From NCBI RefSeq assembly GCF_019203185.1, contig NZ_CP078093.1, positions 1,178,001 through 1,242,000 of the forward strand: a stretch of DNA of 64,000 nucleotides. The letters are read 5' to 3'. The translations under genes were made by a program, and so were the position numbers. Shown one piece after another: positions 1 through 64,000 of the stretch. Numbering within the stretch: the first letter of the stretch is position 1; every line of letters starts with the position of its first letter. The DNA comes from Crassaminicella indica (GTDB lineage: Bacteria; Bacillota; Clostridia; Peptostreptococcales; Thermotaleaceae). Below the pieces are notes generated by a model, which was not told the origin of the DNA, made no database searches, and saw only the letters and a program-made list of their open reading frames with translations.

Positions 1-180
1 ATAGTAAATGGAGCAGACATGAAAGAGTTAATTAGATATAACCTATCAGACGATTATGCAGGAAAAACAACTTTAATAGTAGGAGAAATTTATCGTTATA
101 ATGGAGAATGGAAGTTTGCTGCAATCGGTGAAGGAACAAATGATACATCACTTAGCGAAATTGTAAAAAGATATATGTAA
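1..180 (+). CDS. TerD family protein, C-terminal fragment (5' end outside window)
   Basis: The reading frame is open from the first base to a TAA at 178-180 and gives about 59 residues. The segment VGEIYRYNGEWKFAAIGEG is the conserved C-terminal strand pattern of the TerD/CABP family and closely parallels the end of the next gene, which has [19 protein letters not shown]. TerD proteins are small beta-sandwich calcium-binding proteins of the tellurite-resistance/chemical-stress locus. The next TerD starts only 21 bases downstream, so the two are surely co-transcribed. The N-terminal part lies upstream of the window. Confidence 0.9.
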   Translation: MVNGADMKELIRYNLSDDYAGKTTLIVGEIYRYNGEWKFAAIGEGTNDTSLSEIVKRYM

Positions 181-201
181 GATACAAGGAGGTTGTAACT
201 T

Positions 202-783
202 ATGGGTATTAATTTATCAAAGGGACAAAGAATTGATTTAACAAAATCAGATCCTTCACTTAAAAAGATTATTGTAGGACTTGGATGGGATACTAATAAG
301 TATGCAGGAGGATATGATTTTGACTTAGATGCTTCAGCATTTTTAGCTGGAGAGGATGGAAAAGTTAAATATGATCAGGACTTTGTTTTTTACAACAACC
401 TAGAGGGCGGAAAAGGTTCTGTAATTCATACAGGAGACAATAGAACAGGAGAAGGTGATGGGGATGATGAACAAATAAAAATAGATTTTTCAAAAGTCCC
501 TGAATATATACATACTATTGGTATTACTGTTACAATTCATGAGGCAGAACAAAGAGGACAAAATTTTGGACAAGTTTCAAATGCTTATGTTCGTGTGATA
601 AATGAAGAAACAAATGAAGAAGTACTTCGTTATGATTTAGGAGAAGAATTCTCTATCGAAACAGCTTTAGTTGTTTGTGAAATTTATCGACATAATGGAG
701 AATGGAAGTTTAAAGCGATTGGAAGTGGATTTCAGGGAGGATTAGCTGCTCTTTGCAGAAATTATGGACTTCAAGTAGATTAA
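202..783 (+). CDS. TerD family calcium-binding stress protein
   Basis: This is a 193-residue protein, the usual length for TerD/TerE. It starts with the typical [15 protein letters not shown] and carries the acidic loops that bind calcium in the family: [10 protein letters not shown] near residues 40-49 and an acidic stretch [13 protein letters not shown] near residues 78-90. The family takes part in resistance to tellurite, phage, colicins and other envelope or chemical stress, probably as a cytoplasmic or membrane-peripheral scaffold. The ATG follows a strong AAGGAGG box (187-193). It forms an operon with the upstream TerD fragment and is closed by the hairpin at 796-828. TerD, TerE and the stress protein CABP cannot be told apart by eye, so no symbol is given. 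Confidence 0.93.
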
Positions 784-795
784 TAACTTTCATAT

Positions 796-828
796 AAAAC
801 CCAAAGCGTTTTACGTTTTGGGTTTTGT
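796..828 (+). terminator. Rho-independent terminator after terD genes
   Basis: AAACCCAAAGCG and CGTTTTGGGTTT form a stem around a TTTTA loop, followed by a short T-rich tail. It separates the terD pair from the following cassette. Confidence 0.75.
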
Positions 829-862
829 ATTTAAAAAGTATTTCAAATTATTTATTTTACTA

Positions 863-891
863 TTGGTTTTGACAAATTTTCTTGATACAAT
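863..891 (+). promoter_or_regulatory. Candidate sigma-A promoter for the Ter biosynthetic cassette
   Basis: TTGGTT (863-868), a 17-base spacer and TACAAT (886-891) preceded by TGA, which makes an extended -10. An overlapping TTGACA at 869-874 has poor spacing. The three downstream genes overlap or touch, so this would drive them all. Confidence 0.5.
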
Positions 892-927
892 TTTTATAAA
901 CCAAATAAATTTTGAAGGGGATTCGGC

Positions 928-2118
928 ATGAGGTATTTTGATTATTTAACTGATGAGGAGATTAATGCTATTTTTTATTCTCCTCCAGAAGCTTTTCATA
1001 AAGATAGTTCAAAAGAAATAGTATCCTATGCTCTTGGTGCAGTTTTATATATGCCTGCTACTAAGGAAAACATTGTAAAGGATATCATACATAAAAAAAA
1101 TACAGGAATGGTATCTATGGTCATGTGCCTTGAGGATGCTATTGGAGATAAAGCTGTAAGAGAGGCTGAAGAAAAGGTATGTGAAAACCTAAATGCTTTA
1201 TCTATGGCTGTAAAAGATGGAAGGATAGATTATAAAAATATTCCTTTTATTTTTTTAAGAGTACGGGATGCTGATCAGATGCTTAGGATTGCAGATAAAA
1301 TAGGAGAAAAGCTTTCATTTCTTACAGGGTTTGTATTTCCTAAGTTTTCATGGAAAAATGGAGAGAACTTTTTTAAAAGCTTAAAAAATATCAATACTAT
1401 TTTAGGAATTAAGCTATATGGGATGCCTATTTTAGAAACATCGGATATACTTTATAAAGAGACTAGGATGGCATCATTAAAAGGGATTAGGAATATATTA
1501 GATGAATATGAAGAGTTAGTACTAAATATAAGATTAGGTGCAACAGATTTTTCAAGCTTCTTTGGTCTTCGAAGGGGTTATGATATGACGATTTATGATA
1601 TTTCTATAATCAGAGATTGTATTGTAGATATATTAAATTATTTTACAAGGGTGGACAAGGATTATGTTGTATCTGCTCCTGTATGGGAGTATTTTTCAAG
1701 TGGAGATAGAGTATTAAAGCCACAGCTTAGAACAACTCCTTTTGAGAAGACTTATGGACAAGAAGGTATTGAAGTTAGAAGAGAATTACTAAATGCTTAT
1801 TTAGATGGATTGATTCGTGAAGTTTTGTTAGACAAAGCTAATGGTTTTATTGGAAAAACTATTATTCATCCAAGTCATATTACTCCTGTACAAGCATTAT
1901 ATGTGATAAGCCATGAAGAGTATATGGATGCATTAAGCATTATAAAAAATAATGATGGATTGGTTGGAGTAATGAAAAGTCAGTATGAAAATAAAATGAA
2001 TGAAATTAAGCCTCATCTTAATTGGGCGAAGAAAATACTAAAAAAATCAAAAATATATGGGGTGTATCATGAAGGAGAAAATTTTACAAGCTTGCTTACC
2101 AAAAAGACACATTTATAA
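928..2118 (+). CDS. HpcH/HpaI aldolase / citrate-lyase-like C-C bond lyase (Ter cassette)
   Basis: This 396-residue protein belongs to the HpcH/CitE-like TIM-barrel lyases associated with Ter stress operons. Visible signatures are MVMCLEDAIGD (about residues 63-73, acidic metal ligands), FIFLRVRDAD near 110, RLGATDFSSFFGLRRGYD near 200 and KTIIHPSHITPVQAL near 310, the last being the CitE-like C-terminal motif. It is longer than ordinary CitE (about 290), as Ter-associated members are. It probably makes or splits a C-C bond in the synthesis of the nucleoside-like metabolite proposed for this module; the substrate is unknown. AAGGGG lies 8 bases before the ATG. The 3' end overlaps the next gene by about 50 bases in another frame, suggesting translational coupling. 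Confidence 0.85.
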   Translation: MRYFDYLTDEEINAIFYSPPEAFHKDSSKEIVSYALGAVLYMPATKENIVKDIIHKKNTGMVSMVMCLEDAIGDKAVREAEEKVCENLNALSMAVKDGRIDYKNIPFIFLRVRDADQMLRIADKIGEKLSFLTGFVFPKFSWKNGENFFKSLKNINTILGIKLYGMPILETSDILYKETRMASLKGIRNILDEYEELVLNIRLGATDFSSFFGLRRGYDMTIYDISIIRDCIVDILNYFTRVDKDYVVSAPVWEYFSSGDRVLKPQLRTTPFEKTYGQEGIEVRRELLNAYLDGLIREVLLDKANGFIGKTIIHPSHITPVQALYVISHEEYMDALSIIKNNDGLVGVMKSQYENKMNEIKPHLNWAKKILKKSKIYGVYHEGENFTSLLTKKTHL

Positions 2119-4555
2119 TATACTTAATGATTTACGTGTAGTTATAAATATTACAAAGAATCAATACGAAATTCCTTTGGAGTCGCTTTTTTCAATGGCT
2201 GCAAGAAGAAATAAAAAAAGAGGCTTTTTATTTGTCAGTAAAGTTCTTGGAAAGCATATTCCTGTTATTCCACAAATATCGTTACTGACGGGAGCTTTAC
2301 TTGCTAGAGCATTGATGAAAGAGGTCTATAAAATTGATGACTCTCATACAGAAGATATAGTTAAAGGGATAGTCGATCAAAAAGAATGTAAAAAAATATA
2401 TGAAAGTATTAGAAAACAGACTATCACACTACCAGAGAAGGCTTTATTGATTGGATTTGCAGAAACGGCTACTGCTCTTGGATATAGTGTTTTTGAAAAA
2501 CTTCAAAATGTTAGCTATATTCATACAACAAGAGAAGATATTTTAAACATAGCTTCAGAGATTAACTTTGAAGAGGAGCATTCTCATGCTACTACGCATA
2601 GATTTTATCCACTAGATAAGGACTTACTTCAGTCAAAAGAGCCTATTGTTTTGATAGATGATGAGATTACAACAGGAAAAACAGTAGTAAATATTATTGA
2701 AGCTATACAAAACAAATTTCCAAGAAAAAATTATGTTGTTTTATCTATATTAGATTGGAGAAAAGAAGAGGACATAAAAAGATACGAAGAACTAGAAAAA
2801 AGATTAGGGATAAAAATATACACGGTTTCATTAGTTTCAGGAACTATTGAGGTGGAAGGAAAGCCGGTAGATGATGTAGCTATTGAAAAAGAAAATAGAA
2901 AAGCTGTAGTAGAGTCGAAAATAAATGTTATCAGATTAGAGGAGCAATATTTTAAACAATTATTATTTTCATCTATAGATAGCCGAGGGAAAATAAATAC
3001 ATGTCCTTATTTAAAGGAGACAGGAAGGTTTGGCATAAAAAGTGAAGCTTGTGAAGAAGTTGGTCATGTATGTAGAAAAATAGGGGAACTTTTAAAAGTA
3101 AAAAGAAAAGGAAAAAAAACCCTTTGTCTTGGAACTGGAGAATTTATGTATATTCCTATGAAGATTGCAGCTTATATGGGTGATGGGGTATTATATCATT
3201 CTTCAACAAGAAGTCCTATTCATCCTGCTACAAAATCAGAATATGCTATTAAGAATGCTTATTCATTTAAAAGCCCTGATGATCCATTTATCATGAACTA
3301 TCTTTATAATATTCCTTATGGATATTATGATGACTGTTTTATATTTTTCGAAAGAGAAGTAGCTAAAGAGAGAATGGATGAGATTATGGAAACTTTAAGA
3401 AGCTTAGGTATTCCATATATCAATGTGATTGTATGCTCAAATAATTATAAATTGCAAGAACCTAGTAAAATGGGAAGCTATGATAAAGATGATGTTACTT
3501 TTTTGTTGAAGGATATAAGCAATATGATGGAAGAGAAGGGAACAAAGGAGCGAGAAAAATTAATTCAAAGTGGTATACATTATTCTGAAATGCTCCCGAA
3601 AGAATATAAGCCTACAAAGGAATATATAGATTTATTTCATATTTCTTTAAAAGAATCAGCTAAAAAGCTAAGCTTAGCTGTAGGGGTTGTTGCTGAAAAA
3701 ATAATAAAAAATAGAGGGGAAAACATTGTTATTGTATCATTAGCAAGAGCCGGAACTCCTGTAGGGATACTTATCAAACGCTATATAGCATATAAATATG
3801 GATTAGATATTCCTCACTATAGCATTTCAATCATAAGAGGAAAAGGAATTGATGAAAATGCTATAAAATATATTCTAAAAAAACATCCAGATAAAAGTAT
3901 TCAGTTTGTAGATGGTTGGACAGGAAAAGGAGCTATTACAAAGGTACTTGAAAAGGCATGCAAGGAATTTGAAGAAAAATACGGCGTTCATTTGAATGAT
4001 GATTTGGCAGTACTTGCAGACCCTGGATACTGCGTAGCTACATTTGGTACTAGGGAGGATTTTTTAATTGCTAGTGCATGTTTAAATGCTACTGTTTCAG
4101 GACTTGTGAGCAGAACTGTACACAGAAAAGATATGATTGGTCCAAGAGATTATCATGGAGCTAAATATTATAAAGAATTAGCTGACGAGGATGTATCGAA
4201 TCTATTTATAGATACTATTACAAAGGAGTTTGGAGCAGTAAAAGCTTTGGTAGCAGCAGCTATAAATGAAGTACAAGAAACTACGCCAACATGGGCAGGA
4301 TTAAAGGATATAAAAAATATTCAGAGGGTTTTTGGAATAGATGATATCAATCTTATAAAACCGGGAATAGGAGAAACTACAAGAGTACTATTGAGAAGAG
4401 TTCCGTGGAAAATTCTAGTAAAGGATATGAATAATCCTAATTTAAAGCACATTTTATTACTAGCAGAAGATAGAAATGTGCCAGTTGAAATCTATAATGA
4501 TATGACTTATCAATGCTGTGGAATTATAAAACCTTTAAAAGGAGAAGAAAAATGA
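2069..4555 (+). CDS. Double phosphoribosyltransferase fusion: PRTase-TRSP + StiP/PRTase-PELOTA (Ter cassette)
   Basis: A very large protein of about 828 residues with four recognisable parts. An N-terminal orotate-PRTase-like domain carries the PRPP loop VLIDDEITTGKTV near residue 195. A TRSP domain follows (LCLGTGEFMYIPMKIA, then HSSTRSPIHP near 380). Next is a second PRTase of the StiP type, beginning at GSYDKDDVTFLLKDI and including SLARAGTPVGILIKRY and the PRPP-like loop FVDGWTGKGAITK near 611. Last is a C-terminal PELOTA-like segment, LLRRVPWKILVKDM...LLAEDRNVPVEIY, of about 75 residues. In published Ter-operon surveys these pieces are described for separate PRTases; here they lie in one chain. 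I place the start at 2069, where GGGGTG precedes the ATG; an in-frame ATG also exists at 2057. It overlaps both neighbours and is clearly part of the cassette. Confidence 0.85.
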   Translation: MKEKILQACLPKRHIYNILNDLRVVINITKNQYEIPLESLFSMAARRNKKRGFLFVSKVLGKHIPVIPQISLLTGALLARALMKEVYKIDDSHTEDIVKGIVDQKECKKIYESIRKQTITLPEKALLIGFAETATALGYSVFEKLQNVSYIHTTREDILNIASEINFEEEHSHATTHRFYPLDKDLLQSKEPIVLIDDEITTGKTVVNIIEAIQNKFPRKNYVVLSILDWRKEEDIKRYEELEKRLGIKIYTVSLVSGTIEVEGKPVDDVAIEKENRKAVVESKINVIRLEEQYFKQLLFSSIDSRGKINTCPYLKETGRFGIKSEACEEVGHVCRKIGELLKVKRKGKKTLCLGTGEFMYIPMKIAAYMGDGVLYHSSTRSPIHPATKSEYAIKNAYSFKSPDDPFIMNYLYNIPYGYYDDCFIFFEREVAKERMDEIMETLRSLGIPYINVIVCSNNYKLQEPSKMGSYDKDDVTFLLKDISNMMEEKGTKEREKLIQSGIHYSEMLPKEYKPTKEYIDLFHISLKESAKKLSLAVGVVAEKIIKNRGENIVIVSLARAGTPVGILIKRYIAYKYGLDIPHYSISIIRGKGIDENAIKYILKKHPDKSIQFVDGWTGKGAITKVLEKACKEFEEKYGVHLNDDLAVLADPGYCVATFGTREDFLIASACLNATVSGLVSRTVHRKDMIGPRDYHGAKYYKELADEDVSNLFIDTITKEFGAVKALVAAAINEVQETTPTWAGLKDIKNIQRVFGIDDINLIKPGIGETTRVLLRRVPWKILVKDMNNPNLKHILLLAEDRNVPVEIYNDMTYQCCGIIKPLKGEEK

Positions 4556-5352
4556 TCTTTGCAAGCGACTTGGACAGAACATTAATTTATTCAAAAAAAT
4601 TCATTTCTAATAGAGAAGGTATTAAGCTCATTGAAAAAAAAGATGATGAAGAAATATCTTTTATGACAGAAAAGGCAATAAAAGAGTTAAAAAAATTGAG
4701 GGAAGAATTATTATTCATTCCTGTAACAACACGTACTATCGAACAATATGAAAGGATCACACTTTTTCAAGAGGAAGTACCTAAGTATGCAGTTGTTAGC
4801 AATGGTGGAAATATATTAATAGATGGAAAAATAGATGTAGAGTGGAACAATTCTATTCAAAGGAAAATAAAAGAGGAATGTCTGCCTTTTGAAGAGGTTT
4901 TGCTAAAATTTAAAGAGATTGCATCTAAGGAATGGGTTATAAAAAGAAGAACAGCTGATCAGCTATTTACTTACTGTATTGTTGATAGAAAGAAAATGCC
5001 TATAGAAAAAATATATAGCTTCATGGATTGGTTGGAGAAGAGAAACTGGAAGGTATCACTACAGGGACGAAAGCTGTACTTTGTTCCGCATTGTGTATGC
5101 AAATGGAGAGCGCTTCAATATATAAAAGAACAAGAAAACATAGATTTTATTATTTCGGCAGGAGATTCACTTTTGGATCTTCCCATGCTTAAACGAGCAG
5201 ACATAAGCTTTGCTCCTGCTCATGGAGAAATCTATAAAAGCTATAGAGCTGATGGAGAAGCAAAAAATATCATTTTTACAGAAAGGGAAGGTATTCTAGC
5301 TGCAGAGGAAATACTAGAAAAAATCAATAGCTATGCGAAGAAAGCAGGATAA
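4552..5352 (+). CDS. HAD-superfamily phosphatase of the Ter cassette
   Basis: This 266-residue protein has HAD motif I at the very N-terminus (SDLDRTLIY, residues 4-12), a motif II-like VTTRT, and motif III/IV residues in ISAGDSLLDLPMLKRAD near residues 202-218. It resembles Cof/sucrose-phosphatase-like HAD enzymes and is expected to remove a phosphate from the product of the preceding PRTases. The start at 4552 overlaps the upstream stop as ATGA and follows AAGGAGAAG; a longer in-frame opening from 4513 would lie inside the PRTase gene and push motif I away from the N-terminus. The exact substrate is unknown. A strong terminator follows at once. Confidence 0.87.
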   Translation: MIFASDLDRTLIYSKKFISNREGIKLIEKKDDEEISFMTEKAIKELKKLREELLFIPVTTRTIEQYERITLFQEEVPKYAVVSNGGNILIDGKIDVEWNNSIQRKIKEECLPFEEVLLKFKEIASKEWVIKRRTADQLFTYCIVDRKKMPIEKIYSFMDWLEKRNWKVSLQGRKLYFVPHCVCKWRALQYIKEQENIDFIISAGDSLLDLPMLKRADISFAPAHGEIYKSYRADGEAKNIIFTEREGILAAEEILEKINSYAKKAG

Positions 5353-5378
5353 ATAAGCGGTTAATACCGCTTATTTTT
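5353..5378 (+). terminator. Rho-independent terminator of the Ter cassette
   Basis: ATAAGCGGT and ACCGCTTAT pair around a TAAT loop, followed by TTTTTAT. It starts directly at the stop codon of the HAD gene. Confidence 0.9.
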
Positions 5379-5625
5379 ATGTAAAAAGAAAGAACAGGAT
5401 ATTACATTTAATGGAAATATATAAGAATTTATAGAAATTTCGAGCATATGAAAAAGAAATGGCTTTTCTTTCAAAAAATGATAGAATTCTATCGAATTTC
5501 ACAATTTAGGTACATAGCAATATGGTAATAACTGCTATATACTATAAAATGTGGTGTGTTATATAATTTAATGAAAAATATTTAAACCGTCAGATAATAA
5601 ACCTATTAAGAAGGGAAGGGAAAAA

Positions 5626-7617
5626 ATGAAGAAAATCAATGAAGTTGGAATACGATTCAAGTTAATTGCAATATTTGTAATTCTTATTGCTTTGCCACTA
5701 ATGTGCTTGGGAATAAATGATTATTTGAAGTCGGTAAGTGTAACGGAAAGAGAACTAAAGGCATCTTCTGCACAGACAATAGAGCAATTAAATATGGCTA
5801 TTACAAATTATTTAGATGGTATTGAGATTTTTGTTGGAGTTATGTCTAATGAAGCAGATTTTGGCGAGATTTTTTCTGATCAAGATGAATTAGAAGAAGT
5901 AATGGAAAAATTCGAAAATTTTAAAAATATTCGCAAAGATATTTTATCTATATATATAGGAACAAAAGATAAAAAAGTATATCCTCAACCAAGAGAAAGC
6001 TATGATCCTACTCAAAGACCTTGGTACATAGAAGCTGTAAAAAAACAAAAACTAATATGGACACAACCATACAAGGATGAGTTTACAAAAAAATGGATTA
6101 TCTCATCAGCTAAACCTATATATGATGAAAACGATCAATTAGTTGGGGTATTAGCAGTAGACATAGGATTAGATACTTTAAAGGAAATGCTTAATGATGT
6201 AAAAATAGGAGAAAGAGGATACCCTTTTGTAATAGATAGTGATGGAAGAGTTATATTCCATAAAAATAAAGATATTATAGGAAAGGAGCTACCTATTGAG
6301 AAAGTAGCTCAAGCAATGGAAAAAGAAAAAAGTGGTGTTGCGAATTACAATTGGAAAGAAAACGGAATGATATATGAAAAATTTGCTGTATATACTACAC
6401 TAGATAAATTAAATTGGAAAATTGCTGTAGGAATGTATATAGATGAAATAAAAGAAAAAACGGATGATATTTTAAAACATGCTCTTATTGTGGGGAGTAT
6501 TTCTCTACTGATAGCTATAGGTATTGCATATGCATTTGCTACATCTATTACTAATCCTATCAAGACTCTTGTTCAAGACATGAAAAAGGTAAGTGAGGGC
6601 GACTTATCCATAAGGAGAAAAATAAAAAGAAAAGATGAAATCGGACAACTAGAATATCATTTCAATAGCATGGTAGGAGATTTAGCTAACCTTACAAAGA
6701 GGATAAAGGATGTATCTATGGATATTACAGCATCAGCTCAAAATTTAGCTGCAACTTCTGAAATGACTAATTCATCAGCTGAAGAGGTAGTAGCAGCTAT
6801 TGATAGTATTGCAAAGGGTGCAGCAGATCAGGCAGTTGATGCAGAGAAGGGTGTTAATCTTACCATAGAGTTAGCTGATAATTTTAATAAACTAGCAATA
6901 AATTTCGATCATATGAAAAAGTCTGCTGGACATGTGATGCGTACAAGTGAAGTAAGTATGAATATGGTCAATGAACTAAAAGAAAAAACAGAACTCAATA
7001 ATGAAGGTACGCAAGCTATTGAAACAGCTATTATTGATTTAGACAACAGGATAAAAGATATAGGAAATATATTAGAAACTATTGATGCTATTGCAGATCA
7101 AACAAATCTATTAGCACTAAATGCTTCTATTGAGGCAGCAAGAGCAGGAGAAGCAGGGAAAGGATTTACAGTAGTTGCTGAAGAGATCAGAAAACTTGCT
7201 GAAGAATCAAGAATTTCTTCTCATGAAATCAAAGAAATTATTATAAACGTTCAAGAAGAAAGTAACAATACTGTAGATATTATGAAAGAAGTAAAAGAAA
7301 GATCTAAAGGACAAACAGAAGCAGTTGCAGAAGTATACAGATCGTTTGAAAAAATATCAAATGAAGTTCATACGATAACAGAGAAGATTGAACAGCTTAG
7401 TGATTTTGCAAATCATTTAAAGGAGGAAAAAGATATTATTGTGAAAGCCATAGAAAATATTTCTTCCGTATCTGAAGAAACTGCTGCATCAGCAGAAGAA
7501 GTAAATGCTGCTGTTCAACAGCAAGCAATATCAGTAGGACAAGTTGCAACAGCAGCAGATCGATTGGATGAGTTGGCTATGAAACTCAATAATGATATGG
7601 AGAGGTTTACAGTTTAG
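5626..7617 (+). CDS. Methyl-accepting chemotaxis protein with Cache sensor
   Basis: A 663-residue transmembrane chemoreceptor. TM1 is at about 10-30. An extracellular double-Cache-type domain includes [19 protein letters not shown] near 125 and [15 protein letters not shown]2 lies at about 285-305, then a HAMP segment ([20 protein letters not shown]) and a long helical MCP signalling domain whose hairpin tip reads [20 protein letters not shown] at about residues 491-510. The family senses small ligands outside the cell and controls CheA. The ligand cannot be read; Cache domains of this sort often bind amino acids or organic acids. AAGAAGGGAAGGG precedes the ATG. About 270 bases upstream are AT-rich without a convincing promoter. 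It is monocistronic, ending at a bidirectional terminator shared with the next gene. Confidence 0.95.
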
Positions 7618-7625
7618 GTGATATA

Positions 7626-7664
7626 AAAAAACTCCACTATGGATTAAAATAGTGGAGTTTTTTA
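7626..7664 (+). terminator. Bidirectional terminator between two convergent chemoreceptor genes
   Basis: AAAAAACTCCACTAT pairs perfectly with ATAGTGGAGTTTTTT around an 8-base loop. A-run and T-run flanks let it work on both strands. Confidence 0.92.
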
Positions 7665-7671
7665 TAAGCTA

Positions 7672-9354
7672 TTAAATTTTGAAGCGTTCTACTTCTTTTT
7701 TTAAGTTTCCAGCTATTTCCTCTAAATGAGTTGCCATAGAAGATACTTCTTCTATTGTAGCTGTCTGTTCTTCAACGCTTGCACTTACTTCTTCTGTGGA
7801 AGCTGCTGCTTGCTCAGAGATAGAAGCTATACTTTCTATAGAACGAAATACAGATTCTTTATCATGGTCGATCTGTTCGATGCTTTGTGTAAGCTTTTCT
7901 ACCTGTTGAATATTTTTTTCAACAGTTTTTATTATGGCTTCAAAGGCATCTGTTGTTTGTATAGATGCTTTAGATGTATCAGAAACAATTTCATTTGCTG
8001 TAGCCATATTTTCATTAGCACTTTTTATGCTTGATTGCATTTCGGAGATGATATGCTGGATATCTTCAGTAGCTTTATCTGTTTGTTCAGCTAGTTTTCT
8101 TATTTCATCGGCTACTACTGCAAAGCCTTTTCCTGCTTCTCCAGCTCGTGCAGCTTCTATAGATGCATTAAGTGCTAAAAGGTTTGTTTGTGTAGCGATT
8201 TGTTTGATAGTATTTACAATATCTCCTACTAAGTCAGATTTATTTGATAATGTATTTACATTTTCATTTACTTTTTTTGTAATATTCAATGTATCATTGA
8301 TTTTCATTTTTAAGTTATATATGGAGTCCATACCTTGTTTACTTGTAGTACCAGTTCCTTCAATGTTTACTTTTACAAGCTTTGCACTTTCTGTAGTATG
8401 GTTTATTGCTTGTCCAAGACTTGATAGCTTTTCTATTCCTTCTGATGATGCTTTTGCTTGATCAGTAGCCCCTTGTGCTAATTCATCTGTAGCTTTTGCT
8501 ACTTCGCTAATGGTTATGGCTGTTTCATTGGCTGCTGTAGAAAGACTTTCTGAGTAATTATAGGTTTTTTCAGAATGATTTTTAATACTTATAATCATTT
8601 TTCTAAGAGCAGTTCTCATGTCTAAAATTGCATTTGCCATAATACCTGTTTCATCATTAGCTTTTTGTAAAGCATCATAAGTTGTATCCTCTGATAAATC
8701 TAAATTTGCAGTAGCGTTAATTAATTTTGATAATTCTGTGAGAGGATTTAGTAATCTACCTATTGCAATAAATAAACCAAGACCTATTATTATAAAGGCT
8801 ATGATTGATGAAATTATGGTTTTTTGAATTACAGCATTTATTGTTTTTTCAATGCCATAAATAGGAATACCTACATCTAAAGCACCTATATGTTTTCCAT
8901 TGATATATAAGGGAACCATAATATCATAGGTCCAAATTTTTTGTACATCTGCATAGAACTTAGAGGTTTTGATATTTCCATTTACTGCTCCATCTTCTGT
9001 ATAAGGATCATCTTTATAGACTTTGCCGAGCTTTTGACGATCGCTGTGTGCGATTGCTGTAACATTTTTGTCGATGATTATAGCATAGGCTATATTGTCT
9101 TGACTAGCTTTTTGTTCAACAATTTTTTGCATAATTTTTTGAGAGTTTATTTGATCATTTGCTACTCTACCTTCTATTTCTTTTTCTATTTCTTGAGCTA
9201 GTTCAATACTTTTTGTTAAAAGAGCTTCTTCCATGTTTGTCTTTACTGTATGTATGATGAGTGTTATCAATCCTGCAAGAATTAGTCCAAACATGAATAA
9301 ACAGAGGATAGTAATTTTAGATTTTAATGATTTAGTTTTAGAATGTTTTTTCAT
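7672..9354 (-). CDS. Methyl-accepting chemotaxis protein with single-Cache-like sensor
   Basis: About 560 residues. TM1 ([20 protein letters not shown]) is followed by a short extracellular domain of about 140 residues containing [23 protein letters not shown] and [22 protein letters not shown], typical of single-Cache sensors. Then come TM2 near 190, a HAMP region ([13 protein letters not shown]) and the MCP signalling hairpin [37 protein letters not shown] place the start at 9354 because AAGGAGG lies 6 bases upstream (complement of 9361-9367); a 7-codon longer reading from 9375 would include that RBS. Neighbouring chemoreceptor 9507-11531 has a similar sensor, so this may be a local duplication. 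The ligand is unknown. Confidence 0.95.
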
Positions 9355-9460
9355 AGGTGCCCTCCTTATAGACAATTTTCTTTATATTTTGATTATACTA
9401 GGAAAATGAATACACTTCAAATTGAAATTAGTTTATGATAGTATCAAGATGCAACATAAA

Positions 9461-9497
9461 AAAATAAACCCCTTTGAAAGTAAAGAGGTTTATTTTT
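9461..9497 (-). terminator. Terminator of the 9507-11531 chemoreceptor
   Basis: AAAATAAACC..TTT and AAAGAGGTTTATTTT form an imperfect stem with T-rich flanks on both sides. It lies just downstream of the minus-strand stop at 9507. Confidence 0.75.
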
Positions 9498-9506
9498 GGT
9501 TATATA

Positions 9507-11531
9507 TTATTTTTCATCATCGTATTCAAATTTGTGAATAGCAGTTTGTAATTCTTTGATAATCTCTTCTAAATCTTGTATAGTTTTTACCATACTTTCA
9601 ATAGCAGCAGTTTGTTCTTCTGTGGATGCTGCTACTTCTTCTGTATTTGCAGAGAATTGTTCTGTAATGCTGCCTACCTCGTTAATGTTTCTAGTAATGA
9701 TTTCTGATTTTTCATTGACAATTGCTATTTTTTGATTAGTTGTATACAAGCTATTCTTGGTAGCAGTAAATTTTTCAACAATGTTTTGGAATGAGTCTAA
9801 TACTTCTGCTAAAACAATTTTTCCTGCTTCGGCTTCATTACTTCCTTCTTCAATAGAATATAGTGCTTTTTTCGTATAATTTTGTATAGTGGTGATCAGA
9901 TCTTTAATATTGTCTGCTGAGTGCATTGATTCTTCTGCTAATTTTCTTATTTCTTCTGCTACTACTGCAAAACCTCTTCCTGCTTCCCCAGCTCTTGCTG
10001 CTTCAATAGATGCATTGAGTGCAAGTAAATTTGTTTGAGTAGCAATGTTGTTAATGATATCAACAATATTTCCTATTTCATTAGAGGTTGATTCTAATTG
10101 GTTGATGACATTGGAAGAAGAATTAACACTATTTCTAATTTTATCTATTTGTAGAGCCATGGCATCTATTTTTTCTTCACCAATTGATAAAATTGTATTG
10201 GTTTGGTCTGCCTGATCTACAACTTTTGTAATTTCAACTTTCACATCTTCTATATTTGTAACTACACTTTGAATACTTTCTGTTGCTTCGCTGATGGACA
10301 TAACTTGTTTTTCAGCACCTTCTGCAATGCTTTGGGTTGCACTTGCTATTTGTTCTGAAACATCTTCTACTTGTAAGGATACATCTACTAATTCTTTAGT
10401 ATCTGATAAAACAGATGTAGAGATGGTATTGATTTTACTGATCATTTCTTTTAAATTATCTATCATTTTATTAAAGCTATTTCCAAGAAGACCGATTTCG
10501 TCATTGGAATGTATATTTATTTTTTCAGTCAGATTTCCAGAAGAAGTTTTTTCAGCAAGATTTGATAAATGTTGTAATGGAGCAATGAGTCTTTTAACAA
10601 ATAAGATTAATAAAAAGCCTCCTATTAATAATGAAATCGTTGAGATAAATATTGATTTTTTAAGGATATCATTTTTTGTATGGTCGAGGTTTTTTAAGGA
10701 AAGTCCAACATTTATTGCTCCTATATGTTTGCCATTTTCATATATAGGGATTAATATATCATAAGAAAAAATGCCAGGCTTCCATTCGTATATATCACTA
10801 TATCTTTTTCCTTCTATCGCAGCATCTTTGCTACCTATATCGTCTAAAGTTTTTCCTATACGATTCTTTTCATTATGTGCTACAATTTTTAAATTTTTAT
10901 CGATGATACAAGCATATAGTATGTTTTCGTTTTTAGTGATTTCTTCAATAATCTTTTGAGTACCTATTTTATTTTTTAGTATATTTAATTGATCTGCTGA
11001 TATACCTACTTGTACAATACGATTACGATTTAAAGCTACTGCACCATATTTGAATAATTTACCTTTTTCATAATTGCTTTCTCTAATATTTTCCATCACT
11101 TCCCCTTCTCCTTTTTCAAATAAAGGAGATATACAATGGTTTTGAGGATAATTAGTATTTAAAAGAAGCTGGTTATTTGAATAGCGTATAGTTCTATTTG
11201 CATCAGCAATATTGATCTCAGAGATATTTAAATTAGTAACAACTTGCTGTAAATATTCATTAGAAATATTCTCTTTTTGCCCTACTAAATATGCGACAGT
11301 CCTAATTTTATCCTCTAATAATTTTTCTAGGAGTATTTCAGTTGTTTTGCTATTTTCTATTTCTTTTGCTATTTTTTTTGCTAAAAGTAAGCCATCTACT
11401 TGTAGCTGCTCTTGCATTTCTTTATTAACAGTATGTATGGATATAGTAGTAGTAAAGAAAACAATAACGACTAATATGCATAAGAATATGCTTGCAAATT
11501 TAAATTTGATAGATATATTTCTCTTTTTCAA
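9507..11531 (-). CDS. Methyl-accepting chemotaxis protein with extended Cache sensor
   Basis: A 674-residue chemoreceptor. TM1 ([20 protein letters not shown]) is followed by a roughly 250-residue extracellular region holding two Cache-like halves; the second, with [20 protein letters not shown] and [17 protein letters not shown], is very similar to the sensor of the neighbouring 7672-9354 protein. TM2 lies near 295-313, followed by HAMP ([20 protein letters not shown]) and the signalling tip [20 protein letters not shown]. The start codon is TTG with AGAGGAGG eight bases upstream. The first sensor half also has an HSP-like cysteine loop ([15 protein letters not shown]), not seen in the neighbour. 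It is divergent from the DUF2284 gene. Confidence 0.95.
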
Positions 11532-11553
11532 ATTTTTAACCTCCTCTTTATAA

Positions 11554-11912
11554 TTTAAAGTTATTTTGTATTATAAAATATTTTTTAAGAGAATGATATA
11601 ATCCCAATAGCTATTTGTTTTTTTAAAATACAATTGTTATAAAAATCAAAGATTTTACGATGAATGCATGCTATGAAAATGCTGAATTTTATAGTGTTTA
11701 ATATATTAAGGAATATTTTTTAGTCATTGAGTCATTGAAGGTCACGCTCCTTTTGAGTTATAAGTAGTGAAACGTATGTAAAATACTTTATCGGATTATT
11801 ATTTTAACATAAATTTTATGAAATATAAGGAAAAAGCATGATGATAGGAGAGATAAAATTAATTTTATAGATTATTGTGATGAATGGTAGAATATAAAAT
11901 AGATATGATAAT
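11554..11912. other. Intergenic region without recognised genes
   Basis: About 360 AT-rich bases between divergent genes. I see short direct repeats (GTCATTGAGTCATTGA near 11723-11740) and several possible -10 boxes, but no RNA gene, no coding frame of useful length and no known riboswitch. Confidence 0.6.
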
Positions 11913-11928
11913 AGGGAGATGATTATTA

Positions 11929-12474
11929 GTGGATAGATTAAGAAAGCTAAAAGATTATATAAATAGTCAAGACATATATTTAGTAAAGGAGATACTTGTA
12001 GAAGTATTGCTTGTATCAAAAAAAGTAAGAGATATATGTATGAAAAATAAATGCGGTCAGTATCATAACAACTTCATGTGTCCTCCTTATGTAGGAGCTT
12101 TAGAAGACTTTGCTGATAGCTTGAAAATGTATACGAAGGGGTTTTTAATTTTGGTAAAGGATAAGATAGACGATCCTTTAGATTATAATTCTTTTTATAA
12201 ATCAGCAGATGTACTGCATGAAATAATGCTGGATATAGAACAGTATGGAAAAGAATTGGGATATGATAAAGCTTTTGCTTTCATAGGAGGTCACTGTAGA
12301 CTTTGTGAAATATGTGCTGCTAAGCTTGGAAAGGAAAGCTGTGTAGACACTAAAAGGGCTAGACCTTCTTTAGAAGCAGTAGGTGTAGATGTGATTGAAA
12401 CATGCAGCAAAGTAGGAATCAATATAGAATTTAAAAAAGATGAGGTTACATGGGTTGGATGTTTATTAATATAG
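11929..12474 (+). CDS. DUF2284 cysteine-rich putative metal-binding protein
   Basis: A 181-residue cytoplasmic protein with the DUF2284 cysteine pattern: CMKNKCGQY...MCPPY near residues 37-53, then GGHCRLCEICA near 121-131 and CVDTKRARPSLEAVGVDV near 139-156. These cysteines suggest an Fe-S or other metal centre. The family occurs widely in anaerobes as single genes and has no established biochemical role. The start is GTG at 11929 with AGGGAG ten bases upstream. It converges with the DAHP synthase gene, the two stops being about 18 bases apart with a hairpin between them. Confidence 0.88.
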   Translation: MDRLRKLKDYINSQDIYLVKEILVEVLLVSKKVRDICMKNKCGQYHNNFMCPPYVGALEDFADSLKMYTKGFLILVKDKIDDPLDYNSFYKSADVLHEIMLDIEQYGKELGYDKAFAFIGGHCRLCEICAAKLGKESCVDTKRARPSLEAVGVDVIETCSKVGINIEFKKDEVTWVGCLLI

Positions 12475-12494
12475 GGACAGATGATCTGTCCCTA
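12472..12494. terminator. Hairpin between convergent genes (possible bidirectional terminator)
   Basis: TAGGGACAGA and TCTGTCCCTA form a perfect 10-bp stem around TGA. There is no T-run, so rho-independent termination is only possible. The stem covers the stop codons of both neighbours. Confidence 0.45.
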
Positions 12495-13268
12495 ATGGAT
12501 TTCTTCAAATAACTTTTGATATTGTTCAATAGTCAATGATTGATGTCCATCACTTAATGCTTTTTCTGGGTTTGGATGCACTTCAATCATTAGTCCATCA
12601 GCACCACAAGCAAGGGCTGCTTTTGACATTGGATTTATTAGTTCTCTTATACCTGTTCCATGACTTGGGTCAACGATTACAGGCAGTCCTGTTTCTTTTT
12701 TCATTATTGGAACAGCAGCTAAATCTAATGTGTTTCTTGTATAGTTTTCAAAGGTTCGGATACCTCGTTCACAGAGAATAATATTTTTATTACCATATGC
12801 TGCAATATATTCTGCTGCCATGACCCATTCTTTGATGGTAGCACTCATGCCTCTTTTTAGAAGAATAGGCTTTTGGATATTTCCTAAAGCTTTTAGCAGA
12901 GAGTAATTATACATATTTCTAGAACCGATTTGAATAATATCAGCATATTCTAAAACTATATTCATATTTTTTTCATCCATAAGCTCTGTAATGATGGGAA
13001 GACCTGCTGCATCTCCTGCTTCTCTTAAATATTTTAATCCCTCTATTTCAAGTCCCTGAAAATCATAAGGACTTGTTCTAGGCTTAAAAACTCCTCCTCT
13101 TAGGATATGGATACCTACTTCCTTTAGTCTTAGGGCTGTTTCTAGTATTTGCTCTCTTGATTCTACAGAACATGGTCCTGCAATGAAAATAGGAGGATTA
13201 TCTGTCCCAATTTTTAAATTGCCAATAGAAATAGTGATTGCTTCGCCAGTTAAAACTTTTTTATTCAT
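12492..13268 (-). CDS. aroF: 3-deoxy-7-phosphoheptulonate (DAHP) synthase, short type I-beta form
   Basis: About 258 residues. It joins phosphoenolpyruvate and erythrose 4-phosphate, the first step of the shikimate pathway. Motifs: FIAGPCSVES (residues 27-36), RGGVFKPRTSPYDFQG (57-72), QIGSRNMYNY, LLKRGMSATIKEW, CERGIRTFENYTRNTLD and IVDPSHGTG near 213. This is the bare catalytic barrel; the N-terminal ferredoxin-like or ACT regulatory domain found in feedback-controlled relatives is missing. The start at 13268 (ATG) has AGGAAGG seven bases upstream; a TTG at 13274 is also in frame but too close to it. It is the last gene of the folate/pABA operon and overlaps the folK stop, so it probably supplies chorismate for p-aminobenzoate. 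KdsA-type activity is unlikely given the motifs and context. Confidence 0.93.
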   Translation of the reverse strand: MNKKVLTGEAITISIGNLKIGTDNPPIFIAGPCSVESREQILETALRLKEVGIHILRGGVFKPRTSPYDFQGLEIEGLKYLREAGDAAGLPIITELMDEKNMNIVLEYADIIQIGSRNMYNYSLLKALGNIQKPILLKRGMSATIKEWVMAAEYIAAYGNKNIILCERGIRTFENYTRNTLDLAAVPIMKKETGLPVIVDPSHGTGIRELINPMSKAALACGADGLMIEVHPNPEKALSDGHQSLTIEQYQKLFEEIH

Positions 13269-13743
13269 ATTCAACCTTCCTAACTTCTTCTTCTTTGAGT
13301 TTATTTACAATGTCTTTGATTTTTGTGTGATTAATAGTGAGATCTTTATTGATTTCATAAAGAGGGATCATAACAAAGGCTCTTTCATGCATTCTAGGAT
13401 GAGGTATGATTAAATTTTCATCATTAGATGAAAAACCTTCATAAAGCAATAGATCTACATCTATTGTTCTCGGACCCCATCTGATAATTCTTTTTCTTTT
13501 CAATATTTTTTCAATATGCTGACAGTAGGATAATAGTTTATATGGATCTAAATTAGTAACAATTTCAAGGACTATATTTAAAAACCAATCTTGATCTGTA
13601 TAGCCTACGGGTGCTGTTTCATAGAAAGATGATATATTTAAAACTTTAATATCTGGGTGTTCTTTTAACAATTGTACGGATTTTTTTATATTTTCTTTTT
13701 TATTTCCCATATTGCTGCCGATTCCAAGATATGCTCTATTCAT
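13261..13743 (-). CDS. folK: 2-amino-4-hydroxy-6-hydroxymethyldihydropteridine pyrophosphokinase
   Basis: This 160-residue enzyme transfers pyrophosphate from ATP to 6-hydroxymethyl-dihydropterin. Signatures: YLGIGSNMGNKKENI at the N-terminus, SSFYETAPVGYTDQDWFLNIV near residues 38-58, and the family motif RWGPRTIDVDLLLY followed by IPHPRMHERAFVMIPL. The length is normal for single-domain HPPK. GGAG lies 8 bases before the ATG. The start overlaps the folB stop by 8 bases, and the stop overlaps the DAHP synthase start. Confidence 0.97.
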   Translation of the reverse strand: MNRAYLGIGSNMGNKKENIKKSVQLLKEHPDIKVLNISSFYETAPVGYTDQDWFLNIVLEIVTNLDPYKLLSYCQHIEKILKRKRIIRWGPRTIDVDLLLYEGFSSNDENLIIPHPRMHERAFVMIPLYEINKDLTINHTKIKDIVNKLKEEEVRKVEYE

Positions 13744-14101
13744 TTCGCTTTCTCCTTATCTCTACACCAAAATAGTCAAATATGCCCGGTACAGGTGCTT
13801 CAGGTTTTTTGATGATAACGTTGATTTCTTGTACTAATGGGAAAGCTTTGAGAATTTCACCTGCAATATTTTCTGCTAATGCTTCAATGAGGTGAAATTT
13901 TTTATTTGTTACAATATCTCTTATAAGTGAATAGGCTTCTCCGTAGTGAACTGTATCCTTTACATTATCTGTCATGCCTGCTTTTTTCAGTTCCACGTAT
14001 AATTCTATATCTATAAAGAATTTTTGACCAAGTATATTTTCTTCATGCATTGCACCGTGATAGCCGTAAAAGCTTAAATTTTTCATTATTATTTTATCCA
14101 T
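13736..14101 (-). CDS. folB: Dihydroneopterin aldolase
   Basis: This 121-residue enzyme converts dihydroneopterin to 6-hydroxymethyl-dihydropterin and glycolaldehyde. Visible features are the N-terminal NLSFYGYHGAMHEENILGQKF region with catalytic Tyr and His, VHYGEAYSLIRDIV, LIEALAENIAGEIL with the substrate-anchoring Glu, and the C-terminal KKPEAPVPGIFDYFGVEI. It overlaps folP by 13 bases and folK by 8 bases, indicating tight translational coupling. GAGGT precedes the ATG. Confidence 0.96.
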   Translation of the reverse strand: MDKIIMKNLSFYGYHGAMHEENILGQKFFIDIELYVELKKAGMTDNVKDTVHYGEAYSLIRDIVTNKKFHLIEALAENIAGEILKAFPLVQEINVIIKKPEAPVPGIFDYFGVEIRRKRNE

Positions 14102-14946
14102 GGCGTATTACCTCTAACAATAGCATCAGCAACCTTTACTGCTCTAATATTCTCTTTTACATCATGAACTCTCAAAATATCCATTCCGTGCATAATGCCT
14201 ATGACAGATGTTGCGATAGTTCCTTCTACCCTTTCATTTGCTGGCAGGTCTAGTATTTTTCCAATCATGGATTTTCTAGAGGTGCCTAAAAGAATAGGGT
14301 AGCCAAGATCATTTAATTCATGCAGTCTTGACATGACATGGATATTTTGCTCTGGAGTTTTTCCAAAGCCTATTCCTGGATCTAGAATAATATTTTCTTT
14401 TTTTATACCTGCATCAAGGGCAATATCAATAGATTTTTTAAGGAATACTTTTATATTTTCCATAATATCTCCATCATATTCTGTACCTATTTGATTATGC
14501 ATAATCACAATAGGAACCTGATATTTTGATACGACCTTTGCCATTTGTGGATCCTTTTGAAGCCCCCAAACGTCATTGATCATATGAGCACCCATCTCTA
14601 ATACTTTTTCAGCTACAGCTGCTTTGGTAGTATCTACTGATATAGGAGCATTGATTTCTTTTATGAGCCTTTTGACAACAGGAAGTACTCTAGTTATTTC
14701 TTCTTCAGCAGATACTTCAGTATGTCCTGGTCTTGTAGATTCTCCACCGATGTCAATAATATCTGCCCCCTCTTTGATCATTTCCTTTGCATGATGTACT
14801 GCCTTTTCTATATCTATAAACTTTCCACCATCAGAAAAGGAATCTGGTGTTACGTTTAAAATTCCCATTATATAGGTTCTACTTCCTAAATTTAATGTAT
14901 ATTCTTTAGCTTTTATATCAACTTTCCTTGAAAAATCATAGTACAT
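14089..14946 (-). CDS. folP: Dihydropteroate synthase
   Basis: This 285-residue enzyme condenses p-aminobenzoate with 6-hydroxymethyl-dihydropterin pyrophosphate. Motifs: MGILNVTPDSFSDGGKF near residues 28-44 (DHPS signature 1), DIIDIGGESTRPG near 62-74 (signature 2), PISVDTTKAAVAEK, MINDVWGL, ILDPGIGFGKTPEQN and GTSRKSMIGKIL. It acts in the cytoplasm and is the target of sulfonamides. A GGGGGGGA box precedes the ATG. It sits in the middle of the operon between folE and folB. Confidence 0.97.
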   Translation of the reverse strand: MYYDFSRKVDIKAKEYTLNLGSRTYIMGILNVTPDSFSDGGKFIDIEKAVHHAKEMIKEGADIIDIGGESTRPGHTEVSAEEEITRVLPVVKRLIKEINAPISVDTTKAAVAEKVLEMGAHMINDVWGLQKDPQMAKVVSKYQVPIVIMHNQIGTEYDGDIMENIKVFLKKSIDIALDAGIKKENIILDPGIGFGKTPEQNIHVMSRLHELNDLGYPILLGTSRKSMIGKILDLPANERVEGTIATSVIGIMHGMDILRVHDVKENIRAVKVADAIVRGNTPWIK

Positions 14947-14967
14947 TATTTTCCCCCCCTAAAAACC

Positions 14968-15528
14968 TTAAAATTTAATGAGTGCCATGGCTTCTGCTCT
15001 AGCTTTTGCATCCTTTTGGAACAATCCTCTTACAGCAGAGGTAATAGTTTTAGAGCCAGGTTTTTTGACACCTCTCATTGTCATGCACATATGTTCTGCT
15101 TCAACTACTACGATGACACCGTAAGGTTCTAGCTTTTCTACTAGTGCATCTGCAATAGAGGTAGTGAGTCTTTCTTGAAGCTGAGGCCTTTTTGAAATAG
15201 TTTCTACAACTCTTGCAAGCTTGCTAAGTCCTGTAAGTTTACCATTCTTAGGAAGATATCCAACATGAGCTTTTCCAAAGAATGGAACTAAGTGGTGTTC
15301 ACATACAGAATAAAAAGGAATGTCCTTTACTAAAACGAATTCTTCATGCTTTTCTTCTTGGAAAAATATTTCTAAATGTTTTTTTGGATCTTCTTTAAGT
15401 CCTGAAAAAATTTCTTCATACATATTTGCAATCCTTTTAGGTGTATCTTTTAAGCCTTCTCGATCTGGGTTCTCGCCGATGGCTTCTAATATATCTTTTA
15501 TGGCTTTTTCTATTTTTGGCTTGTCCAT
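14968..15528 (-). CDS. folE: GTP cyclohydrolase I
   Basis: This 186-residue zinc enzyme opens the GTP ring to give dihydroneopterin triphosphate, the first folate step. Motifs: [20 protein letters not shown] near residues 18-37, [23 protein letters not shown] near 71-93 with zinc-binding Cys and His, and [20 protein letters not shown] near 140-159 with the second Cys. It is the type IA (FolE1) enzyme. RBS GAGGAATT. A 21-base gap to folP and a 46-base gap from pabC fit one transcript. Confidence 0.97.
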
Positions 15529-15574
15529 TTTAATTCCTCTTTTCTTATATTTTTATGGATAAAATATAATAGTC

Positions 15575-16390
15575 TTATAAAGTATCATAATAGAAATGAT
15601 GAAAATTTTCCATCAATAAATGGGTTGTAGTGCATTTATCTAAATCAAAGGTTTTATCTTCTAATTGAGCTACGGGCATTAAATCCATTAAAGAATTTGT
15701 TAGAAAAATTTCATCTGCATTATATAAAGCTTCTTTTGTAAATGTACCAATTTTTAATTGTAAATCAAGCGCATAAATCAATTTAATGATTTGCTTTCTC
15801 ATGATTCCAGGCAAAATACCACATTGGATAGAAGGCGTATAGATAATTTTATCTTTTACAAAAAATATATTTGTACAGCTGCCTTCACTTAAAAATTCAT
15901 CAGTATTTAGAAATATAGCTTCGTCATAGCCATTTTTTAGAGCTTCTTTCTTCGCTAATATGTTTTCTAAATAGTTGTTTGATTTTATATAAGTTAGTTT
16001 AGAGTATGGATTTTTCTTTGCAGCTGCAAAGGAAACCATAAATCCTTTTTTATAGCTTTCTTTACTGTACGTATTTTCTCGAGTAGTAATCAATAAATCA
16101 TATCCAGTTTTATTTTTTGCATAAATAATTTTTACTACTCCAAATAATAAGTTATTAAAATGAATGAGTTGATATGTATATGCTTTTATAAGCTTTAAAT
16201 CATAGTGTAGCTTAATGTTTAATTCCTTGCAACCATTTTCGAGACGGTTAATATGTTCATCTATAAAGTAAATTTTTCCATTATGAACCTTTAATGTTTC
16301 AAAGAGTCCATAACCATACTGAAATCCTTCATCGAAAGGGAGTAAAGCTTCTTGAGCCTTTAATAATTTGCCATTGAATGAAATATACAT
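15575..16390 (-). CDS. pabC: 4-amino-4-deoxychorismate lyase (class IV aminotransferase fold)
   Basis: A 271-residue pyridoxal-phosphate protein. It contains LPFDEGFQYGYGLFETLKVHNG near residues 17-38, TYIKSNNYLENILAKKEA near 133-150, where the internal lysine is the likely PLP Schiff-base residue, and DEAIFLNTDEFLSEGSCTNIFFV near 156-178. The fold is shared with branched-chain and D-amino-acid aminotransferases. Its position directly after pabAB and before folE makes aminodeoxychorismate lyase, which releases pyruvate and p-aminobenzoate, the best call. GGGAGGG lies before the ATG. Confidence 0.9.
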   Translation of the reverse strand: MYISFNGKLLKAQEALLPFDEGFQYGYGLFETLKVHNGKIYFIDEHINRLENGCKELNIKLHYDLKLIKAYTYQLIHFNNLLFGVVKIIYAKNKTGYDLLITTRENTYSKESYKKGFMVSFAAAKKNPYSKLTYIKSNNYLENILAKKEALKNGYDEAIFLNTDEFLSEGSCTNIFFVKDKIIYTPSIQCGILPGIMRKQIIKLIYALDLQLKIGTFTKEALYNADEIFLTNSLMDLMPVAQLEDKTFDLDKCTTTHLLMENFHHFYYDTL

Positions 16391-16402
16391 AGATTCCCTC
16401 CC

Positions 16403-17767
16403 TTATCCTTCTAAAGCTTTTATTAGTGCTTTTGCTTTGTGAAGTGTTTCTTCGTATTCTAAATTTGCATCAGAATCCCAAACAATGCCGCCTCCTGCTT
16501 GAAAGTAAGCTGTATTATTTTTACAAAGCATAGTTCTTATGACTATGTTTAAATCTATATCTCCATTAAAGCCAATATAACCAATGGAGCCTGTATAGAT
16601 ATTTCTTTGAGTAGGCTCTAGCTCATCAATGATTTGCATAGCTCGTATTTTAGGGGCTCCTGTAATAGAACCACCCGGAAAAGCTGATTTAATACAGTCT
16701 ATTATGTCATACTCATCCTTTATTTCTCCTATTATAGTAGAAACGAGGTGATAAACGGTTGGATAAGCTTCTAAATGAAATAACTCTGTTACCTTTACCG
16801 AATTTGTTTTTGAAATTTTGCTCAAATCATTTCTTTCTAGGTCTACGATCATTAAAAGCTCAGCTTTGTCTTTTTCGCTAGATAAAAGTGTTTCTTTGTT
16901 TTTTGTATCTTCTATAAGGCTTTTTCCTCTTGGGATAGTTCCTTTGATAGGTCTTGTTTCGATGATATTTCCTTTTATTTTTATAAATCTTTCAGGAGAA
17001 CTAGACACAATATGAAAATCACCATAATCTAAAAAACTTGCAAATGGTGCAGGATTGATCTCTCGAAGACGTTTATATATGGAAATAGGATGTTCATAAA
17101 TACTGCATGAAAATCTTTGAGTTAAATTTGCTTGATAGATGTCTCCTGACTGAATATAATCTTTGATTTTATGTATAGCTTTTAGGTAATCTTCTTTTTT
17201 AAAATTAGATTGTAATGATAAAGCCTTTTTTTCTTTAGAGCTTTCTATTTTGGGCAAAGCTTTGCTTTTGATAATATTTTCAATATCTGATATTATTTTT
17301 TCTGCATTATCCTTTATCCCTAAAGCAGCAATAGATACTTCATCGGTTTGATGGTTGATAATAATGATGCCATCATAAAAACATAAAAAACAGTCTGGGA
17401 TATTTACATCATCTACAGCAGTTCTAGGAAGCTTTTCTATGTGATGGCACAAATCGTAGCTGAAGTACCCTACAGCACCACCTAAAAAAGGAAGCTCGGT
17501 TTGATAATCCATTTTATATAAGGAAAAAAGCTCTTTAAGCTTTTCAAACGGATTTCCTGTATAAGTTTTTGTATTATGTTTTTTTGTAATAGTGATTTTT
17601 GTATTTTTACTTTGAAATATTAAAAAAGGATCAAAACCGATAAAAGAATATTTCCCCAATTTCTCATGATCCATGCCGCTATCTAAAAAGAAGCTGTATT
17701 GCTTGTCTTTAAAAAGCGTATATAATTCAAAGCTGTCATATGAAGTATTTATTTTTTTAATAAGCAT
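16403..17767 (-). CDS. pabB: Aminodeoxychorismate synthase component I
   Basis: A 454-residue chorismate-binding enzyme. The N-terminal half has LDSGMDHEKLGKYSFIGFDP and FLGGAVGYFSYDL; the C-terminal catalytic half has YIQSGDIYQANLTQRF near 206-221, SSSPERFI, TRPIKGTIPRGKS, ELLMIVDLERNDLSKI and FPGGSITGAPKIRAMQIIDELE. With PabA it converts chorismate and glutamine to 4-amino-4-deoxychorismate. Anthranilate synthase (TrpE) is related, but PIKGTIPRG, the pabC/fol context and the absence of trp genes favour PabB. It overlaps the pabA stop by 11 bases. Confidence 0.93.
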   Translation of the reverse strand: MLIKKINTSYDSFELYTLFKDKQYSFFLDSGMDHEKLGKYSFIGFDPFLIFQSKNTKITITKKHNTKTYTGNPFEKLKELFSLYKMDYQTELPFLGGAVGYFSYDLCHHIEKLPRTAVDDVNIPDCFLCFYDGIIIINHQTDEVSIAALGIKDNAEKIISDIENIIKSKALPKIESSKEKKALSLQSNFKKEDYLKAIHKIKDYIQSGDIYQANLTQRFSCSIYEHPISIYKRLREINPAPFASFLDYGDFHIVSSSPERFIKIKGNIIETRPIKGTIPRGKSLIEDTKNKETLLSSEKDKAELLMIVDLERNDLSKISKTNSVKVTELFHLEAYPTVYHLVSTIIGEIKDEYDIIDCIKSAFPGGSITGAPKIRAMQIIDELEPTQRNIYTGSIGYIGFNGDIDLNIVIRTMLCKNNTAYFQAGGGIVWDSDANLEYEETLHKAKALIKALEG

Positions 17768-18350
17768 TACAACACCTACTTTTTTTGGCTTCTATTAAGA
17801 AGTTTTCTAAAATTTCCATTCCTTTTTCTGTTAGAATTGCTTCAGGATGAAATTGAACCCCTTCTATAAGATAATTTTTATGCTTGATTCCCATAATTTC
17901 TCCATCACAAGTCAAAGCAGTAATCTCAAAGCAGTCTGGAATACTTTCTCTTTCTATGACAAGGGAATGGTATCTTGTTACTTTTAAAGGATTTGGAAGG
18001 TTTTTAAATACGCCTTTATTAATATGCTTTATAGGATGAACTTTTCCGTGAACAGGTTCTTTTGCTTTGATGATTTTTGCGCCAAATACTTGTCCGATAG
18101 TCTGATGGCCTAAACATATTCCTAAGATAGGAATTTTTCCTTTAAAGGTTGCTACGACATTTTTACAGATACCTGCTTCGTTTGGCGTACAAGGACCTGG
18201 AGATAGAACAATCATTGCTGGATCTAAGCTTTCTATTTTCTCTAAGGAAATAGCATCATTTCTATATACAATAACTTTTTCATTTAAGCATTCTAAATAT
18301 TGTACAAGATTATAGGTGAAGGAATCGTAATTATCAATCATCAGTATCAA
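17757..18350 (-). CDS. pabA: Aminodeoxychorismate/anthranilate synthase glutamine amidotransferase
   Basis: A 197-residue class I glutamine amidotransferase. It has MIDNYDSFTYNLVQYL at the N-terminus, PGPCTPNEAG, the catalytic Cys in GICLGHQTIGQ (residues 77-87) and the His-Glu pair in VQFHPEAIL near 167. It provides ammonia to PabB. The gene may also serve TrpE elsewhere in the genome, as in Bacillus. The start is TTG with AAGGAG eight bases upstream; an internal ATG three codons later is less well placed. Confidence 0.93.
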   Translation of the reverse strand: MILMIDNYDSFTYNLVQYLECLNEKVIVYRNDAISLEKIESLDPAMIVLSPGPCTPNEAGICKNVVATFKGKIPILGICLGHQTIGQVFGAKIIKAKEPVHGKVHPIKHINKGVFKNLPNPLKVTRYHSLVIERESIPDCFEITALTCDGEIMGIKHKNYLIEGVQFHPEAILTEKGMEILENFLIEAKKSRCCNAY

Positions 18351-18375
18351 GTAAAAAACTCCTTTCTTATGATAT

Positions 18376-18855
18376 TTAATAGTAAAGCTTAGGTGTTTTT
18401 CCTACATCAAACCTTTTGCACTGGTCTACTGCACGACATTTAATACAAGGACGAGATAGCTTATCGCCTTTATAAATTATTTTATCTAAAGGATGATTTT
18501 TTGAATCATATCTTCGATGGTTTTTAATGGCTTCTTGTATGAGAGCTTGTTCAATATGATCAAAACCACTGCTTTCTAATAGCTCTTTTGCTAGTTTTGC
18601 ACCTGCAAAGGCATGGTCAATACCTTCTAAATATTCTTTCCACCTTCCGATATCATGAAGAAGAGCAGCTGCATAGATTATATCTTTTTTTATAGAAAGC
18701 TTTTCTTCTAAAGATAATATATAAGCAATTCTTGCTACATCTAAAGCGTGTTGAAGGTCGTGATGGCAAAAAATCCGATCTTTTTCAGCTGCTGCATTTT
18801 TGTTTAAGTAATATATATATTTTTTATTTTTAATGATTTTGTTTACTCTTTCCAT
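18376..18855 (-). CDS. HD-domain phosphohydrolase at the head of the folate operon
   Basis: About 159 residues. The HD metal-site pattern is visible: CHHDLQHALDVARIAY near residues 30-45, ALLHDIGRW near 66-74, and further His/Asp residues in IKNHRRYDSKNH near 108. The C-terminus ends in a cysteine cluster, CIKCRAVDQCKRF, which might bind a metal. HD proteins hydrolyse phosphate esters, often of nucleotides. Its place as first gene of the operon makes removal of phosphate from dihydroneopterin triphosphate a tempting guess, but nothing in the sequence proves it. The start at 18855 has TAGGAG eight bases upstream; a TTG at 18924 has no RBS. Confidence 0.8.
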   Translation of the reverse strand: MERVNKIIKNKKYIYYLNKNAAAEKDRIFCHHDLQHALDVARIAYILSLEEKLSIKKDIIYAAALLHDIGRWKEYLEGIDHAFAGAKLAKELLESSGFDHIEQALIQEAIKNHRRYDSKNHPLDKIIYKGDKLSRPCIKCRAVDQCKRFDVGKTPKLYY

Positions 18856-18947
18856 GAACTTACTCCTATCTAAAATTTCAGCTTCATCTACAATGATGAA
18901 GTGGTCTCGTCTATTTTTCGTCAATTATTAGCATCATCTCTTACTTT

Positions 18948-18976
18948 ATTATAGCCACTACCCTTTATTCAATCAA
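18948..18976 (-). promoter_or_regulatory. Sigma-A promoter of the pABA/folate operon
   Basis: On the minus strand TTGATT (18971-18976), an exact 17-base spacer and a perfect TATAAT (18948-18953). It lies about 90 bases before the HD gene start and is divergent from the RNA methyltransferase gene. Confidence 0.75.
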
Positions 18977-19070
18977 TACAACAAAAGTATAGAAACAAGA
19001 ATAAAAAGCTATGTTTATGCTATAATAAAAGCAATTAAAAATTGAAAGATGAATGTAGGAGAGAGATAAT

Positions 19071-20237
19071 ATGGCAAAGATTGAATTGATTGCAACAGCT
19101 ACCTTTGGATTAGAAGAAATGGTAAAGCTTGAAGTAAAAAAATTAGGATATGAAAAAATGACTGTTGAAAATGGAAAGGTTACTTTTATCGCCAATGAGG
19201 CAGCTATTCCTAGAGCAAATTTATGGCTTAGAACAGCAGATAGAGTTCTTCTTAAGATGGGGGAGTTTAAAGCAGTAACCTTTGAGGAGTTATTCCAGCA
19301 GACAAAGGCTTTGCCTTGGGAAGAATGGATTCCTGAGAATGGAAGATTTCCTGTTACAGGAAAGTCTATTAAATCACAGCTTTATAGTGTATCTGATTGT
19401 CAGGCTATAGTAAAGAAAGCTATCGTTGAAAGGCTAAAAGAAACTTATGGAATAGAATGGTTCAAAGAAGATGGAGCAGAGTTTCCAGTAGAGGTAGCAC
19501 TGCTAAAGGATACAGTTACATTGACTATTGATACAAGTGGTGCAGGATTGCATAAAAGGGGATATCGTGCAAAAGCAAATCAAGCACCTCTTAAAGAGAC
19601 ATTAGCAGCAGCTATGGTTTTAATCAGCAGATGGAGAGAAGATCGCGTACTAATTGATCCATTTTGTGGATCTGGTACGATTCCTATAGAGGCAGCAATG
19701 ATTGGAAAAAACATTGCACCTGGGCTTCAGAGGTCATTCATTTCAGAAGGGTGGGAAAGAATTACTAAAGAAGAATGGAAAAGTGCAAGAGTAGAAGCAT
19801 TAAAGGCGATTAGACAAGATGTAGATATTAATATTTTGGCTTCTGATATAGATGAAAAAGCTCTAGAGATTGCAAAAGATAATGCTTATGAAGCAGGAGT
19901 AGATGATAGTATTACCTTTTTATTGCAAGATATGGGAAAAATAAGATCTGATGCTCAATATGGATATATTATATGCAACCCTCCTTATGGAGAAAGACTA
20001 GGAGAGAAAAAAGAAGTACAAAGACTTTATGAGAGAATGGGAAAAGTATTTGCTAGATTTGATACCTGGTCTAAATATATTCTTACTTCTGATGAAGAAT
20101 TTGAGAAGCTATATGGAAAATCAGCAAGTAAAAAAAGAAAATTATACAATGGAAGAATTAAAGTAGACTATTATCAGTTTTTTGGACCAAAGCCTCCGAA
20201 AAGTATGCTAGGAAATAACAGAAAACAAAGCTTATAG
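19071..20237 (+). CDS. THUMP-domain class I SAM-dependent RNA methyltransferase (RlmL/YpsC type)
   Basis: A 388-residue protein. The N-terminal ferredoxin-like/THUMP part covers about 1-160. Next come the RNA methyltransferase core: GLHKRGYRAKANQAPLKETLAAAM near 161-184, DPFCGSGTIPIEAAMI near 199-214 (SAM-binding loop), ASDIDEKALEIAKDNA near 262-277, and the catalytic NPPYGERLG near 304-312, typical of N2-guanine methylation. Relatives methylate 23S rRNA guanine (RlmL, E. coli G2445); the exact position in this organism is inferred. GGAGAG precedes the ATG, and TATAAT at 19021-19026 may be its -10. Confidence 0.92.
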   Translation: MAKIELIATATFGLEEMVKLEVKKLGYEKMTVENGKVTFIANEAAIPRANLWLRTADRVLLKMGEFKAVTFEELFQQTKALPWEEWIPENGRFPVTGKSIKSQLYSVSDCQAIVKKAIVERLKETYGIEWFKEDGAEFPVEVALLKDTVTLTIDTSGAGLHKRGYRAKANQAPLKETLAAAMVLISRWREDRVLIDPFCGSGTIPIEAAMIGKNIAPGLQRSFISEGWERITKEEWKSARVEALKAIRQDVDINILASDIDEKALEIAKDNAYEAGVDDSITFLLQDMGKIRSDAQYGYIICNPPYGERLGEKKEVQRLYERMGKVFARFDTWSKYILTSDEEFEKLYGKSASKKRKLYNGRIKVDYYQFFGPKPPKSMLGNNRKQSL

Positions 20238-20277
20238 ACTTTCTTTCATTGAGTAAAAGCATAAGGGGGATACAGTA

Positions 20278-22494
20278 GTGAAGGGTAGAGAGCATATCGA
20301 AGAAATAAATATAGATCAGAGGCTTATGCAGTCAGAAATACTTAATATGATAGAGCAAAAGATGATATTTTTTATTTTATATAAAAATCAGTTTGTTTAT
20401 GTGAGTACATCTTTTGAAGCAAGTCTTGGCTATTCAAAGGACGAATTGAGGCATAGAAGCTTTGAAGAAATTGTGGATAAGGATTTTAAAGATATTCTTA
20501 AAGAATATCGAAAGGATGGAGAATTTCATACTATCAAAGCATATAAAAAGAGTGGGCAAGAGATTTGGTTAGATGCATGTATGAAAGCTTCAAAAGTAAA
20601 AGAGAAAGAAATAATAATGGTTGTAGCTTGTGAAGTAACAGAATTTATCCAAATAAAAGAAAAATTAAAAATAAAAGAGCAGCAATATGATGATATATTA
20701 AATACTCAGACAGAATTAATTATCCGTATGACAACAGAGCATGAATATGTTTTTGTGAACGATGCATATTGTGATTATTTTGGAGTAAATAGGGAGGATT
20801 TGATAGGAAACAAGAATTTTTTTCATATTTATGAGAAGGATTATCAGAAAATAGCAGAAGCTATTAATCAAGCAACTATTGATGACCCTTTTATAAATGT
20901 AGAAGCAAGGGCAATCAAAAAAGATGGTACATTAGCTTGGGTAGAATGGACAGGATGTATGTTTTATAATGAATCAGGAGAAGCTGTAGCATATCAAGGG
21001 GTAGGAAGAGATATTACTGAAAGAAAAAAAACTCAGGAAGCATTAGAAAAGCTTCAAGAAGAATTAGAAATGGAGATTGAAAAACGGACATATGAACTAA
21101 ATAAAGCAAATAAAGAACTGACATTGATCAATAGCTATATGAGAAGTATTTTGATGAATATGCATGAAGGAGTAGCTGTTGTTGATGAACTAGGAAATTT
21201 TAAAAATTTAAACGGGGTTCTTGAGAAAAAATGGAAACCTTATATAAAAGAGATAAAAGAATATTTTAAAAATACGATTTTAAAAGGAAATAATAATGAT
21301 ATTTGTAAAATGCTAAAAGAAAAAAAGTCTTTTTATGGTGTTGAATTGATTATACCAACGAAAAATAAGGATTTACAGTTTTTTATATCTGGAGATCCTA
21401 TAGATAATTTTGAAGATGATGTTAGAAGAGGGGTAATTATCTTTAGACCTATTGAAGAGGTTCATAGGCTTGTAAACCGCTTGAGTGGTGCACAGGCTAG
21501 GTTTACTTTTTCTGATATTATTACAAAGAATAAAAAAATGGTACAGACAGTGGAGATAGCACGTAGGGCTTCTTTGGGAGATGGAAACATATTGATACAA
21601 GGAGAGAGTGGTACGGGGAAGGAATTGTTTGCTCAAGCTATTCACAACCATAGCAAACGTTGTAGCGGTCCTTTTATAGCTGTAAATTGTGGTGCTATTC
21701 CGAGAGATTTAATTGGTAGCGAATTATTCGGTTATACAGAAGGTGCTTTTACAGGAGCAAAAAAGGGAGGAAAACCTGGAAAATTTGAATTGGCTTCAGG
21801 AGGGACTATCTTTTTAGATGAAATAGGAGATATGCCACTTGAACAGCAAGTAGCATTACTAAGAGTTATCCAAGAAAAAAAGATTATGCGTATAGGAGGG
21901 GAACAAGAGCTTCCTATAGATGTACGTATTATTTGTGCTACAAATAAAAATTTATTTGATGCCATAAAGCAAGGTAGCTTTCGTGAGGACTTATATTATA
22001 GGTTAAATGTTATTGCTATTAAAATTCCTTCACTAAGAGAACGTCGTGAAGATATTCCTTTACTATTTGAATATTTTATAAAAAAAACAGCTAAGCATGG
22101 AGATAAAATTTTAAAAAATATGGATTCACAGGTGATAAAGTATTTAACAAAATATAACTGGTATGGGAATGTTCGCGAATTACAAAATGTTGTAGAAAGA
22201 ATTGTGCATATTGTACGGGATAATTATGTAACAGTAGAGCATCTGCCAGAAAATATTATCAAAGCTAATGATGACGATATGGAGGAAACAGCTGATGCAT
22301 TAGAACAGCCAATAAGCATTAAGGAAATTATAGAAAGGGAAAGAAAGCTGCAAGAAGAACAATTGTGCAATGAGATATTGAGGCTTTTTAAACAATATAA
22401 AGGAAATATCAGTAAGATTGCTAGGGAAATGGGTATTTCTCGCAGTACCCTTTACCGAAAAATGAAAAAATATAAGATTGAAAAGGATATATAA
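20278..22494 (+). CDS. PAS-domain sigma-54-dependent transcriptional activator
   Basis: A 738-residue bacterial enhancer-binding protein. Two PAS domains are at about 25-120 and 140-255 (the second ends YQGVGRDITERKKTQEALE), then a short coiled coil and a third PAS-like segment at about 285-390. The AAA+ domain holds Walker A GESGTGKELFAQ near 442, the sigma-54 contact loop GAFTGA near 489, and Walker B GGTIFLDEIGD. The C-terminal Fis-type helix-turn-helix, GNISKIAREMGISRSTLYRKM, is near 708-728. It activates RNA polymerase-sigma-54 in response to a cytosolic signal sensed by PAS. The start is GTG with AAGGGGG about ten bases upstream. Target candidates lie immediately downstream, where a sigma-54-like promoter is visible. 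Confidence 0.95.
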   Translation: MKGREHIEEINIDQRLMQSEILNMIEQKMIFFILYKNQFVYVSTSFEASLGYSKDELRHRSFEEIVDKDFKDILKEYRKDGEFHTIKAYKKSGQEIWLDACMKASKVKEKEIIMVVACEVTEFIQIKEKLKIKEQQYDDILNTQTELIIRMTTEHEYVFVNDAYCDYFGVNREDLIGNKNFFHIYEKDYQKIAEAINQATIDDPFINVEARAIKKDGTLAWVEWTGCMFYNESGEAVAYQGVGRDITERKKTQEALEKLQEELEMEIEKRTYELNKANKELTLINSYMRSILMNMHEGVAVVDELGNFKNLNGVLEKKWKPYIKEIKEYFKNTILKGNNNDICKMLKEKKSFYGVELIIPTKNKDLQFFISGDPIDNFEDDVRRGVIIFRPIEEVHRLVNRLSGAQARFTFSDIITKNKKMVQTVEIARRASLGDGNILIQGESGTGKELFAQAIHNHSKRCSGPFIAVNCGAIPRDLIGSELFGYTEGAFTGAKKGGKPGKFELASGGTIFLDEIGDMPLEQQVALLRVIQEKKIMRIGGEQELPIDVRIICATNKNLFDAIKQGSFREDLYYRLNVIAIKIPSLRERREDIPLLFEYFIKKTAKHGDKILKNMDSQVIKYLTKYNWYGNVRELQNVVERIVHIVRDNYVTVEHLPENIIKANDDDMEETADALEQPISIKEIIERERKLQEEQLCNEILRLFKQYKGNISKIAREMGISRSTLYRKMKKYKIEKDI

Positions 22495-22504
22495 ATGCTT
22501 TATA

Positions 22505-22538
22505 TTGTTTCAAAGTGTTGCATAATGTTTTGAACAAA
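22505..22538 (+). promoter_or_regulatory. Imperfect dyad, candidate activator (UAS) site
   Basis: TTGTTTCAAA (22505-22514) and TTTTGAACAA (22528-22537) form inverted arms matching at 8 of 10 positions. It lies right after the sigma-54 activator gene and about 200 bases before the candidate sigma-54 promoter, a normal enhancer distance. Confidence 0.4.
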
Positions 22539-22548
22539 TAAAAAAAGT

Positions 22549-22670
22549 GATACAAGTTAATACAATGCGATACAGATTGATATAATTTGATAAAAAAATA
22601 TCAAAATAAAGAAATAGCAAAAAATGTAGAAAATTATAGAAAAATATAGAAATAAAAGTAAAATAATAGA
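22549..22670. repeat. 10-bp phased GATA/TAGA repeat tract
   Basis: GATA occurs at 22549, 22569, 22579 and 22589, with AATA at 22559, so five units stand exactly 10 bases apart. TAGA then occurs at 22627, 22637, 22647 and 22667, again at multiples of 10. Short A-runs sit between them in the same phase. Such helical phasing suggests curved DNA or side-by-side protein sites on one face of the helix. Confidence 0.7.
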
Positions 22671-22708
22671 AAGTCATAGTAGCTATGAATTCTATTATTT
22701 TTTTTTAT
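22661..22708 (+). terminator. Rho-independent terminator after the sigma-54 activator
   Basis: AATAATAGAA and TTCTATTATT pair, with an inner TCATAG/CTATGA stem around TAG, followed by a run of nine T. It ends readthrough from the activator gene and isolates the downstream promoter. Confidence 0.85.
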
Positions 22709-22733
22709 GAAATTTATTATTAAGCTTTAGATT

Positions 22734-22749
22734 TGGAATAAATTTTGCA
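22734..22749 (+). promoter_or_regulatory. Candidate sigma-54 promoter
   Basis: TGGAATAAATTTTGCA fits the 16-base sigma-54 pattern TGGCACGNNNNTTGCW: GG at 22735-22736 and GC at 22747-22748 are separated by exactly 10 bases. The -24 element deviates at the C positions. It stands about 85 bases before the spo0E-like gene and downstream of an enhancer-binding protein gene. Confidence 0.55.
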
Positions 22750-22833
22750 ATATAATTTGATGACTAGATAAAAAATATGAAATGGGGATAAATTTGGAAT
22801 AGATTATTACGAAAGAAAAAAGGGGGTATAAAT

Positions 22834-23013
22834 ATGCGTAAGAGTATAGAAGAAAAAATAATATACCTAAGAAAAGATATGCAAAACCTTATTGAACGAA
22901 AGGACAATCTTTTGGATCCAGAAATCATAAGAATTAGTCAGGAGTTAGATGTTTTATTGAATCAGTATAATATTTATTTAATTAATAAAGGGGTTAAGGG
23001 GGGAGTAAAATGA
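22834..23013 (+). CDS. Spo0E-family aspartyl-phosphate phosphatase
   Basis: A small protein of 59 residues. The family signature is clear: an N-terminal helix [20 protein letters not shown], then [20 protein letters not shown] with the SQELD motif. Spo0E-like proteins are helical hairpins that dephosphorylate Spo0A-phosphate, delaying sporulation; some act on other regulators. AGGGGG precedes the ATG. Its TGA overlaps the ATG of the next chemoreceptor (ATGA at 23010-23013), so the two are translationally coupled. That partnership is unusual and could link chemosensing with sporulation control. Confidence 0.85.
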
Positions 23014-25004
23014 AAAGTATTCAAACAAAAATAATTGTGTTTTTTTCTATCGTATTATTGCTTGTGTGTGGTATTTTAGGGACTATTTCCTATGTGAAAG
23101 CATCAGGAACATTAACAAACAGTGTTGAACGTAATTTAGAAAGGATTGCAAAGGAAGCTTCTAAAGTGATCAAAGCAAGGGTGGATATTCAATTAGAAAA
23201 GCTAGAAGTAATAGCTAGTAAAACAAGCATTGCTAATCCAAATGCTCCATTAGAAGATAAACTGAAAGCATTAAGAGAAGAAGTAAAAAGAAGTGGTTAT
23301 TTGATGATGGAGATTGTAGATCCAAGTGGTAAAGCAGTGGATACAAATGGAAAAGTTTATGATTTAAGTGATCAGGAATATTTTAAAAATGCTTTAAAGG
23401 GTGAAACATTAATGTCTGATTTGATTGTGAGAAAAGCAGATGGAGCTTTGATTTTAGCTGTTGCTACACCTATAAAACATGATGGAAAAATAATAGGGGT
23501 ATTGGTTGCTATTAGAGATGGAAATAATTTGAGCAAGCTGATCGAGGATATTACTATTGGAAAAAGTGGTTATGCTTATGTAATAGATCACGAAGGTACT
23601 ATTATAGGACATAAAGATAGAGCTTTAGTAAAAGAAAGGTATAATCTGTTAGAAATGGTGAAAAGTGATGAAAAATACAAAGCATTAGCTGTATTGACAG
23701 AAAAAATGATTGAGAGAGCATCAGGGACTGGAAGATATTATTTTCAAGGGAAAGATAAAATTATGGGTTATGCCCCTATAGAAGGGACTACTTGGGCTGT
23801 TGCTGTTACTTCATATGTTTCTGAAGCATTATATGATTTAAATACTGTGAAAAGAGCTATATGGATTATAACTTTTGTGCTTTTAATTTTATCTATAGGA
23901 GCAGCTACTTTAATAGGAAGACAGATCGCAGTACCTATTATTTTAGCTACAGAGTATGCAAAACAAATGGCATCAGGTGATTTTACAAAGGATGTACCAG
24001 AAAAATTTTTAGAAAAGAAAGATGAAATAGGACAATTAGGAAAAGCATTTGATGAAATGACGAAAAATTTTAGAAATCTTATAGGCAATATGCTTGAATC
24101 CTCTCAGCAAGTAGCTGCATCATCAGAGGAATTGGCGGCTACATCTGAGCAATCTATGAAAGCATCAGAAGAAATTGCTAAAACTGTGGAAGAAATAGCT
24201 AAAGGTGCTACAGATCAAGCAAAAGATACAGAAAATGGTGCAAATAATGTGCTTGAGCTAGGTCATCTTATTGAAAAAAATCAAAATTATTTGAAAAAGC
24301 TTAATAAAGAATCTGAAAAAGTAAATCAGTTAGTTGAGGAAGGGTTGAAAATAATAGAGGATTTAGATAAAAATACAGATGAAAGCAGCAATGCAATAAA
24401 AGAAGTCTATGACAATATTTTAAAAACTAATGCAAGTGCAGAAGATATTGGACAAGCTAGTCAAGTTATTGCATCTATAGCAGAACAGACAAGTTTATTA
24501 GCACTAAATGCGGCTATTGAGGCTGCAAGGGCAGGAGAACATGGAAGAGGCTTTGCGGTAGTTGCTGATGAAATCAAAAAATTATCTGAACAATCTGCAT
24601 ATTCTACAACCTTGATTGATGAAGCAGTGAATAAATTACAAAGTAATTCTAATATTTCAGTAGAGACAGTTAAGAAGGTTTTGGAATTTATGGATATTCA
24701 AACAGAAAGCGTAAAAAATACAGAAAGTAAATATGGAGAAATTACAAAGACTATTCAATCTTCTGAAGAGACCATTAAAGATTTGAATAGTTCTGGAAAG
24801 AATATGGAGAAGAAGAAACAAGAGCTATTAGACATTATTCAAAATCTATCGGCTATTGCTCAGCAAAATGCAGCAAGCACAGAGGAAGGAGCTGCAGCAG
24901 CACAGCAACAGACTGCTTCTATGAATGAAGTTGCTGATGCGAGTGAAGGATTAGCACGGTTAGCTCAAGAGCTTCAAGAAGAGATCGCTAAATTCAAGAT
25001 ATAG
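23010..25004 (+). CDS. Methyl-accepting chemotaxis protein with double-Cache sensor
   Basis: A 664-residue chemoreceptor. TM1 is at about 7-27. An extracellular dCache domain carries [26 protein letters not shown] near 107-132 and [15 protein letters not shown]-type strands near 188-202. TM2 is near 284-302, then HAMP ([18 protein letters not shown]) and the signalling region with the tip [21 protein letters not shown]. The RxYF-like ligand pockets of amino-acid-binding dCache domains cannot be confirmed by eye. Translation is coupled to the Spo0E-like gene through the ATGA overlap, and the pair lies behind a candidate sigma-54 promoter. GGGGGGAG lies just upstream of the ATG. Confidence 0.95.
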
Positions 25005-25082
25005 CATAATTAAAGTGAAGGAAATAGTATGAAAATGTAGAATATATTGAATATCGTATAAAACGGAGGAATAGAATAAGTA

Positions 25083-25277
25083 TTGGATGAAATGAGCTTA
25101 TGGGGGGATGGAGGGGTGCTTGAGCTGTTCAAGAAAAATATAAAGACGAATTTGCTTTTGATAGGGGGATTGGTTGGATTTTTTTTCACTATGTTTTCAA
25201 ATTTTGTGGTAGGATATATTGTTGGTGGAGCTATAGGATATGCTATAGGATATGAGATAGAAAAAAGACTGCTTTAA
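25083..25277 (+). CDS. Small glycine-rich membrane protein, unknown
   Basis: About 64 residues, with one or two hydrophobic segments: NLLLIGGLVGFFFTMFSNFVVG and then YIVGGAIGYAIGYEIEKRLL. The GxxxG spacing in the second resembles a glycine zipper, as in small membrane-packing proteins. I do not recognise the family. The start is unsure: TTG at 25083 lies 13 bases after GGAGG, ATG at 25092 is further, and GTG at 25116 has GGAGGG almost touching it. It follows the chemoreceptor by about 80 bases and may share its transcript. A terminator follows at 25334-25369. Confidence 0.55.
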   Translation: MDEMSLWGDGGVLELFKKNIKTNLLLIGGLVGFFFTMFSNFVVGYIVGGAIGYAIGYEIEKRLL

Positions 25278-25333
25278 ATAAGAAAAAGTATTTTGTTATA
25301 AAAATAGAGGACTGTTTTTATATAAATGATATT

Positions 25334-25369
25334 ATAAGCACTTAGGTTAAATCTAGGTGCTTATTTTTT
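25334..25369 (+). terminator. Rho-independent terminator
   Basis: TAAGCACCTAG-type stem: TAAGCACTTAG pairs with CTAGGTGCTTA around GTTAAAT, followed by TTTTTTA. It closes the Spo0E/chemoreceptor unit. Confidence 0.85.
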
Positions 25370-25417
25370 ATATATCGTAAAAATTCATGCTTGTATATAG
25401 AATATAAGCTAAGCTTA

Positions 25418-25446
25418 TTGACAAATTGCTCCAAAAAAAATATAAT
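25418..25446 (+). promoter_or_regulatory. Sigma-A promoter of potABCD
   Basis: Perfect TTGACA (25418-25423), exactly 17 bases, perfect TATAAT (25441-25446). The transcript would have a leader of about 110 bases. AATAAACT is repeated directly (25445 and 25464 region) near the start site and could be an operator. Confidence 0.85.
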
Positions 25447-25560
25447 AAACTGGTTTTAGTTTTAATAAACTTTAAGGTTACAAATACTAAATATTTTTTT
25501 CTTTGAGAATAGGAAAAATGATACAATTAATGTTATTATAAAGTAAGGAGGGCTATGAAT

Positions 25561-26604
25561 ATGGAATCGTATATTATTGAATTAAACGATGTTTTTAAGA
25601 CATTTGAAGATAAAGAGGTTTTATGTGGTATAAACTTGTGCATAAAACCAAAAGAATTTGTCACCCTTTTAGGGCCGAGTGGATGCGGAAAGACTACTAC
25701 ACTTAGAATTATTGGAGGCTTTGAACATGCAACGGCTGGAGATGTTTATTTTGAAGGAAAAAAAATCAATGAAATTCCTCCATTTAAAAGACAAATAAAT
25801 ACAGTATTTCAAAAGTATGCCCTTTTTCCACATTTAAATGTTTTTGAAAATATAGCTTTTGGCTTGAAGATAAAAAAGATAGAAAAATCCTTAATAGAAC
25901 AAAAAGTAAAAGCAATGTTAAAGCTAGTGAATTTAGAAGGCTTTGAAAACCGTAGGATAGATTCTTTGAGCGGTGGACAACAGCAAAGAATTGCAATAGC
26001 AAGAGCCCTTGTGAATGAACCAAAGGTGCTTCTTTTGGACGAGCCTCTTGGGGCTTTAGATTTAAAGCTCAGAAAAGAGATGCAAATAGAATTAAAGAAA
26101 ATTCAGCAAAGAGTAGGAATCACTTTTATTTATGTAACGCATGATCAGGAGGAAGCCTTGACTATGTCTGATCGTGTAGTTGTTATGAGTGAAGGATATA
26201 TCCAGCAGATTGGAAAGCCGCAAGATATTTATGATGAGCCTGTCAATCAATTTGTGGCAGATTTTATTGGAGAAGGAAATATACTAGGTGGTTTTATGCT
26301 AAAAGATTTTTGTGTGAAGGTAGAGGATAAAATACTGCCTTGCGTAGATAAGGGATTTACAAAAAATGAAGCTGTGGATGTTTTGGTAAGACCTGAGGAT
26401 ATAGAAATTGTAAAGGCTGATGAAGGAATGATCAAAGGAAAAGTTACCTCTGTTATATTTAAAGGAGTTCATTATGAAATAGAGGTTCAAGATGAAAGTG
26501 GATTTCAATGGATGATTCATAGTATACATATGCCAAATATAGAAGAATATGTGGGTCTTAAAATTATACCAGATGCTATACATATCATGAAAAAGGCGGT
26601 GTAG
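25561..26604 (+). CDS. potA: Spermidine/putrescine ABC transporter ATP-binding protein
   Basis: About 347 residues. Walker [10 protein letters not shown] (residues 36-44), Q-loop [13 protein letters not shown], signature [15 protein letters not shown], Walker [13 protein letters not shown], and the H-loop [16 protein letters not shown]-terminal TOBE-type domain occupies about 240-345. It powers polyamine uptake by PotBC with PotD. AGGAGGG lies eight bases before the ATG at 25561; an ATG six bases earlier is too close. The gene order potA-potB-potC-potD is standard, with gaps of 2, -7 and 8 bases. Confidence 0.95.
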
Positions 26605-26606
26605 GA

Positions 26607-27443
26607 ATGAAGAAGAAATATCTTTCTATTCCCTATGCATTATGGTCATTAATATTTAGTATTGCACCTATTATTATTATCATGGTATATAGCTTTTGTA
26701 AGCGTTCTCCTTATGGCAGGATTGTTTATGAATTTACTTTAGATAACTATAGAAGCTTCATGGAGCCTATTTACTTAAATGTATTGTGGAGATCGATTAT
26801 TCTTGCAGCTATTAGTACGATGATTTGTTTATTGATTTCCTATCCTATGGCTATGATTATTGCCAGAAGCTCTTTAAAGAGAAGGAATGTACTGATTATG
26901 TTATTTGTTGTTCCACTTTGGACAAACTTTTTGCTCAGAACATATGCATGGATGGTTTTGTTGAGGGATCAAGGGATTATTAATCAGTTTTTAATAGGAC
27001 TAGGTGTGATAGATAAACCTTTAGGATTTTTATATAATGCTGGAGCAGTAGTGCTTGGCATGGTATACAACTTTCTTCCCTTTATGGTGTTGCCGATATA
27101 TTCTGTACTTGTTAAAATTGATGATAGTTTAATAGAGGCAGCGCAGGATTTAGGGGCTACATCTAGGGAGGTTTTTATGAAGGTGATTTTCCCTTTAAGT
27201 ATACCGGGAGTAGTATCAGGACTAATTATGGTATTTATGCCTGCTGTAAGTACTTTTGTTATATCTGACTTGTTAGGAGGAGGACAGACTATTCTTCTTG
27301 GAAACTTAATACAAAATCAGTTTTTATTTGCAAGAAATTGGCAGTTTGGTTCAGCTATTTCTATGATTATGATGGTATTGATTTTAATTGGTATGGCTAT
27401 AAGTAACAAATATCAAGATGAGGAAGGGGGAGGATTATGGTAA
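26607..27443 (+). CDS. potB: Spermidine/putrescine ABC transporter permease
   Basis: A 278-residue integral membrane protein with about six helices. The binding-protein-dependent permease (EAA) loop reads LIEAAQDLGATSREVFMKVIFPLSIPGVV near residues 176-204. SIPYALWSLIFSIAPIIIIMVYSF forms the first helix. It forms a heterodimeric channel with PotC and contacts PotA. It starts two bases after potA ends, with AAGGCGG in the potA end as weak RBS; its stop overlaps potC by seven bases. Confidence 0.95.
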   Translation: MKKKYLSIPYALWSLIFSIAPIIIIMVYSFCKRSPYGRIVYEFTLDNYRSFMEPIYLNVLWRSIILAAISTMICLLISYPMAMIIARSSLKRRNVLIMLFVVPLWTNFLLRTYAWMVLLRDQGIINQFLIGLGVIDKPLGFLYNAGAVVLGMVYNFLPFMVLPIYSVLVKIDDSLIEAAQDLGATSREVFMKVIFPLSIPGVVSGLIMVFMPAVSTFVISDLLGGGQTILLGNLIQNQFLFARNWQFGSAISMIMMVLILIGMAISNKYQDEEGGGLW

Positions 27444-28204
27444 AAAGAATAATAAAAAGGCTTTATGCTTTTTTAGTATATTTATTTTTATATCTTCCCA
27501 TATTCCTGTTAATAATCTATTCTTTCAATGATTCAAAATATCGAGGCAAATGGAATGGGTTTACACTTAGATGGTACAAAGCTTTATTTTCTGATCAGAC
27601 TGTTGCTCAGGCTCTTTATAATACATTTGCAATAGCAATACTTGCAGCAATCATTTCAACGATTATAGGAACGATTAGTGCTATTGCTATACATAAAATG
27701 TCACCAAGATGGAGAAGCATTTTTATGAATGTAACTTATTTGCCTGTAATGAATCCAGATATTGTGATTGGTATATCCTTGCTTGCTTTGTTTGTAGCAT
27801 TAAAGATAAGGTTAGGGTTTATTACACTGCTTCTTGCACATATAACCTTTAATATACCTTATGTGATTTTAGCAGTGTTACCAAAGCTAAGGCAGTTAAA
27901 TCCTTATCTTGAAGAGGCAGCCTTAGACTTGGGAGCAACACCTATGCAGGCATTTTTCAAGGTAATACTTCCTGAAATTATGCCGGGAGTTATTACGGGT
28001 GCATTGCTTGCATTTACATTGTCATTAGATGATTTTATGGTAAGCTTTTTTACGACTGGGTCAGGTGTAAATACTTTGTCTATTAAGGTATATTCTATGA
28101 CTAAAACGGGGGTTACTCCTAAAATAAATGCTTTATCTACCCTTCTTTTTATAGGGGTTTTAGGGTTATTGCTTTTATTACAAAAAAGAGAAAAAACGAA
28201 CTAA
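27437..28204 (+). CDS. potC: Spermidine/putrescine ABC transporter permease
   Basis: A 255-residue permease with about six helices. The EAA loop is YLEEAALDLGATPMQAFFKVILPEIMPGVITGALLAF near residues 155-191. FSLDDFMVSFFTTG-like SLDDFMVSFFTTGSGVNTL is typical for PotC. It pairs with PotB. GGAAGGGGGAGG before the ATG lies inside the potB end, so translation is coupled. Confidence 0.95.
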   Translation: MVKRIIKRLYAFLVYLFLYLPIFLLIIYSFNDSKYRGKWNGFTLRWYKALFSDQTVAQALYNTFAIAILAAIISTIIGTISAIAIHKMSPRWRSIFMNVTYLPVMNPDIVIGISLLALFVALKIRLGFITLLLAHITFNIPYVILAVLPKLRQLNPYLEEAALDLGATPMQAFFKVILPEIMPGVITGALLAFTLSLDDFMVSFFTTGSGVNTLSIKVYSMTKTGVTPKINALSTLLFIGVLGLLLLLQKREKTN

Positions 28205-28212
28205 AGGAAAGG

Positions 28213-29271
28213 ATGGTTGGATTGAAAAAAACTTTATGGCTTGTTGTATTTTGTATGGTTTTTGTTTTATTTACTGGATGTGGAGAAAAAGTCAATGAAC
28301 AAGGATATTATAGTAAGATCAATGTATACAATTGGGGAGAGTATATAGACCCACAAGTATTAAAGGATTTTGAGAAAGAATATGGTATAGAAGTGAATTA
28401 TGAAACTTATGCAGGAAATGAAGAAATGCTTGCAAAGGTACAAGCTGGTGGAACAGATTATGATGTGATTTTTCCATCAGATTATATGGTAGAGGCAATG
28501 ATTAAGGAAGGTTTATTACAAGAGTTGGATTATAATAATTTACCAAATTTCAAAAACATTAGAGAAGAATTTAAAAATCTTCCTTATGATAAAGAGCATA
28601 AATATTCTGTTCCTTATCTTTGGGGAACTATTGGCATATTGTATGATACTACAAAAATCAAAGAGGATATCGATAGCTGGAATGCTTTATGGGATAAAAA
28701 ATACAAAGGTAATATTGTTATGTTTGACAGTGTGAGGGATAATCTAGGTGTAGCTTTAAAAAGACTAGGATATTCTATGAATACAAAAAATATAGATGAG
28801 TTAGAAAAAGCAAAGGAAGAATTGATAAAACAAAAGCCTTTGGTAAAAGCTTATGATTCAGATGCTTATAAAGATATGATGGCTTCTGGAGAAGCAGCAA
28901 TATCCATGTGCTTTTTAGGAGATGCTATGGTGTTAATGGAAGAAAATCCAAATCTTAAATATGTTCTTCCAAAGGAGGGAACAAATCTTTGGTTTGATAC
29001 GATGGCTGTTCCAATTACAAGCAAGCATAAAAAAGAAGCAGAGCTTTTTATAAATTATTTGATGCGTCCAGAGGTAGCTGCAAAATGTGCACAATTTGTA
29101 ATGTATGCAACTCCTAATAAAGAGGCTATGAAGCTGCTTCCAAAAGAAATAAGAGAAAATGAAATTATCTATCCAAAGGGAAATTTCTTTGAAAAGGGAG
29201 AGGTATTTATAGATTTAGGAGAATTTACAACAGAGTATGATAGAATATGGACACAAGTGAAAGCTTACTAA
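28213..29271 (+). CDS. potD: Spermidine/putrescine-binding lipoprotein
   Basis: About 350 residues. An N-terminal lipoprotein signal with lipobox LFTGC places the lipidated Cys near residue 23. The mature protein begins with INVYNWGEYIDPQVLKDFEKEYGI, the PotD signature. It has YDVIFPSDYMVEAMIKEGLL, PYLWGTIGILYDTTKI and a C-terminal helical part ending in YDRIWTQVKAY. It captures polyamines outside the membrane for PotABC. ATG at 28213 has AAAGGA four bases upstream; TTG at 28222 is an alternative giving a shorter signal peptide. A strong terminator follows. Confidence 0.95.
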   Translation: MVGLKKTLWLVVFCMVFVLFTGCGEKVNEQGYYSKINVYNWGEYIDPQVLKDFEKEYGIEVNYETYAGNEEMLAKVQAGGTDYDVIFPSDYMVEAMIKEGLLQELDYNNLPNFKNIREEFKNLPYDKEHKYSVPYLWGTIGILYDTTKIKEDIDSWNALWDKKYKGNIVMFDSVRDNLGVALKRLGYSMNTKNIDELEKAKEELIKQKPLVKAYDSDAYKDMMASGEAAISMCFLGDAMVLMEENPNLKYVLPKEGTNLWFDTMAVPITSKHKKEAELFINYLMRPEVAAKCAQFVMYATPNKEAMKLLPKEIRENEIIYPKGNFFEKGEVFIDLGEFTTEYDRIWTQVKAY

Positions 29272-29280
29272 TCTCAAATG

Positions 29281-29322
29281 TTTACAGTCTGTTTTTATAG
29301 AAATAGACTGTAATTTTTTTTT
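29281..29322 (+). terminator. Rho-independent terminator of potABCD
   Basis: TTACAGTCT and AGACTGTAA pair around a 13-base loop, followed by nine T. It directly follows potD. Confidence 0.9.
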
Positions 29323-29351
29323 GCAAAGGTAAACTTAAACATTGAGCATGG

Positions 29352-29380
29352 TTGACAAAAGAAATACCCTCATATATGAT
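29352..29380 (+). promoter_or_regulatory. Sigma-A promoter of bioY-bioB
   Basis: TTGACA (29352-29357), 17 bases, TATGAT (29375-29380). I looked for a BirA dyad around it and did not find a convincing one. Confidence 0.8.
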
Positions 29381-29413
29381 AAAAGTAACATTGTATAAAG
29401 GGAGAGGTGCTTT

Positions 29414-29977
29414 ATGAAAATTAAGACTAGAGATATGATATTGGTTGCAATGTTTGCAGCACTTATGGCTATTGGTGCTTTTATAAAAATTCCAACACCT
29501 ATTGTTCCTATTACATTACAGTATTTGTTCTGTGCTTTTTCTGGAGTGTTTTTAGGGGCTAGATTAGGCATGTATTCGCAGTTGTTATATGTATTTATTG
29601 GACTTTGTGGAGTTCCGATCTTTACAGGAGGGGGAGGGCTGAAATATATTTACAAGCCTAGCTTTGGTTATTTGATTGGATTTATACTTTGTGCGTATAT
29701 AATAGGTAAATTTACTGAGAGATTAAAAGAAGTAAAATTTAAAAATATATTTTTCCCAGTTATTGGAGGATTGGTAGCTGTTTATAGTATAGGTGTACCT
29801 TATATGTATATGATTATGCGTTTTTATTCAGGAAAGTCAATTACTTTTATGACAGCATTAAAATTTGGATTTTTCCCATTTGTTATACAAGATATTTGTT
29901 GGAGTATACTCATTGCTTATACTGCTACAAAAGTAGTTCCAGCTCTTCGTAGGGCAGGATATGTATCTATAAAGTAA
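29414..29977 (+). CDS. bioY: Biotin transporter BioY (ECF S-component)
   Basis: A 187-residue membrane protein with about six helices. Family features are MILVAMFAALMAIGAFIKIP at the N-terminus, ITLQYLFCAFSGVFLGARLGMYSQ near 36-59, and GGGGLKYIYKPSFGYLIGF near 73-91. It binds biotin as the S-component of an energy-coupling-factor transporter; no ECF ATPase genes are nearby, so it must use shared housekeeping EcfAAT. GGGAGAGG precedes the ATG. It is followed by bioB after 26 bases. Confidence 0.95.
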   Translation: MKIKTRDMILVAMFAALMAIGAFIKIPTPIVPITLQYLFCAFSGVFLGARLGMYSQLLYVFIGLCGVPIFTGGGGLKYIYKPSFGYLIGFILCAYIIGKFTERLKEVKFKNIFFPVIGGLVAVYSIGVPYMYMIMRFYSGKSITFMTALKFGFFPFVIQDICWSILIAYTATKVVPALRRAGYVSIK

Positions 29978-30003
29978 AAAAAGAATTTTAGGAGCTAGAT
30001 AAA

Positions 30004-30981
30004 ATGAAAACCTTTATAACGGAAATAAAGACAAGAATATTAGCTGGTGGAGAAATTACTTATGAAGAAGCGGTAAAATTAATGGCAATTGATGAAAAAG
30101 ATGAAGAGACAATAAAAGCTTTATTTGATGCAGCAAATATGATTAGAGAGAAATTTGTAGGAAATAAAGCAGATTTATGTAGCATTATTAATGCAAAGAG
30201 CGGAATGTGTTCTGAGGATTGCAAATATTGTGCTCAATCTATTCATTATCAAACAGGCGTAGAGGTCTATGATTTATTAGATTATGATGAAATTCTAAAA
30301 AGAGCTTTAGAGATGGAGCGGGAGGGGGTAAATAGGTTTTCGTTAGTTACAAGTGGAAAAGGAATAGATCAAAGGGATTTTGATAAACTTATCAAAATTT
30401 ATGAAAGACTTACAAGAGATACAAATTTGAAAATATGTGCATCTCATGGAATAATATCATATGAACAGGCGGTAAGGTTAAAAATCGCAGGGGTAAACAT
30501 GTATCATCACAATGTAGAAGCTAGCAGTAGCTTTTATGAGAATATTTGTAGTACTCATACCTATGAAGATAGAATAAATACAATAAATAATGTGCAAAAA
30601 GCAGGACTAAAGCTATGTTGTGGTGGTATTATAGGATTAGGAGAAGCTGTAGAGGATCGTGTGAAGATGGCTTTTGAAATAAAGAATTTAGGGATTAAAT
30701 CTGTTCCGATCAATATTTTAAACCCTATTAAAGGAACACCCTTAGAAAATGTTGATAAGCTTTCTCCTCTAGAGATATTAAAAGCAATGGCTATTTTTAG
30801 ATTGATTATACCAGATGGAGTTATTCGATATGCTGGAGGAAGAGTTTCGCTAGGAGCAATGCAGCATATGGGATTTAAGGCAGGTGTAAATGCTGCTTTG
30901 GTAGGAAATTATTTAACTACTGTAGGAAATAAAATTATAGATGATATAAGGATGATTAAAGAGCAGGGATTTGAATTATAA
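30004..30981 (+). CDS. bioB: Biotin synthase
   Basis: A 325-residue radical-SAM enzyme that inserts sulfur into dethiobiotin. The [4Fe-4S] motif CSEDCKYCAQS is near residues 69-79. Other features are ICASHGIISYEQAVRLKIAGVNMYHHNVEAS, CCGGIIGLGEAVEDRV, and PINILNPIKGTPLEN. The arginine in IRYAGGRVSLG near 279 fits the [2Fe-2S] site ligand. AGGAGC lies before the ATG. bioA, bioD and bioF are not in the window, so this unit combines biotin uptake with only the last synthetic step. Confidence 0.96.
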   Translation: MKTFITEIKTRILAGGEITYEEAVKLMAIDEKDEETIKALFDAANMIREKFVGNKADLCSIINAKSGMCSEDCKYCAQSIHYQTGVEVYDLLDYDEILKRALEMEREGVNRFSLVTSGKGIDQRDFDKLIKIYERLTRDTNLKICASHGIISYEQAVRLKIAGVNMYHHNVEASSSFYENICSTHTYEDRINTINNVQKAGLKLCCGGIIGLGEAVEDRVKMAFEIKNLGIKSVPINILNPIKGTPLENVDKLSPLEILKAMAIFRLIIPDGVIRYAGGRVSLGAMQHMGFKAGVNAALVGNYLTTVGNKIIDDIRMIKEQGFEL

Positions 30982-31015
30982 CATATGGTCTACTGAGGCT
31001 GTATGTTTTTTATTT
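30980..31015 (+). terminator. Probable terminator of bioY-bioB
   Basis: ACATATGG and CTGTATGT form an 8-bp stem with two G-U pairs, followed by TTTTTATTTT. Moderately strong. Confidence 0.55.
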
Positions 31016-31140
31016 TGGAAATATATCAAAAAAATTACAAATTTTTAGAGGAATATTTGTGATTATGGAGAAATTAAATACTGTTGCACTAATGAAAAAT
31101 GGTATTATTTTACTATTGTCAAATAAAGGGGAATTTAGGG

Positions 31141-31764
31141 ATGGAAAAGTGCATAGGAAGGATTTTAGAAGTATATAAAAATTATTTGGGGATTGATGAT
31201 AATCAAGAAGCGATTTTGAGATATTCTTTGTATCTGATGATGAGTGCGATTTTGGGGTATTTTTTAGCACTTGCTGCTGCGTGGTTGTTGGGAACCTTTT
31301 CATATGTATTTGTGATTATGATTACCATATCAATATTGCGATCTTCTTCAGGAGGGGCTCATTGTGAAAGTATGTGGAATTGTGCAATTTTTGGAATGGT
31401 TGTATCCAATGCTTTAGGGCTATTAATAAAGGTTATTGTACCTACTAAGGAGATTACATTGTCAATTTTAGTGTTTGTATTTTTATTTGGGTTATGGAGC
31501 ATAAATAAATACGCTCCAGCAGATACACCACAAAAGCCTATCAATACTTTTGAAAAAAGGGAAAAATTAAAAAGACGATCACTAGTTATTTTAGTAGTGT
31601 GGTGTTTTTTGAATATAGGATATTATATTATTTTCAAAAGGGGTCACAGTATGGTCATAGCATCTAGCTTAGGAGTTTTGTGGCAGTGTTTTTCCATAAC
31701 AAAGGTGGGATATAAACTCTGGCATAAGTCAGATTGTTTATTAAATAAAATATTGGGAAAATAA
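31141..31764 (+). CDS. agrB: AgrB-family peptide maturase/exporter
   Basis: About 207 residues with several membrane helices. The AgrB catalytic motif is seen in RSSSGGAHCESMWNC near residues 64-78: the His and the following Cys form the protease pair. It cleaves and cyclises the AgrD propeptide encoded next and helps export it. The start at 31141 has AAAGGGG eight bases upstream; an in-frame ATG at 31099 has no RBS. agrD begins 12 bases after its stop. Confidence 0.93.
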   Translation: MEKCIGRILEVYKNYLGIDDNQEAILRYSLYLMMSAILGYFLALAAAWLLGTFSYVFVIMITISILRSSSGGAHCESMWNCAIFGMVVSNALGLLIKVIVPTKEITLSILVFVFLFGLWSINKYAPADTPQKPINTFEKREKLKRRSLVILVVWCFLNIGYYIIFKRGHSMVIASSLGVLWQCFSITKVGYKLWHKSDCLLNKILGK

Positions 31765-31776
31765 GGGGGGATACAA

Positions 31777-31902
31777 ATGATGAGAAGATTACTACAATTA
31801 TCAGTTGCTGTTCTTACATTTTTTGCAATTACAAATGCAGCATCAGCATGTGCTACTCTTGGTTATCAACCAGAACTACCTGAGCAGTTAAAAGGTATGT
31901 AA
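31777..31902 (+). CDS. agrD: AgrD-like cyclic peptide pheromone precursor
   Basis: A 41-residue ORF. It has an N-terminal amphipathic/hydrophobic helix (MMRRLLQLSVAVLTFFAI), a small core around NAASACATLGY and an acidic tail QPELPEQLKGM. The single Cys (residue 25), followed a few residues later by YQPELP, matches clostridial AgrD precursors, where Cys closes a thiolactone with a residue about four positions later; the ring would be C-A-T-L-G if the pattern holds. AAGGGGGG lies before the ATG pair (31777 and 31780). Its position right after agrB supports the call. Confidence 0.88.
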   Translation: MMRRLLQLSVAVLTFFAITNAASACATLGYQPELPEQLKGM

Positions 31903-31907
31903 GGACT

Positions 31908-31938
31908 AATGGCAATAGAGCAATGCTCTATTGCCATT
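31908..31938 (+). repeat. Perfect 14-bp inverted repeat between agrD and the receptor genes
   Basis: AATGGCAATAGAGC (31908-31921), loop AAT, then GCTCTATTGCCATT (31925-31938). No T-run follows. It could be a processing or stability hairpin that sets different levels for agrBD and the downstream genes. Confidence 0.8.
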
Positions 31939-31967
31939 GGCAACTGGTAAAGAGAAAGGAAGAGTAT

Positions 31968-32450
31968 ATGGATATAGTAGAAAGACTAGCAAGTTATTGT
32001 ATCGAATGTTTTTTTATGATTGGAGCAGGCTTAGGTCTTATAGGAATACGTCTTAAGTTAAGAAGAATAATGCTGATTGCTATTGTACAGGGAATAATAG
32101 TACATGTAGTTAGAGCTTTTTATATCAAGAATAATATTCCCTTTGGGACACATATTTTTATAATATTTATGTGTTATGTGATATTGCTTGTATTAATTGG
32201 AAAACAAAGAATATTAGATAGTATTATTTCTGGACTGATAAGCTTTTTACTGTTGCTTTGGGGGGAAGGAGTATTTTTATTTCCATTCTTGAAATTATTT
32301 CAATTTGACCCAGCGACATTAATGAGCAGACCAGGTGGAACGCTGATAGGGATGTTGTTATCTGATTTTCTTTTGATTGTTGGATTTTTAATAGGCTATG
32401 TATTTAAGATTACTATTATAGATTTTAAGCATTTTCATGAAAATAAATGA
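31968..32450 (+). CDS. Small integral membrane protein, probable membrane half of a split AgrC-like receptor
   Basis: About 160 residues and almost entirely membrane-embedded: roughly five helices, including CIECFFMIGAGLGLIGI, IMLIAIVQGIIVHVV, IFIIFMCYVILLVLIG, GLISFLLLLWGEGVFLF and LLSDFLLIVGFLIGYVFKI. There is no catalytic domain. Together with the following gene (sensor kinase with only two helices) it looks like the polytopic sensor part of AgrC encoded separately. That role is inferred from topology and position after agrBD. The start at 31968 has AAAGGAAGAG upstream; its stop overlaps the next frame region. Confidence 0.6.
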   Translation: MDIVERLASYCIECFFMIGAGLGLIGIRLKLRRIMLIAIVQGIIVHVVRAFYIKNNIPFGTHIFIIFMCYVILLVLIGKQRILDSIISGLISFLLLLWGEGVFLFPFLKLFQFDPATLMSRPGGTLIGMLLSDFLLIVGFLIGYVFKITIIDFKHFHENK

Positions 32451-32464
32451 TAAGGATGATTCAT

Positions 32465-33304
32465 ATGAAGCTTTCTGTTCGAGCATATATATTGATAGGT
32501 TTGATATTATTACAAAGCTTTATGGTGATGTTTTTAACTAATGGTACAATTCTAAGCTTGATGAATAATGTAGTTATAAGCTATAAATATCCATATTATA
32601 TGGGAATTTTAATAAATATACTTGGAATAAGTGCAATCATTTGTATTTTTTATATTTTACATTTTTTAAAGAGGGAAAAAGAGAATATTATAAAATTAAA
32701 CAACTCGAAAGAGGTAATAGATGCACTGCAGGGGCAAAAGCATGATTTTATTAATCATCTAAATTTGATTGCTGGAATGCTTCAGCTTGAGCAAAGCAAA
32801 AAAGCGTTAGATTATATTTTTAAAATCTCTCAAAAGGTTGAGGGTGTTTTCTCCATTTCTAAAATAGAGAATGTTGAAATAGCTGCTACTTTAGGGAGAA
32901 AGTGTACTATTGCAGAAAGCAAGGGGATAAAGGTAGAATTAGATATTACTACTTCTTTAGAGCTTTGTACTGTACTTTTTAATCTAATAGATAATGCTAT
33001 TTATGAATTAGAGCATTGTAAAGAAGAAGATAAAATTCTTATAATAGATATTGCTGAGCATGATGAAGAATGTGTTATTTTAATAGGAAATTCTTATCCT
33101 GTATTACCAGAAAATATGCATGAAAAAATATTTGAAAAAGGATTCTCTACAAAAGCAGGAGAAGATCATGGCTATGGTCTAAATATTGTAAAGCAGATTA
33201 TTAATAAAAATAAAGGAAGAATAACGGTAGAAAGCTATGAAGGTGTAGGGACGCTTTTTACTATATTTTTACCTATGAGAAAGCACATGGCTAAGTGCTC
33301 TTAA
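32465..33304 (+). CDS. Spo0B/AgrC-like GHKL sensor histidine kinase
   Basis: About 279 residues. There are two N-terminal helices (AYILIGLILLQSFMVMFL and YYMGILINILGISAIICIFYIL). The Spo0B-type dimerisation/phosphoacceptor helix has QGQKHDFINHLNLIAGML with the His near residue 93. The GHKL ATPase has N-box LFNLIDNAIYELEHC and G-box GYGLNIVKQII near 239. The architecture matches AgrC/CitA-group kinases with a shortened sensor. It starts at 32465 with AAGGAT eight bases upstream, next to the preceding membrane gene. No response regulator follows, which is odd for an Agr locus; the kinase may pair with a regulator encoded elsewhere. Confidence 0.85.
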   Translation: MKLSVRAYILIGLILLQSFMVMFLTNGTILSLMNNVVISYKYPYYMGILINILGISAIICIFYILHFLKREKENIIKLNNSKEVIDALQGQKHDFINHLNLIAGMLQLEQSKKALDYIFKISQKVEGVFSISKIENVEIAATLGRKCTIAESKGIKVELDITTSLELCTVLFNLIDNAIYELEHCKEEDKILIIDIAEHDEECVILIGNSYPVLPENMHEKIFEKGFSTKAGEDHGYGLNIVKQIINKNKGRITVESYEGVGTLFTIFLPMRKHMAKCS

Positions 33305-33611
33305 TCTTTTTCTATATTTATTAAATATTTTCCATTATATGCAAGTCTGAAATTCTTTTCAACTAATCTATGTATGCTACATAAAACTGATTATTTAAAT
33401 AATATACATTTCTATTGTCTAGCTTTCCATATTGTATATATTTTGCTTGTGCTTTTATTTATGGGAGCGCTTTTTTTATTTTTGTCTATTTGTCTGTACT
33501 TTAAAAATCCTATATTTGAATATTTACTTTGGAATTTTCTATAAAAAATGTGAATAAATCATTTATAGTAAAAATTTCATAGTAAGAAATCTATAAGTTT
33601 TTTGTCATATC
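33305..33611. other. Intergenic region without recognised genes
   Basis: About 300 AT-rich bases after the kinase. No terminator with a clear stem, no LytTR regulator gene and no useful coding frame are seen on either strand. Confidence 0.6.
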
Positions 33612-33621
33612 ATGGTATAAT
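33612..33621 (+). promoter_or_regulatory. Extended -10 promoter for the lipoprotein gene
   Basis: TGG directly before a perfect TATAAT (33616-33621). No good -35 is seen at the correct distance. Confidence 0.5.
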
Positions 33622-33650
33622 AGAGTAAAATAAAAAAGAGAGGTGTCTAA

Positions 33651-35126
33651 ATGAGTAAAAAAAAGAAAATTTTAGTTGCAGCAGTGATTGCCATAACCAT
33701 GGGAAGCATTACTATGCTTAGTGGATGCCAGGCACCATCCTCAAAGGCAGATGGAACGACTGCTAACGAGGTTTATGAAGAGAATAAAGGTAGTGAAGAA
33801 ACTACATCTAAAGAAGCAGAAAAAGAAGAACAAGAAAATATTGTTTATATCAGTGCCAGCAAATTAAATGTTAGACAAGAGGCTAGAAAGGATTCGCCTA
33901 TTGTAAATAGCTTTATGAAGGGTACTGGCGTTGAGGTTATAGAAGAACAAACAAATGAAAATGGAGACATTTGGTATAAAGTTTCTTTTGATACAATAGA
34001 TGGAAAAAAGACAGGTTGGATCAAATCCGACTATACAGTAAAGAATCGTACAGAATTATTGGATGAGTCTTTAAAAATATTAGATTTTTCACCTCAGGAA
34101 AAGGTAGATGAATATAAAAATAATCCTAGAGTGAAGGTCAAAGGTGTTTATATGACAGAGCATTCCTTTATAGGGCAGGGCTTTGAAAGACTTTTAAAGC
34201 TTGCACAGGATACAGAAATTAATGCGTTTGTTATAGATGTAAAAGATGATGATGGGATTATGCTATTCCCAACAGAAGCAGCAGCAAAATATTCTCCAGA
34301 AGCAAATGAAAGAGCAAGAATTAGTGTTGAAAAATTTCAAGAAAGAATGCAAATTTTAAAGGACAATGGTATTTATACTATTGCAAGAATTGTTACCTTT
34401 AAAGATCCTACTTATACAAAACAGCATCCTGAAAGGGCTATTCTCGATAAAAGAACAGGAAAAACATTTGTAAGCAAAGATAAGCTAAGATGGGCATCTC
34501 CTCATGATAGAGAGCTTTGGAAATATGATATAGAAGTAGCTAAGGAAGCTGCAAAAATGGGTTTTAATGAAATACAATTTGACTATGTTCGCTTCCCTGC
34601 ATCAAATGGAAATAAGCTTGATAAAGTTTTAGATTATAGAAATGATAGTAAAGACTATAGCAAGCCTCAAACTATTCAGCGTTTTTTACAGCAGGCTTAT
34701 AAGGAGCTTTCAAAAGAGGAAGTTTATGTGAGTGCAGATATATTTGGACTGGTAGGATCTGTTGCAGATGATATGGGATTAGGTCAATATTGGGAAGCTA
34801 TAAGCAATGTAACAGATTATGTATCCCCTATGATATATCCAAGTCATTATGCGAATGGAACGTATCATTTATCTATTCCAGATGCATATCCTTATGAGAC
34901 GGTATATCAATCTGCAAAGGACTCTATTGTAAGAAATAAAAATATAGAAACTCCTGCGACTATAAGACCGTGGATACAGGATTTTACAGCTAGCTGGGTA
35001 AGGGGACACATCAAGTATGGAGCTAAGCAGGTAGAGGATCAAATTAGAGCATTAAAAGAAAATGGGATAGAAGAATATTTGCTATGGAATGCAGGTAATA
35101 AATACTCTAAAGACGCGCTAAAGTAA
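33651..35126 (+). CDS. Lipoprotein with SH3b domain and DUF4015 glycoside-hydrolase-like domain
   Basis: A 491-residue exported protein. A signal peptide ends in the lipobox MLSGC near residue 26. A Glu/Lys-rich linker is followed by a bacterial SH3 domain (ISASKLNVRQEARKDSPIV...GWIKSDY) at about 63-124. The C-terminal 330 residues form a putative glycoside-hydrolase-like TIM barrel (DUF4015): VKGVYMTEHSFIGQGFERLL, AFVIDVKDDDGIMLFPTEAA, MGFNEIQFDYVRFPASNG, SADIFGLVGSVADDMGLGQYW and VSPMIYPSHYANGTYHL. It probably works at the cell wall; no substrate is established. It is a single gene with a good RBS (GAGAGGTG). Confidence 0.9.
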   Translation: MSKKKKILVAAVIAITMGSITMLSGCQAPSSKADGTTANEVYEENKGSEETTSKEAEKEEQENIVYISASKLNVRQEARKDSPIVNSFMKGTGVEVIEEQTNENGDIWYKVSFDTIDGKKTGWIKSDYTVKNRTELLDESLKILDFSPQEKVDEYKNNPRVKVKGVYMTEHSFIGQGFERLLKLAQDTEINAFVIDVKDDDGIMLFPTEAAAKYSPEANERARISVEKFQERMQILKDNGIYTIARIVTFKDPTYTKQHPERAILDKRTGKTFVSKDKLRWASPHDRELWKYDIEVAKEAAKMGFNEIQFDYVRFPASNGNKLDKVLDYRNDSKDYSKPQTIQRFLQQAYKELSKEEVYVSADIFGLVGSVADDMGLGQYWEAISNVTDYVSPMIYPSHYANGTYHLSIPDAYPYETVYQSAKDSIVRNKNIETPATIRPWIQDFTASWVRGHIKYGAKQVEDQIRALKENGIEEYLLWNAGNKYSKDALK

Positions 35127-35127
35127 A

Positions 35128-35156
35128 TTGACAGTAGATGGATCTCGTGATAAACT
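35128..35156 (+). promoter_or_regulatory. Candidate sigma-A promoter of pyrE
   Basis: TTGACA (35128-35133), 17 bases, TAAACT (35151-35156). It leaves a short leader that holds the PyrR-like site. Confidence 0.6.
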
Positions 35157-35168
35157 AAATCAGATTAA

Positions 35169-35205
35169 CCTTTAAAAATAGTCCAGTGAGGCTAACAAGG
35201 GAGGA
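35169..35205 (+). promoter_or_regulatory. PyrR-binding leader hairpin overlapping the pyrE ribosome binding site
   Basis: AGTCCAGTGAGGCT (35180-35193) matches the PyrR RNA recognition sequence ARUCCNGNGAGGYU at every position. The flanking CCTTT (35169-35173) can pair with AAGGG (35197-35201), which is part of the Shine-Dalgarno of pyrE. PyrR with UMP would stabilise this hairpin and hide the ribosome binding site. Confidence 0.75.
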
Positions 35206-35211
35206 ATAAAA

Positions 35212-35844
35212 ATGAATATGAGTAAAGAAATTGCAAAAAAACTTTTAGAAATTCAAGCAGTAACTATAAAAAGTCCAGATGATTTATTTACTTGGGCATC
35301 AGGAATCAAATCGCCTATTTATTGCGATAATCGGTTGACCATGAGTTATCCTAAAGTAAGAGAATTGATTGCAGAAGGATTCGAGAAAATCATTAAGGCA
35401 AATTATCCTGAAGTAGAAGTAATAGTAGGAACAGCTACAGCTGGAATTCCTCATGCTGCATGGATATCACAAAAAATGAATTTGCCTATGGCTTATGTAA
35501 GAAGTTCAGCAAAAGAGCATGGAAAAGGCAATCAAATAGAGGGGATTGTAAAGAGTGGTCAAAAGGTAGTAGTTATTGAGGATTTACTGTCAACAGGAGG
35601 AAGTTCTATGAAGGCAGTAAAGGCACTGCAAAAGATAGGAGCAGAGGTTTTAGGGGTTGTAGCAATATTTACTTATGGATTTCCAAAGGTAGATGATATT
35701 TTTAGAGAAGCAAAGATCCCATATAAAACGTTGACAAGCTATTCTGTTCTTCTTCCTATGGCAATAGAGATGGGGTATATAAAAGAGACACAGAGAGAGC
35801 TACTAGAAAAATGGAGTAAAGATCCTTATATATTTATAAAATAG
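35212..35844 (+). CDS. pyrE: Orotate phosphoribosyltransferase
   Basis: A 210-residue enzyme that makes orotidine 5'-phosphate from orotate and PRPP. It shows FTWASGIKSPIYCDNRLTMSYP near residues 24-45, VGTATAGIPHAAWI near 74-87, AYVRSSAKEHGKGNQIEG near 95-112 (flexible catalytic loop), and the PRPP motif VVVIEDLLSTGGSSMKAV near 119-136. GGGAGG lies seven bases before the ATG. It stands alone, away from other pyr genes, and is preceded by a PyrR-type leader. Confidence 0.97.
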   Translation: MNMSKEIAKKLLEIQAVTIKSPDDLFTWASGIKSPIYCDNRLTMSYPKVRELIAEGFEKIIKANYPEVEVIVGTATAGIPHAAWISQKMNLPMAYVRSSAKEHGKGNQIEGIVKSGQKVVVIEDLLSTGGSSMKAVKALQKIGAEVLGVVAIFTYGFPKVDDIFREAKIPYKTLTSYSVLLPMAIEMGYIKETQRELLEKWSKDPYIFIK

Positions 35845-35845
35845 T

Positions 35846-35872
35846 AGGATATGCAAAAGCATATCCTTTTAT
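35846..35872 (+). terminator. Rho-independent terminator of pyrE
   Basis: AGGATATGC and GCATATCCT pair around AAAA, followed by TTTATACTTTTT. Confidence 0.88.
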
Positions 35873-35898
35873 ACTTTTTAAATTGTACTTTGTTATAA

Positions 35899-35958
35899 AA
35901 GTGATTTACTTATCTTTCTAAATTCATTTTTTTATATATTTCTTTTTTTATGTTGAAG
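35899..35958. repeat. Dispersed intergenic repeat, copy A (diverged)
   Basis: AAGTGATTTACTTATCTTT followed, after a short insertion, by TATATATTTCTTTTTTTATG and TTGA. It is a diverged relative of the copies at 39199-39240 and 56303-56345. Here it lies before nrdD. Confidence 0.55.
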
Positions 35959-36072
35959 TTGGATCCCTATATCATTTAAACTAACTTTTTTATAAAACTA
36001 AGAACATAAGAGTATCATAGAGAATATATGTTAAAAGGGGTCAAAACTTGTAATAATTAGTCCAAAGGATTA

Positions 36073-36102
36073 TTGTCATAAGTGTGGACAATGATGCATA
36101 AT
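36073..36102 (+). promoter_or_regulatory. Candidate promoter of nrdDG
   Basis: TTGTCA (36073-36078), an 18-base spacer and CATAAT (36097-36102). A confident NrdR box could not be identified around it. Confidence 0.45.
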
Positions 36103-36152
36103 ATACAATATGTAGTACATACATTTGAAAGCAACACAATAGGAGGGGTATC

Positions 36153-38279
36153 ATGTCAGTTACTAAGGTTCAGAAGAGAAATGGTGAGATTGTCGATTTT
36201 GATAGTGTAAAAATTAAAGCGGCTATCTTTGCAGCGGCAAAATCTGTAGGTGGAAAAGACGAAATGGTGGCAACAAAACTTGCAAAGATGGTGGTTGAGA
36301 TTATAAATGAAACATATGGAGCGAGTATACCATCTGTAGAAGATGTTCAAGATATAGTAGAAAAGGTATTAATAGAGGAAGGGCATGCTAAAACAGCAAA
36401 GGCATATATTCTTTATAGAAAGAGACACGAAGAGATTCGAGAAGTTAAGAATTTATTTATGGATGCAGAAAGAATGATCGAGGAATATGTAAATCTAGAG
36501 GATTGGCGAGTTAATGAAAATGCTAATATGGGATTTAGTCTTCAGGGACTTAACAATCATATTGTAGAAAGCATTACTAAAAAGTATTGGTTAAATAAAA
36601 TTTATAGAAAAGAATTAAGAGAAGCACATATCCGAGGAGATTTGCATATTCACGACTTGGGATTGTTAGCTCCTTATTGTTGTGGATGGGATTTAGAAGC
36701 TTTTTTAAGATATGGCTTTAGAGGAGCAAAAGGAAAAATTGAGTCAAAACCGCCAAAGCATTTAGAGTCAGCTCTTGGGCAGCTTGTAAATCTACTTTAT
36801 ACACTTCAAGGGGAGTCAGCTGGTGCACAAGCTGTATCTAGTCTTGATACATATTTAGCACCTTTTATTTATTATGATAATCTTAAATATGAACAAGTAA
36901 AAAAGGCTATTCAACGATTTGTATTTAACTTAAATGTTCCTACAAGAGTAGGCTTTCAAACACCTTTTACTAATGTTACGTTAGATATTACACCTCATCC
37001 ACTTCTTAAAAATCAACCAGTAATCATTGGTGGAAAAAGAATGGATAAAACTTATAAAGAGTTTCAAAAGGAAATGGATATATTTAATATGGCCTTTTGT
37101 GAAGTTATGATGGAAGGTGATGGTGCAGGAAGAGCGTTTAGCTTCCCTATTCCAACGGTAAATATAACTCCTGATTTTCCTTGGGATTCAGAGCCTGTAA
37201 ATGCTATTATGGAGATGACAAGAAAGTTTGGAACGCCTTATTTTGCAAATTTCTTAAACTCTGATCTATCACCTGAGGATGTTCGATCTATGTGTTGCCG
37301 TCTAAGACTAGATAATCGTGAGCTTAGAAGAAGAGGTGGAGGCTTGTTTGGTGCAAATCCATTGACAGGTTCTATTAATGTAGTTACATTAAATATGGCA
37401 AGGATCGGATATACTGCTAATTCGATGGAAGAATTTAAACGTAGAGTAAGAGAGTTAATGGAGATTGCAAAGGAAATATGTGAAAGCAAAAGAGTTGTTT
37501 TGGAAAAGTATATGGATGCAGGATTATATCCTTATTCGAGATTTTATCTTCAAGGGGTTAAGGATAGTACAGGAGAGTACTTTAAAAATCATTTTTCAAC
37601 AATAGGTTTAAATGGTATGAATGAAGCCTGTGTAAATTTATTAGGTGTAGATATCACAACGGAAGAAGGAAATGAATTTGCTGTTGAGATTATGGAATTT
37701 ATGAATAGAGTTATTCAAATATTCCAAGAAGAAACAGGAAGTTTATGGAATCTTGAAGCATCTCCTGCCGAAGGAGCAAGCTATAGATTTGCTAGATTAG
37801 ACAAAAAAATGTATCCAAATATTTTCACACAGGGAAATGATGAACCGTACTATACAAACTCTACGCAGCTTCCTGTAGGTTATACAAATGATATTTTTGA
37901 GGCAATCGAGCTACAAGAAAGATTGCAGACGTTATATACAGGCGGAACAGTATTACATGGCTTCTTAGGAGAAGAAATTGATAGTATAAAGACATGTAAA
38001 ACTTTATTGAAAAAAGTTATGGAAAATAGCAGTATTCCTTATATTACTATTACGCCAACCTTCTCTATTTGTGGAGAACATGGATATATATCAGGGGAAC
38101 ATTTTGAATGTCCTCATTGTGGAAAAGAAACAGAGGTTTGGACACGAGTGGTAGGATTCCATAGACCTGTTCAAGCATGGAATAAGGGTAAGCGAGAAGA
38201 ATTCAAGGATAGAAAAGAATTTTCCTGTGAAGAAAGCTTAAAGCATCATCAAGCTACTGTTAAATTAAATATTGGTTAA
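36153..38279 (+). CDS. nrdD: Anaerobic ribonucleoside-triphosphate reductase
   Basis: A 708-residue class III reductase producing dNTPs without oxygen. An ATP-cone occupies the first 95 residues (VQKRNGEIVDFDSVKIKAAI). The central barrel has HIRGDLHIHDLGLLAPYCCGWDLE near residues 152-175. Near the C-terminus, SICGEHGYISGEHFECPHCGKETEVW supplies the four zinc cysteines and TRVVGFHRP fits the region of the glycyl-radical loop. AGGAGGGG precedes the ATG. It is followed by its activase gene after about 110 bases. This is a strong sign of anaerobic life. Confidence 0.97.
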   Translation: MSVTKVQKRNGEIVDFDSVKIKAAIFAAAKSVGGKDEMVATKLAKMVVEIINETYGASIPSVEDVQDIVEKVLIEEGHAKTAKAYILYRKRHEEIREVKNLFMDAERMIEEYVNLEDWRVNENANMGFSLQGLNNHIVESITKKYWLNKIYRKELREAHIRGDLHIHDLGLLAPYCCGWDLEAFLRYGFRGAKGKIESKPPKHLESALGQLVNLLYTLQGESAGAQAVSSLDTYLAPFIYYDNLKYEQVKKAIQRFVFNLNVPTRVGFQTPFTNVTLDITPHPLLKNQPVIIGGKRMDKTYKEFQKEMDIFNMAFCEVMMEGDGAGRAFSFPIPTVNITPDFPWDSEPVNAIMEMTRKFGTPYFANFLNSDLSPEDVRSMCCRLRLDNRELRRRGGGLFGANPLTGSINVVTLNMARIGYTANSMEEFKRRVRELMEIAKEICESKRVVLEKYMDAGLYPYSRFYLQGVKDSTGEYFKNHFSTIGLNGMNEACVNLLGVDITTEEGNEFAVEIMEFMNRVIQIFQEETGSLWNLEASPAEGASYRFARLDKKMYPNIFTQGNDEPYYTNSTQLPVGYTNDIFEAIELQERLQTLYTGGTVLHGFLGEEIDSIKTCKTLLKKVMENSSIPYITITPTFSICGEHGYISGEHFECPHCGKETEVWTRVVGFHRPVQAWNKGKREEFKDRKEFSCEESLKHHQATVKLNIG

Positions 38280-38327
38280 GAAATCTAAGATATTTAATAA
38301 AACTTTAAGAAAATAGATGAATTTTAA

Positions 38328-38350
38328 AGGCAAGGGTTAAAACCTTGCCT
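38328..38350 (+). other. Hairpin between nrdD and nrdG
   Basis: AGGCAAGG and CCTTGCCT form an 8-bp stem around GTTAAAA. No T-run follows, so it probably lowers or stabilises rather than ends transcription. Confidence 0.5.
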
Positions 38351-38389
38351 AAATTCATGAATATATTAATAATCAAAGAGGTGTTGAAT

Positions 38390-39076
38390 GTGAATATTGT
38401 AGGGCATGAAAAAACTTCTTTTATTGATTATCCTGATCAAATCTGTACAGTTTATTTTGTAGAGGGCTGTAATTTTCGCTGTTCGTATTGTCACAACAGC
38501 CATATTATAAAAGGAGAAGGTAGAACCATTAGTGAAGAAGAAATCTTTTCTTTTTTAAATAAAAGAAAGAAGTTTATAGATGCTGTATGTATTTCTGGAG
38601 GCGAACCAACGCTTTATGAAGAAACATATGCATTAATAAAGAAAATAAAAAAAGAAGGATTATTGGTAAAATTAGATACTAATGGCACTAACCCTAAAAT
38701 GTTAAAGCAATTACTTGAAGAAGGGCTAATAGATTATGTAGCTATGGATGTAAAAGCACCCCTTCATAAATATGAATACGTTACTAAAACAAAGGTGAAT
38801 ATAAAAGATATAGAGAGAAGTATTGATATTATTAAAAATTCGAATATAGATTATGAATTTAGAACAACTGTATGTAAAGAATTATTGACTAAAGAAGATA
38901 TATTAGAAATAGCAGAATATTTAAAGGGAAGTAAAAGATATTCTATACAAAACTTTAGAGATGGAGAAACGGTATTAGAGGGAAAAAATCAACTGCATCC
39001 ATATGATGCAGAAACATTAGAAGAAATTAAAGAAAAAATCGAAGGGCATTTCCAAATTTTCAAGGTTAGAAAGTAA
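38390..39076 (+). CDS. nrdG: Anaerobic ribonucleoside-triphosphate reductase activating protein
   Basis: About 228 residues. This radical-SAM activase has GHEKTSFIDYPDQICTVYFVEG and the cluster motif CNFRCSYCHN near residues 28-37, then ISGGEPTLYEE and LDTNGTNPKML. It produces the glycyl radical on NrdD. I place the start at GTG 38390 with AGAGGTG upstream, since the family begins with a short segment before GHEKTSF; an in-frame TTG at 38345 lies inside the hairpin and has no RBS. It is linked to nrdD. Confidence 0.92.
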   Translation: MNIVGHEKTSFIDYPDQICTVYFVEGCNFRCSYCHNSHIIKGEGRTISEEEIFSFLNKRKKFIDAVCISGGEPTLYEETYALIKKIKKEGLLVKLDTNGTNPKMLKQLLEEGLIDYVAMDVKAPLHKYEYVTKTKVNIKDIERSIDIIKNSNIDYEFRTTVCKELLTKEDILEIAEYLKGSKRYSIQNFRDGETVLEGKNQLHPYDAETLEEIKEKIEGHFQIFKVRK

Positions 39077-39198
39077 AAATATTGATGTATATAATATAAA
39101 TTTTATAGATAAACAACTTCACTCACTACATTCAAACAATGAAGGTTCTTAACGTATTTTTTATGAAATTTCAGTAAGTTTTTTTACAAAAGTTATCG

Positions 39199-39245
39199 AA
39201 GTCATTCACTTATCTTTATATATTTCTTTTTTATGTTGATGTTGT
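39199..39245. repeat. Dispersed intergenic repeat, copy B
   Basis: AAGTCATTCACTTATCTTT followed by ATATATTTCTTTTTTATG and TTGAT. The first 19 bases are identical to copy C at 56303, and the next 18 nearly so. It lies between nrdG and the convergent adenosyltransferase gene. Confidence 0.7.
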
Positions 39246-39317
39246 TTATCTATAATAAAATATTGAAGCTTAAAATATGTTAATAATTGGAATGTGCTTA
39301 TGATATAACTAATTGTA

Positions 39318-39833
39318 TTATTTATCAATACCTTCTCGACTTAAAACACCTTGTGTATAGTAGTGTTTGATTTCTCTCATTTCTGTTACTAAATCAGCTT
39401 TTTTTATAATCTCCTCAGGACAATATCTTCCCGTAATCACTAATTCTGTAGGATCAGGCTTATATTCCAATAGAGATAATACATCTTGAGTAGAAAGGAG
39501 TTTGAAAAATACAGCAATAGTAATTTCATCTAAAATCACTACATCATATTTTTTGCTTTTCAAAATATCTTTTACCTTTTTTAAACCTTCCTGTGCAGCT
39601 AGTATATCTTCTTTAGCTGGTTCTTTTGTAATAAAGCAGCCGTGTCCATAGAGAGCTACATCAACATTTTCTAGTTTTTTTAATATTTTTAATTCATTAT
39701 ACTCCATAGACTTTACAAATTGAGCAACAAAAACCTTTTTTCCTGCACCTAATGCCCTTATTGTTAAACCTAATGCTGCTGTGGTTTTTCCTTTTCCATT
39801 TCCAGTATAGACATGAATATATCCTTTATTCAT
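39318..39833 (-). CDS. cobO: Cob(I)yrinic acid a,c-diamide adenosyltransferase
   Basis: About 171 residues. MNKGYIHVYTGNGKGKTTAALGL holds the P-loop GNGKGKTT (residues 11-18), followed by LGAGKKVFVAQFVKS and YDVVILDEITIAV near 88-100. This is the BtuR/CobA fold that adds the adenosyl group to cobalt(I) corrinoids. The start at 39833 has GAGGTGAG five bases upstream; a TTG six codons earlier lacks an RBS. No other cobalamin genes and no cobalamin riboswitch are nearby, so it probably serves salvage of corrinoids for adenosylcobalamin enzymes. Confidence 0.92.
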   Translation of the reverse strand: MNKGYIHVYTGNGKGKTTAALGLTIRALGAGKKVFVAQFVKSMEYNELKILKKLENVDVALYGHGCFITKEPAKEDILAAQEGLKKVKDILKSKKYDVVILDEITIAVFFKLLSTQDVLSLLEYKPDPTELVITGRYCPEEIIKKADLVTEMREIKHYYTQGVLSREGIDK

Positions 39834-39851
39834 AAAACTCACCTCTTTCAA

Positions 39852-40262
39852 TAATTCAAACAGTATTGAGGATGATATCTTTTAGGTCAACTAAATTTTA
39901 TTTTTTATCATCTATTCTTTTGATAAATATATAATTAAAAAACAAGGCTGGAAATATTAAATACTTTAACCCTTCTACGCTCAAAATACCCCTCAACTCC
40001 TATTAATACTTACTTATAAAAGTAACATAAAAACATTTTGTTTTCAATAAATTTCCAATAATAATACTGCTTTACAAGAAATCATAAATTGATTGGATAT
40101 AAATAACAAAATCAGACACCTGAATCTTAGGAATAATTTGGCTAATTAAACAAATGATTTTTCAATTCACTAAAACATGATAATCATATAATGAAAAAAT
40201 TTGCTATAATGATAGTGAAATATTAAAAAAATGAAATGGCAAGCAGTAGCCTGTGATAATTT
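39852..40262. other. Intergenic region without recognised genes
   Basis: About 410 AT-rich bases between divergent genes. A TGATAATCAT palindrome near 40178-40187 resembles part of a Fur site, but no full 19-base box is present. No riboswitch, RNA gene or degraded gene is recognised. Confidence 0.5.
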
Positions 40263-40277
40263 TGGGAGATGATAAAA

Positions 40278-40451
40278 ATGAAAAGATATAAAGGAGATTT
40301 TTACAAAAGAGACTTTGATTATGAAGAGGATGCTTATGATCGATTGAAAGCTATGCAAAGAAAAAAAATTTTCACAAATAAATCAACTATGAAAAAATAT
40401 GAATTTGATTATGAAGAAGATCCTTATGAACCCATTGATAGAGAAGAGTAA
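40278..40451 (+). CDS. Small acidic protein with internal repeat, unknown
   Basis: About 57 residues, strongly charged. A motif is repeated: RDFDYEEDAYD (about residues 11-21) and YEFDYEEDPYE (about 42-52), separated by a basic stretch KAMQRKKIFTNKSTMKK. No membrane segment and no cysteine. I do not recognise a family. The start at 40278 has GGGAG ten bases upstream; an ATG at 40269 is too near that box. It lies about 90 bases before the first rRNA promoter and ends without a clear terminator. Confidence 0.6.
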   Translation: MKRYKGDFYKRDFDYEEDAYDRLKAMQRKKIFTNKSTMKKYEFDYEEDPYEPIDREE

Positions 40452-40541
40452 TCATGAAATAATTTACATTGATGTTATGTGCAATATGTGTTATAGTGTT
40501 TACTGTTCTTTAAAAAATGCAAAAAAGTTTTTTAAAAAATA

Positions 40542-40570
40542 TTGACAAGCAGTCAGAAACATGGTATAGT
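40542..40570 (+). promoter_or_regulatory. rRNA operon promoter P1
   Basis: Perfect TTGACA (40542-40547), exactly 17 bases and TATAGT (40565-40570), preceded by an A/T-rich UP-like stretch. About 190 bases before mature 16S. Confidence 0.88.
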
Positions 40571-40615
40571 ATATTTTGTCACGTGCGAGGAATAAAAGAG
40601 AAAAATAAAAAGCAC

Positions 40616-40644
40616 TTGACAGATGAATGGAAATGCTATAAGAT
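40616..40644 (+). promoter_or_regulatory. rRNA operon promoter P2
   Basis: TTGACA (40616-40621) with TAAGAT at 17 bases (40639-40644) or TATAAG at 15. Tandem with P1, as usual for growth-regulated rRNA operons. Confidence 0.75.
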
Positions 40645-40759
40645 ATAAAAGTCAGCTCGAAAGAGTTGGTTTGAAAAAGTTTGATCTTTGAAAACTATAC
40701 AGTGTAAGAAATTAAGCCAGATACTCGTTATAAACGAGAAACGTTCAATTCGAATTCTT

Positions 40760-42296
<1,537 letters not shown>

Positions 42297-42351
42297 AGGC
42301 TTAACTTATACTGTATAGTTTTGAAGGATCAAACCTTCAAAAGTTAATTAT

Positions 42352-42427
42352 GGGGACGTAGCTCAGCTGGGAGAGCACCTGCCTTGCACGCAGGGGGTCA
42401 GGGGTTCGATCCCCCTCGTCTCCACCA
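42352..42427 (+). tRNA. tRNA-Ala (TGC)
   Basis: A complete 76-base cloverleaf with GGGGACG acceptor, GTAGCTCAGCTGGGAGAGC D-arm, anticodon loop with TGC, GGTTCGATCC T-arm and encoded CCA. It is the only tRNA in the 16S-23S spacer. Confidence 0.97.
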
Positions 42428-42474
42428 CATGTACTTTGAAAACTGAACAATGCATATAAAATACAATTTTTACT

Positions 42475-45396
<2,922 letters not shown>

Positions 45397-45436
45397 AAAA
45401 TATGCATTGTTTAGTTTTGAGGGTATAATATAATAA

Positions 45437-45553
45437 TCCAGTGGCAATAGCGAAGGGGTCACACCTGTTCCCATACCGAACACAGAAGTTAAGCCCTTCA
45501 GCGCTGATGGTACTTAGGCGGAGACGCCTTGGGAGAGTAGGTCGCCGCTGGTT
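45437..45553 (+). rRNA. 5S ribosomal RNA
   Basis: About 117 bases. The terminal helix pairs CCAGTGGC with GCCGCTGG. The conserved CCCATACCGAACACAGAAG and GGGAGAGTAGG segments are present. Confidence 0.95.
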
Positions 45554-45559
45554 ATATTT

Positions 45560-45635
45560 GGGCGCATAGCTCAGCTGGGAGAGCACCTGCCTTACAAGCA
45601 GGGGGTCATAGGTTCGATCCCTATTGCGCCCACCA
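45560..45635 (+). tRNA. tRNA-Val (TAC)
   Basis: A 76-base cloverleaf with GGGCGCA/TGCGCCC acceptor, anticodon TAC and encoded CCA. It lies 6 bases after 5S. Confidence 0.97.
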
Positions 45636-45674
45636 TAATTTAATATTTGTTGAATAATATAGTTTATTTGGTAT

Positions 45675-45758
45675 GCGGGTGTGGCGGAATTGGCAGACGC
45701 ACTAGACTTAGGATCTAGCGCCTTGTGCGTGGGGGTTCAAGTCCCTCCACCCGCACCA
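45675..45758 (+). tRNA. tRNA-Leu (TAG)
   Basis: An 84-base class II tRNA with GCGGGTG acceptor, anticodon loop CTTAGGA (anticodon TAG), long variable arm and encoded CCA. Confidence 0.97.
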
Positions 45759-45769
45759 TCTTGTTATAA

Positions 45770-45861
45770 GGAGAAGTACTCAAGTAGGCTGAAGAGGACG
45801 GTTTGCTAAACCGTTAGGCCGGGTAACCGGTGCGCGGGTTCGAATCCCGCCTTCTCCGCCA
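45770..45861 (+). tRNA. tRNA-Ser (GCT)
   Basis: A 92-base class II tRNA with GGAGAAG acceptor, anticodon loop TTGCTAA (anticodon GCT), long variable arm and encoded CCA. Last gene of the rRNA operon. Confidence 0.97.
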
Positions 45862-45868
45862 ATGTATG

Positions 45869-45903
45869 AAAGATACCTGTCAAGAAGATAGGTATCTTTT
45901 TTA
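45869..45903 (+). terminator. Terminator of the rRNA/tRNA operon
   Basis: AAAGATACCT and AGGTATCTTT pair around a 12-base loop, followed by a T-run. Confidence 0.9.
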
Positions 45904-45909
45904 ATGATT

Positions 45910-45938
45910 TTACAGCAAATATACTTTTTTGCTATAAT
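45910..45938 (+). promoter_or_regulatory. Promoter of typA
   Basis: TTACAG (45910-45915), 17 bases, perfect TATAAT (45933-45938), 35 bases before the typA start. Confidence 0.65.
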
Positions 45939-45973
45939 GATATATTATTAATTTATTTGAAAGGAAGTTTTCC

Positions 45974-47788
45974 ATGATTCAAACAAACATAAGAAATATT
46001 GCCATTATTGCCCATGTTGACCACGGTAAGACAACTTTAGTAGATGAAATGTTAAAGCAAAGTGGGACTTTTCGTAGTAATGAGCAGGTAGAAGAAAGAG
46101 TAATGGATTCTAATGATTTAGAAAGAGAGAGAGGGATCACTATTCTTTCAAAGAATACATCTATTATTTATGAAGGTGTAAAAATAAATATAGTAGATAC
46201 CCCTGGACATGCTGATTTTGGTGGCGAAGTAGAAAGAATCATGCAGATGGTTGAAGGTGTTTTATTGTTAGTAGATGCTTTCGAAGGACCTATGCCTCAA
46301 ACAAAATTTGTATTAAGAAAGGCTTTAGATGCAGGATTAAAACCTATTGTTGTTGTTAATAAAATTGACAGGCCTGAAGCAAGAGTGGAGGAAGTTTTAG
46401 ATGAGGTATTGGATTTATTTATTGAGTTGGATGCAGATGATGAACAATTAGATTTCCCTGTAATTTATGCTTCTGCAAAATCAGGAATTGCAAAATATGA
46501 GTTGTCAGATACTAATGAAGATATGCTTCCTCTGTTTAATATGATTTTAAAAGAAGTACCAGCCCCAAAAGGGGAAATAGATGATGGACTTCAGCTTAGG
46601 ATTTCTTCTATTGATTATGATAAATATGTAGGTAGAATTGGTATTGGAAAAATTACTAGAGGTACTATCAAAAAGAATCAAGAAGTTGTGTTATGTAGTG
46701 CAGATGGTACACTTCAAAACTTTAGAGTAAGTAAGCTATATACTTTTAGTGGATTAAAAAAGGAAGAAGTCAATGAAGCAGAGTTTGGAGAAATTGTTGC
46801 TTTATCTGGAAATGATGATATAAATATTGGGGAAACTATTTGTTCCACAGATAAAATCGAACCACTACCTTTTGTAAAGATTGACGAGCCTACCCTTGCA
46901 ATGAATTTTATTGTAAATAATAGTCCTTTTGCAGGGAGAGAGGGGAGCTTTATAACAAGTAGACATTTGAAGGATAGACTTGAAAGAGAACTTTTATCAA
47001 ATGTTGCATTAAGAGTTGAAGAGACAGATTCTCCAGATGCTTTTAAAGTTTCAGGAAGAGGAGAACTACATCTTTCTATTTTGATTGAAAATATGAGAAG
47101 AGAAGGATATGAGCTATCTGTGTCTAGACCTGAGGTAATTCTAAAAGAAGTAGATGGCGTTTTATGTGAGCCTATGGAGCATGTAGTAATCGAAGTACCA
47201 GAAGAATATATGGGAACGGTTATTGAAACATTAGGACAAAGAAAAGGTGAAATGACCAATATGATTTCTAATGGGAGCGGAGTTGTAAAATTAGAGTTTC
47301 ATATACCTGCAAGAGGACTCATAGGCTATCGTTCTCAATTTATGACAGATACACGTGGAAATGGTATACTCAATCATGTATTTGCAGGATACGAACCTTA
47401 TAAAGGTGAAATTCCAACTAGAACAAAGGGTTCTTTAGTAGCATTTGAAACAGGTACAGCTATAACCTATGGATTATATAATGCACAAGATAGGGGAAAT
47501 TTATTTATAGGACCTGGAACGGAAGTATATGAAGGAATGATTGTAGGAGAAAATTCAAGAAGTGGAGATATTGTTGTAAATGTCTGTAAACGTAAGCAGC
47601 TTACTAATATGAGAGCTTCAGGCGCTGATGATGCAATGAAGCTTGTTCCTCCTGTAGATATGTCTTTAGAGAAAGCTTTAGAGTTTATTGCTGAAGATGA
47701 ATTAGTGGAGGTAACGCCTGAAAATATTCGTTTAAGAAAGAAAATATTAAATAAAGAAATGCGTGCAAAGGCAGCTAATAAAAAGTAG
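45974..47788 (+). CDS. typA: Ribosome-associated translational GTPase TypA/BipA
   Basis: A 604-residue translational GTPase. The G1 loop is in [18 protein letters not shown] (residues 10-27), G2 in RERGITI, G3 [14 protein letters not shown] near 75, and G4 [13 protein letters not shown] near 129. EF-G-like domains II, III and V follow, with the BipA-specific C-terminal region ([11 protein letters not shown] end). It binds the ribosome and supports 50S assembly and stress growth. AAAGGAAG precedes the ATG. It is monocistronic. Confidence 0.97.
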
Positions 47789-47819
47789 GAAGTGCATAAT
47801 TGTGCTTCCTACTTTTTTA
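47781..47819 (+). terminator. Bidirectional terminator between typA and cardiolipin synthase
   Basis: AAAAGTAGGAAG pairs with CTTCCTACTTTT, with A-rich and T-rich flanks on the two strands. It overlaps the ends of both convergent genes. Confidence 0.88.
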
Positions 47820-49442
47820 TAATAATGGGGAAAATAATCTTGCTGCCGATTCTTTTATTTTGTTGATCATAGGTCTTTTTAAAAATTCTTCTAAATTTAA
47901 TTCTATGCTGTCGCTGATATCTATCAAGAAGTTTTTTTCCATTCCTGAAACGATTTTTTCATCATAGATAAAAGCATTTACTTCAAAGTTTATTTGAAAG
48001 CTTCTTATATCAAAGTTTGCTGTACCAATAGATGCAGCAACACCATCTACAAGCATTATTTTTGCATGAATAAATCCTTTTGTATATTGATAAATTCTTA
48101 CACCTGCTTCTAGTAATTCTTCTATATTAGACATGGAGGCCCAAAAAACAGTTTTATGATCTGGTTTGCTCGGTAAAATAATTCTTACATCTACTCCGCT
48201 TAATGCGGCGGTTTTTAAAGCCATCATGATACTTTCTCCTGGGACGAAATAAGGTGTATTAATCCATATTCGATCTTCAGCAGATGATATAATAGAAAAA
48301 TAAGCTTGCATAATAGATTCCCAATCAGAATCAGGGCCACTCGCAGCAATTTGTATCAACTGTTCTCCATAATAATGAAGCTTTGGAAAATAATTTTTAT
48401 CAAAATCAATTTCTTCCTTTGCGGTGAATAGCCAATCCATCAAGAAAATATTTTGAAGACCATAAACAGCTTCTCCTTCAACCTTTAAATGACTATCTCT
48501 CCAAAAACCTAAATTAGGATCTTTTCCTAGATATTCATCTCCAATATTAAGTCCTCCTAAGAAGCCTATTTGACCATCGATGACGATGATTTTTCTATGA
48601 TTTCTATAATTTAGTTTTCTGCTAAGAACAGGAAAAGCTACAGGAGAAAAACCATATATATGAACGCCTGCATCTCTCATTTCACGCAAATAACCTTTGC
48701 CTAATCTCCAGCTTCCTACACTATCATAAATTACTCTTACCTCTACCCCTGCTCTTGCTTTTTCCATAAGAATTTTTTTTATGAGCTTGCCAATATGGTC
48801 ATTTTTTATAATAAAATATTCTAAGTGAATATGATGCTTTGCCAATTTTAATGCTTTTATAATGGCTGTAAAGGTTTCATCACCATTAGTTAAGACTTTT
48901 AATCGGTTATTTATAGTAAATGGGGCTTTAGAATTGTTTAATATTAAACTAATAAGCCTTTTTTTTACAAAGCTTTCGTTATTTTTAAATAATTCCTTAT
49001 CCTTTATAGCGTCTCTTTGAATATGAGCTACCTGCTCGAAATAAGGAAAGTCTCTAGTTTTTTTATTTTTGAAAATCTTTTTTTTGCGTACATTTTGTCC
49101 CATCAATAAATAGAAGATAAAACCAGCAATAGGAATCAATACAAGTACGAGAAGCCATGCAATAGTCTTTGAAGGATTCTTATTTTCCATAAATATAATG
49201 ATAGCAATAAATATGGTATATATAGAAAATACAGTACCGATATAGCCTTTGAGCTTTTCTACTACTATAGTGAAGCCTTGCTTTGAAAATAGATCATTTA
49301 AGATATTGTGGTTAAGGGTTGTAAATTTAAAAAATCCTTGTTCTTGAATAGTTAGAGCATTTCCGACAATGGTAAAAAGGACAAGGATTAGAGCAATACA
49401 GATCCATAATTTATATTTATATTTTATATACATGTCATTCAC
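47817..49442 (-). CDS. cls: Cardiolipin synthase
   Basis: About 541 residues. Two or three N-terminal membrane helices (LWICIALILVLFTIVGNAL; IFIAIIIFMENKNPSKTIAWLLVLVLIPIAGFI in pieces) are followed by two phospholipase-D motifs: HRKIIVIDGQIGFLGG near 290 and HAKIMLVDGVAASIGT near 471. It joins phosphatidylglycerol molecules into cardiolipin at the membrane. I place the start at GTG 49442, where GGAGAG lies four bases upstream; GTG 49454 and ATG 49433 are in-frame alternatives. It is divergent from the EamA gene. Confidence 0.95.
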   Translation of the reverse strand: MNDMYIKYKYKLWICIALILVLFTIVGNALTIQEQGFFKFTTLNHNILNDLFSKQGFTIVVEKLKGYIGTVFSIYTIFIAIIIFMENKNPSKTIAWLLVLVLIPIAGFIFYLLMGQNVRKKKIFKNKKTRDFPYFEQVAHIQRDAIKDKELFKNNESFVKKRLISLILNNSKAPFTINNRLKVLTNGDETFTAIIKALKLAKHHIHLEYFIIKNDHIGKLIKKILMEKARAGVEVRVIYDSVGSWRLGKGYLREMRDAGVHIYGFSPVAFPVLSRKLNYRNHRKIIVIDGQIGFLGGLNIGDEYLGKDPNLGFWRDSHLKVEGEAVYGLQNIFLMDWLFTAKEEIDFDKNYFPKLHYYGEQLIQIAASGPDSDWESIMQAYFSIISSAEDRIWINTPYFVPGESIMMALKTAALSGVDVRIILPSKPDHKTVFWASMSNIEELLEAGVRIYQYTKGFIHAKIMLVDGVAASIGTANFDIRSFQINFEVNAFIYDEKIVSGMEKNFLIDISDSIELNLEEFLKRPMINKIKESAARLFSPLL

Positions 49443-49584
49443 CGTTCTCTCCACCCAAATATAACTACACTATTATTATACGCAAATTTAGCTTATTTGT
49501 TTATCCTAAAATAAAATTGATTTAAATATATATATTTATGATATAATCTCTTTGGTAATAAGTTCAAGAAAGAGAGTGACCTAA

Positions 49585-50517
49585 ATGAAAAATAATTGGC
49601 TAAAAGGAACATTATTAGTAATACTATCTACATTTGCTTATGGAAGTATACCAGTAATAACAAAACTATCCTTTGAAGAAGGCTTGAATGTTTCTAGTAT
49701 ACTATTTTTTAGATTTTTTATCGCAGCTATTATTACATGGGGATATATTTTTTCAAAGAATATGCATTATAAAACTAGTTTATCACATTTTCTTTATTTA
49801 TTGCTACTTGGAGCTGTAGGTTTTTTAGGAACTAGTTTCTTTATATGTAGTGCGTATACATATATTTCAGGATCTCTTGCTACTATTATATTATTTACCC
49901 ATCCAGCAATGATTGCAGGTTATGAAATGGTTGTATTGAAAGAAGAAAAGGATATCAGAAAGCTTTTAGCATTGATAGTTTCAGGAATAGGGATGGTTTT
50001 AGTAGTTTGGAGTGACAATATACACATAAATTTAATTGGAGTTATTTTTAGTTTATTGTCTGCCCTTTGTTATTCTTTTTATGCATTAGGGTTAAGTGAA
50101 AAGAGGACAAAGGCGATGAATTCTGTTGTTGTAGCTGGATATGTAGCATTTTCATGTGCTGCTGTGTATTTTATACAAGGAATGCTAAATAATAATATTT
50201 TCCTGCCAAGCACATCAAAAGGCTGGATGTATATTTTTATTCAAGCATTATTTTGTACAGTATTTCCTACTATTGCATTTTGTAAAGGAGTTCAGTTAAT
50301 AGGCTCTAGTACATCAGTAATTATAAGCACCTTTGAGCCTGTAGTAGCTTGTATAACAGGATTTTTTATTCTAGGAGAGGTATTGACCCTTCCTATGATG
50401 CTTGGAGGAGTACTTATTTTATCAGCAATTTTTATACTTCAAATTCCAAAGGAAATAAAGATAACATTATTAAACGAAAGTGGTCAAAAGAGATTCAATA
50501 AAAATAGAGGAGTTTAA
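49585..50517 (+). CDS. EamA-family (DMT) transporter
   Basis: A 310-residue membrane protein with about ten helices in two EamA halves. The first half begins GTLLVILSTFAYGSIPVITKL and includes FFRFFIAAIITW; the second begins INLIGVIFSLLSALCYSFYALGLS near 152 and ends with FEPVVACITGFFILGEVLTLPMMLGGVLILSAIFIL. Members export amino acids, sugars or other metabolites; the substrate cannot be read. The TATAAT at 49542-49547 may be its -10. GAAAGAGAG before the ATG is a modest RBS. It converges with the nitronate monooxygenase gene. Confidence 0.92.
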   Translation: MKNNWLKGTLLVILSTFAYGSIPVITKLSFEEGLNVSSILFFRFFIAAIITWGYIFSKNMHYKTSLSHFLYLLLLGAVGFLGTSFFICSAYTYISGSLATIILFTHPAMIAGYEMVVLKEEKDIRKLLALIVSGIGMVLVVWSDNIHINLIGVIFSLLSALCYSFYALGLSEKRTKAMNSVVVAGYVAFSCAAVYFIQGMLNNNIFLPSTSKGWMYIFIQALFCTVFPTIAFCKGVQLIGSSTSVIISTFEPVVACITGFFILGEVLTLPMMLGGVLILSAIFILQIPKEIKITLLNESGQKRFNKNRGV

Positions 50518-50526
50518 GCTCCTCTA
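50505..50526 (-). terminator. Terminator for the nitronate monooxygenase gene
   Basis: TAGAGGAG and CTCCTCTA form a perfect 8-bp stem around TTTAAG. On the minus strand it is followed by TTTTTATT; on the plus strand the T-run is poor. Confidence 0.7.
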
Positions 50527-51597
50527 AAGATTCTTTAATCCTTCCATAAGTTCATTAATCACTTCTTTTACAGATGTGATTTTTTCAATTTTATAAACCT
50601 TTGCTCCTGCGAAGGCAAAGCCTTTTTCAAAGTTTCCCTTTTGTGCTTGAATAAGTGCATCAGCAATGCAGTATAATGTTTCTTTTGGATTGCATGGCTT
50701 TAAGCAGTTTATACATTTGATGCCTTTAGGTTTACCTTGTTCATAAACCTTTTTTATGAAATCATTTCTAATAGCACGTCCGGGCATACCTACAGGGCTT
50801 TTAATAATCATAATATCTTCTTCTTTTGCATCAATATAAGCTTGTTTGAATGCATCTGAAGCATCACATTCGTGAGTGGCAACAAATCTTGTAGCCATTT
50901 GTATGCCTGAAGCACCAGATGATAATATTTCAGCAATATCCTTTGAATCATGAAGCCCACCACCTGCGATGATAGGAATTTTCCGAGCGTATTTTTCTTC
51001 GAAAGGCTTAATGGCTTCTAATACTTCCTGAACAATTTTTTTAAGAGAAAAATTCTCTTTATCCTCAAGCTGTTCAACAGAGAAACCTAAATGTCCTCCA
51101 GCTTCAGTACCTTCTACTACAATTGCATCAGGTAAATAATTATGTTTTCTATCCCACTGCTTGCAAATCAACCTTGCTACCTTTCCAGAAGAAACAATAG
51201 GGGCTATTTTTGTAAGAGAATCTTTTGCTAGCTCTGGTAATTTCATTGGCATACCAGCACCAGAAAAAATAATATCTACTTTTTCTTTTACAGCTACTTT
51301 TACCATATCTTCAAAGTTAGAAAGAGCTGTCATAATATTTACTCCAATAATTCCTTTAGGAGCAAGCTCCTTTGCTTTTCTAATATGATAAGTTAGACCA
51401 TCTATGTTGGCTTGAAATTTATTCCTGTGATAATGAGCTAGATTGAAGCCTGGTTCAACGCCAGAAATCACACCTATGCCACCACAGTTTGCCACAGCCG
51501 AAGCTAAGTTTGATAAGGAGATACCCACACCCATACCACCTTGTACGATAGGTACTTTGGCGATTAAATCTCCTATTTTTAATTCAGGTATATTCAT
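50524..51597 (-). CDS. Nitronate monooxygenase / 2-nitropropane dioxygenase-like flavoprotein
   Basis: A 357-residue TIM-barrel FMN protein. It has PIVQGGMGVGISLSNLASAVANCGGIGVISG at the N-terminus, IGVNIMTAL, IIFSGAGMP, VVEGTEAGGHLGF near 161 (with the conserved His), PIIAGGGLHDSKDIAEILSSGASGIQMATRFVATHECDAS near 210, and a cysteine-rich C-terminal CINCLKPCNPKETLYC. The family includes nitronate-oxidising enzymes and FabK enoyl-ACP reductases. The Cys-rich tail is common in clostridial members. FabK is unlikely, as there are no fab genes. RBS GAGGAG. Single gene. Confidence 0.87.
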   Translation of the reverse strand: MNIPELKIGDLIAKVPIVQGGMGVGISLSNLASAVANCGGIGVISGVEPGFNLAHYHRNKFQANIDGLTYHIRKAKELAPKGIIGVNIMTALSNFEDMVKVAVKEKVDIIFSGAGMPMKLPELAKDSLTKIAPIVSSGKVARLICKQWDRKHNYLPDAIVVEGTEAGGHLGFSVEQLEDKENFSLKKIVQEVLEAIKPFEEKYARKIPIIAGGGLHDSKDIAEILSSGASGIQMATRFVATHECDASDAFKQAYIDAKEEDIMIIKSPVGMPGRAIRNDFIKKVYEQGKPKGIKCINCLKPCNPKETLYCIADALIQAQKGNFEKGFAFAGAKVYKIEKITSVKEVINELMEGLKNL

Positions 51598-51724
51598 TTC
51601 AACACTCCTCTGTAAAATACATACTTAGAATTATTATATACCAAAATATGATATTGTACAAAACATTTATTGACAAAGGAGATTGGAAATTTTAGGTGCT
51701 ATGGATATAAAAGCAAAAAATATA

Positions 51725-52972
51725 TTATTTTTTTACAGCTTTTATAGCTTTTACAAATTTTTCTGGAGCTTTTGAACACTTTTCCTTTGAAACAGAACAA
51801 ACGGCAAAGCGTATGCCTTTTTTTAGGGGAACAGCAAAAACAGCATCTTTTGTTAATTCTTCACAGACTCTTTCAGGATCATCACAAGGGATTGTAATAA
51901 AGAATCCAGCTTTATAAGGACAAACCTTAAGACCTACTCTTTTGGCTTCTTCTAAAAACGCATTAGCTCTTTCATTTAGCATATCATGTAGTTTTTTTCT
52001 TTCGGCTTCTACTTTTTCTAGTAATTCCTTATTTTCAAATATTTTTGTTAAGACAACCATAGCAGGTCGTGTACCATTAGACCATACCCCTCTATTAGAG
52101 AATGAATTTATTTGCTTAAATTCTTTTGCAACCTCTTCATTAGAGGATATACCAATCATTGCACCACTTCTCATTCCGTATAGTGTATATCCCTTTGACA
52201 TACTAAAACCTATGATTATCAATATATTTTCTGGCAAATTGTTAAAGTATTTCATAAAAGAACGAGAATTTTCTCCTGCGAAGTCAATATAAGCTAAATC
52301 TACAAATAAAATGATTTTTTTATCTTTATTTTTTGCAGCTGTTTTTAAGACATCTATGACATTTTTCCACTCTTCATCAGATAAACTATATCCAGTAGGA
52401 TTATGAGCTGGAGAATTTAGTAAAATCACTAAGTTCCTTTGTTTTTCCAAAATGGCATTTACTTTTTCTGTAAAAGAAGATAGGTGGAATTTATCATTTT
52501 TATCAAAGAGAGTATAGGTTTTTAAATTCCTATTATGTTCTTCTGCGATGGTATGGTATGGGCCCCAATACCAGTCAGAGGTTAAAATATCATCTCCCTC
52601 TTTTGAATAATTTCTTATAGTATGTCTAATAGCACCACTACCACCTGGAGTTGCTACAGCTTCTATATATCCTTTAGGAACAAATTCTTTAAATGCAGCT
52701 TTTTTTACAGCTTCTAAAAAGCTAGGAAGTCCTGCAATAGGTGCATATGCTGCGAATTCTTCTGATGGAAGGCTTCTAAGTATATCAATTACTGTTGATA
52801 AAATAGATAAATTACCTTCATCGTCCATTAAAGCACCAATAGATGCGTTCACAACATGATTAGAGCCAATTTTTTTTGCCATAGCTTGAGCAGCATTATT
52901 CACAGCAAAAATTTTATCATTTCCACTAATCGTTCTTGAATGAGGTGCAACCATAAAAAAAGATTTTGACAT
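51725..52972 (-). CDS. PLP-dependent class I/II aminotransferase
   Basis: A 415-residue fold-type I aminotransferase. It contains YAPIAGLPSFLEAVKKAAF near 75-93, TPGGSGAIRHTIRNY near 109, NSPAHNPTGYSLSDEEW near 182, the DLAYIDFAG segment with the PLP-ring Asp and Tyr near 223, and the PLP lysine in GFSMSKGYTLYGMRSGAM near 252-269. It probably transfers amino groups from aromatic or acidic amino acids; the exact substrate is unknown. GGGGGTTTT precedes the ATG. Neighbours give no pathway clue. Confidence 0.9.
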   Translation of the reverse strand: MSKSFFMVAPHSRTISGNDKIFAVNNAAQAMAKKIGSNHVVNASIGALMDDEGNLSILSTVIDILRSLPSEEFAAYAPIAGLPSFLEAVKKAAFKEFVPKGYIEAVATPGGSGAIRHTIRNYSKEGDDILTSDWYWGPYHTIAEEHNRNLKTYTLFDKNDKFHLSSFTEKVNAILEKQRNLVILLNSPAHNPTGYSLSDEEWKNVIDVLKTAAKNKDKKIILFVDLAYIDFAGENSRSFMKYFNNLPENILIIIGFSMSKGYTLYGMRSGAMIGISSNEEVAKEFKQINSFSNRGVWSNGTRPAMVVLTKIFENKELLEKVEAERKKLHDMLNERANAFLEEAKRVGLKVCPYKAGFFITIPCDDPERVCEELTKDAVFAVPLKKGIRFAVCSVSKEKCSKAPEKFVKAIKAVKK

Positions 52973-53012
52973 AATAAAACCCCCTAAATATGTAGGAATA
53001 TTTTTTTATTTA

Positions 53013-53690
53013 TTAAAATACATATACTTCATTTGGCTTTAAAATGATTACTTCTGCACTATTCATTTCTTCCTTTAAAATATTAGGATCTGCTTCAATG
53101 ATAGGGAAAGTATTGTAGTGCATAGGAATTACTTTTTTAGGCTTGATAAAATCTATAGCACGAGCAGCATCTGTTATGTCCATTGTAAAATTACCACCTA
53201 TTGGTATTAAAGCTACATTAATATTTTCTACCTCTAAAAGCTTCATATCCATAGTAAGTCCTGTATCTCCAGCATGATAAAGCTTTTTTTCATTTACTTC
53301 AATTACAAATCCACAAGGATTTCCGCCATAAACCATACCTTTTTCTGTTTCTATGCCAGAACCATGAAGTGCAGGGGTCATTTTTACTGTTCCAAAATCA
53401 AATGTTGTTCTTCCTCCAATATGCATAGGATGGATAGTTACTCCTTGTTTTTCTAAGAAGCATGCAATTTCATAGTTTGTGATAACTGTTGCATTACATT
53501 CTTTTGCAATGGCTAGAGTATCTCCCAAATGATCTGCGTGACCATGGGTAACAAAAATATGAGAGATATCATTAAAATCAGTATGCTTTACTTTAGCTTG
53601 AGGATTGTTGGTAATAAATGGGTCAATTAATGCTTTAAAGCTTCCTTCTTCAACATAAAAACAAGAATGTCCTAAAAATTGAATTTTCAT
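53013..53690 (-). CDS. Metal-dependent hydrolase, metallo-beta-lactamase fold (UPF0173/YtkL-type)
   Basis: A 225-residue protein. The metal site motif is HGHADHLGD at residues 50-58, with other ligands in ALHGSGIE near 113, YHAGDTGLTMDMKL near 138 and KKVIPMHYNTFPIIE near 190. This is the single-domain MBL-fold family UPF0173. Reported members lack a defined substrate. GGAGTGATT precedes the ATG. It is a single gene. Confidence 0.92.
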   Translation of the reverse strand: MKIQFLGHSCFYVEEGSFKALIDPFITNNPQAKVKHTDFNDISHIFVTHGHADHLGDTLAIAKECNATVITNYEIACFLEKQGVTIHPMHIGGRTTFDFGTVKMTPALHGSGIETEKGMVYGGNPCGFVIEVNEKKLYHAGDTGLTMDMKLLEVENINVALIPIGGNFTMDITDAARAIDFIKPKKVIPMHYNTFPIIEADPNILKEEMNSAEVIILKPNEVYVF

Positions 53691-53923
53691 TGAATCACTC
53701 CTTTTAAAAAGAATATACTTATTATTAGTATACTATAAACAAAATAATTTATAAAAGTGATAAATAGCTTTGTGAAAGTAAATTTGTTATAAAATACAGA
53801 ATTATTCTAAATTTTCCTTGCAAAGCATATGTTTTTGGTTATAATATAAGTGGAAATGTAGAAAGTAGTCGAAAGCTTAGAGATTTTATATAGTATATAT
53901 AACCTTAGAGAGGGGGATAACGT

Positions 53924-54103
53924 ATGGATTATGTAAAAAGATTGATGGAAAAGAGAGAGTTATTGATGGATAAATATATTATGTTTATTCAAAAAAATAA
54001 TTTATCAGAAGATGAAATAAAAGATAAAAAAAGAATCAATAGAGAGCTTATTCATATAGATTTTGAGATTGAAAAAGCAAAAAAAGAAGCAAAGATGAGT
54101 TAA
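53924..54103 (+). CDS. Small charged helical protein, unknown
   Basis: 59 residues: MDYVKRLMEKRELLMDKYIM, then FIQKNNLSEDEIKDKKRINR, ending EKAKKEAKMS. It looks like two helices joined by a short loop (NNLSEDE). Length and two-helix plan recall Spo0E-like proteins, but the SQxLD motif is absent (INRELIHID stands in that place), so I do not call it Spo0E. GAGGGGGA lies before the ATG, and a terminator starts at the stop codon, so a real gene is likely. Confidence 0.65.
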   Translation: MDYVKRLMEKRELLMDKYIMFIQKNNLSEDEIKDKKRINRELIHIDFEIEKAKKEAKMS

Positions 54104-54131
54104 AACCTGAGTGACTACTCAGGTTTTTTTT
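54103..54131 (+). terminator. Bidirectional terminator
   Basis: AAAACCTGAGT and ACTCAGGTTTT form an 11-bp stem around GACT, followed by TTTT. It overlaps the end of the convergent zinc-ribbon gene. Confidence 0.9.
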
Positions 54132-54588
54132 CAATGTCATCTACGGCTGTATGTTCTACTTCTTTGTTTTCATCTGCTTCTTCAAAGTTTACAGCTTCTT
54201 CATTAATTTTTTCTAATATTAATAGCTTTAGCTTATTGCCGCAATTAGAACAGTATTTATCATTTTCATCTACTTCATATCCGCATTGTTCACATTTTAT
54301 AATCCCTTTTAAAGATTCAATTTTTAATTGATATTCTTTTGTTCTTTCTAGAGTAGCTTTTATTTCTATAAGTGAAGACGAAACCTCTTCATCGACTTCT
54401 ATATGGGGATCTTTTTCAAATAAAGCATACATTTTTTTACCCAAATCATAATAAAGCTCCTCAATTCGTGTTAGATCCTTTGATAGAGCGATTTTTAGCT
54501 TTGTAAGCTCAGTTACATCAGAAGAAATTTCTTTAATGGCTTTTGTACTATCAAGCATTCCTTGTTTTACTTTGTTTAATATATTCAT
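54115..54588 (-). CDS. Zinc-ribbon coiled-coil protein
   Basis: A 157-residue protein. The first 95 residues are helical and likely coiled coil (NKVKQGMLDSTKAIKEISSD, LTRIEELYYDLGKKMYALFE). A zinc ribbon CEQCGYEVDENDKYCSNCG lies near residues 103-121, followed by an acidic tail. Such proteins are common in Clostridia and their role is unknown. GAGGAGG precedes the ATG. Its 3' end lies inside the bidirectional terminator. Confidence 0.8.
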   Translation of the reverse strand: MNILNKVKQGMLDSTKAIKEISSDVTELTKLKIALSKDLTRIEELYYDLGKKMYALFEKDPHIEVDEEVSSSLIEIKATLERTKEYQLKIESLKGIIKCEQCGYEVDENDKYCSNCGNKLKLLILEKINEEAVNFEEADENKEVEHTAVDDIEKKPE

Positions 54589-54672
54589 AGTGTTTCCTCC
54601 TCAAAATAATATTTACTAAATAGATATTTTTGTAGGTATATATTATTCCTATAAAAATAAAAAAATTTAAGA

Positions 54673-54702
54673 ATCCCTTCCCTATGATTTAGGGAAGGGG
54701 TT
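54673..54702 (-). terminator. Terminator of the NhaC-type antiporter gene
   Basis: CCCTTCCCTA and TAGGGAAGGG pair around TGATT. On the minus strand it is followed by TTCTTAAATTTTTTT. Confidence 0.8.
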
Positions 54703-54705
54703 AAG

Positions 54706-56115
54706 CTATACATCTTCTTCGGTTTTTTCTTCTTTAGAAGCAGGAAGCTTTTCCATTGTTATGCCTGTAAATCCATAGAACATAGATACTAATGGGTTAA
54801 TCCAGTTTAACAAAGCATATGGTGCATATGCAAAGGGATGTACCATCAATGTAGTATACATGAAGTTACCGCAGGTATTCCAGGGAACGAAAGGTGAAGT
54901 AATTGTACCGAAATCTTCAAGGCATCTAGAAAGGTTTTTTGGATGAAGACCTTTTTCTTCAAAAGCTTCTTTAAACATTCTACCTGGAAGAACTATGGAC
55001 ATATATTGATCTCCTGTTGTAAGGTTGCAGAAAATACAAGTTAGGAATGTAGTTACAACAAGAGAACCTCTTGATTTTGCTACTTTTAACATCTGTTCTA
55101 CGATTGCATGAAGCATGCCTGTTCTTTCTAAAGTACCCCCAAAGGACATAGCAAGCAATATTAAGGATACCGTCCACATCATACTATCCAATCCACCACG
55201 AGATAATAAGCTGTCGATTGCTTTGACTCCTGTTGATGCTTCATAGCCATAATGAGCAGCATATATAATTTCTTTCATACCAGCACCTTGGAAAATATAA
55301 GCAAATAAACCACCAAGAAAAGTTCCTCCAACAAGTCCTGGTAGAGCAGGAACTCTAAAGATTACCATAGCAATAACTAAAATTGGAGGGATTAATAATA
55401 AAGGACTGAGATTGAAATTTGTATTTAAAGTATCTAAAAAAGTATTAATTAAAGCGGTATCAAGTTCTTTACCAGCGTATTTAAAGCCTAATATTCCAAA
55501 AATAACACAAGAGATTAATAAGCTAGGACCTGTTGTAAAGCACATGTGTTTTATGTGATCAAATAGATTTGAACCAGCCATAGCAGGCGCTAAGTTAGTA
55601 GTATCAGAAAGGGGTGACATTTTATCACCAAAGTAAGCACCAGAAATAATTGCACCTGCAACTATTGGAGAAGCAATCCCAAGACCTGCCCCAACACCCA
55701 GTAGAGCAATACCTACTGTACCAGCAGTAGTCCAAGAGCTTCCTGTTGCAAGAGATACAATAGCACAAATAAGGCAAGTTGCGACTAAGAAGATACCTGG
55801 AGAAATCATTTTAAGACCGTAATAAATCATTGTAGGAACAACACCAGATAAAATCCATGTACCGATAATACATCCGATGACCATAAGAATGAGTATAGAC
55901 TGCATAGCCATTTTAATGGTTTCAAGAATTCCCTCTTCGATATAGGCCCATGTATATCCGGCTCTTTTAGCAACTAAGGTTGCAAATACTATTGATGCCA
56001 AAATTGCCATATGAGGGTCTCCTTTAAAAATCTTTAGTGTGCTGATGAGTGCCATGATTAAAAATAAAATAACAAGCATAGCTTCTCCAACTGTGATTTT
56101 CCTTTTGACTTCCAT
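54706..56115 (-). CDS. nhaC: Na+/H+ antiporter, NhaC type
   Basis: A 469-residue membrane protein with about eleven helices. Family features include ATLVAKRAGYTWAYIEEGIL near 44-63, SLATGSSWTTAGTVGIALLGVGAGLG near 121-146, ISGAYFGDKMSPLSDTTNLAPAMAG near 157-181, and NLTTGDQYMSIVLPGRMF near 370. It exchanges sodium for protons across the membrane; NhaC-family relatives also include malate/lactate antiporters, so the substrate is not certain. GGGAGG lies before the ATG. It has its own promoter and terminator. Confidence 0.92.
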   Translation of the reverse strand: MEVKRKITVGEAMLVILFLIMALISTLKIFKGDPHMAILASIVFATLVAKRAGYTWAYIEEGILETIKMAMQSILILMVIGCIIGTWILSGVVPTMIYYGLKMISPGIFLVATCLICAIVSLATGSSWTTAGTVGIALLGVGAGLGIASPIVAGAIISGAYFGDKMSPLSDTTNLAPAMAGSNLFDHIKHMCFTTGPSLLISCVIFGILGFKYAGKELDTALINTFLDTLNTNFNLSPLLLIPPILVIAMVIFRVPALPGLVGGTFLGGLFAYIFQGAGMKEIIYAAHYGYEASTGVKAIDSLLSRGGLDSMMWTVSLILLAMSFGGTLERTGMLHAIVEQMLKVAKSRGSLVVTTFLTCIFCNLTTGDQYMSIVLPGRMFKEAFEEKGLHPKNLSRCLEDFGTITSPFVPWNTCGNFMYTTLMVHPFAYAPYALLNWINPLVSMFYGFTGITMEKLPASKEEKTEEDV

Positions 56116-56172
56116 ACAAATTCCTCCCTTTTTTTGATTAGTGGAAATGTAAAATTCTTCAAGGTTATAATA

Positions 56173-56201
56173 AGTATAACATTCTACTCGAAAGAAAACA
56201 A
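56173..56201 (-). promoter_or_regulatory. Candidate promoter of the antiporter gene
   Basis: On the minus strand TTGTTT (56196-56201), 17 bases, TATACT (56173-56178). A GTTATA/TATAAC dyad overlaps the -10 and may be an operator. Confidence 0.55.
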
Positions 56202-56302
56202 TAAAAATTTAGAATTATCAGAATAAAACATGTTATCAAAAAATTTCCTGCAACTTGAAAAAACTATTATTTAAAAGGATGAAATTTTTATTAAATAATA
56301 CA

Positions 56303-56345
56303 AAGTCATTCACTTATCTTTAATATATTTCTTTTTTATAAATTG
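56303..56345. repeat. Dispersed intergenic repeat, copy C
   Basis: AAGTCATTCACTTATCTTT followed by AATATATTTCTTTTTTAT and ATTGAT. Nearly the same as copy B at 39199-39245. It lies between the antiporter promoter and the lysine-riboswitch promoter; the rest of 56202-56409 is AT-rich without other recognisable content. Confidence 0.7.
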
Positions 56346-56409
56346 ATTTTTAAGTTATTATTTCAAAATATATGCAGAACATTCAGAACTTTAATATTAT
56401 GATAGAAAT

Positions 56410-56438
56410 TTGACAAAACTAAAAACATATGCTAAGAT
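56410..56438 (+). promoter_or_regulatory. Sigma-A promoter of lysC
   Basis: TTGACA (56410-56415), exactly 17 bases, TAAGAT (56433-56438). It stands just before the lysine riboswitch. Confidence 0.8.
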
Positions 56439-56465
56439 ACGGGAAAATAAAAAATATTTTGTTGT

Positions 56466-56650
56466 GTCTTAGAGGTTGCGATTGTTCAATAGTACTATGA
56501 AGGAAGGATAGGGAACTGATGATAGCATAGGAAAGGGAACATCGCCGAAATGTATAGATTTACCTAAATCTATATGTTGGGTTCATATTGAATAAATATG
56601 AAACTGTCACTGATGAATGACCCAGTTTATCAGTGAGGCGCTATTTCACA
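56466..56650 (+). ncRNA. Lysine riboswitch (L box)
   Basis: The conserved blocks of the L box are in order: AGAGGTTGCGA (56471-56481), GGAAGGATAGGGAACTG, AAAGGGAACATCGCCGAA near 56544, a variable hairpin (ATAGATTTA/TAAATCTAT), TTGGGTTCATATTGAATA, ACTGTCACTG and GAGGCGCTATTTC. It senses lysine and controls the downstream intrinsic terminator ahead of the aspartokinase gene. Confidence 0.95.
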
Positions 56651-56674
56651 CAGGGTGAAAGTTCAATTTTGCTG

Positions 56675-56716
56675 AAAAAACAGCTAAGAGTGCTTTTACT
56701 CTTAGCTGTTTTTATT
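56675..56716 (+). terminator. Riboswitch-controlled terminator before lysC
   Basis: AAAAACAGCTAAGAG and CTCTTAGCTGTTTTT form a 15-bp stem around an 8-base loop with a T-run. With lysine bound the terminator should form, lowering lysC expression. Confidence 0.92.
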
Positions 56717-56759
56717 TCTAAGATACAATAGCGACACCAAATGATTGGAGGAGAACTGA

Positions 56760-57962
56760 ATGCTGGTAGTGCAAAAATATGGAGGGACATCTGTAGGTAG
56801 TATTGATATGATCAAGGCTGTAGCCAAAAGAGTAGCTGATAGAAAGAAAAAAGGCGATAGTGTTGTTGTGGTTGTATCTGCAATGGGAAACACTACAGAT
56901 AAGTTAATAAGGATGGCAAAAGAGCTTTCAGACCAACCTAAAAGACGTGAGCTTGATATGTTAATATCTACTGGAGAGCAAGTGTCTATATCCCTTTTAT
57001 CTATTGCTCTGAATGAAATGGGGTATGAAGCTATATCCCTTACTGGATTTCAAGCAGGTATAGAAACGGAAGGATATCATACGAAGGGAAAAATTCAAGA
57101 TATTGATATACAAAAGGTAAAAAAATATTTAGATGATGGGAAAATAGTTGTTGTTGCAGGGTTTCAAGGAATGAATGGCAGTGGTGATATCATGACTTTA
57201 GGGAGAGGAGGATCTGATACAACAGCAGTAGCAATTGCTGCAAAACTGGAATGTGCTTGTGAAATATATACAGATGTAGATGGTATTTATACTATTGATC
57301 CAAGATTATTTCCTACTGCAAGGAAGCTTGATGAGATCAGCTATGAAGAAATGATGGAAATGGCAAGCTTAGGGGCTGGTGTTATGGAGACTAGAGCGGT
57401 GGAAATCGGACAAAAATTCAACGTGCCTATTTATGTTGCATTAAGCAACGAAGAATGGCCAGGAACGTATATAAAGGAGTTTGATGCGACTATGGAAAGC
57501 AGAGCAATTACGGGTTTATCAGCGAGTAATAAGGATTTGATGGTAACAATTAATCATGTGCCTTATGACAGTAAAAATATATCAAGAATCTTTGGGAATT
57601 TGGCTGAGAAGGATATCAATATTGATATGATTAGTCAAACAGCACCTTTAAATGGAAAAGTAAATGTGTCTTTTACAGCTCCAAAAACAGATGAAGATAT
57701 TATTTTAAATATAATGGAAAATTTAAAAAGAGAATTAAACAATATAGAGATTGATATAGAGAAGAATATTACAAAATTATCTGTTGTAGGGATAGGTATG
57801 AGAAGTCAATCAGGAGTTGCAGCAAAAATGTTTGAGATATTTGCTGAAAATGATATTGAATTTAAGCAAGTTACTACTTCTGAAATTAGAATATCTTATA
57901 CAATAGATACAAAGGATACTAAAAAAGCTGTTGAAGCAATTGCAAGGGAATTTAATCTATAA
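56760..57962 (+). CDS. lysC: Aspartokinase (lysine-responsive)
   Basis: A 400-residue enzyme phosphorylating aspartate, first step to lysine, threonine and methionine. It has VVQKYGGTSVGSIDMIKAVA at the N-terminus, VVVVVSAMGNTTDKLI near 38-53, TLGRGGSDTTAVAIAAKL near 149, and YTDVDGIYTIDPRLFPTARKLDEISYEEMMEMASLGAGVM near 174. Two ACT domains fill the last 140 residues (LMVTINHVPYDSKNISRIF and KLSVVGIGMRSQSGVAAKMF), typical for feedback-inhibited forms. The lysine riboswitch indicates lysine control at RNA level as well. AGGAGGAG-type box (GGAGGAG) lies before the ATG. Confidence 0.96.
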   Translation: MLVVQKYGGTSVGSIDMIKAVAKRVADRKKKGDSVVVVVSAMGNTTDKLIRMAKELSDQPKRRELDMLISTGEQVSISLLSIALNEMGYEAISLTGFQAGIETEGYHTKGKIQDIDIQKVKKYLDDGKIVVVAGFQGMNGSGDIMTLGRGGSDTTAVAIAAKLECACEIYTDVDGIYTIDPRLFPTARKLDEISYEEMMEMASLGAGVMETRAVEIGQKFNVPIYVALSNEEWPGTYIKEFDATMESRAITGLSASNKDLMVTINHVPYDSKNISRIFGNLAEKDINIDMISQTAPLNGKVNVSFTAPKTDEDIILNIMENLKRELNNIEIDIEKNITKLSVVGIGMRSQSGVAAKMFEIFAENDIEFKQVTTSEIRISYTIDTKDTKKAVEAIAREFNL

Positions 57963-58013
57963 AATCTATAATAGTGCAAAACTCTTTCGATAAATTTCCA
58001 GTAGCATAAAATA

Positions 58014-58048
58014 AAAAAACGAGATGTGAAATTTTCACATCTCGTTTT
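58014..58048 (+). terminator. Rho-independent terminator of lysC
   Basis: AAAACGAGATGTGAAA and TTTCACATCTCGTTTT pair perfectly with almost no loop. Confidence 0.9.
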
Positions 58049-58181
58049 AGCGTTAATCATTATTTTGTTATAATTAGGGTGAAGTAAATTACAAATAATG
58101 TAATTAATCTACTTTGCTTTAAATTATTTTGTTAAAATAGATAGAGACTACTAGCACGAGAAAATTGGAGGTTTTACTTGT

Positions 58182-58475
58182 ATGGATAAAAAGTTAAGAA
58201 ATATGTTTAAATTTATGTATTTTATTATACAACAGGTAACCGTTGGAGTTATGTATTGGTTGGTACATAGTTATTATAATGTATGTAATAGTATAACAAA
58301 TAAACTTTTATTAGGTATTGTTTTCATAGTTAGTGTAATTATCCCTAATATACAAAATAATGATAAATTGATAGAAAATAGAACAGTTATTTTATGTTTA
58401 GAAACTAGTATCGCTGTTATAGTATTTAGTATTTTATATTCAAAAATTGGAGTTCCCACTATCATATTTAAATAA
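58182..58475 (+). CDS. Small membrane protein, unknown
   Basis: A 97-residue protein with about three hydrophobic segments: FKFMYFIIQQVTVGVMYWLV, LLLGIVFIVSVIIPNI and TVILCLETSIAVIVFSILY. There is no motif I recognise. GGAGG lies ten bases upstream of the ATG. It stands alone between lysC and crt and has A+T-rich codon use (many ATA/TTA) stronger than its neighbours, which may mean a recent or fast-evolving gene. Confidence 0.6.
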   Translation: MDKKLRNMFKFMYFIIQQVTVGVMYWLVHSYYNVCNSITNKLLLGIVFIVSVIIPNIQNNDKLIENRTVILCLETSIAVIVFSILYSKIGVPTIIFK

Positions 58476-58532
58476 TATAAAAAATGGTATAGTACCAACG
58501 ATAGTACCATTGGTTGACAAAAAATATATATT

Positions 58533-58550
58533 TTGTTAAAAATTTATCAT
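58533..58550 (+). promoter_or_regulatory. Candidate Rex (redox) operator before crt-hbd
   Basis: TTGTTAAAAATTTATCAT resembles the Rex dyad TTGTTAANNNNTTAACAA: the left half is perfect and the right half matches 5 of 7. A TTGACA at 58514-58519 lies before it, so it would overlap the -10 region. Confidence 0.5.
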
Positions 58551-58622
58551 TAAAAGGGTTCCTATTTTCCAATATTAGGTGTATAATCAAAAATAGAGAA
58601 GCGTAATATAGGAGGTGCAGAT

Positions 58623-59402
58623 ATGGATTACAAATTTATTCAAATGGTGCAGCAAGAAAGAATTGCTGTTTTAAAACTAAATAGACCAAAAGCATTGAAT
58701 GCATTGAACTCTGAAGTTTTAAAGGAATTAGAATTAGCAGTAGACCAATTAGAGGCAGATAACAATGTAGATGTGGTTATTATAACAGGAGAAGGAAAAG
58801 CTTTTGTTGCTGGAGCAGATATTTCAGAAATGAAGGATTTAGGAGCAGAAGAAGGTAGAGTATTTGGAAATTTGGGACAGAGAGTATTCAGAAAAATCGA
58901 AAAAATGGAAAAACCTGTGATTGCTGCAGTCAATGGTTTTGCTTTAGGTGGTGGATGCGAATTAGCAATGTGTTGTGATATACGTATAGCTAGCAAGAAA
59001 GCAAAATTTGGGCAGCCTGAAGTAGGATTAGGGATTATACCAGGATTTTCTGGAACGCAAAGACTTCCAAGACTTGTAGGAATAGCTAAAGCTAAGGAGT
59101 TAATTTTTACAGGGGATATAATAAAAGCAGAAGAAGCTGAAAGAATTGGTCTTGTCAATAAGGTTGTAGACCCTGAAGAATTGATGAATGAAGCGATGGA
59201 TTTAGCAAAGAGAATTGCTAAAAATGCTCAAAGGGCTGTAAGATATGCTAATATTGCAATCAATAGAGGTGTTGAGACAGATATTGAAACAGGCATTGAA
59301 ATAGAGGCTGATTTATTTGGATTATGTTTTGCTACAAAGGATCAAAAGGAAGGTATGACTGCTTTTGTAGAGAAGAGAAAAGCAGTATTTAAAGGAGAAT
59401 AA
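58623..59402 (+). CDS. crt: Enoyl-CoA hydratase/3-hydroxybutyryl-CoA dehydratase (crotonase)
   Basis: A 259-residue crotonase-fold enzyme. LNRPKALNALNSEVLKELE, GEGKAFVAGADISEM near 57-71, FALGGGCELAMCCDIRIA near 105-122, and FGQPEVGLGIIPGFSGTQRLPRLVG near 128-152, which carries the two catalytic glutamates and the oxyanion glycines. It dehydrates 3-hydroxybutyryl-CoA to crotonyl-CoA in the butyrate pathway. AGGAGG lies seven bases before the ATG. hbd follows, but bcd, etfBA and thl are not in the window. Confidence 0.95.
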   Translation: MDYKFIQMVQQERIAVLKLNRPKALNALNSEVLKELELAVDQLEADNNVDVVIITGEGKAFVAGADISEMKDLGAEEGRVFGNLGQRVFRKIEKMEKPVIAAVNGFALGGGCELAMCCDIRIASKKAKFGQPEVGLGIIPGFSGTQRLPRLVGIAKAKELIFTGDIIKAEEAERIGLVNKVVDPEELMNEAMDLAKRIAKNAQRAVRYANIAINRGVETDIETGIEIEADLFGLCFATKDQKEGMTAFVEKRKAVFKGE

Positions 59403-59445
59403 AATTTAGTTTTATCATAAATATTTACATAGAGGGGGTCATTTT

Positions 59446-60294
59446 ATGAAAAAAATTGGTGTTTTAGGAACAGGAACAATGGGTGCTGGGATTATCCAAG
59501 TATTTGCACAAAAAGGTTATGAAGTTTATATGAGAGCTAGAAGACAAGAATCTATAGACAGAGGAATAAAAACAGTTACAAAGAACCTAGATAGAAGCGT
59601 TAAAAAAGGTAAAATGACAGAAGCGCAAAAGGAAGAGATTTTAGGAAGAATTCACGGTTCTACAGAGCTTGAAATTATCAAGGATTGTGATTTAATTATC
59701 GAAGCTGCTACAGAAAATATGGAGGCTAAGAAAAAATTATTTGCAGAAATTGATGAGTTAGTAAGACCTGAAGTAATATTAGCTACAAATACATCATCTC
59801 TTTCTATTACAGAAATTGCAGCAGCAACTAATAGACCAGATAAAGTAATTGGTATGCACTTTTTCAATCCAGTACCAGTAATGAAGCTTGTTGAAATCAT
59901 AAAAGGTCTTGCAACTTCAGAAGAAACAAAAGCTACTATTGTAGAGCTTACAAAAGAAATTGGGAAAACTCCAGTAGAAGTTGAAGAAGCACCAGGCTTT
60001 GTTGTAAATAGAATATTGATTCCTATGATAAATGAAGCAGTAGGTATTTTAGCTGATGGTGTTGCAAAGGCTGAAGATATTGATGAAGCAATGAAACTAG
60101 GTGCAAACCATCCAATAGGACCTTTAGCTTTAGCAGATTTGATTGGGAATGATGTGTGCTTAGCAATCATGGAAGTATTATACAATGAATTTGGTGATTC
60201 AAAATACAGACCACACACATTGCTTAGAAAAATGGTTAGAGGCAATTTATTAGGAAGAAAAACAGGTAAAGGCTTCTACGATTATAGTAAATAA
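59446..60294 (+). CDS. hbd: 3-Hydroxybutyryl-CoA dehydrogenase
   Basis: A 282-residue NAD(P)-linked enzyme. The Rossmann motif is [24 protein letters not shown] (residues 3-26). The catalytic His lies in [17 protein letters not shown] near 137-153, and [13 protein letters not shown] and [20 protein letters not shown] are also family features. It interconverts acetoacetyl-CoA and 3-hydroxybutyryl-CoA. GAGGGGG precedes the ATG, 43 bases after crt. A terminator follows. Confidence 0.97.
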
Positions 60295-60301
60295 AAAATT
60301 T

Positions 60302-60338
60302 AAGCTCCCTTTGTGGGAGCTTCTTTAGTTTTTTGGGG
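60302..60338 (+). terminator. Rho-independent terminator of crt-hbd
   Basis: AAGCTCCC and GGGAGCTT pair around TTTGT, then a T-rich tail CTTTAGTTTTTT. Confidence 0.85.
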
Positions 60339-60417
60339 ATTTGTAATATAATTTTAACTTAATGAATATAATGATTGTGATACAATGATTTCAGAAAACC
60401 TCTGAAAGGAGAATGGC

Positions 60418-61386
60418 ATGAAAACTTTTTTAAAAATATTTGCAATCGCTTTTTTGTGTTTTATTATAGCTATAGGAGTTGGTGTATGGGTATTTTCTAA
60501 GTTTTACAAGCCTCCTACAGATGTGGTAGTAAGTGATAGAGGGAAGATAGAAAATACAGAAATTGTAGACAGTAAAAAAGAGCAAGTAGTAGAAGAGGAA
60601 AAAAGCGAGCTAGAAAAACTGATTGAAAATAGTAAAAGAATAAATGTTTTATTATTAGGTATGGAAGGAGCAAGAACAGATACAATTGTTTTTGCAAGCT
60701 TTGACCCTGAAAGCAAAAATGTTGATTTAGTATCTATACCGAGAGATACTTATTATGCTCGGAGAGGATATAATGCTCCTGAAGAGAAGAAAATAAATGC
60801 TGTTTATGGAGATCATGGCATAAAAGGTACTATGAGTGCCGTTAGCAATGTATTAGGAGGTGTACCTATTCATCATTATGTGAAGGTAACTTATTCAGGA
60901 GTAGAAAGAATTGTAAACTCCCTAGGAGGAGTAAAAGTAAATATTCCTATGAATATGGACTATGATGATCCTTACGCTAAGCCTCCACTGCATATTCATC
61001 TTAAAAAAGGAGTACAAGTTCTCGATGGAAAACACGCTATACAATTTTTAAGATTTAGAAAAGGAAATAATGGTGGAGGATATCCAGACGGAGATTTAGG
61101 ACGTATAAAAGGACAACAGCAATTTATGAAAGCGGCAATAGAAAAGGCACTAGGCTTTAGACTTCCAGTTGTTGCTAATACTGTTTTTAAATATGTAAAA
61201 ACAGATATGGATTTATCAGATATTGGAATACTGGCAAAAAATGCTTTGGGAATGACAAAAGAAAATTTAAAAGCTTATTCTCTTCCAGGGAGAGCATCAA
61301 GTCAAAACCATTTATCTTATTTTATACATGATCCAAATGCAGTAGAAAATTTAATAAAAGAAATATATAGTCGTCAAAAGCTATAA
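60418..61386 (+). CDS. LytR-CpsA-Psr (LCP) family protein
   Basis: A 322-residue protein with one N-terminal membrane helix (FAIAFLCFIIAIGVGVWVF) and an acidic linker. The LCP catalytic domain has INVLLLGMEGARTDTIVFASFDP near 77-99, VDLVSIPRDTYY near 103-114, INAVYGDHG, YSGVERIVNSLGGVKVNIP near 159-177, GKHAIQFLRFRKG near 203 and DLGRIKGQQQFMKA near 222. LCP enzymes attach glycopolymers to peptidoglycan on the outer face of the membrane. The conserved Arg and Asp residues are all present. AAAGGAGAATGGC precedes the ATG. It is monocistronic. Confidence 0.94.
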   Translation: MKTFLKIFAIAFLCFIIAIGVGVWVFSKFYKPPTDVVVSDRGKIENTEIVDSKKEQVVEEEKSELEKLIENSKRINVLLLGMEGARTDTIVFASFDPESKNVDLVSIPRDTYYARRGYNAPEEKKINAVYGDHGIKGTMSAVSNVLGGVPIHHYVKVTYSGVERIVNSLGGVKVNIPMNMDYDDPYAKPPLHIHLKKGVQVLDGKHAIQFLRFRKGNNGGGYPDGDLGRIKGQQQFMKAAIEKALGFRLPVVANTVFKYVKTDMDLSDIGILAKNALGMTKENLKAYSLPGRASSQNHLSYFIHDPNAVENLIKEIYSRQKL

Positions 61387-61413
61387 AGGAGCAGTATTTG
61401 CTGCTCTTTTATG
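61385..61413 (+). terminator. Rho-independent terminator of the LCP gene
   Basis: AAAGGAGCAG and CTGCTCTTTT pair around TATTTG. The T-run is short. Confidence 0.8.
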
Positions 61414-61541
61414 GTTTATAAAAATAGGGGTATAGATAAAATGTGATAATTTGGAAATAATAAATTATAAAAGCATTAGAAGGTTTTTTGCATAAAATGT
61501 AGAATAATTATTTTTGATATCACAAATAGGAGTGAAATCAA

Positions 61542-62690
61542 ATGAAAAAAGGAAATATAAGTGCATTTTTAGGAATTTTAGTTGTTGTTGCTGTGGTAAG
61601 TGGTGTTATCACTTCGTTTATGCTATTTAATAAACAAAAGGAAAGTATTAAGTTATCGGATAATATAACAGACCCAGTGATAAAGGATGACAAAGAAGAG
61701 GCTAGTATAAATATGGATGAAATACTAGCTGGAGTAGATGAAATGTATTTAGAATCTTATTTAGGGTCTAGTCATATTATAGAAATAAATGATAAAGACC
61801 TAGCTTCAATTGTTGATCGATTAAAAAGCTTAGAATTGAAGTTGTTAATGAAAGCAGATAATGCAGAGGAAAATATAGAAGTATATAATGACTGTTTGTA
61901 TGCTATTCACATTAAGAATAAGAATATAAAAATAAAAGTAAACGAAAAATATGTAATGGTTGAGGACGTGCAAGGGGAAACCCATTTGTTTGAAGGAGAC
62001 TTAGAGCAATTAAAGGCTTTGAATGAAGCATTAAGAGCTATTTACATGGAGCAATACAAGACTAGTGAATTGTTTGAAAATGTTAAGCTTATATGTATTG
62101 AAGCGAAAGATGAAGAAAAAAGATGGATATTAAATGAAGAAGGCGCAGAAAAGCTTCTAAAAACTATCCATTTAATAGCTCCTGTTGATGGAAAAGAAAT
62201 GGCAAGCACTCCTTGCAGCTATCCAGACTATGTAGTTACTATAGAAACGGAAGATCAAAAGTATATAATGCATATTGTAGATGAAGAAATTCTTGCATTA
62301 GATACATCGGATAATTTTGTTTATTATGAATATGATAAGAAATTATGGGATTATATTCATGAAAACTATGCTGTAGCATTTAGGAAAGATAGCAATGACT
62401 TTAAGTATTTGCTAAAGAGCTCTAAAATTATTGTAGATGATAAAGAAAACTTGTTTGATTTTGAAGATGATACTTATTATACTTTAGAAATACCAAGATG
62501 GCTTATGAAATCAAAAACAAAAGAAGTTGAAGAAATTCCTAATGATGAAGCTTTAAAGTATAGTATGCAGTTTATAGTTGATGGAGAGGCTATAGAAGTA
62601 AAAATATATGAAAACTATATAGCCTACAAAGGGAAAAATTATTATAGTGAAAAAATTAGTGAAATAATAAAAGGTGCATTAAGCGTATAA
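61542..62690 (+). CDS. Exported/membrane-anchored protein of unknown function
   Basis: A 382-residue protein. One N-terminal helix (AFLGILVVVAVVSGVITSFMLF) anchors or exports it; there is no lipobox Cys. The rest is acidic and mixed alpha/beta, with two similar blocks of the form NVKLICIEAKDEEKRW...LNEEGAEKLLKTIHLI and a similar one near the C-terminus (LKYSMQFIVDGEAIEVKIYENYIAYKGKNYYSE). I do not recognise a family. GGAGTGAAA precedes the ATG. It is a single gene between the LCP protein and murC and shares a bidirectional terminator with murC. Confidence 0.75.
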   Translation: MKKGNISAFLGILVVVAVVSGVITSFMLFNKQKESIKLSDNITDPVIKDDKEEASINMDEILAGVDEMYLESYLGSSHIIEINDKDLASIVDRLKSLELKLLMKADNAEENIEVYNDCLYAIHIKNKNIKIKVNEKYVMVEDVQGETHLFEGDLEQLKALNEALRAIYMEQYKTSELFENVKLICIEAKDEEKRWILNEEGAEKLLKTIHLIAPVDGKEMASTPCSYPDYVVTIETEDQKYIMHIVDEEILALDTSDNFVYYEYDKKLWDYIHENYAVAFRKDSNDFKYLLKSSKIIVDDKENLFDFEDDTYYTLEIPRWLMKSKTKEVEEIPNDEALKYSMQFIVDGEAIEVKIYENYIAYKGKNYYSEKISEIIKGALSV

Positions 62691-62724
62691 AAAAGGTTAA
62701 GGAGGATTCCTTAACCTTTTTTAT
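62688..62724 (+). terminator. Bidirectional terminator between the exported protein and murC
   Basis: AAAAAAGGTTAAGGA and TCCTTAACCTTTTTT form a perfect 15-bp stem around GGAT. Confidence 0.92.
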
Positions 62725-64000
62725 TTAAAAGCATTTGTCCAACCTTATATATATCCCCTGCACCCATTGTTAATACTAAATCTTTTGGCTGAGCTTTGTC
62801 TTTTACATAGGCTACTATTTTTTCAAAATTATCCATGTATATGACATTCTTGTTGTAGGATTTTATTTTTTTTACTAAATCCTTTGAATGAATTTCTCCT
62901 GTATCCTTTTCTCTTGCTGCATAAATATCTGCAATAATAATTTTATCTGCTTGATCAAAAGAATTAGCGAAATCATTTAATAGTGCTTTTGTACGAGTAT
63001 AAGTATGAGGTTGGAATATACACCATAATTTATTATGAGGAACTTTAGCTGCTGCTTTTAAAGTTGCTTTTATTTCTGTAGGATGATGGGCATAATCATC
63101 AACGATAGTAATATCACCTAATTTGCCTAATATGTCAAAGCGTCTATGTGTTCCGTGGAAATTTTTTAAGTTTTTGATTATTTTTTCTATAGGCACTCCT
63201 AAAGAATGACAGCAAGCAATAGCAGCTAGAGCATTGTTTACATTATGTTTACCAGGGATATTTAATGAAAAACTTCCTAAAAATGAATTTTTATGAAATA
63301 CATCAAAATCTGCAAAACCATTTTCATTAAAATGGATATTTTCTGTCCAATAATCACAAGATGCGTCAGAACCGTAGGTAATGATTGGACAATCAACACT
63401 AGAGAGCACTTTTTCAACGTTTGGATCATCTTTAAAAGCAATCAATAAGCCACTCTTTGGAATAAGTCTTGCAAATGCTGTGAAGGTATCTACGATATGA
63501 TCTATATCCTTAAAATAATCTAGATGATCTTTATCAATATTAAGTATAATCCCGATACTAGGGAAAAATTTTAAGAAGCTTCCTACATATTCACAAGCTT
63601 CTGTAACAAAATATTCACGATTTCCTACTTTAACATTTCCTCCTATTTGGTCTAATTCTCCTCCAATAAGGATTGTAGGATCAAAATCGCTATATTCTAA
63701 AATGATAGAAATCATAGAAGTGGTTGTTGTTTTTCCGTGTGTTCCTGAAACAGCAATGCTTTTTTTAAATTTTTTCATCAAAAGTCCTAATATTTCGGCC
63801 CTTGAAACAATAGGAATATTTTTTTTCTTTGCTTTTACAAGCTCTGGATTATCACTCTTTATGGCGGCAGTATAAACAACTAAATCACAGGAAGGTAAAT
63901 TATGTGCATTATGTCCGATATAAATTTTTGCCCCTTTTTTTGAAAGCTTTTCAGTAATACTAGAAGCTTTCATGTCAGATCCAGATACTTCATAGCCAAA
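62711..64000 (-). CDS. murC: UDP-N-acetylmuramate-L-alanine ligase, 5' end outside window
   Basis: The visible 429 residues run from the window edge (FGYEVSGSD, the early Rossmann region) to the stop at 62711. Motifs: [24 protein letters not shown], the ATP loop [15 protein letters not shown] near residues 75-92 of the visible part, [36 protein letters not shown] and [17 protein letters not shown] with FQPHTYTR. It adds L-alanine to UDP-MurNAc in the cytoplasm, a peptidoglycan step. About 25-30 N-terminal residues are missing. An internal ATG at 63973 is not the real start, because the frame continues upstream with conserved residues. Confidence 0.96.

Follow-up and report, generated by a model that had tools for sequence, protein, structure and literature searches.

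Among described systems, the Ter-associated biosynthetic module (Anantharaman, Iyer and Aravind 2012), as set out in two citing papers (PMC8115787 and PMC7824862), comes closest to the locus presented here. A nucleoside-like product of this module is a published prediction, given in PMC8115787, and the Ter system of Acinetobacter jumbo phage ME3 is described in PMC7824862. The locus of Crassaminicella indica (NZ_CP078093.1, a single-contig genome of 2.76 Mb) likewise encodes a lyase, PRTase_2-TRSP, StiP-PELOTA and a HAD enzyme with TerD neighbours, but it differs from the described module in carrying both phosphoribosyltransferases (PRTases) in one chain and in being without a Ter ATP-grasp and without TerC. 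The window, meaning the whole stretch of DNA that was analysed, is 64,000 nucleotides long and its base 1 corresponds to genome base 1178001. The cassette is composed of three genes and follows a tandem of three TerD genes, two of which are located left of the window:

L002 10782-11360 and 11569-12180: first two TerD genes, left of the window
202-783, + strand: TerD-domain protein, third in the tandem of three (PF02342, 2.6e-85)
796-826, + strand: probable intrinsic terminator separating terD from the cassette, a hairpin whose 3' arm is U-rich (folding)
928-2118, + strand: HpcH/CitE-type C-C bond lyase of 396 aa (PF15617, 1.2e-125)
2069-4555, + strand: fused PRTase_2-TRSP-StiP-PELOTA chain of 828 aa (Pfam and full-length model)
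4552-5352, + strand: HAD-IIB (Cof/SPP-like) phosphatase of 266 aa (PF08282, 1.7e-10; HAD-IIB models)

The sequence-only reading had placed the lyase, the fused chain and the HAD enzyme at these positions in overlapping reading frames, behind TerD genes, and had assigned them to the Ter-associated module. The open reading frames and the Pfam matches of the cassette proteins, every one of which exceeds its cut-off, bear this out. The HpcH-like C-C lyase of the module is represented by PF15617, the PRTase_2 with TRSP by PF15609 and PF12500, the StiP/PRTase with PELOTA by PF11202 and PF15608, the HAD phosphatase by PF08282 and HAD-IIB models, and the TerD neighbours by the three upstream genes. 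The lyase and the fused chain overlap by 50 nt counting from the ATG at 2069, with another in-frame ATG at 2057, and the fused chain overlaps the HAD gene by 4 nt. Predicted catalytic motifs are conserved in all of the cassette enzymes, including E69, D70, R111, R113, E170 and D207 of the lyase (conservation of at least 97% in 65 homologues) and D6, D8, T10, K184, G204-D205 and D209 of the HAD enzyme (at least 97% in 87 homologues). The downstream neighbour of the HAD gene is a chemoreceptor, which lies outside the cassette. Chemoreceptor genes are found on either side of the Ter cassette (window 5626-9375, and L002 8819-10663 to the left), and upstream of the TerD genes L002 7284-8486 encodes a TnpB-like, transposon-associated protein of 400 aa that carries a CxxC zinc ribbon, recognised by eye only.

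One overlapping operon had been proposed for terD and the enzymes together, which holds for the three enzyme genes but not for terD. The gap between terD (202-783) and the lyase gene is 144 bp and contains the hairpin, which has a stem of 13 bp; folding of 781-840 gives -23.4 kcal/mol with z = -6.98. This hairpin was spotted by eye and then tested by folding, the terminator scan having missed 796-826. Because of the gap with its strong hairpin, and because the lyase gene is preceded by its own ribosome-binding site (AAGGGG), terD and the cassette are probably separate transcription units, and a single operon shared by the two is doubtful. A generic promoter scan gave results scarcely above shuffles and was left out of the interpretation.

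An ATP-grasp gene had been expected upstream of base 1, but none is located within 12 kb upstream and the genome contains no Ter-type ATP-grasp. The two PF15632 matches are to non-Ter ATP-grasps: the first is a 1073-aa protein that is CarB-sized, and the second is an enzyme encoded among surface-polysaccharide genes. A Metabacillus Ter ATP-grasp used as the query returned only the enzyme of the surface-polysaccharide locus (33% over 115 residues). Within the 61 related loci found by a scan that took one genome per species, an ATP-grasp is present near nine and is not universal. TerC (PF03741) of the Ter membrane complex is absent from the C. indica genome and from 16 of the 16 family genomes searched, and is present in 9 of 14 controls. 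The family keeps TerD and the biosynthetic cassette while TerC is missing (16 genomes). TelA is encoded elsewhere in the C. indica genome.

The domain search that had been suggested for 2069-4555 matched PF15609, PF12500, PF11202 and PF15608, and the chain is arranged as follows:

2186-2845, + strand: PRTase_2 domain, residues 40-259 (PF15609, 9.6e-72)
2645-2683, + strand: classical PRPP loop, within IVLIDDEITTGKT (residues invariant in PRTase_2)
3017-3397, + strand: TRSP domain, residues 317-443 (PF12500, 2.7e-42)
3398-3472, + strand: fusion junction, consisting of the TRSP end and a short ordered linker, where relatives have a stop and then a new start
3473-4219, + strand: StiP domain, residues 469-717 (PF11202, 3e-111)
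3905-3931, + strand: StiP loop FVDGWTGKG (residues invariant among StiP homologues)
4292-4531, + strand: PELOTA (L7Ae-like) domain, residues 742-821 (PF15608, 4.4e-36)

The full-length model of the 828-aa chain forms one confident body (pLDDT 92.0, pTM 0.87). In the PDB its closest folds are those of adenine and orotate PRTases, PyrR being a further match, and PDB sequence searches with the chain did not find a close solved relative. Within the PRTase_2 loop, D198, E199, T202, G203 and T205 are invariant in 21 homologues, and profile searches with this domain give weak matches to pyrE and PyrR. The PELOTA domain exhibits weak profile matches to L7Ae/eL8 with an E value of about 0.01.

The StiP-PELOTA region was also modelled with AlphaFold2 (pLDDT 90.2, pTM 0.91), and the StiP model has a type I phosphoribosyltransferase fold. 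Foldseek analysis matched it to PyrR and hypoxanthine-guanine PRTases with a probability of 0.99-1.00 and a best E value of 8e-5, the target-normalised TM-scores being moderate at 0.39-0.57. In 22 relatives there is little or no variation in the RAGxPxG, HYxxS and DGWTGKG stretches, and the D, W, T, G, K and G residues of FVDGWTGKG are invariant in 22 homologues, proteobacteria and phage included. This loop is shorter than that of known PRTases and has one acidic residue in D-G-W-T-G-K-G, where the PRPP loop has two. Profile-profile sequence comparison found no match of StiP to PRTase_2 or TRSP, so the assignment rests on fold and motifs, by which StiP is a divergent PRTase fold, its PRPP loop being atypical. 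The earlier proposal of two PRTases in one chain is upheld by the classical PRPP loop of PRTase_2 together with the predicted PRTase fold of StiP. Since the StiP loop is shorter and is missing the second acidic residue, its activity may be different from that of known PRTases, or lost.

The two PRTases are fused in 5 of the 61 related loci, belonging to two Marinisporobacter, Anaerophilus, Tepidibacter and Desulfonema. Nearly all of the other loci, mostly from Bacillaceae, encode them as two adjacent or overlapping genes with the order unchanged. In the family to which C. indica belongs, StiP is encoded by 10 of 16 genomes and all ten are fused, one of them being interrupted by a contig end. 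Within the order, where the count takes StiP genomes above the family cut-off, 18 of 42 are fused and are spread over five families; in the phylum sample the fusion is present in 1 of 21 StiP genomes, namely that of the window itself. The fusion also occurs in Desulfonema magnum, and the PRTases of Bacilli, plasmids and phage ME3 are encoded by two genes. Seven changes of the fusion state (bootstrap range 7-8), gains and losses counted together, are required on a tree built from 50 StiP-PELOTA sequences, and at least four of these are forced by well-supported branches; the fused Tepidibacter stands beside a split sister. A single origin of the fusion with no later change is ruled out by these numbers. 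In the fused members that were read, the junction is a short linker leading from the TRSP end to the GSY motif.

The sequence-only reading had named, as counting against its view, a fusion that is both frequent and already described, and the figures obtained for the order bear out the first half of this, the frequency. Repeated gain or loss among relatives makes the fusion a common variation of a known module and not a new system. The recurrent joining or splitting, with seven changes of state at the same junction, suggests that the two PRTases work together, in agreement with the joint role that had been drawn from the fusion.

The reading preferred here, to which we give about even chances, is a Ter-associated biosynthetic module with its two adjacent PRTase genes joined, whose chain would phosphoribosylate a precursor that the HAD enzyme dephosphorylates and whose product TerD would sense. 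A small precursor, a carbonyl compound or an acid, would be supplied or trimmed by the lyase; PRTase_2-TRSP would transfer 5-phosphoribosyl from PRPP onto a base-like acceptor, and StiP, held against PRTase_2-TRSP in one chain, would perform or gate a second PRPP/phosphoribosyl step. The PELOTA domain may bind RNA or the product and have a regulatory role. The HAD enzyme would then take off the 5'-phosphate to leave a nucleoside-like compound, which the TerD proteins are proposed to sense. The fusion would fix a 1:1 ratio and the contact of the two halves, which probably form a complex even when they are encoded as two genes. The module may not form one fixed pathway, because neither lyase nor TerD was found within 10 kb of the fused chain and HAD gene of Desulfonema, and because C. 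indica has neither TerC nor a Ter ATP-grasp. The natural fusion provides both PRTases in one protein at a fixed ratio, making the biochemistry easier to attempt.

The main rival is that PRTase_2 is the sole catalyst and that StiP-PELOTA is a PRTase-fold regulator, like PyrR or PurR, which binds PRPP or a nucleotide as well as RNA and controls the enzyme or the transcript. We regard this as possible and hold it tentatively: the best fold matches of StiP are to PyrR, an RNA-binding regulator, the loop is without its second acidic residue, and an L7Ae-like RNA-binding domain comes next in scanned members of both phyla, but the mean column identity of StiP-PELOTA is 57% against 41% for PRTase_2-TRSP in comparable sets, which exceeds the expectation for a regulator, and the loop is accompanied by invariant H, D and R residues. 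Joining of neighbouring co-translated genes can be neutral, and the fusion could likewise be a neutral stop-loss that is functionally uninformative. The genes touch or overlap in split relatives, the linker is short, and one Alkaliphilus genome holds a fused copy together with a split copy on a contig equal in length to its plasmid, all of which would suit a neutral origin; we nevertheless find it rather doubtful, given the repeated gain or loss at one junction and the retention of the fusion in 10 of 10 StiP-bearing genomes of the family.

An extended form of the biosynthetic reading concerns the TRSP domain. In the model, residues 351-455 of TRSP and 119-230 of PRTase_2 have an identical strand and helix order (beta-alpha-beta-beta-beta-beta-alpha-beta) when one four-residue helix is omitted, and profile comparison of TRSP with the PRTase_2 core gives an E value of 3.3e-4 over 77 columns, with 0 of 300 column-shuffled controls scoring as high. 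The hhalign probability is 38%, the score drops when the cut of PRTase_2 is lengthened, and 23.5 was reached by an unrelated HAD profile compared with 27.8 for the TRSP match; for these reasons the possibility that TRSP is a degenerate PRTase-fold copy without a PRPP loop is offered as a lead, short of a result. Such a duplicate arrangement would be reminiscent of the PRPP synthetase tandem. It is conceivable, though unlikely, that three PRTase-fold units (an active PRTase_2, its degenerate duplicate TRSP and a StiP with a reshaped loop) and PELOTA make up a single-polypeptide factory, in which successive glycosylations of a small precursor would give a stress nucleoside acting without TerC.

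The weakest reading takes StiP for a cysteine protease, as it is named in Pfam, NCBI and plasmid annotation, and the chain for one PRTase joined to a protease; conservation and fold lead us to reject it as highly improbable and to consider the label very probably wrong, because 22 relatives, drawn from firmicutes, a phage and proteobacterial plasmids, share no invariant cysteine (best columns 18/22), because the model matches PyrR and HGPRT at a probability of 1.00 with no protease in the Foldseek top 50, and because VSLARAGTPxG and FVDGWTGKG occupy the pyrophosphate- and PRPP-loop positions of PRTases. Replacing this label with PRTase would correct many PF11202 annotations.

The preferred reading, a Ter-associated module with joined PRTase genes, can be set beside a range of related cassettes. 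The lyase-PRTase-StiP-HAD order is found next to TerD in about 55 loci of Bacilli and Clostridia, and relatives of the chain are present in 2567 plasmid records, the listed places showing them annotated as individual genes. Rhizobium encodes the two PRTases with no annotated lyase or TerD nearby. Since both Desulfonema and Rhizobium keep the PRTases without lyase or TerD close to them, and since an ATP-grasp accompanies so few of the related loci, the PRTase pair, often with the HAD enzyme, looks like the core of the system, with lyase, ATP-grasp and TerC as optional additions. Both PRTase genes of Bacillus coahuilensis (L046 9989-12435) are fragmented, through either decay or sequencing error, with unbroken reading frames for lyase and HAD.

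The split Bacillaceae cassette of Neobacillus niacini (L010) shares the C. indica order of lyase, PRTase_2-TRSP, StiP-PELOTA and HAD along with TerD, and differs in having the PRTases in two genes and in being adjoined by TerC, YceG and TelA. Gammaproteobacterial ter plasmids, from Enterobacteriaceae and Pseudomonas (L095, L098 and L100), likewise encode the enzyme set beside ter genes, but in the order ATP-grasp, PRTase_2-TRSP, a third gene, StiP-PELOTA and lyase, and their chains are 28-37% identical to that of C. indica. The Ter cassette of phage ME3 has PRTase, HAD and StiP in common with C. indica and is split, with the HAD gene sitting between the two PRTases.
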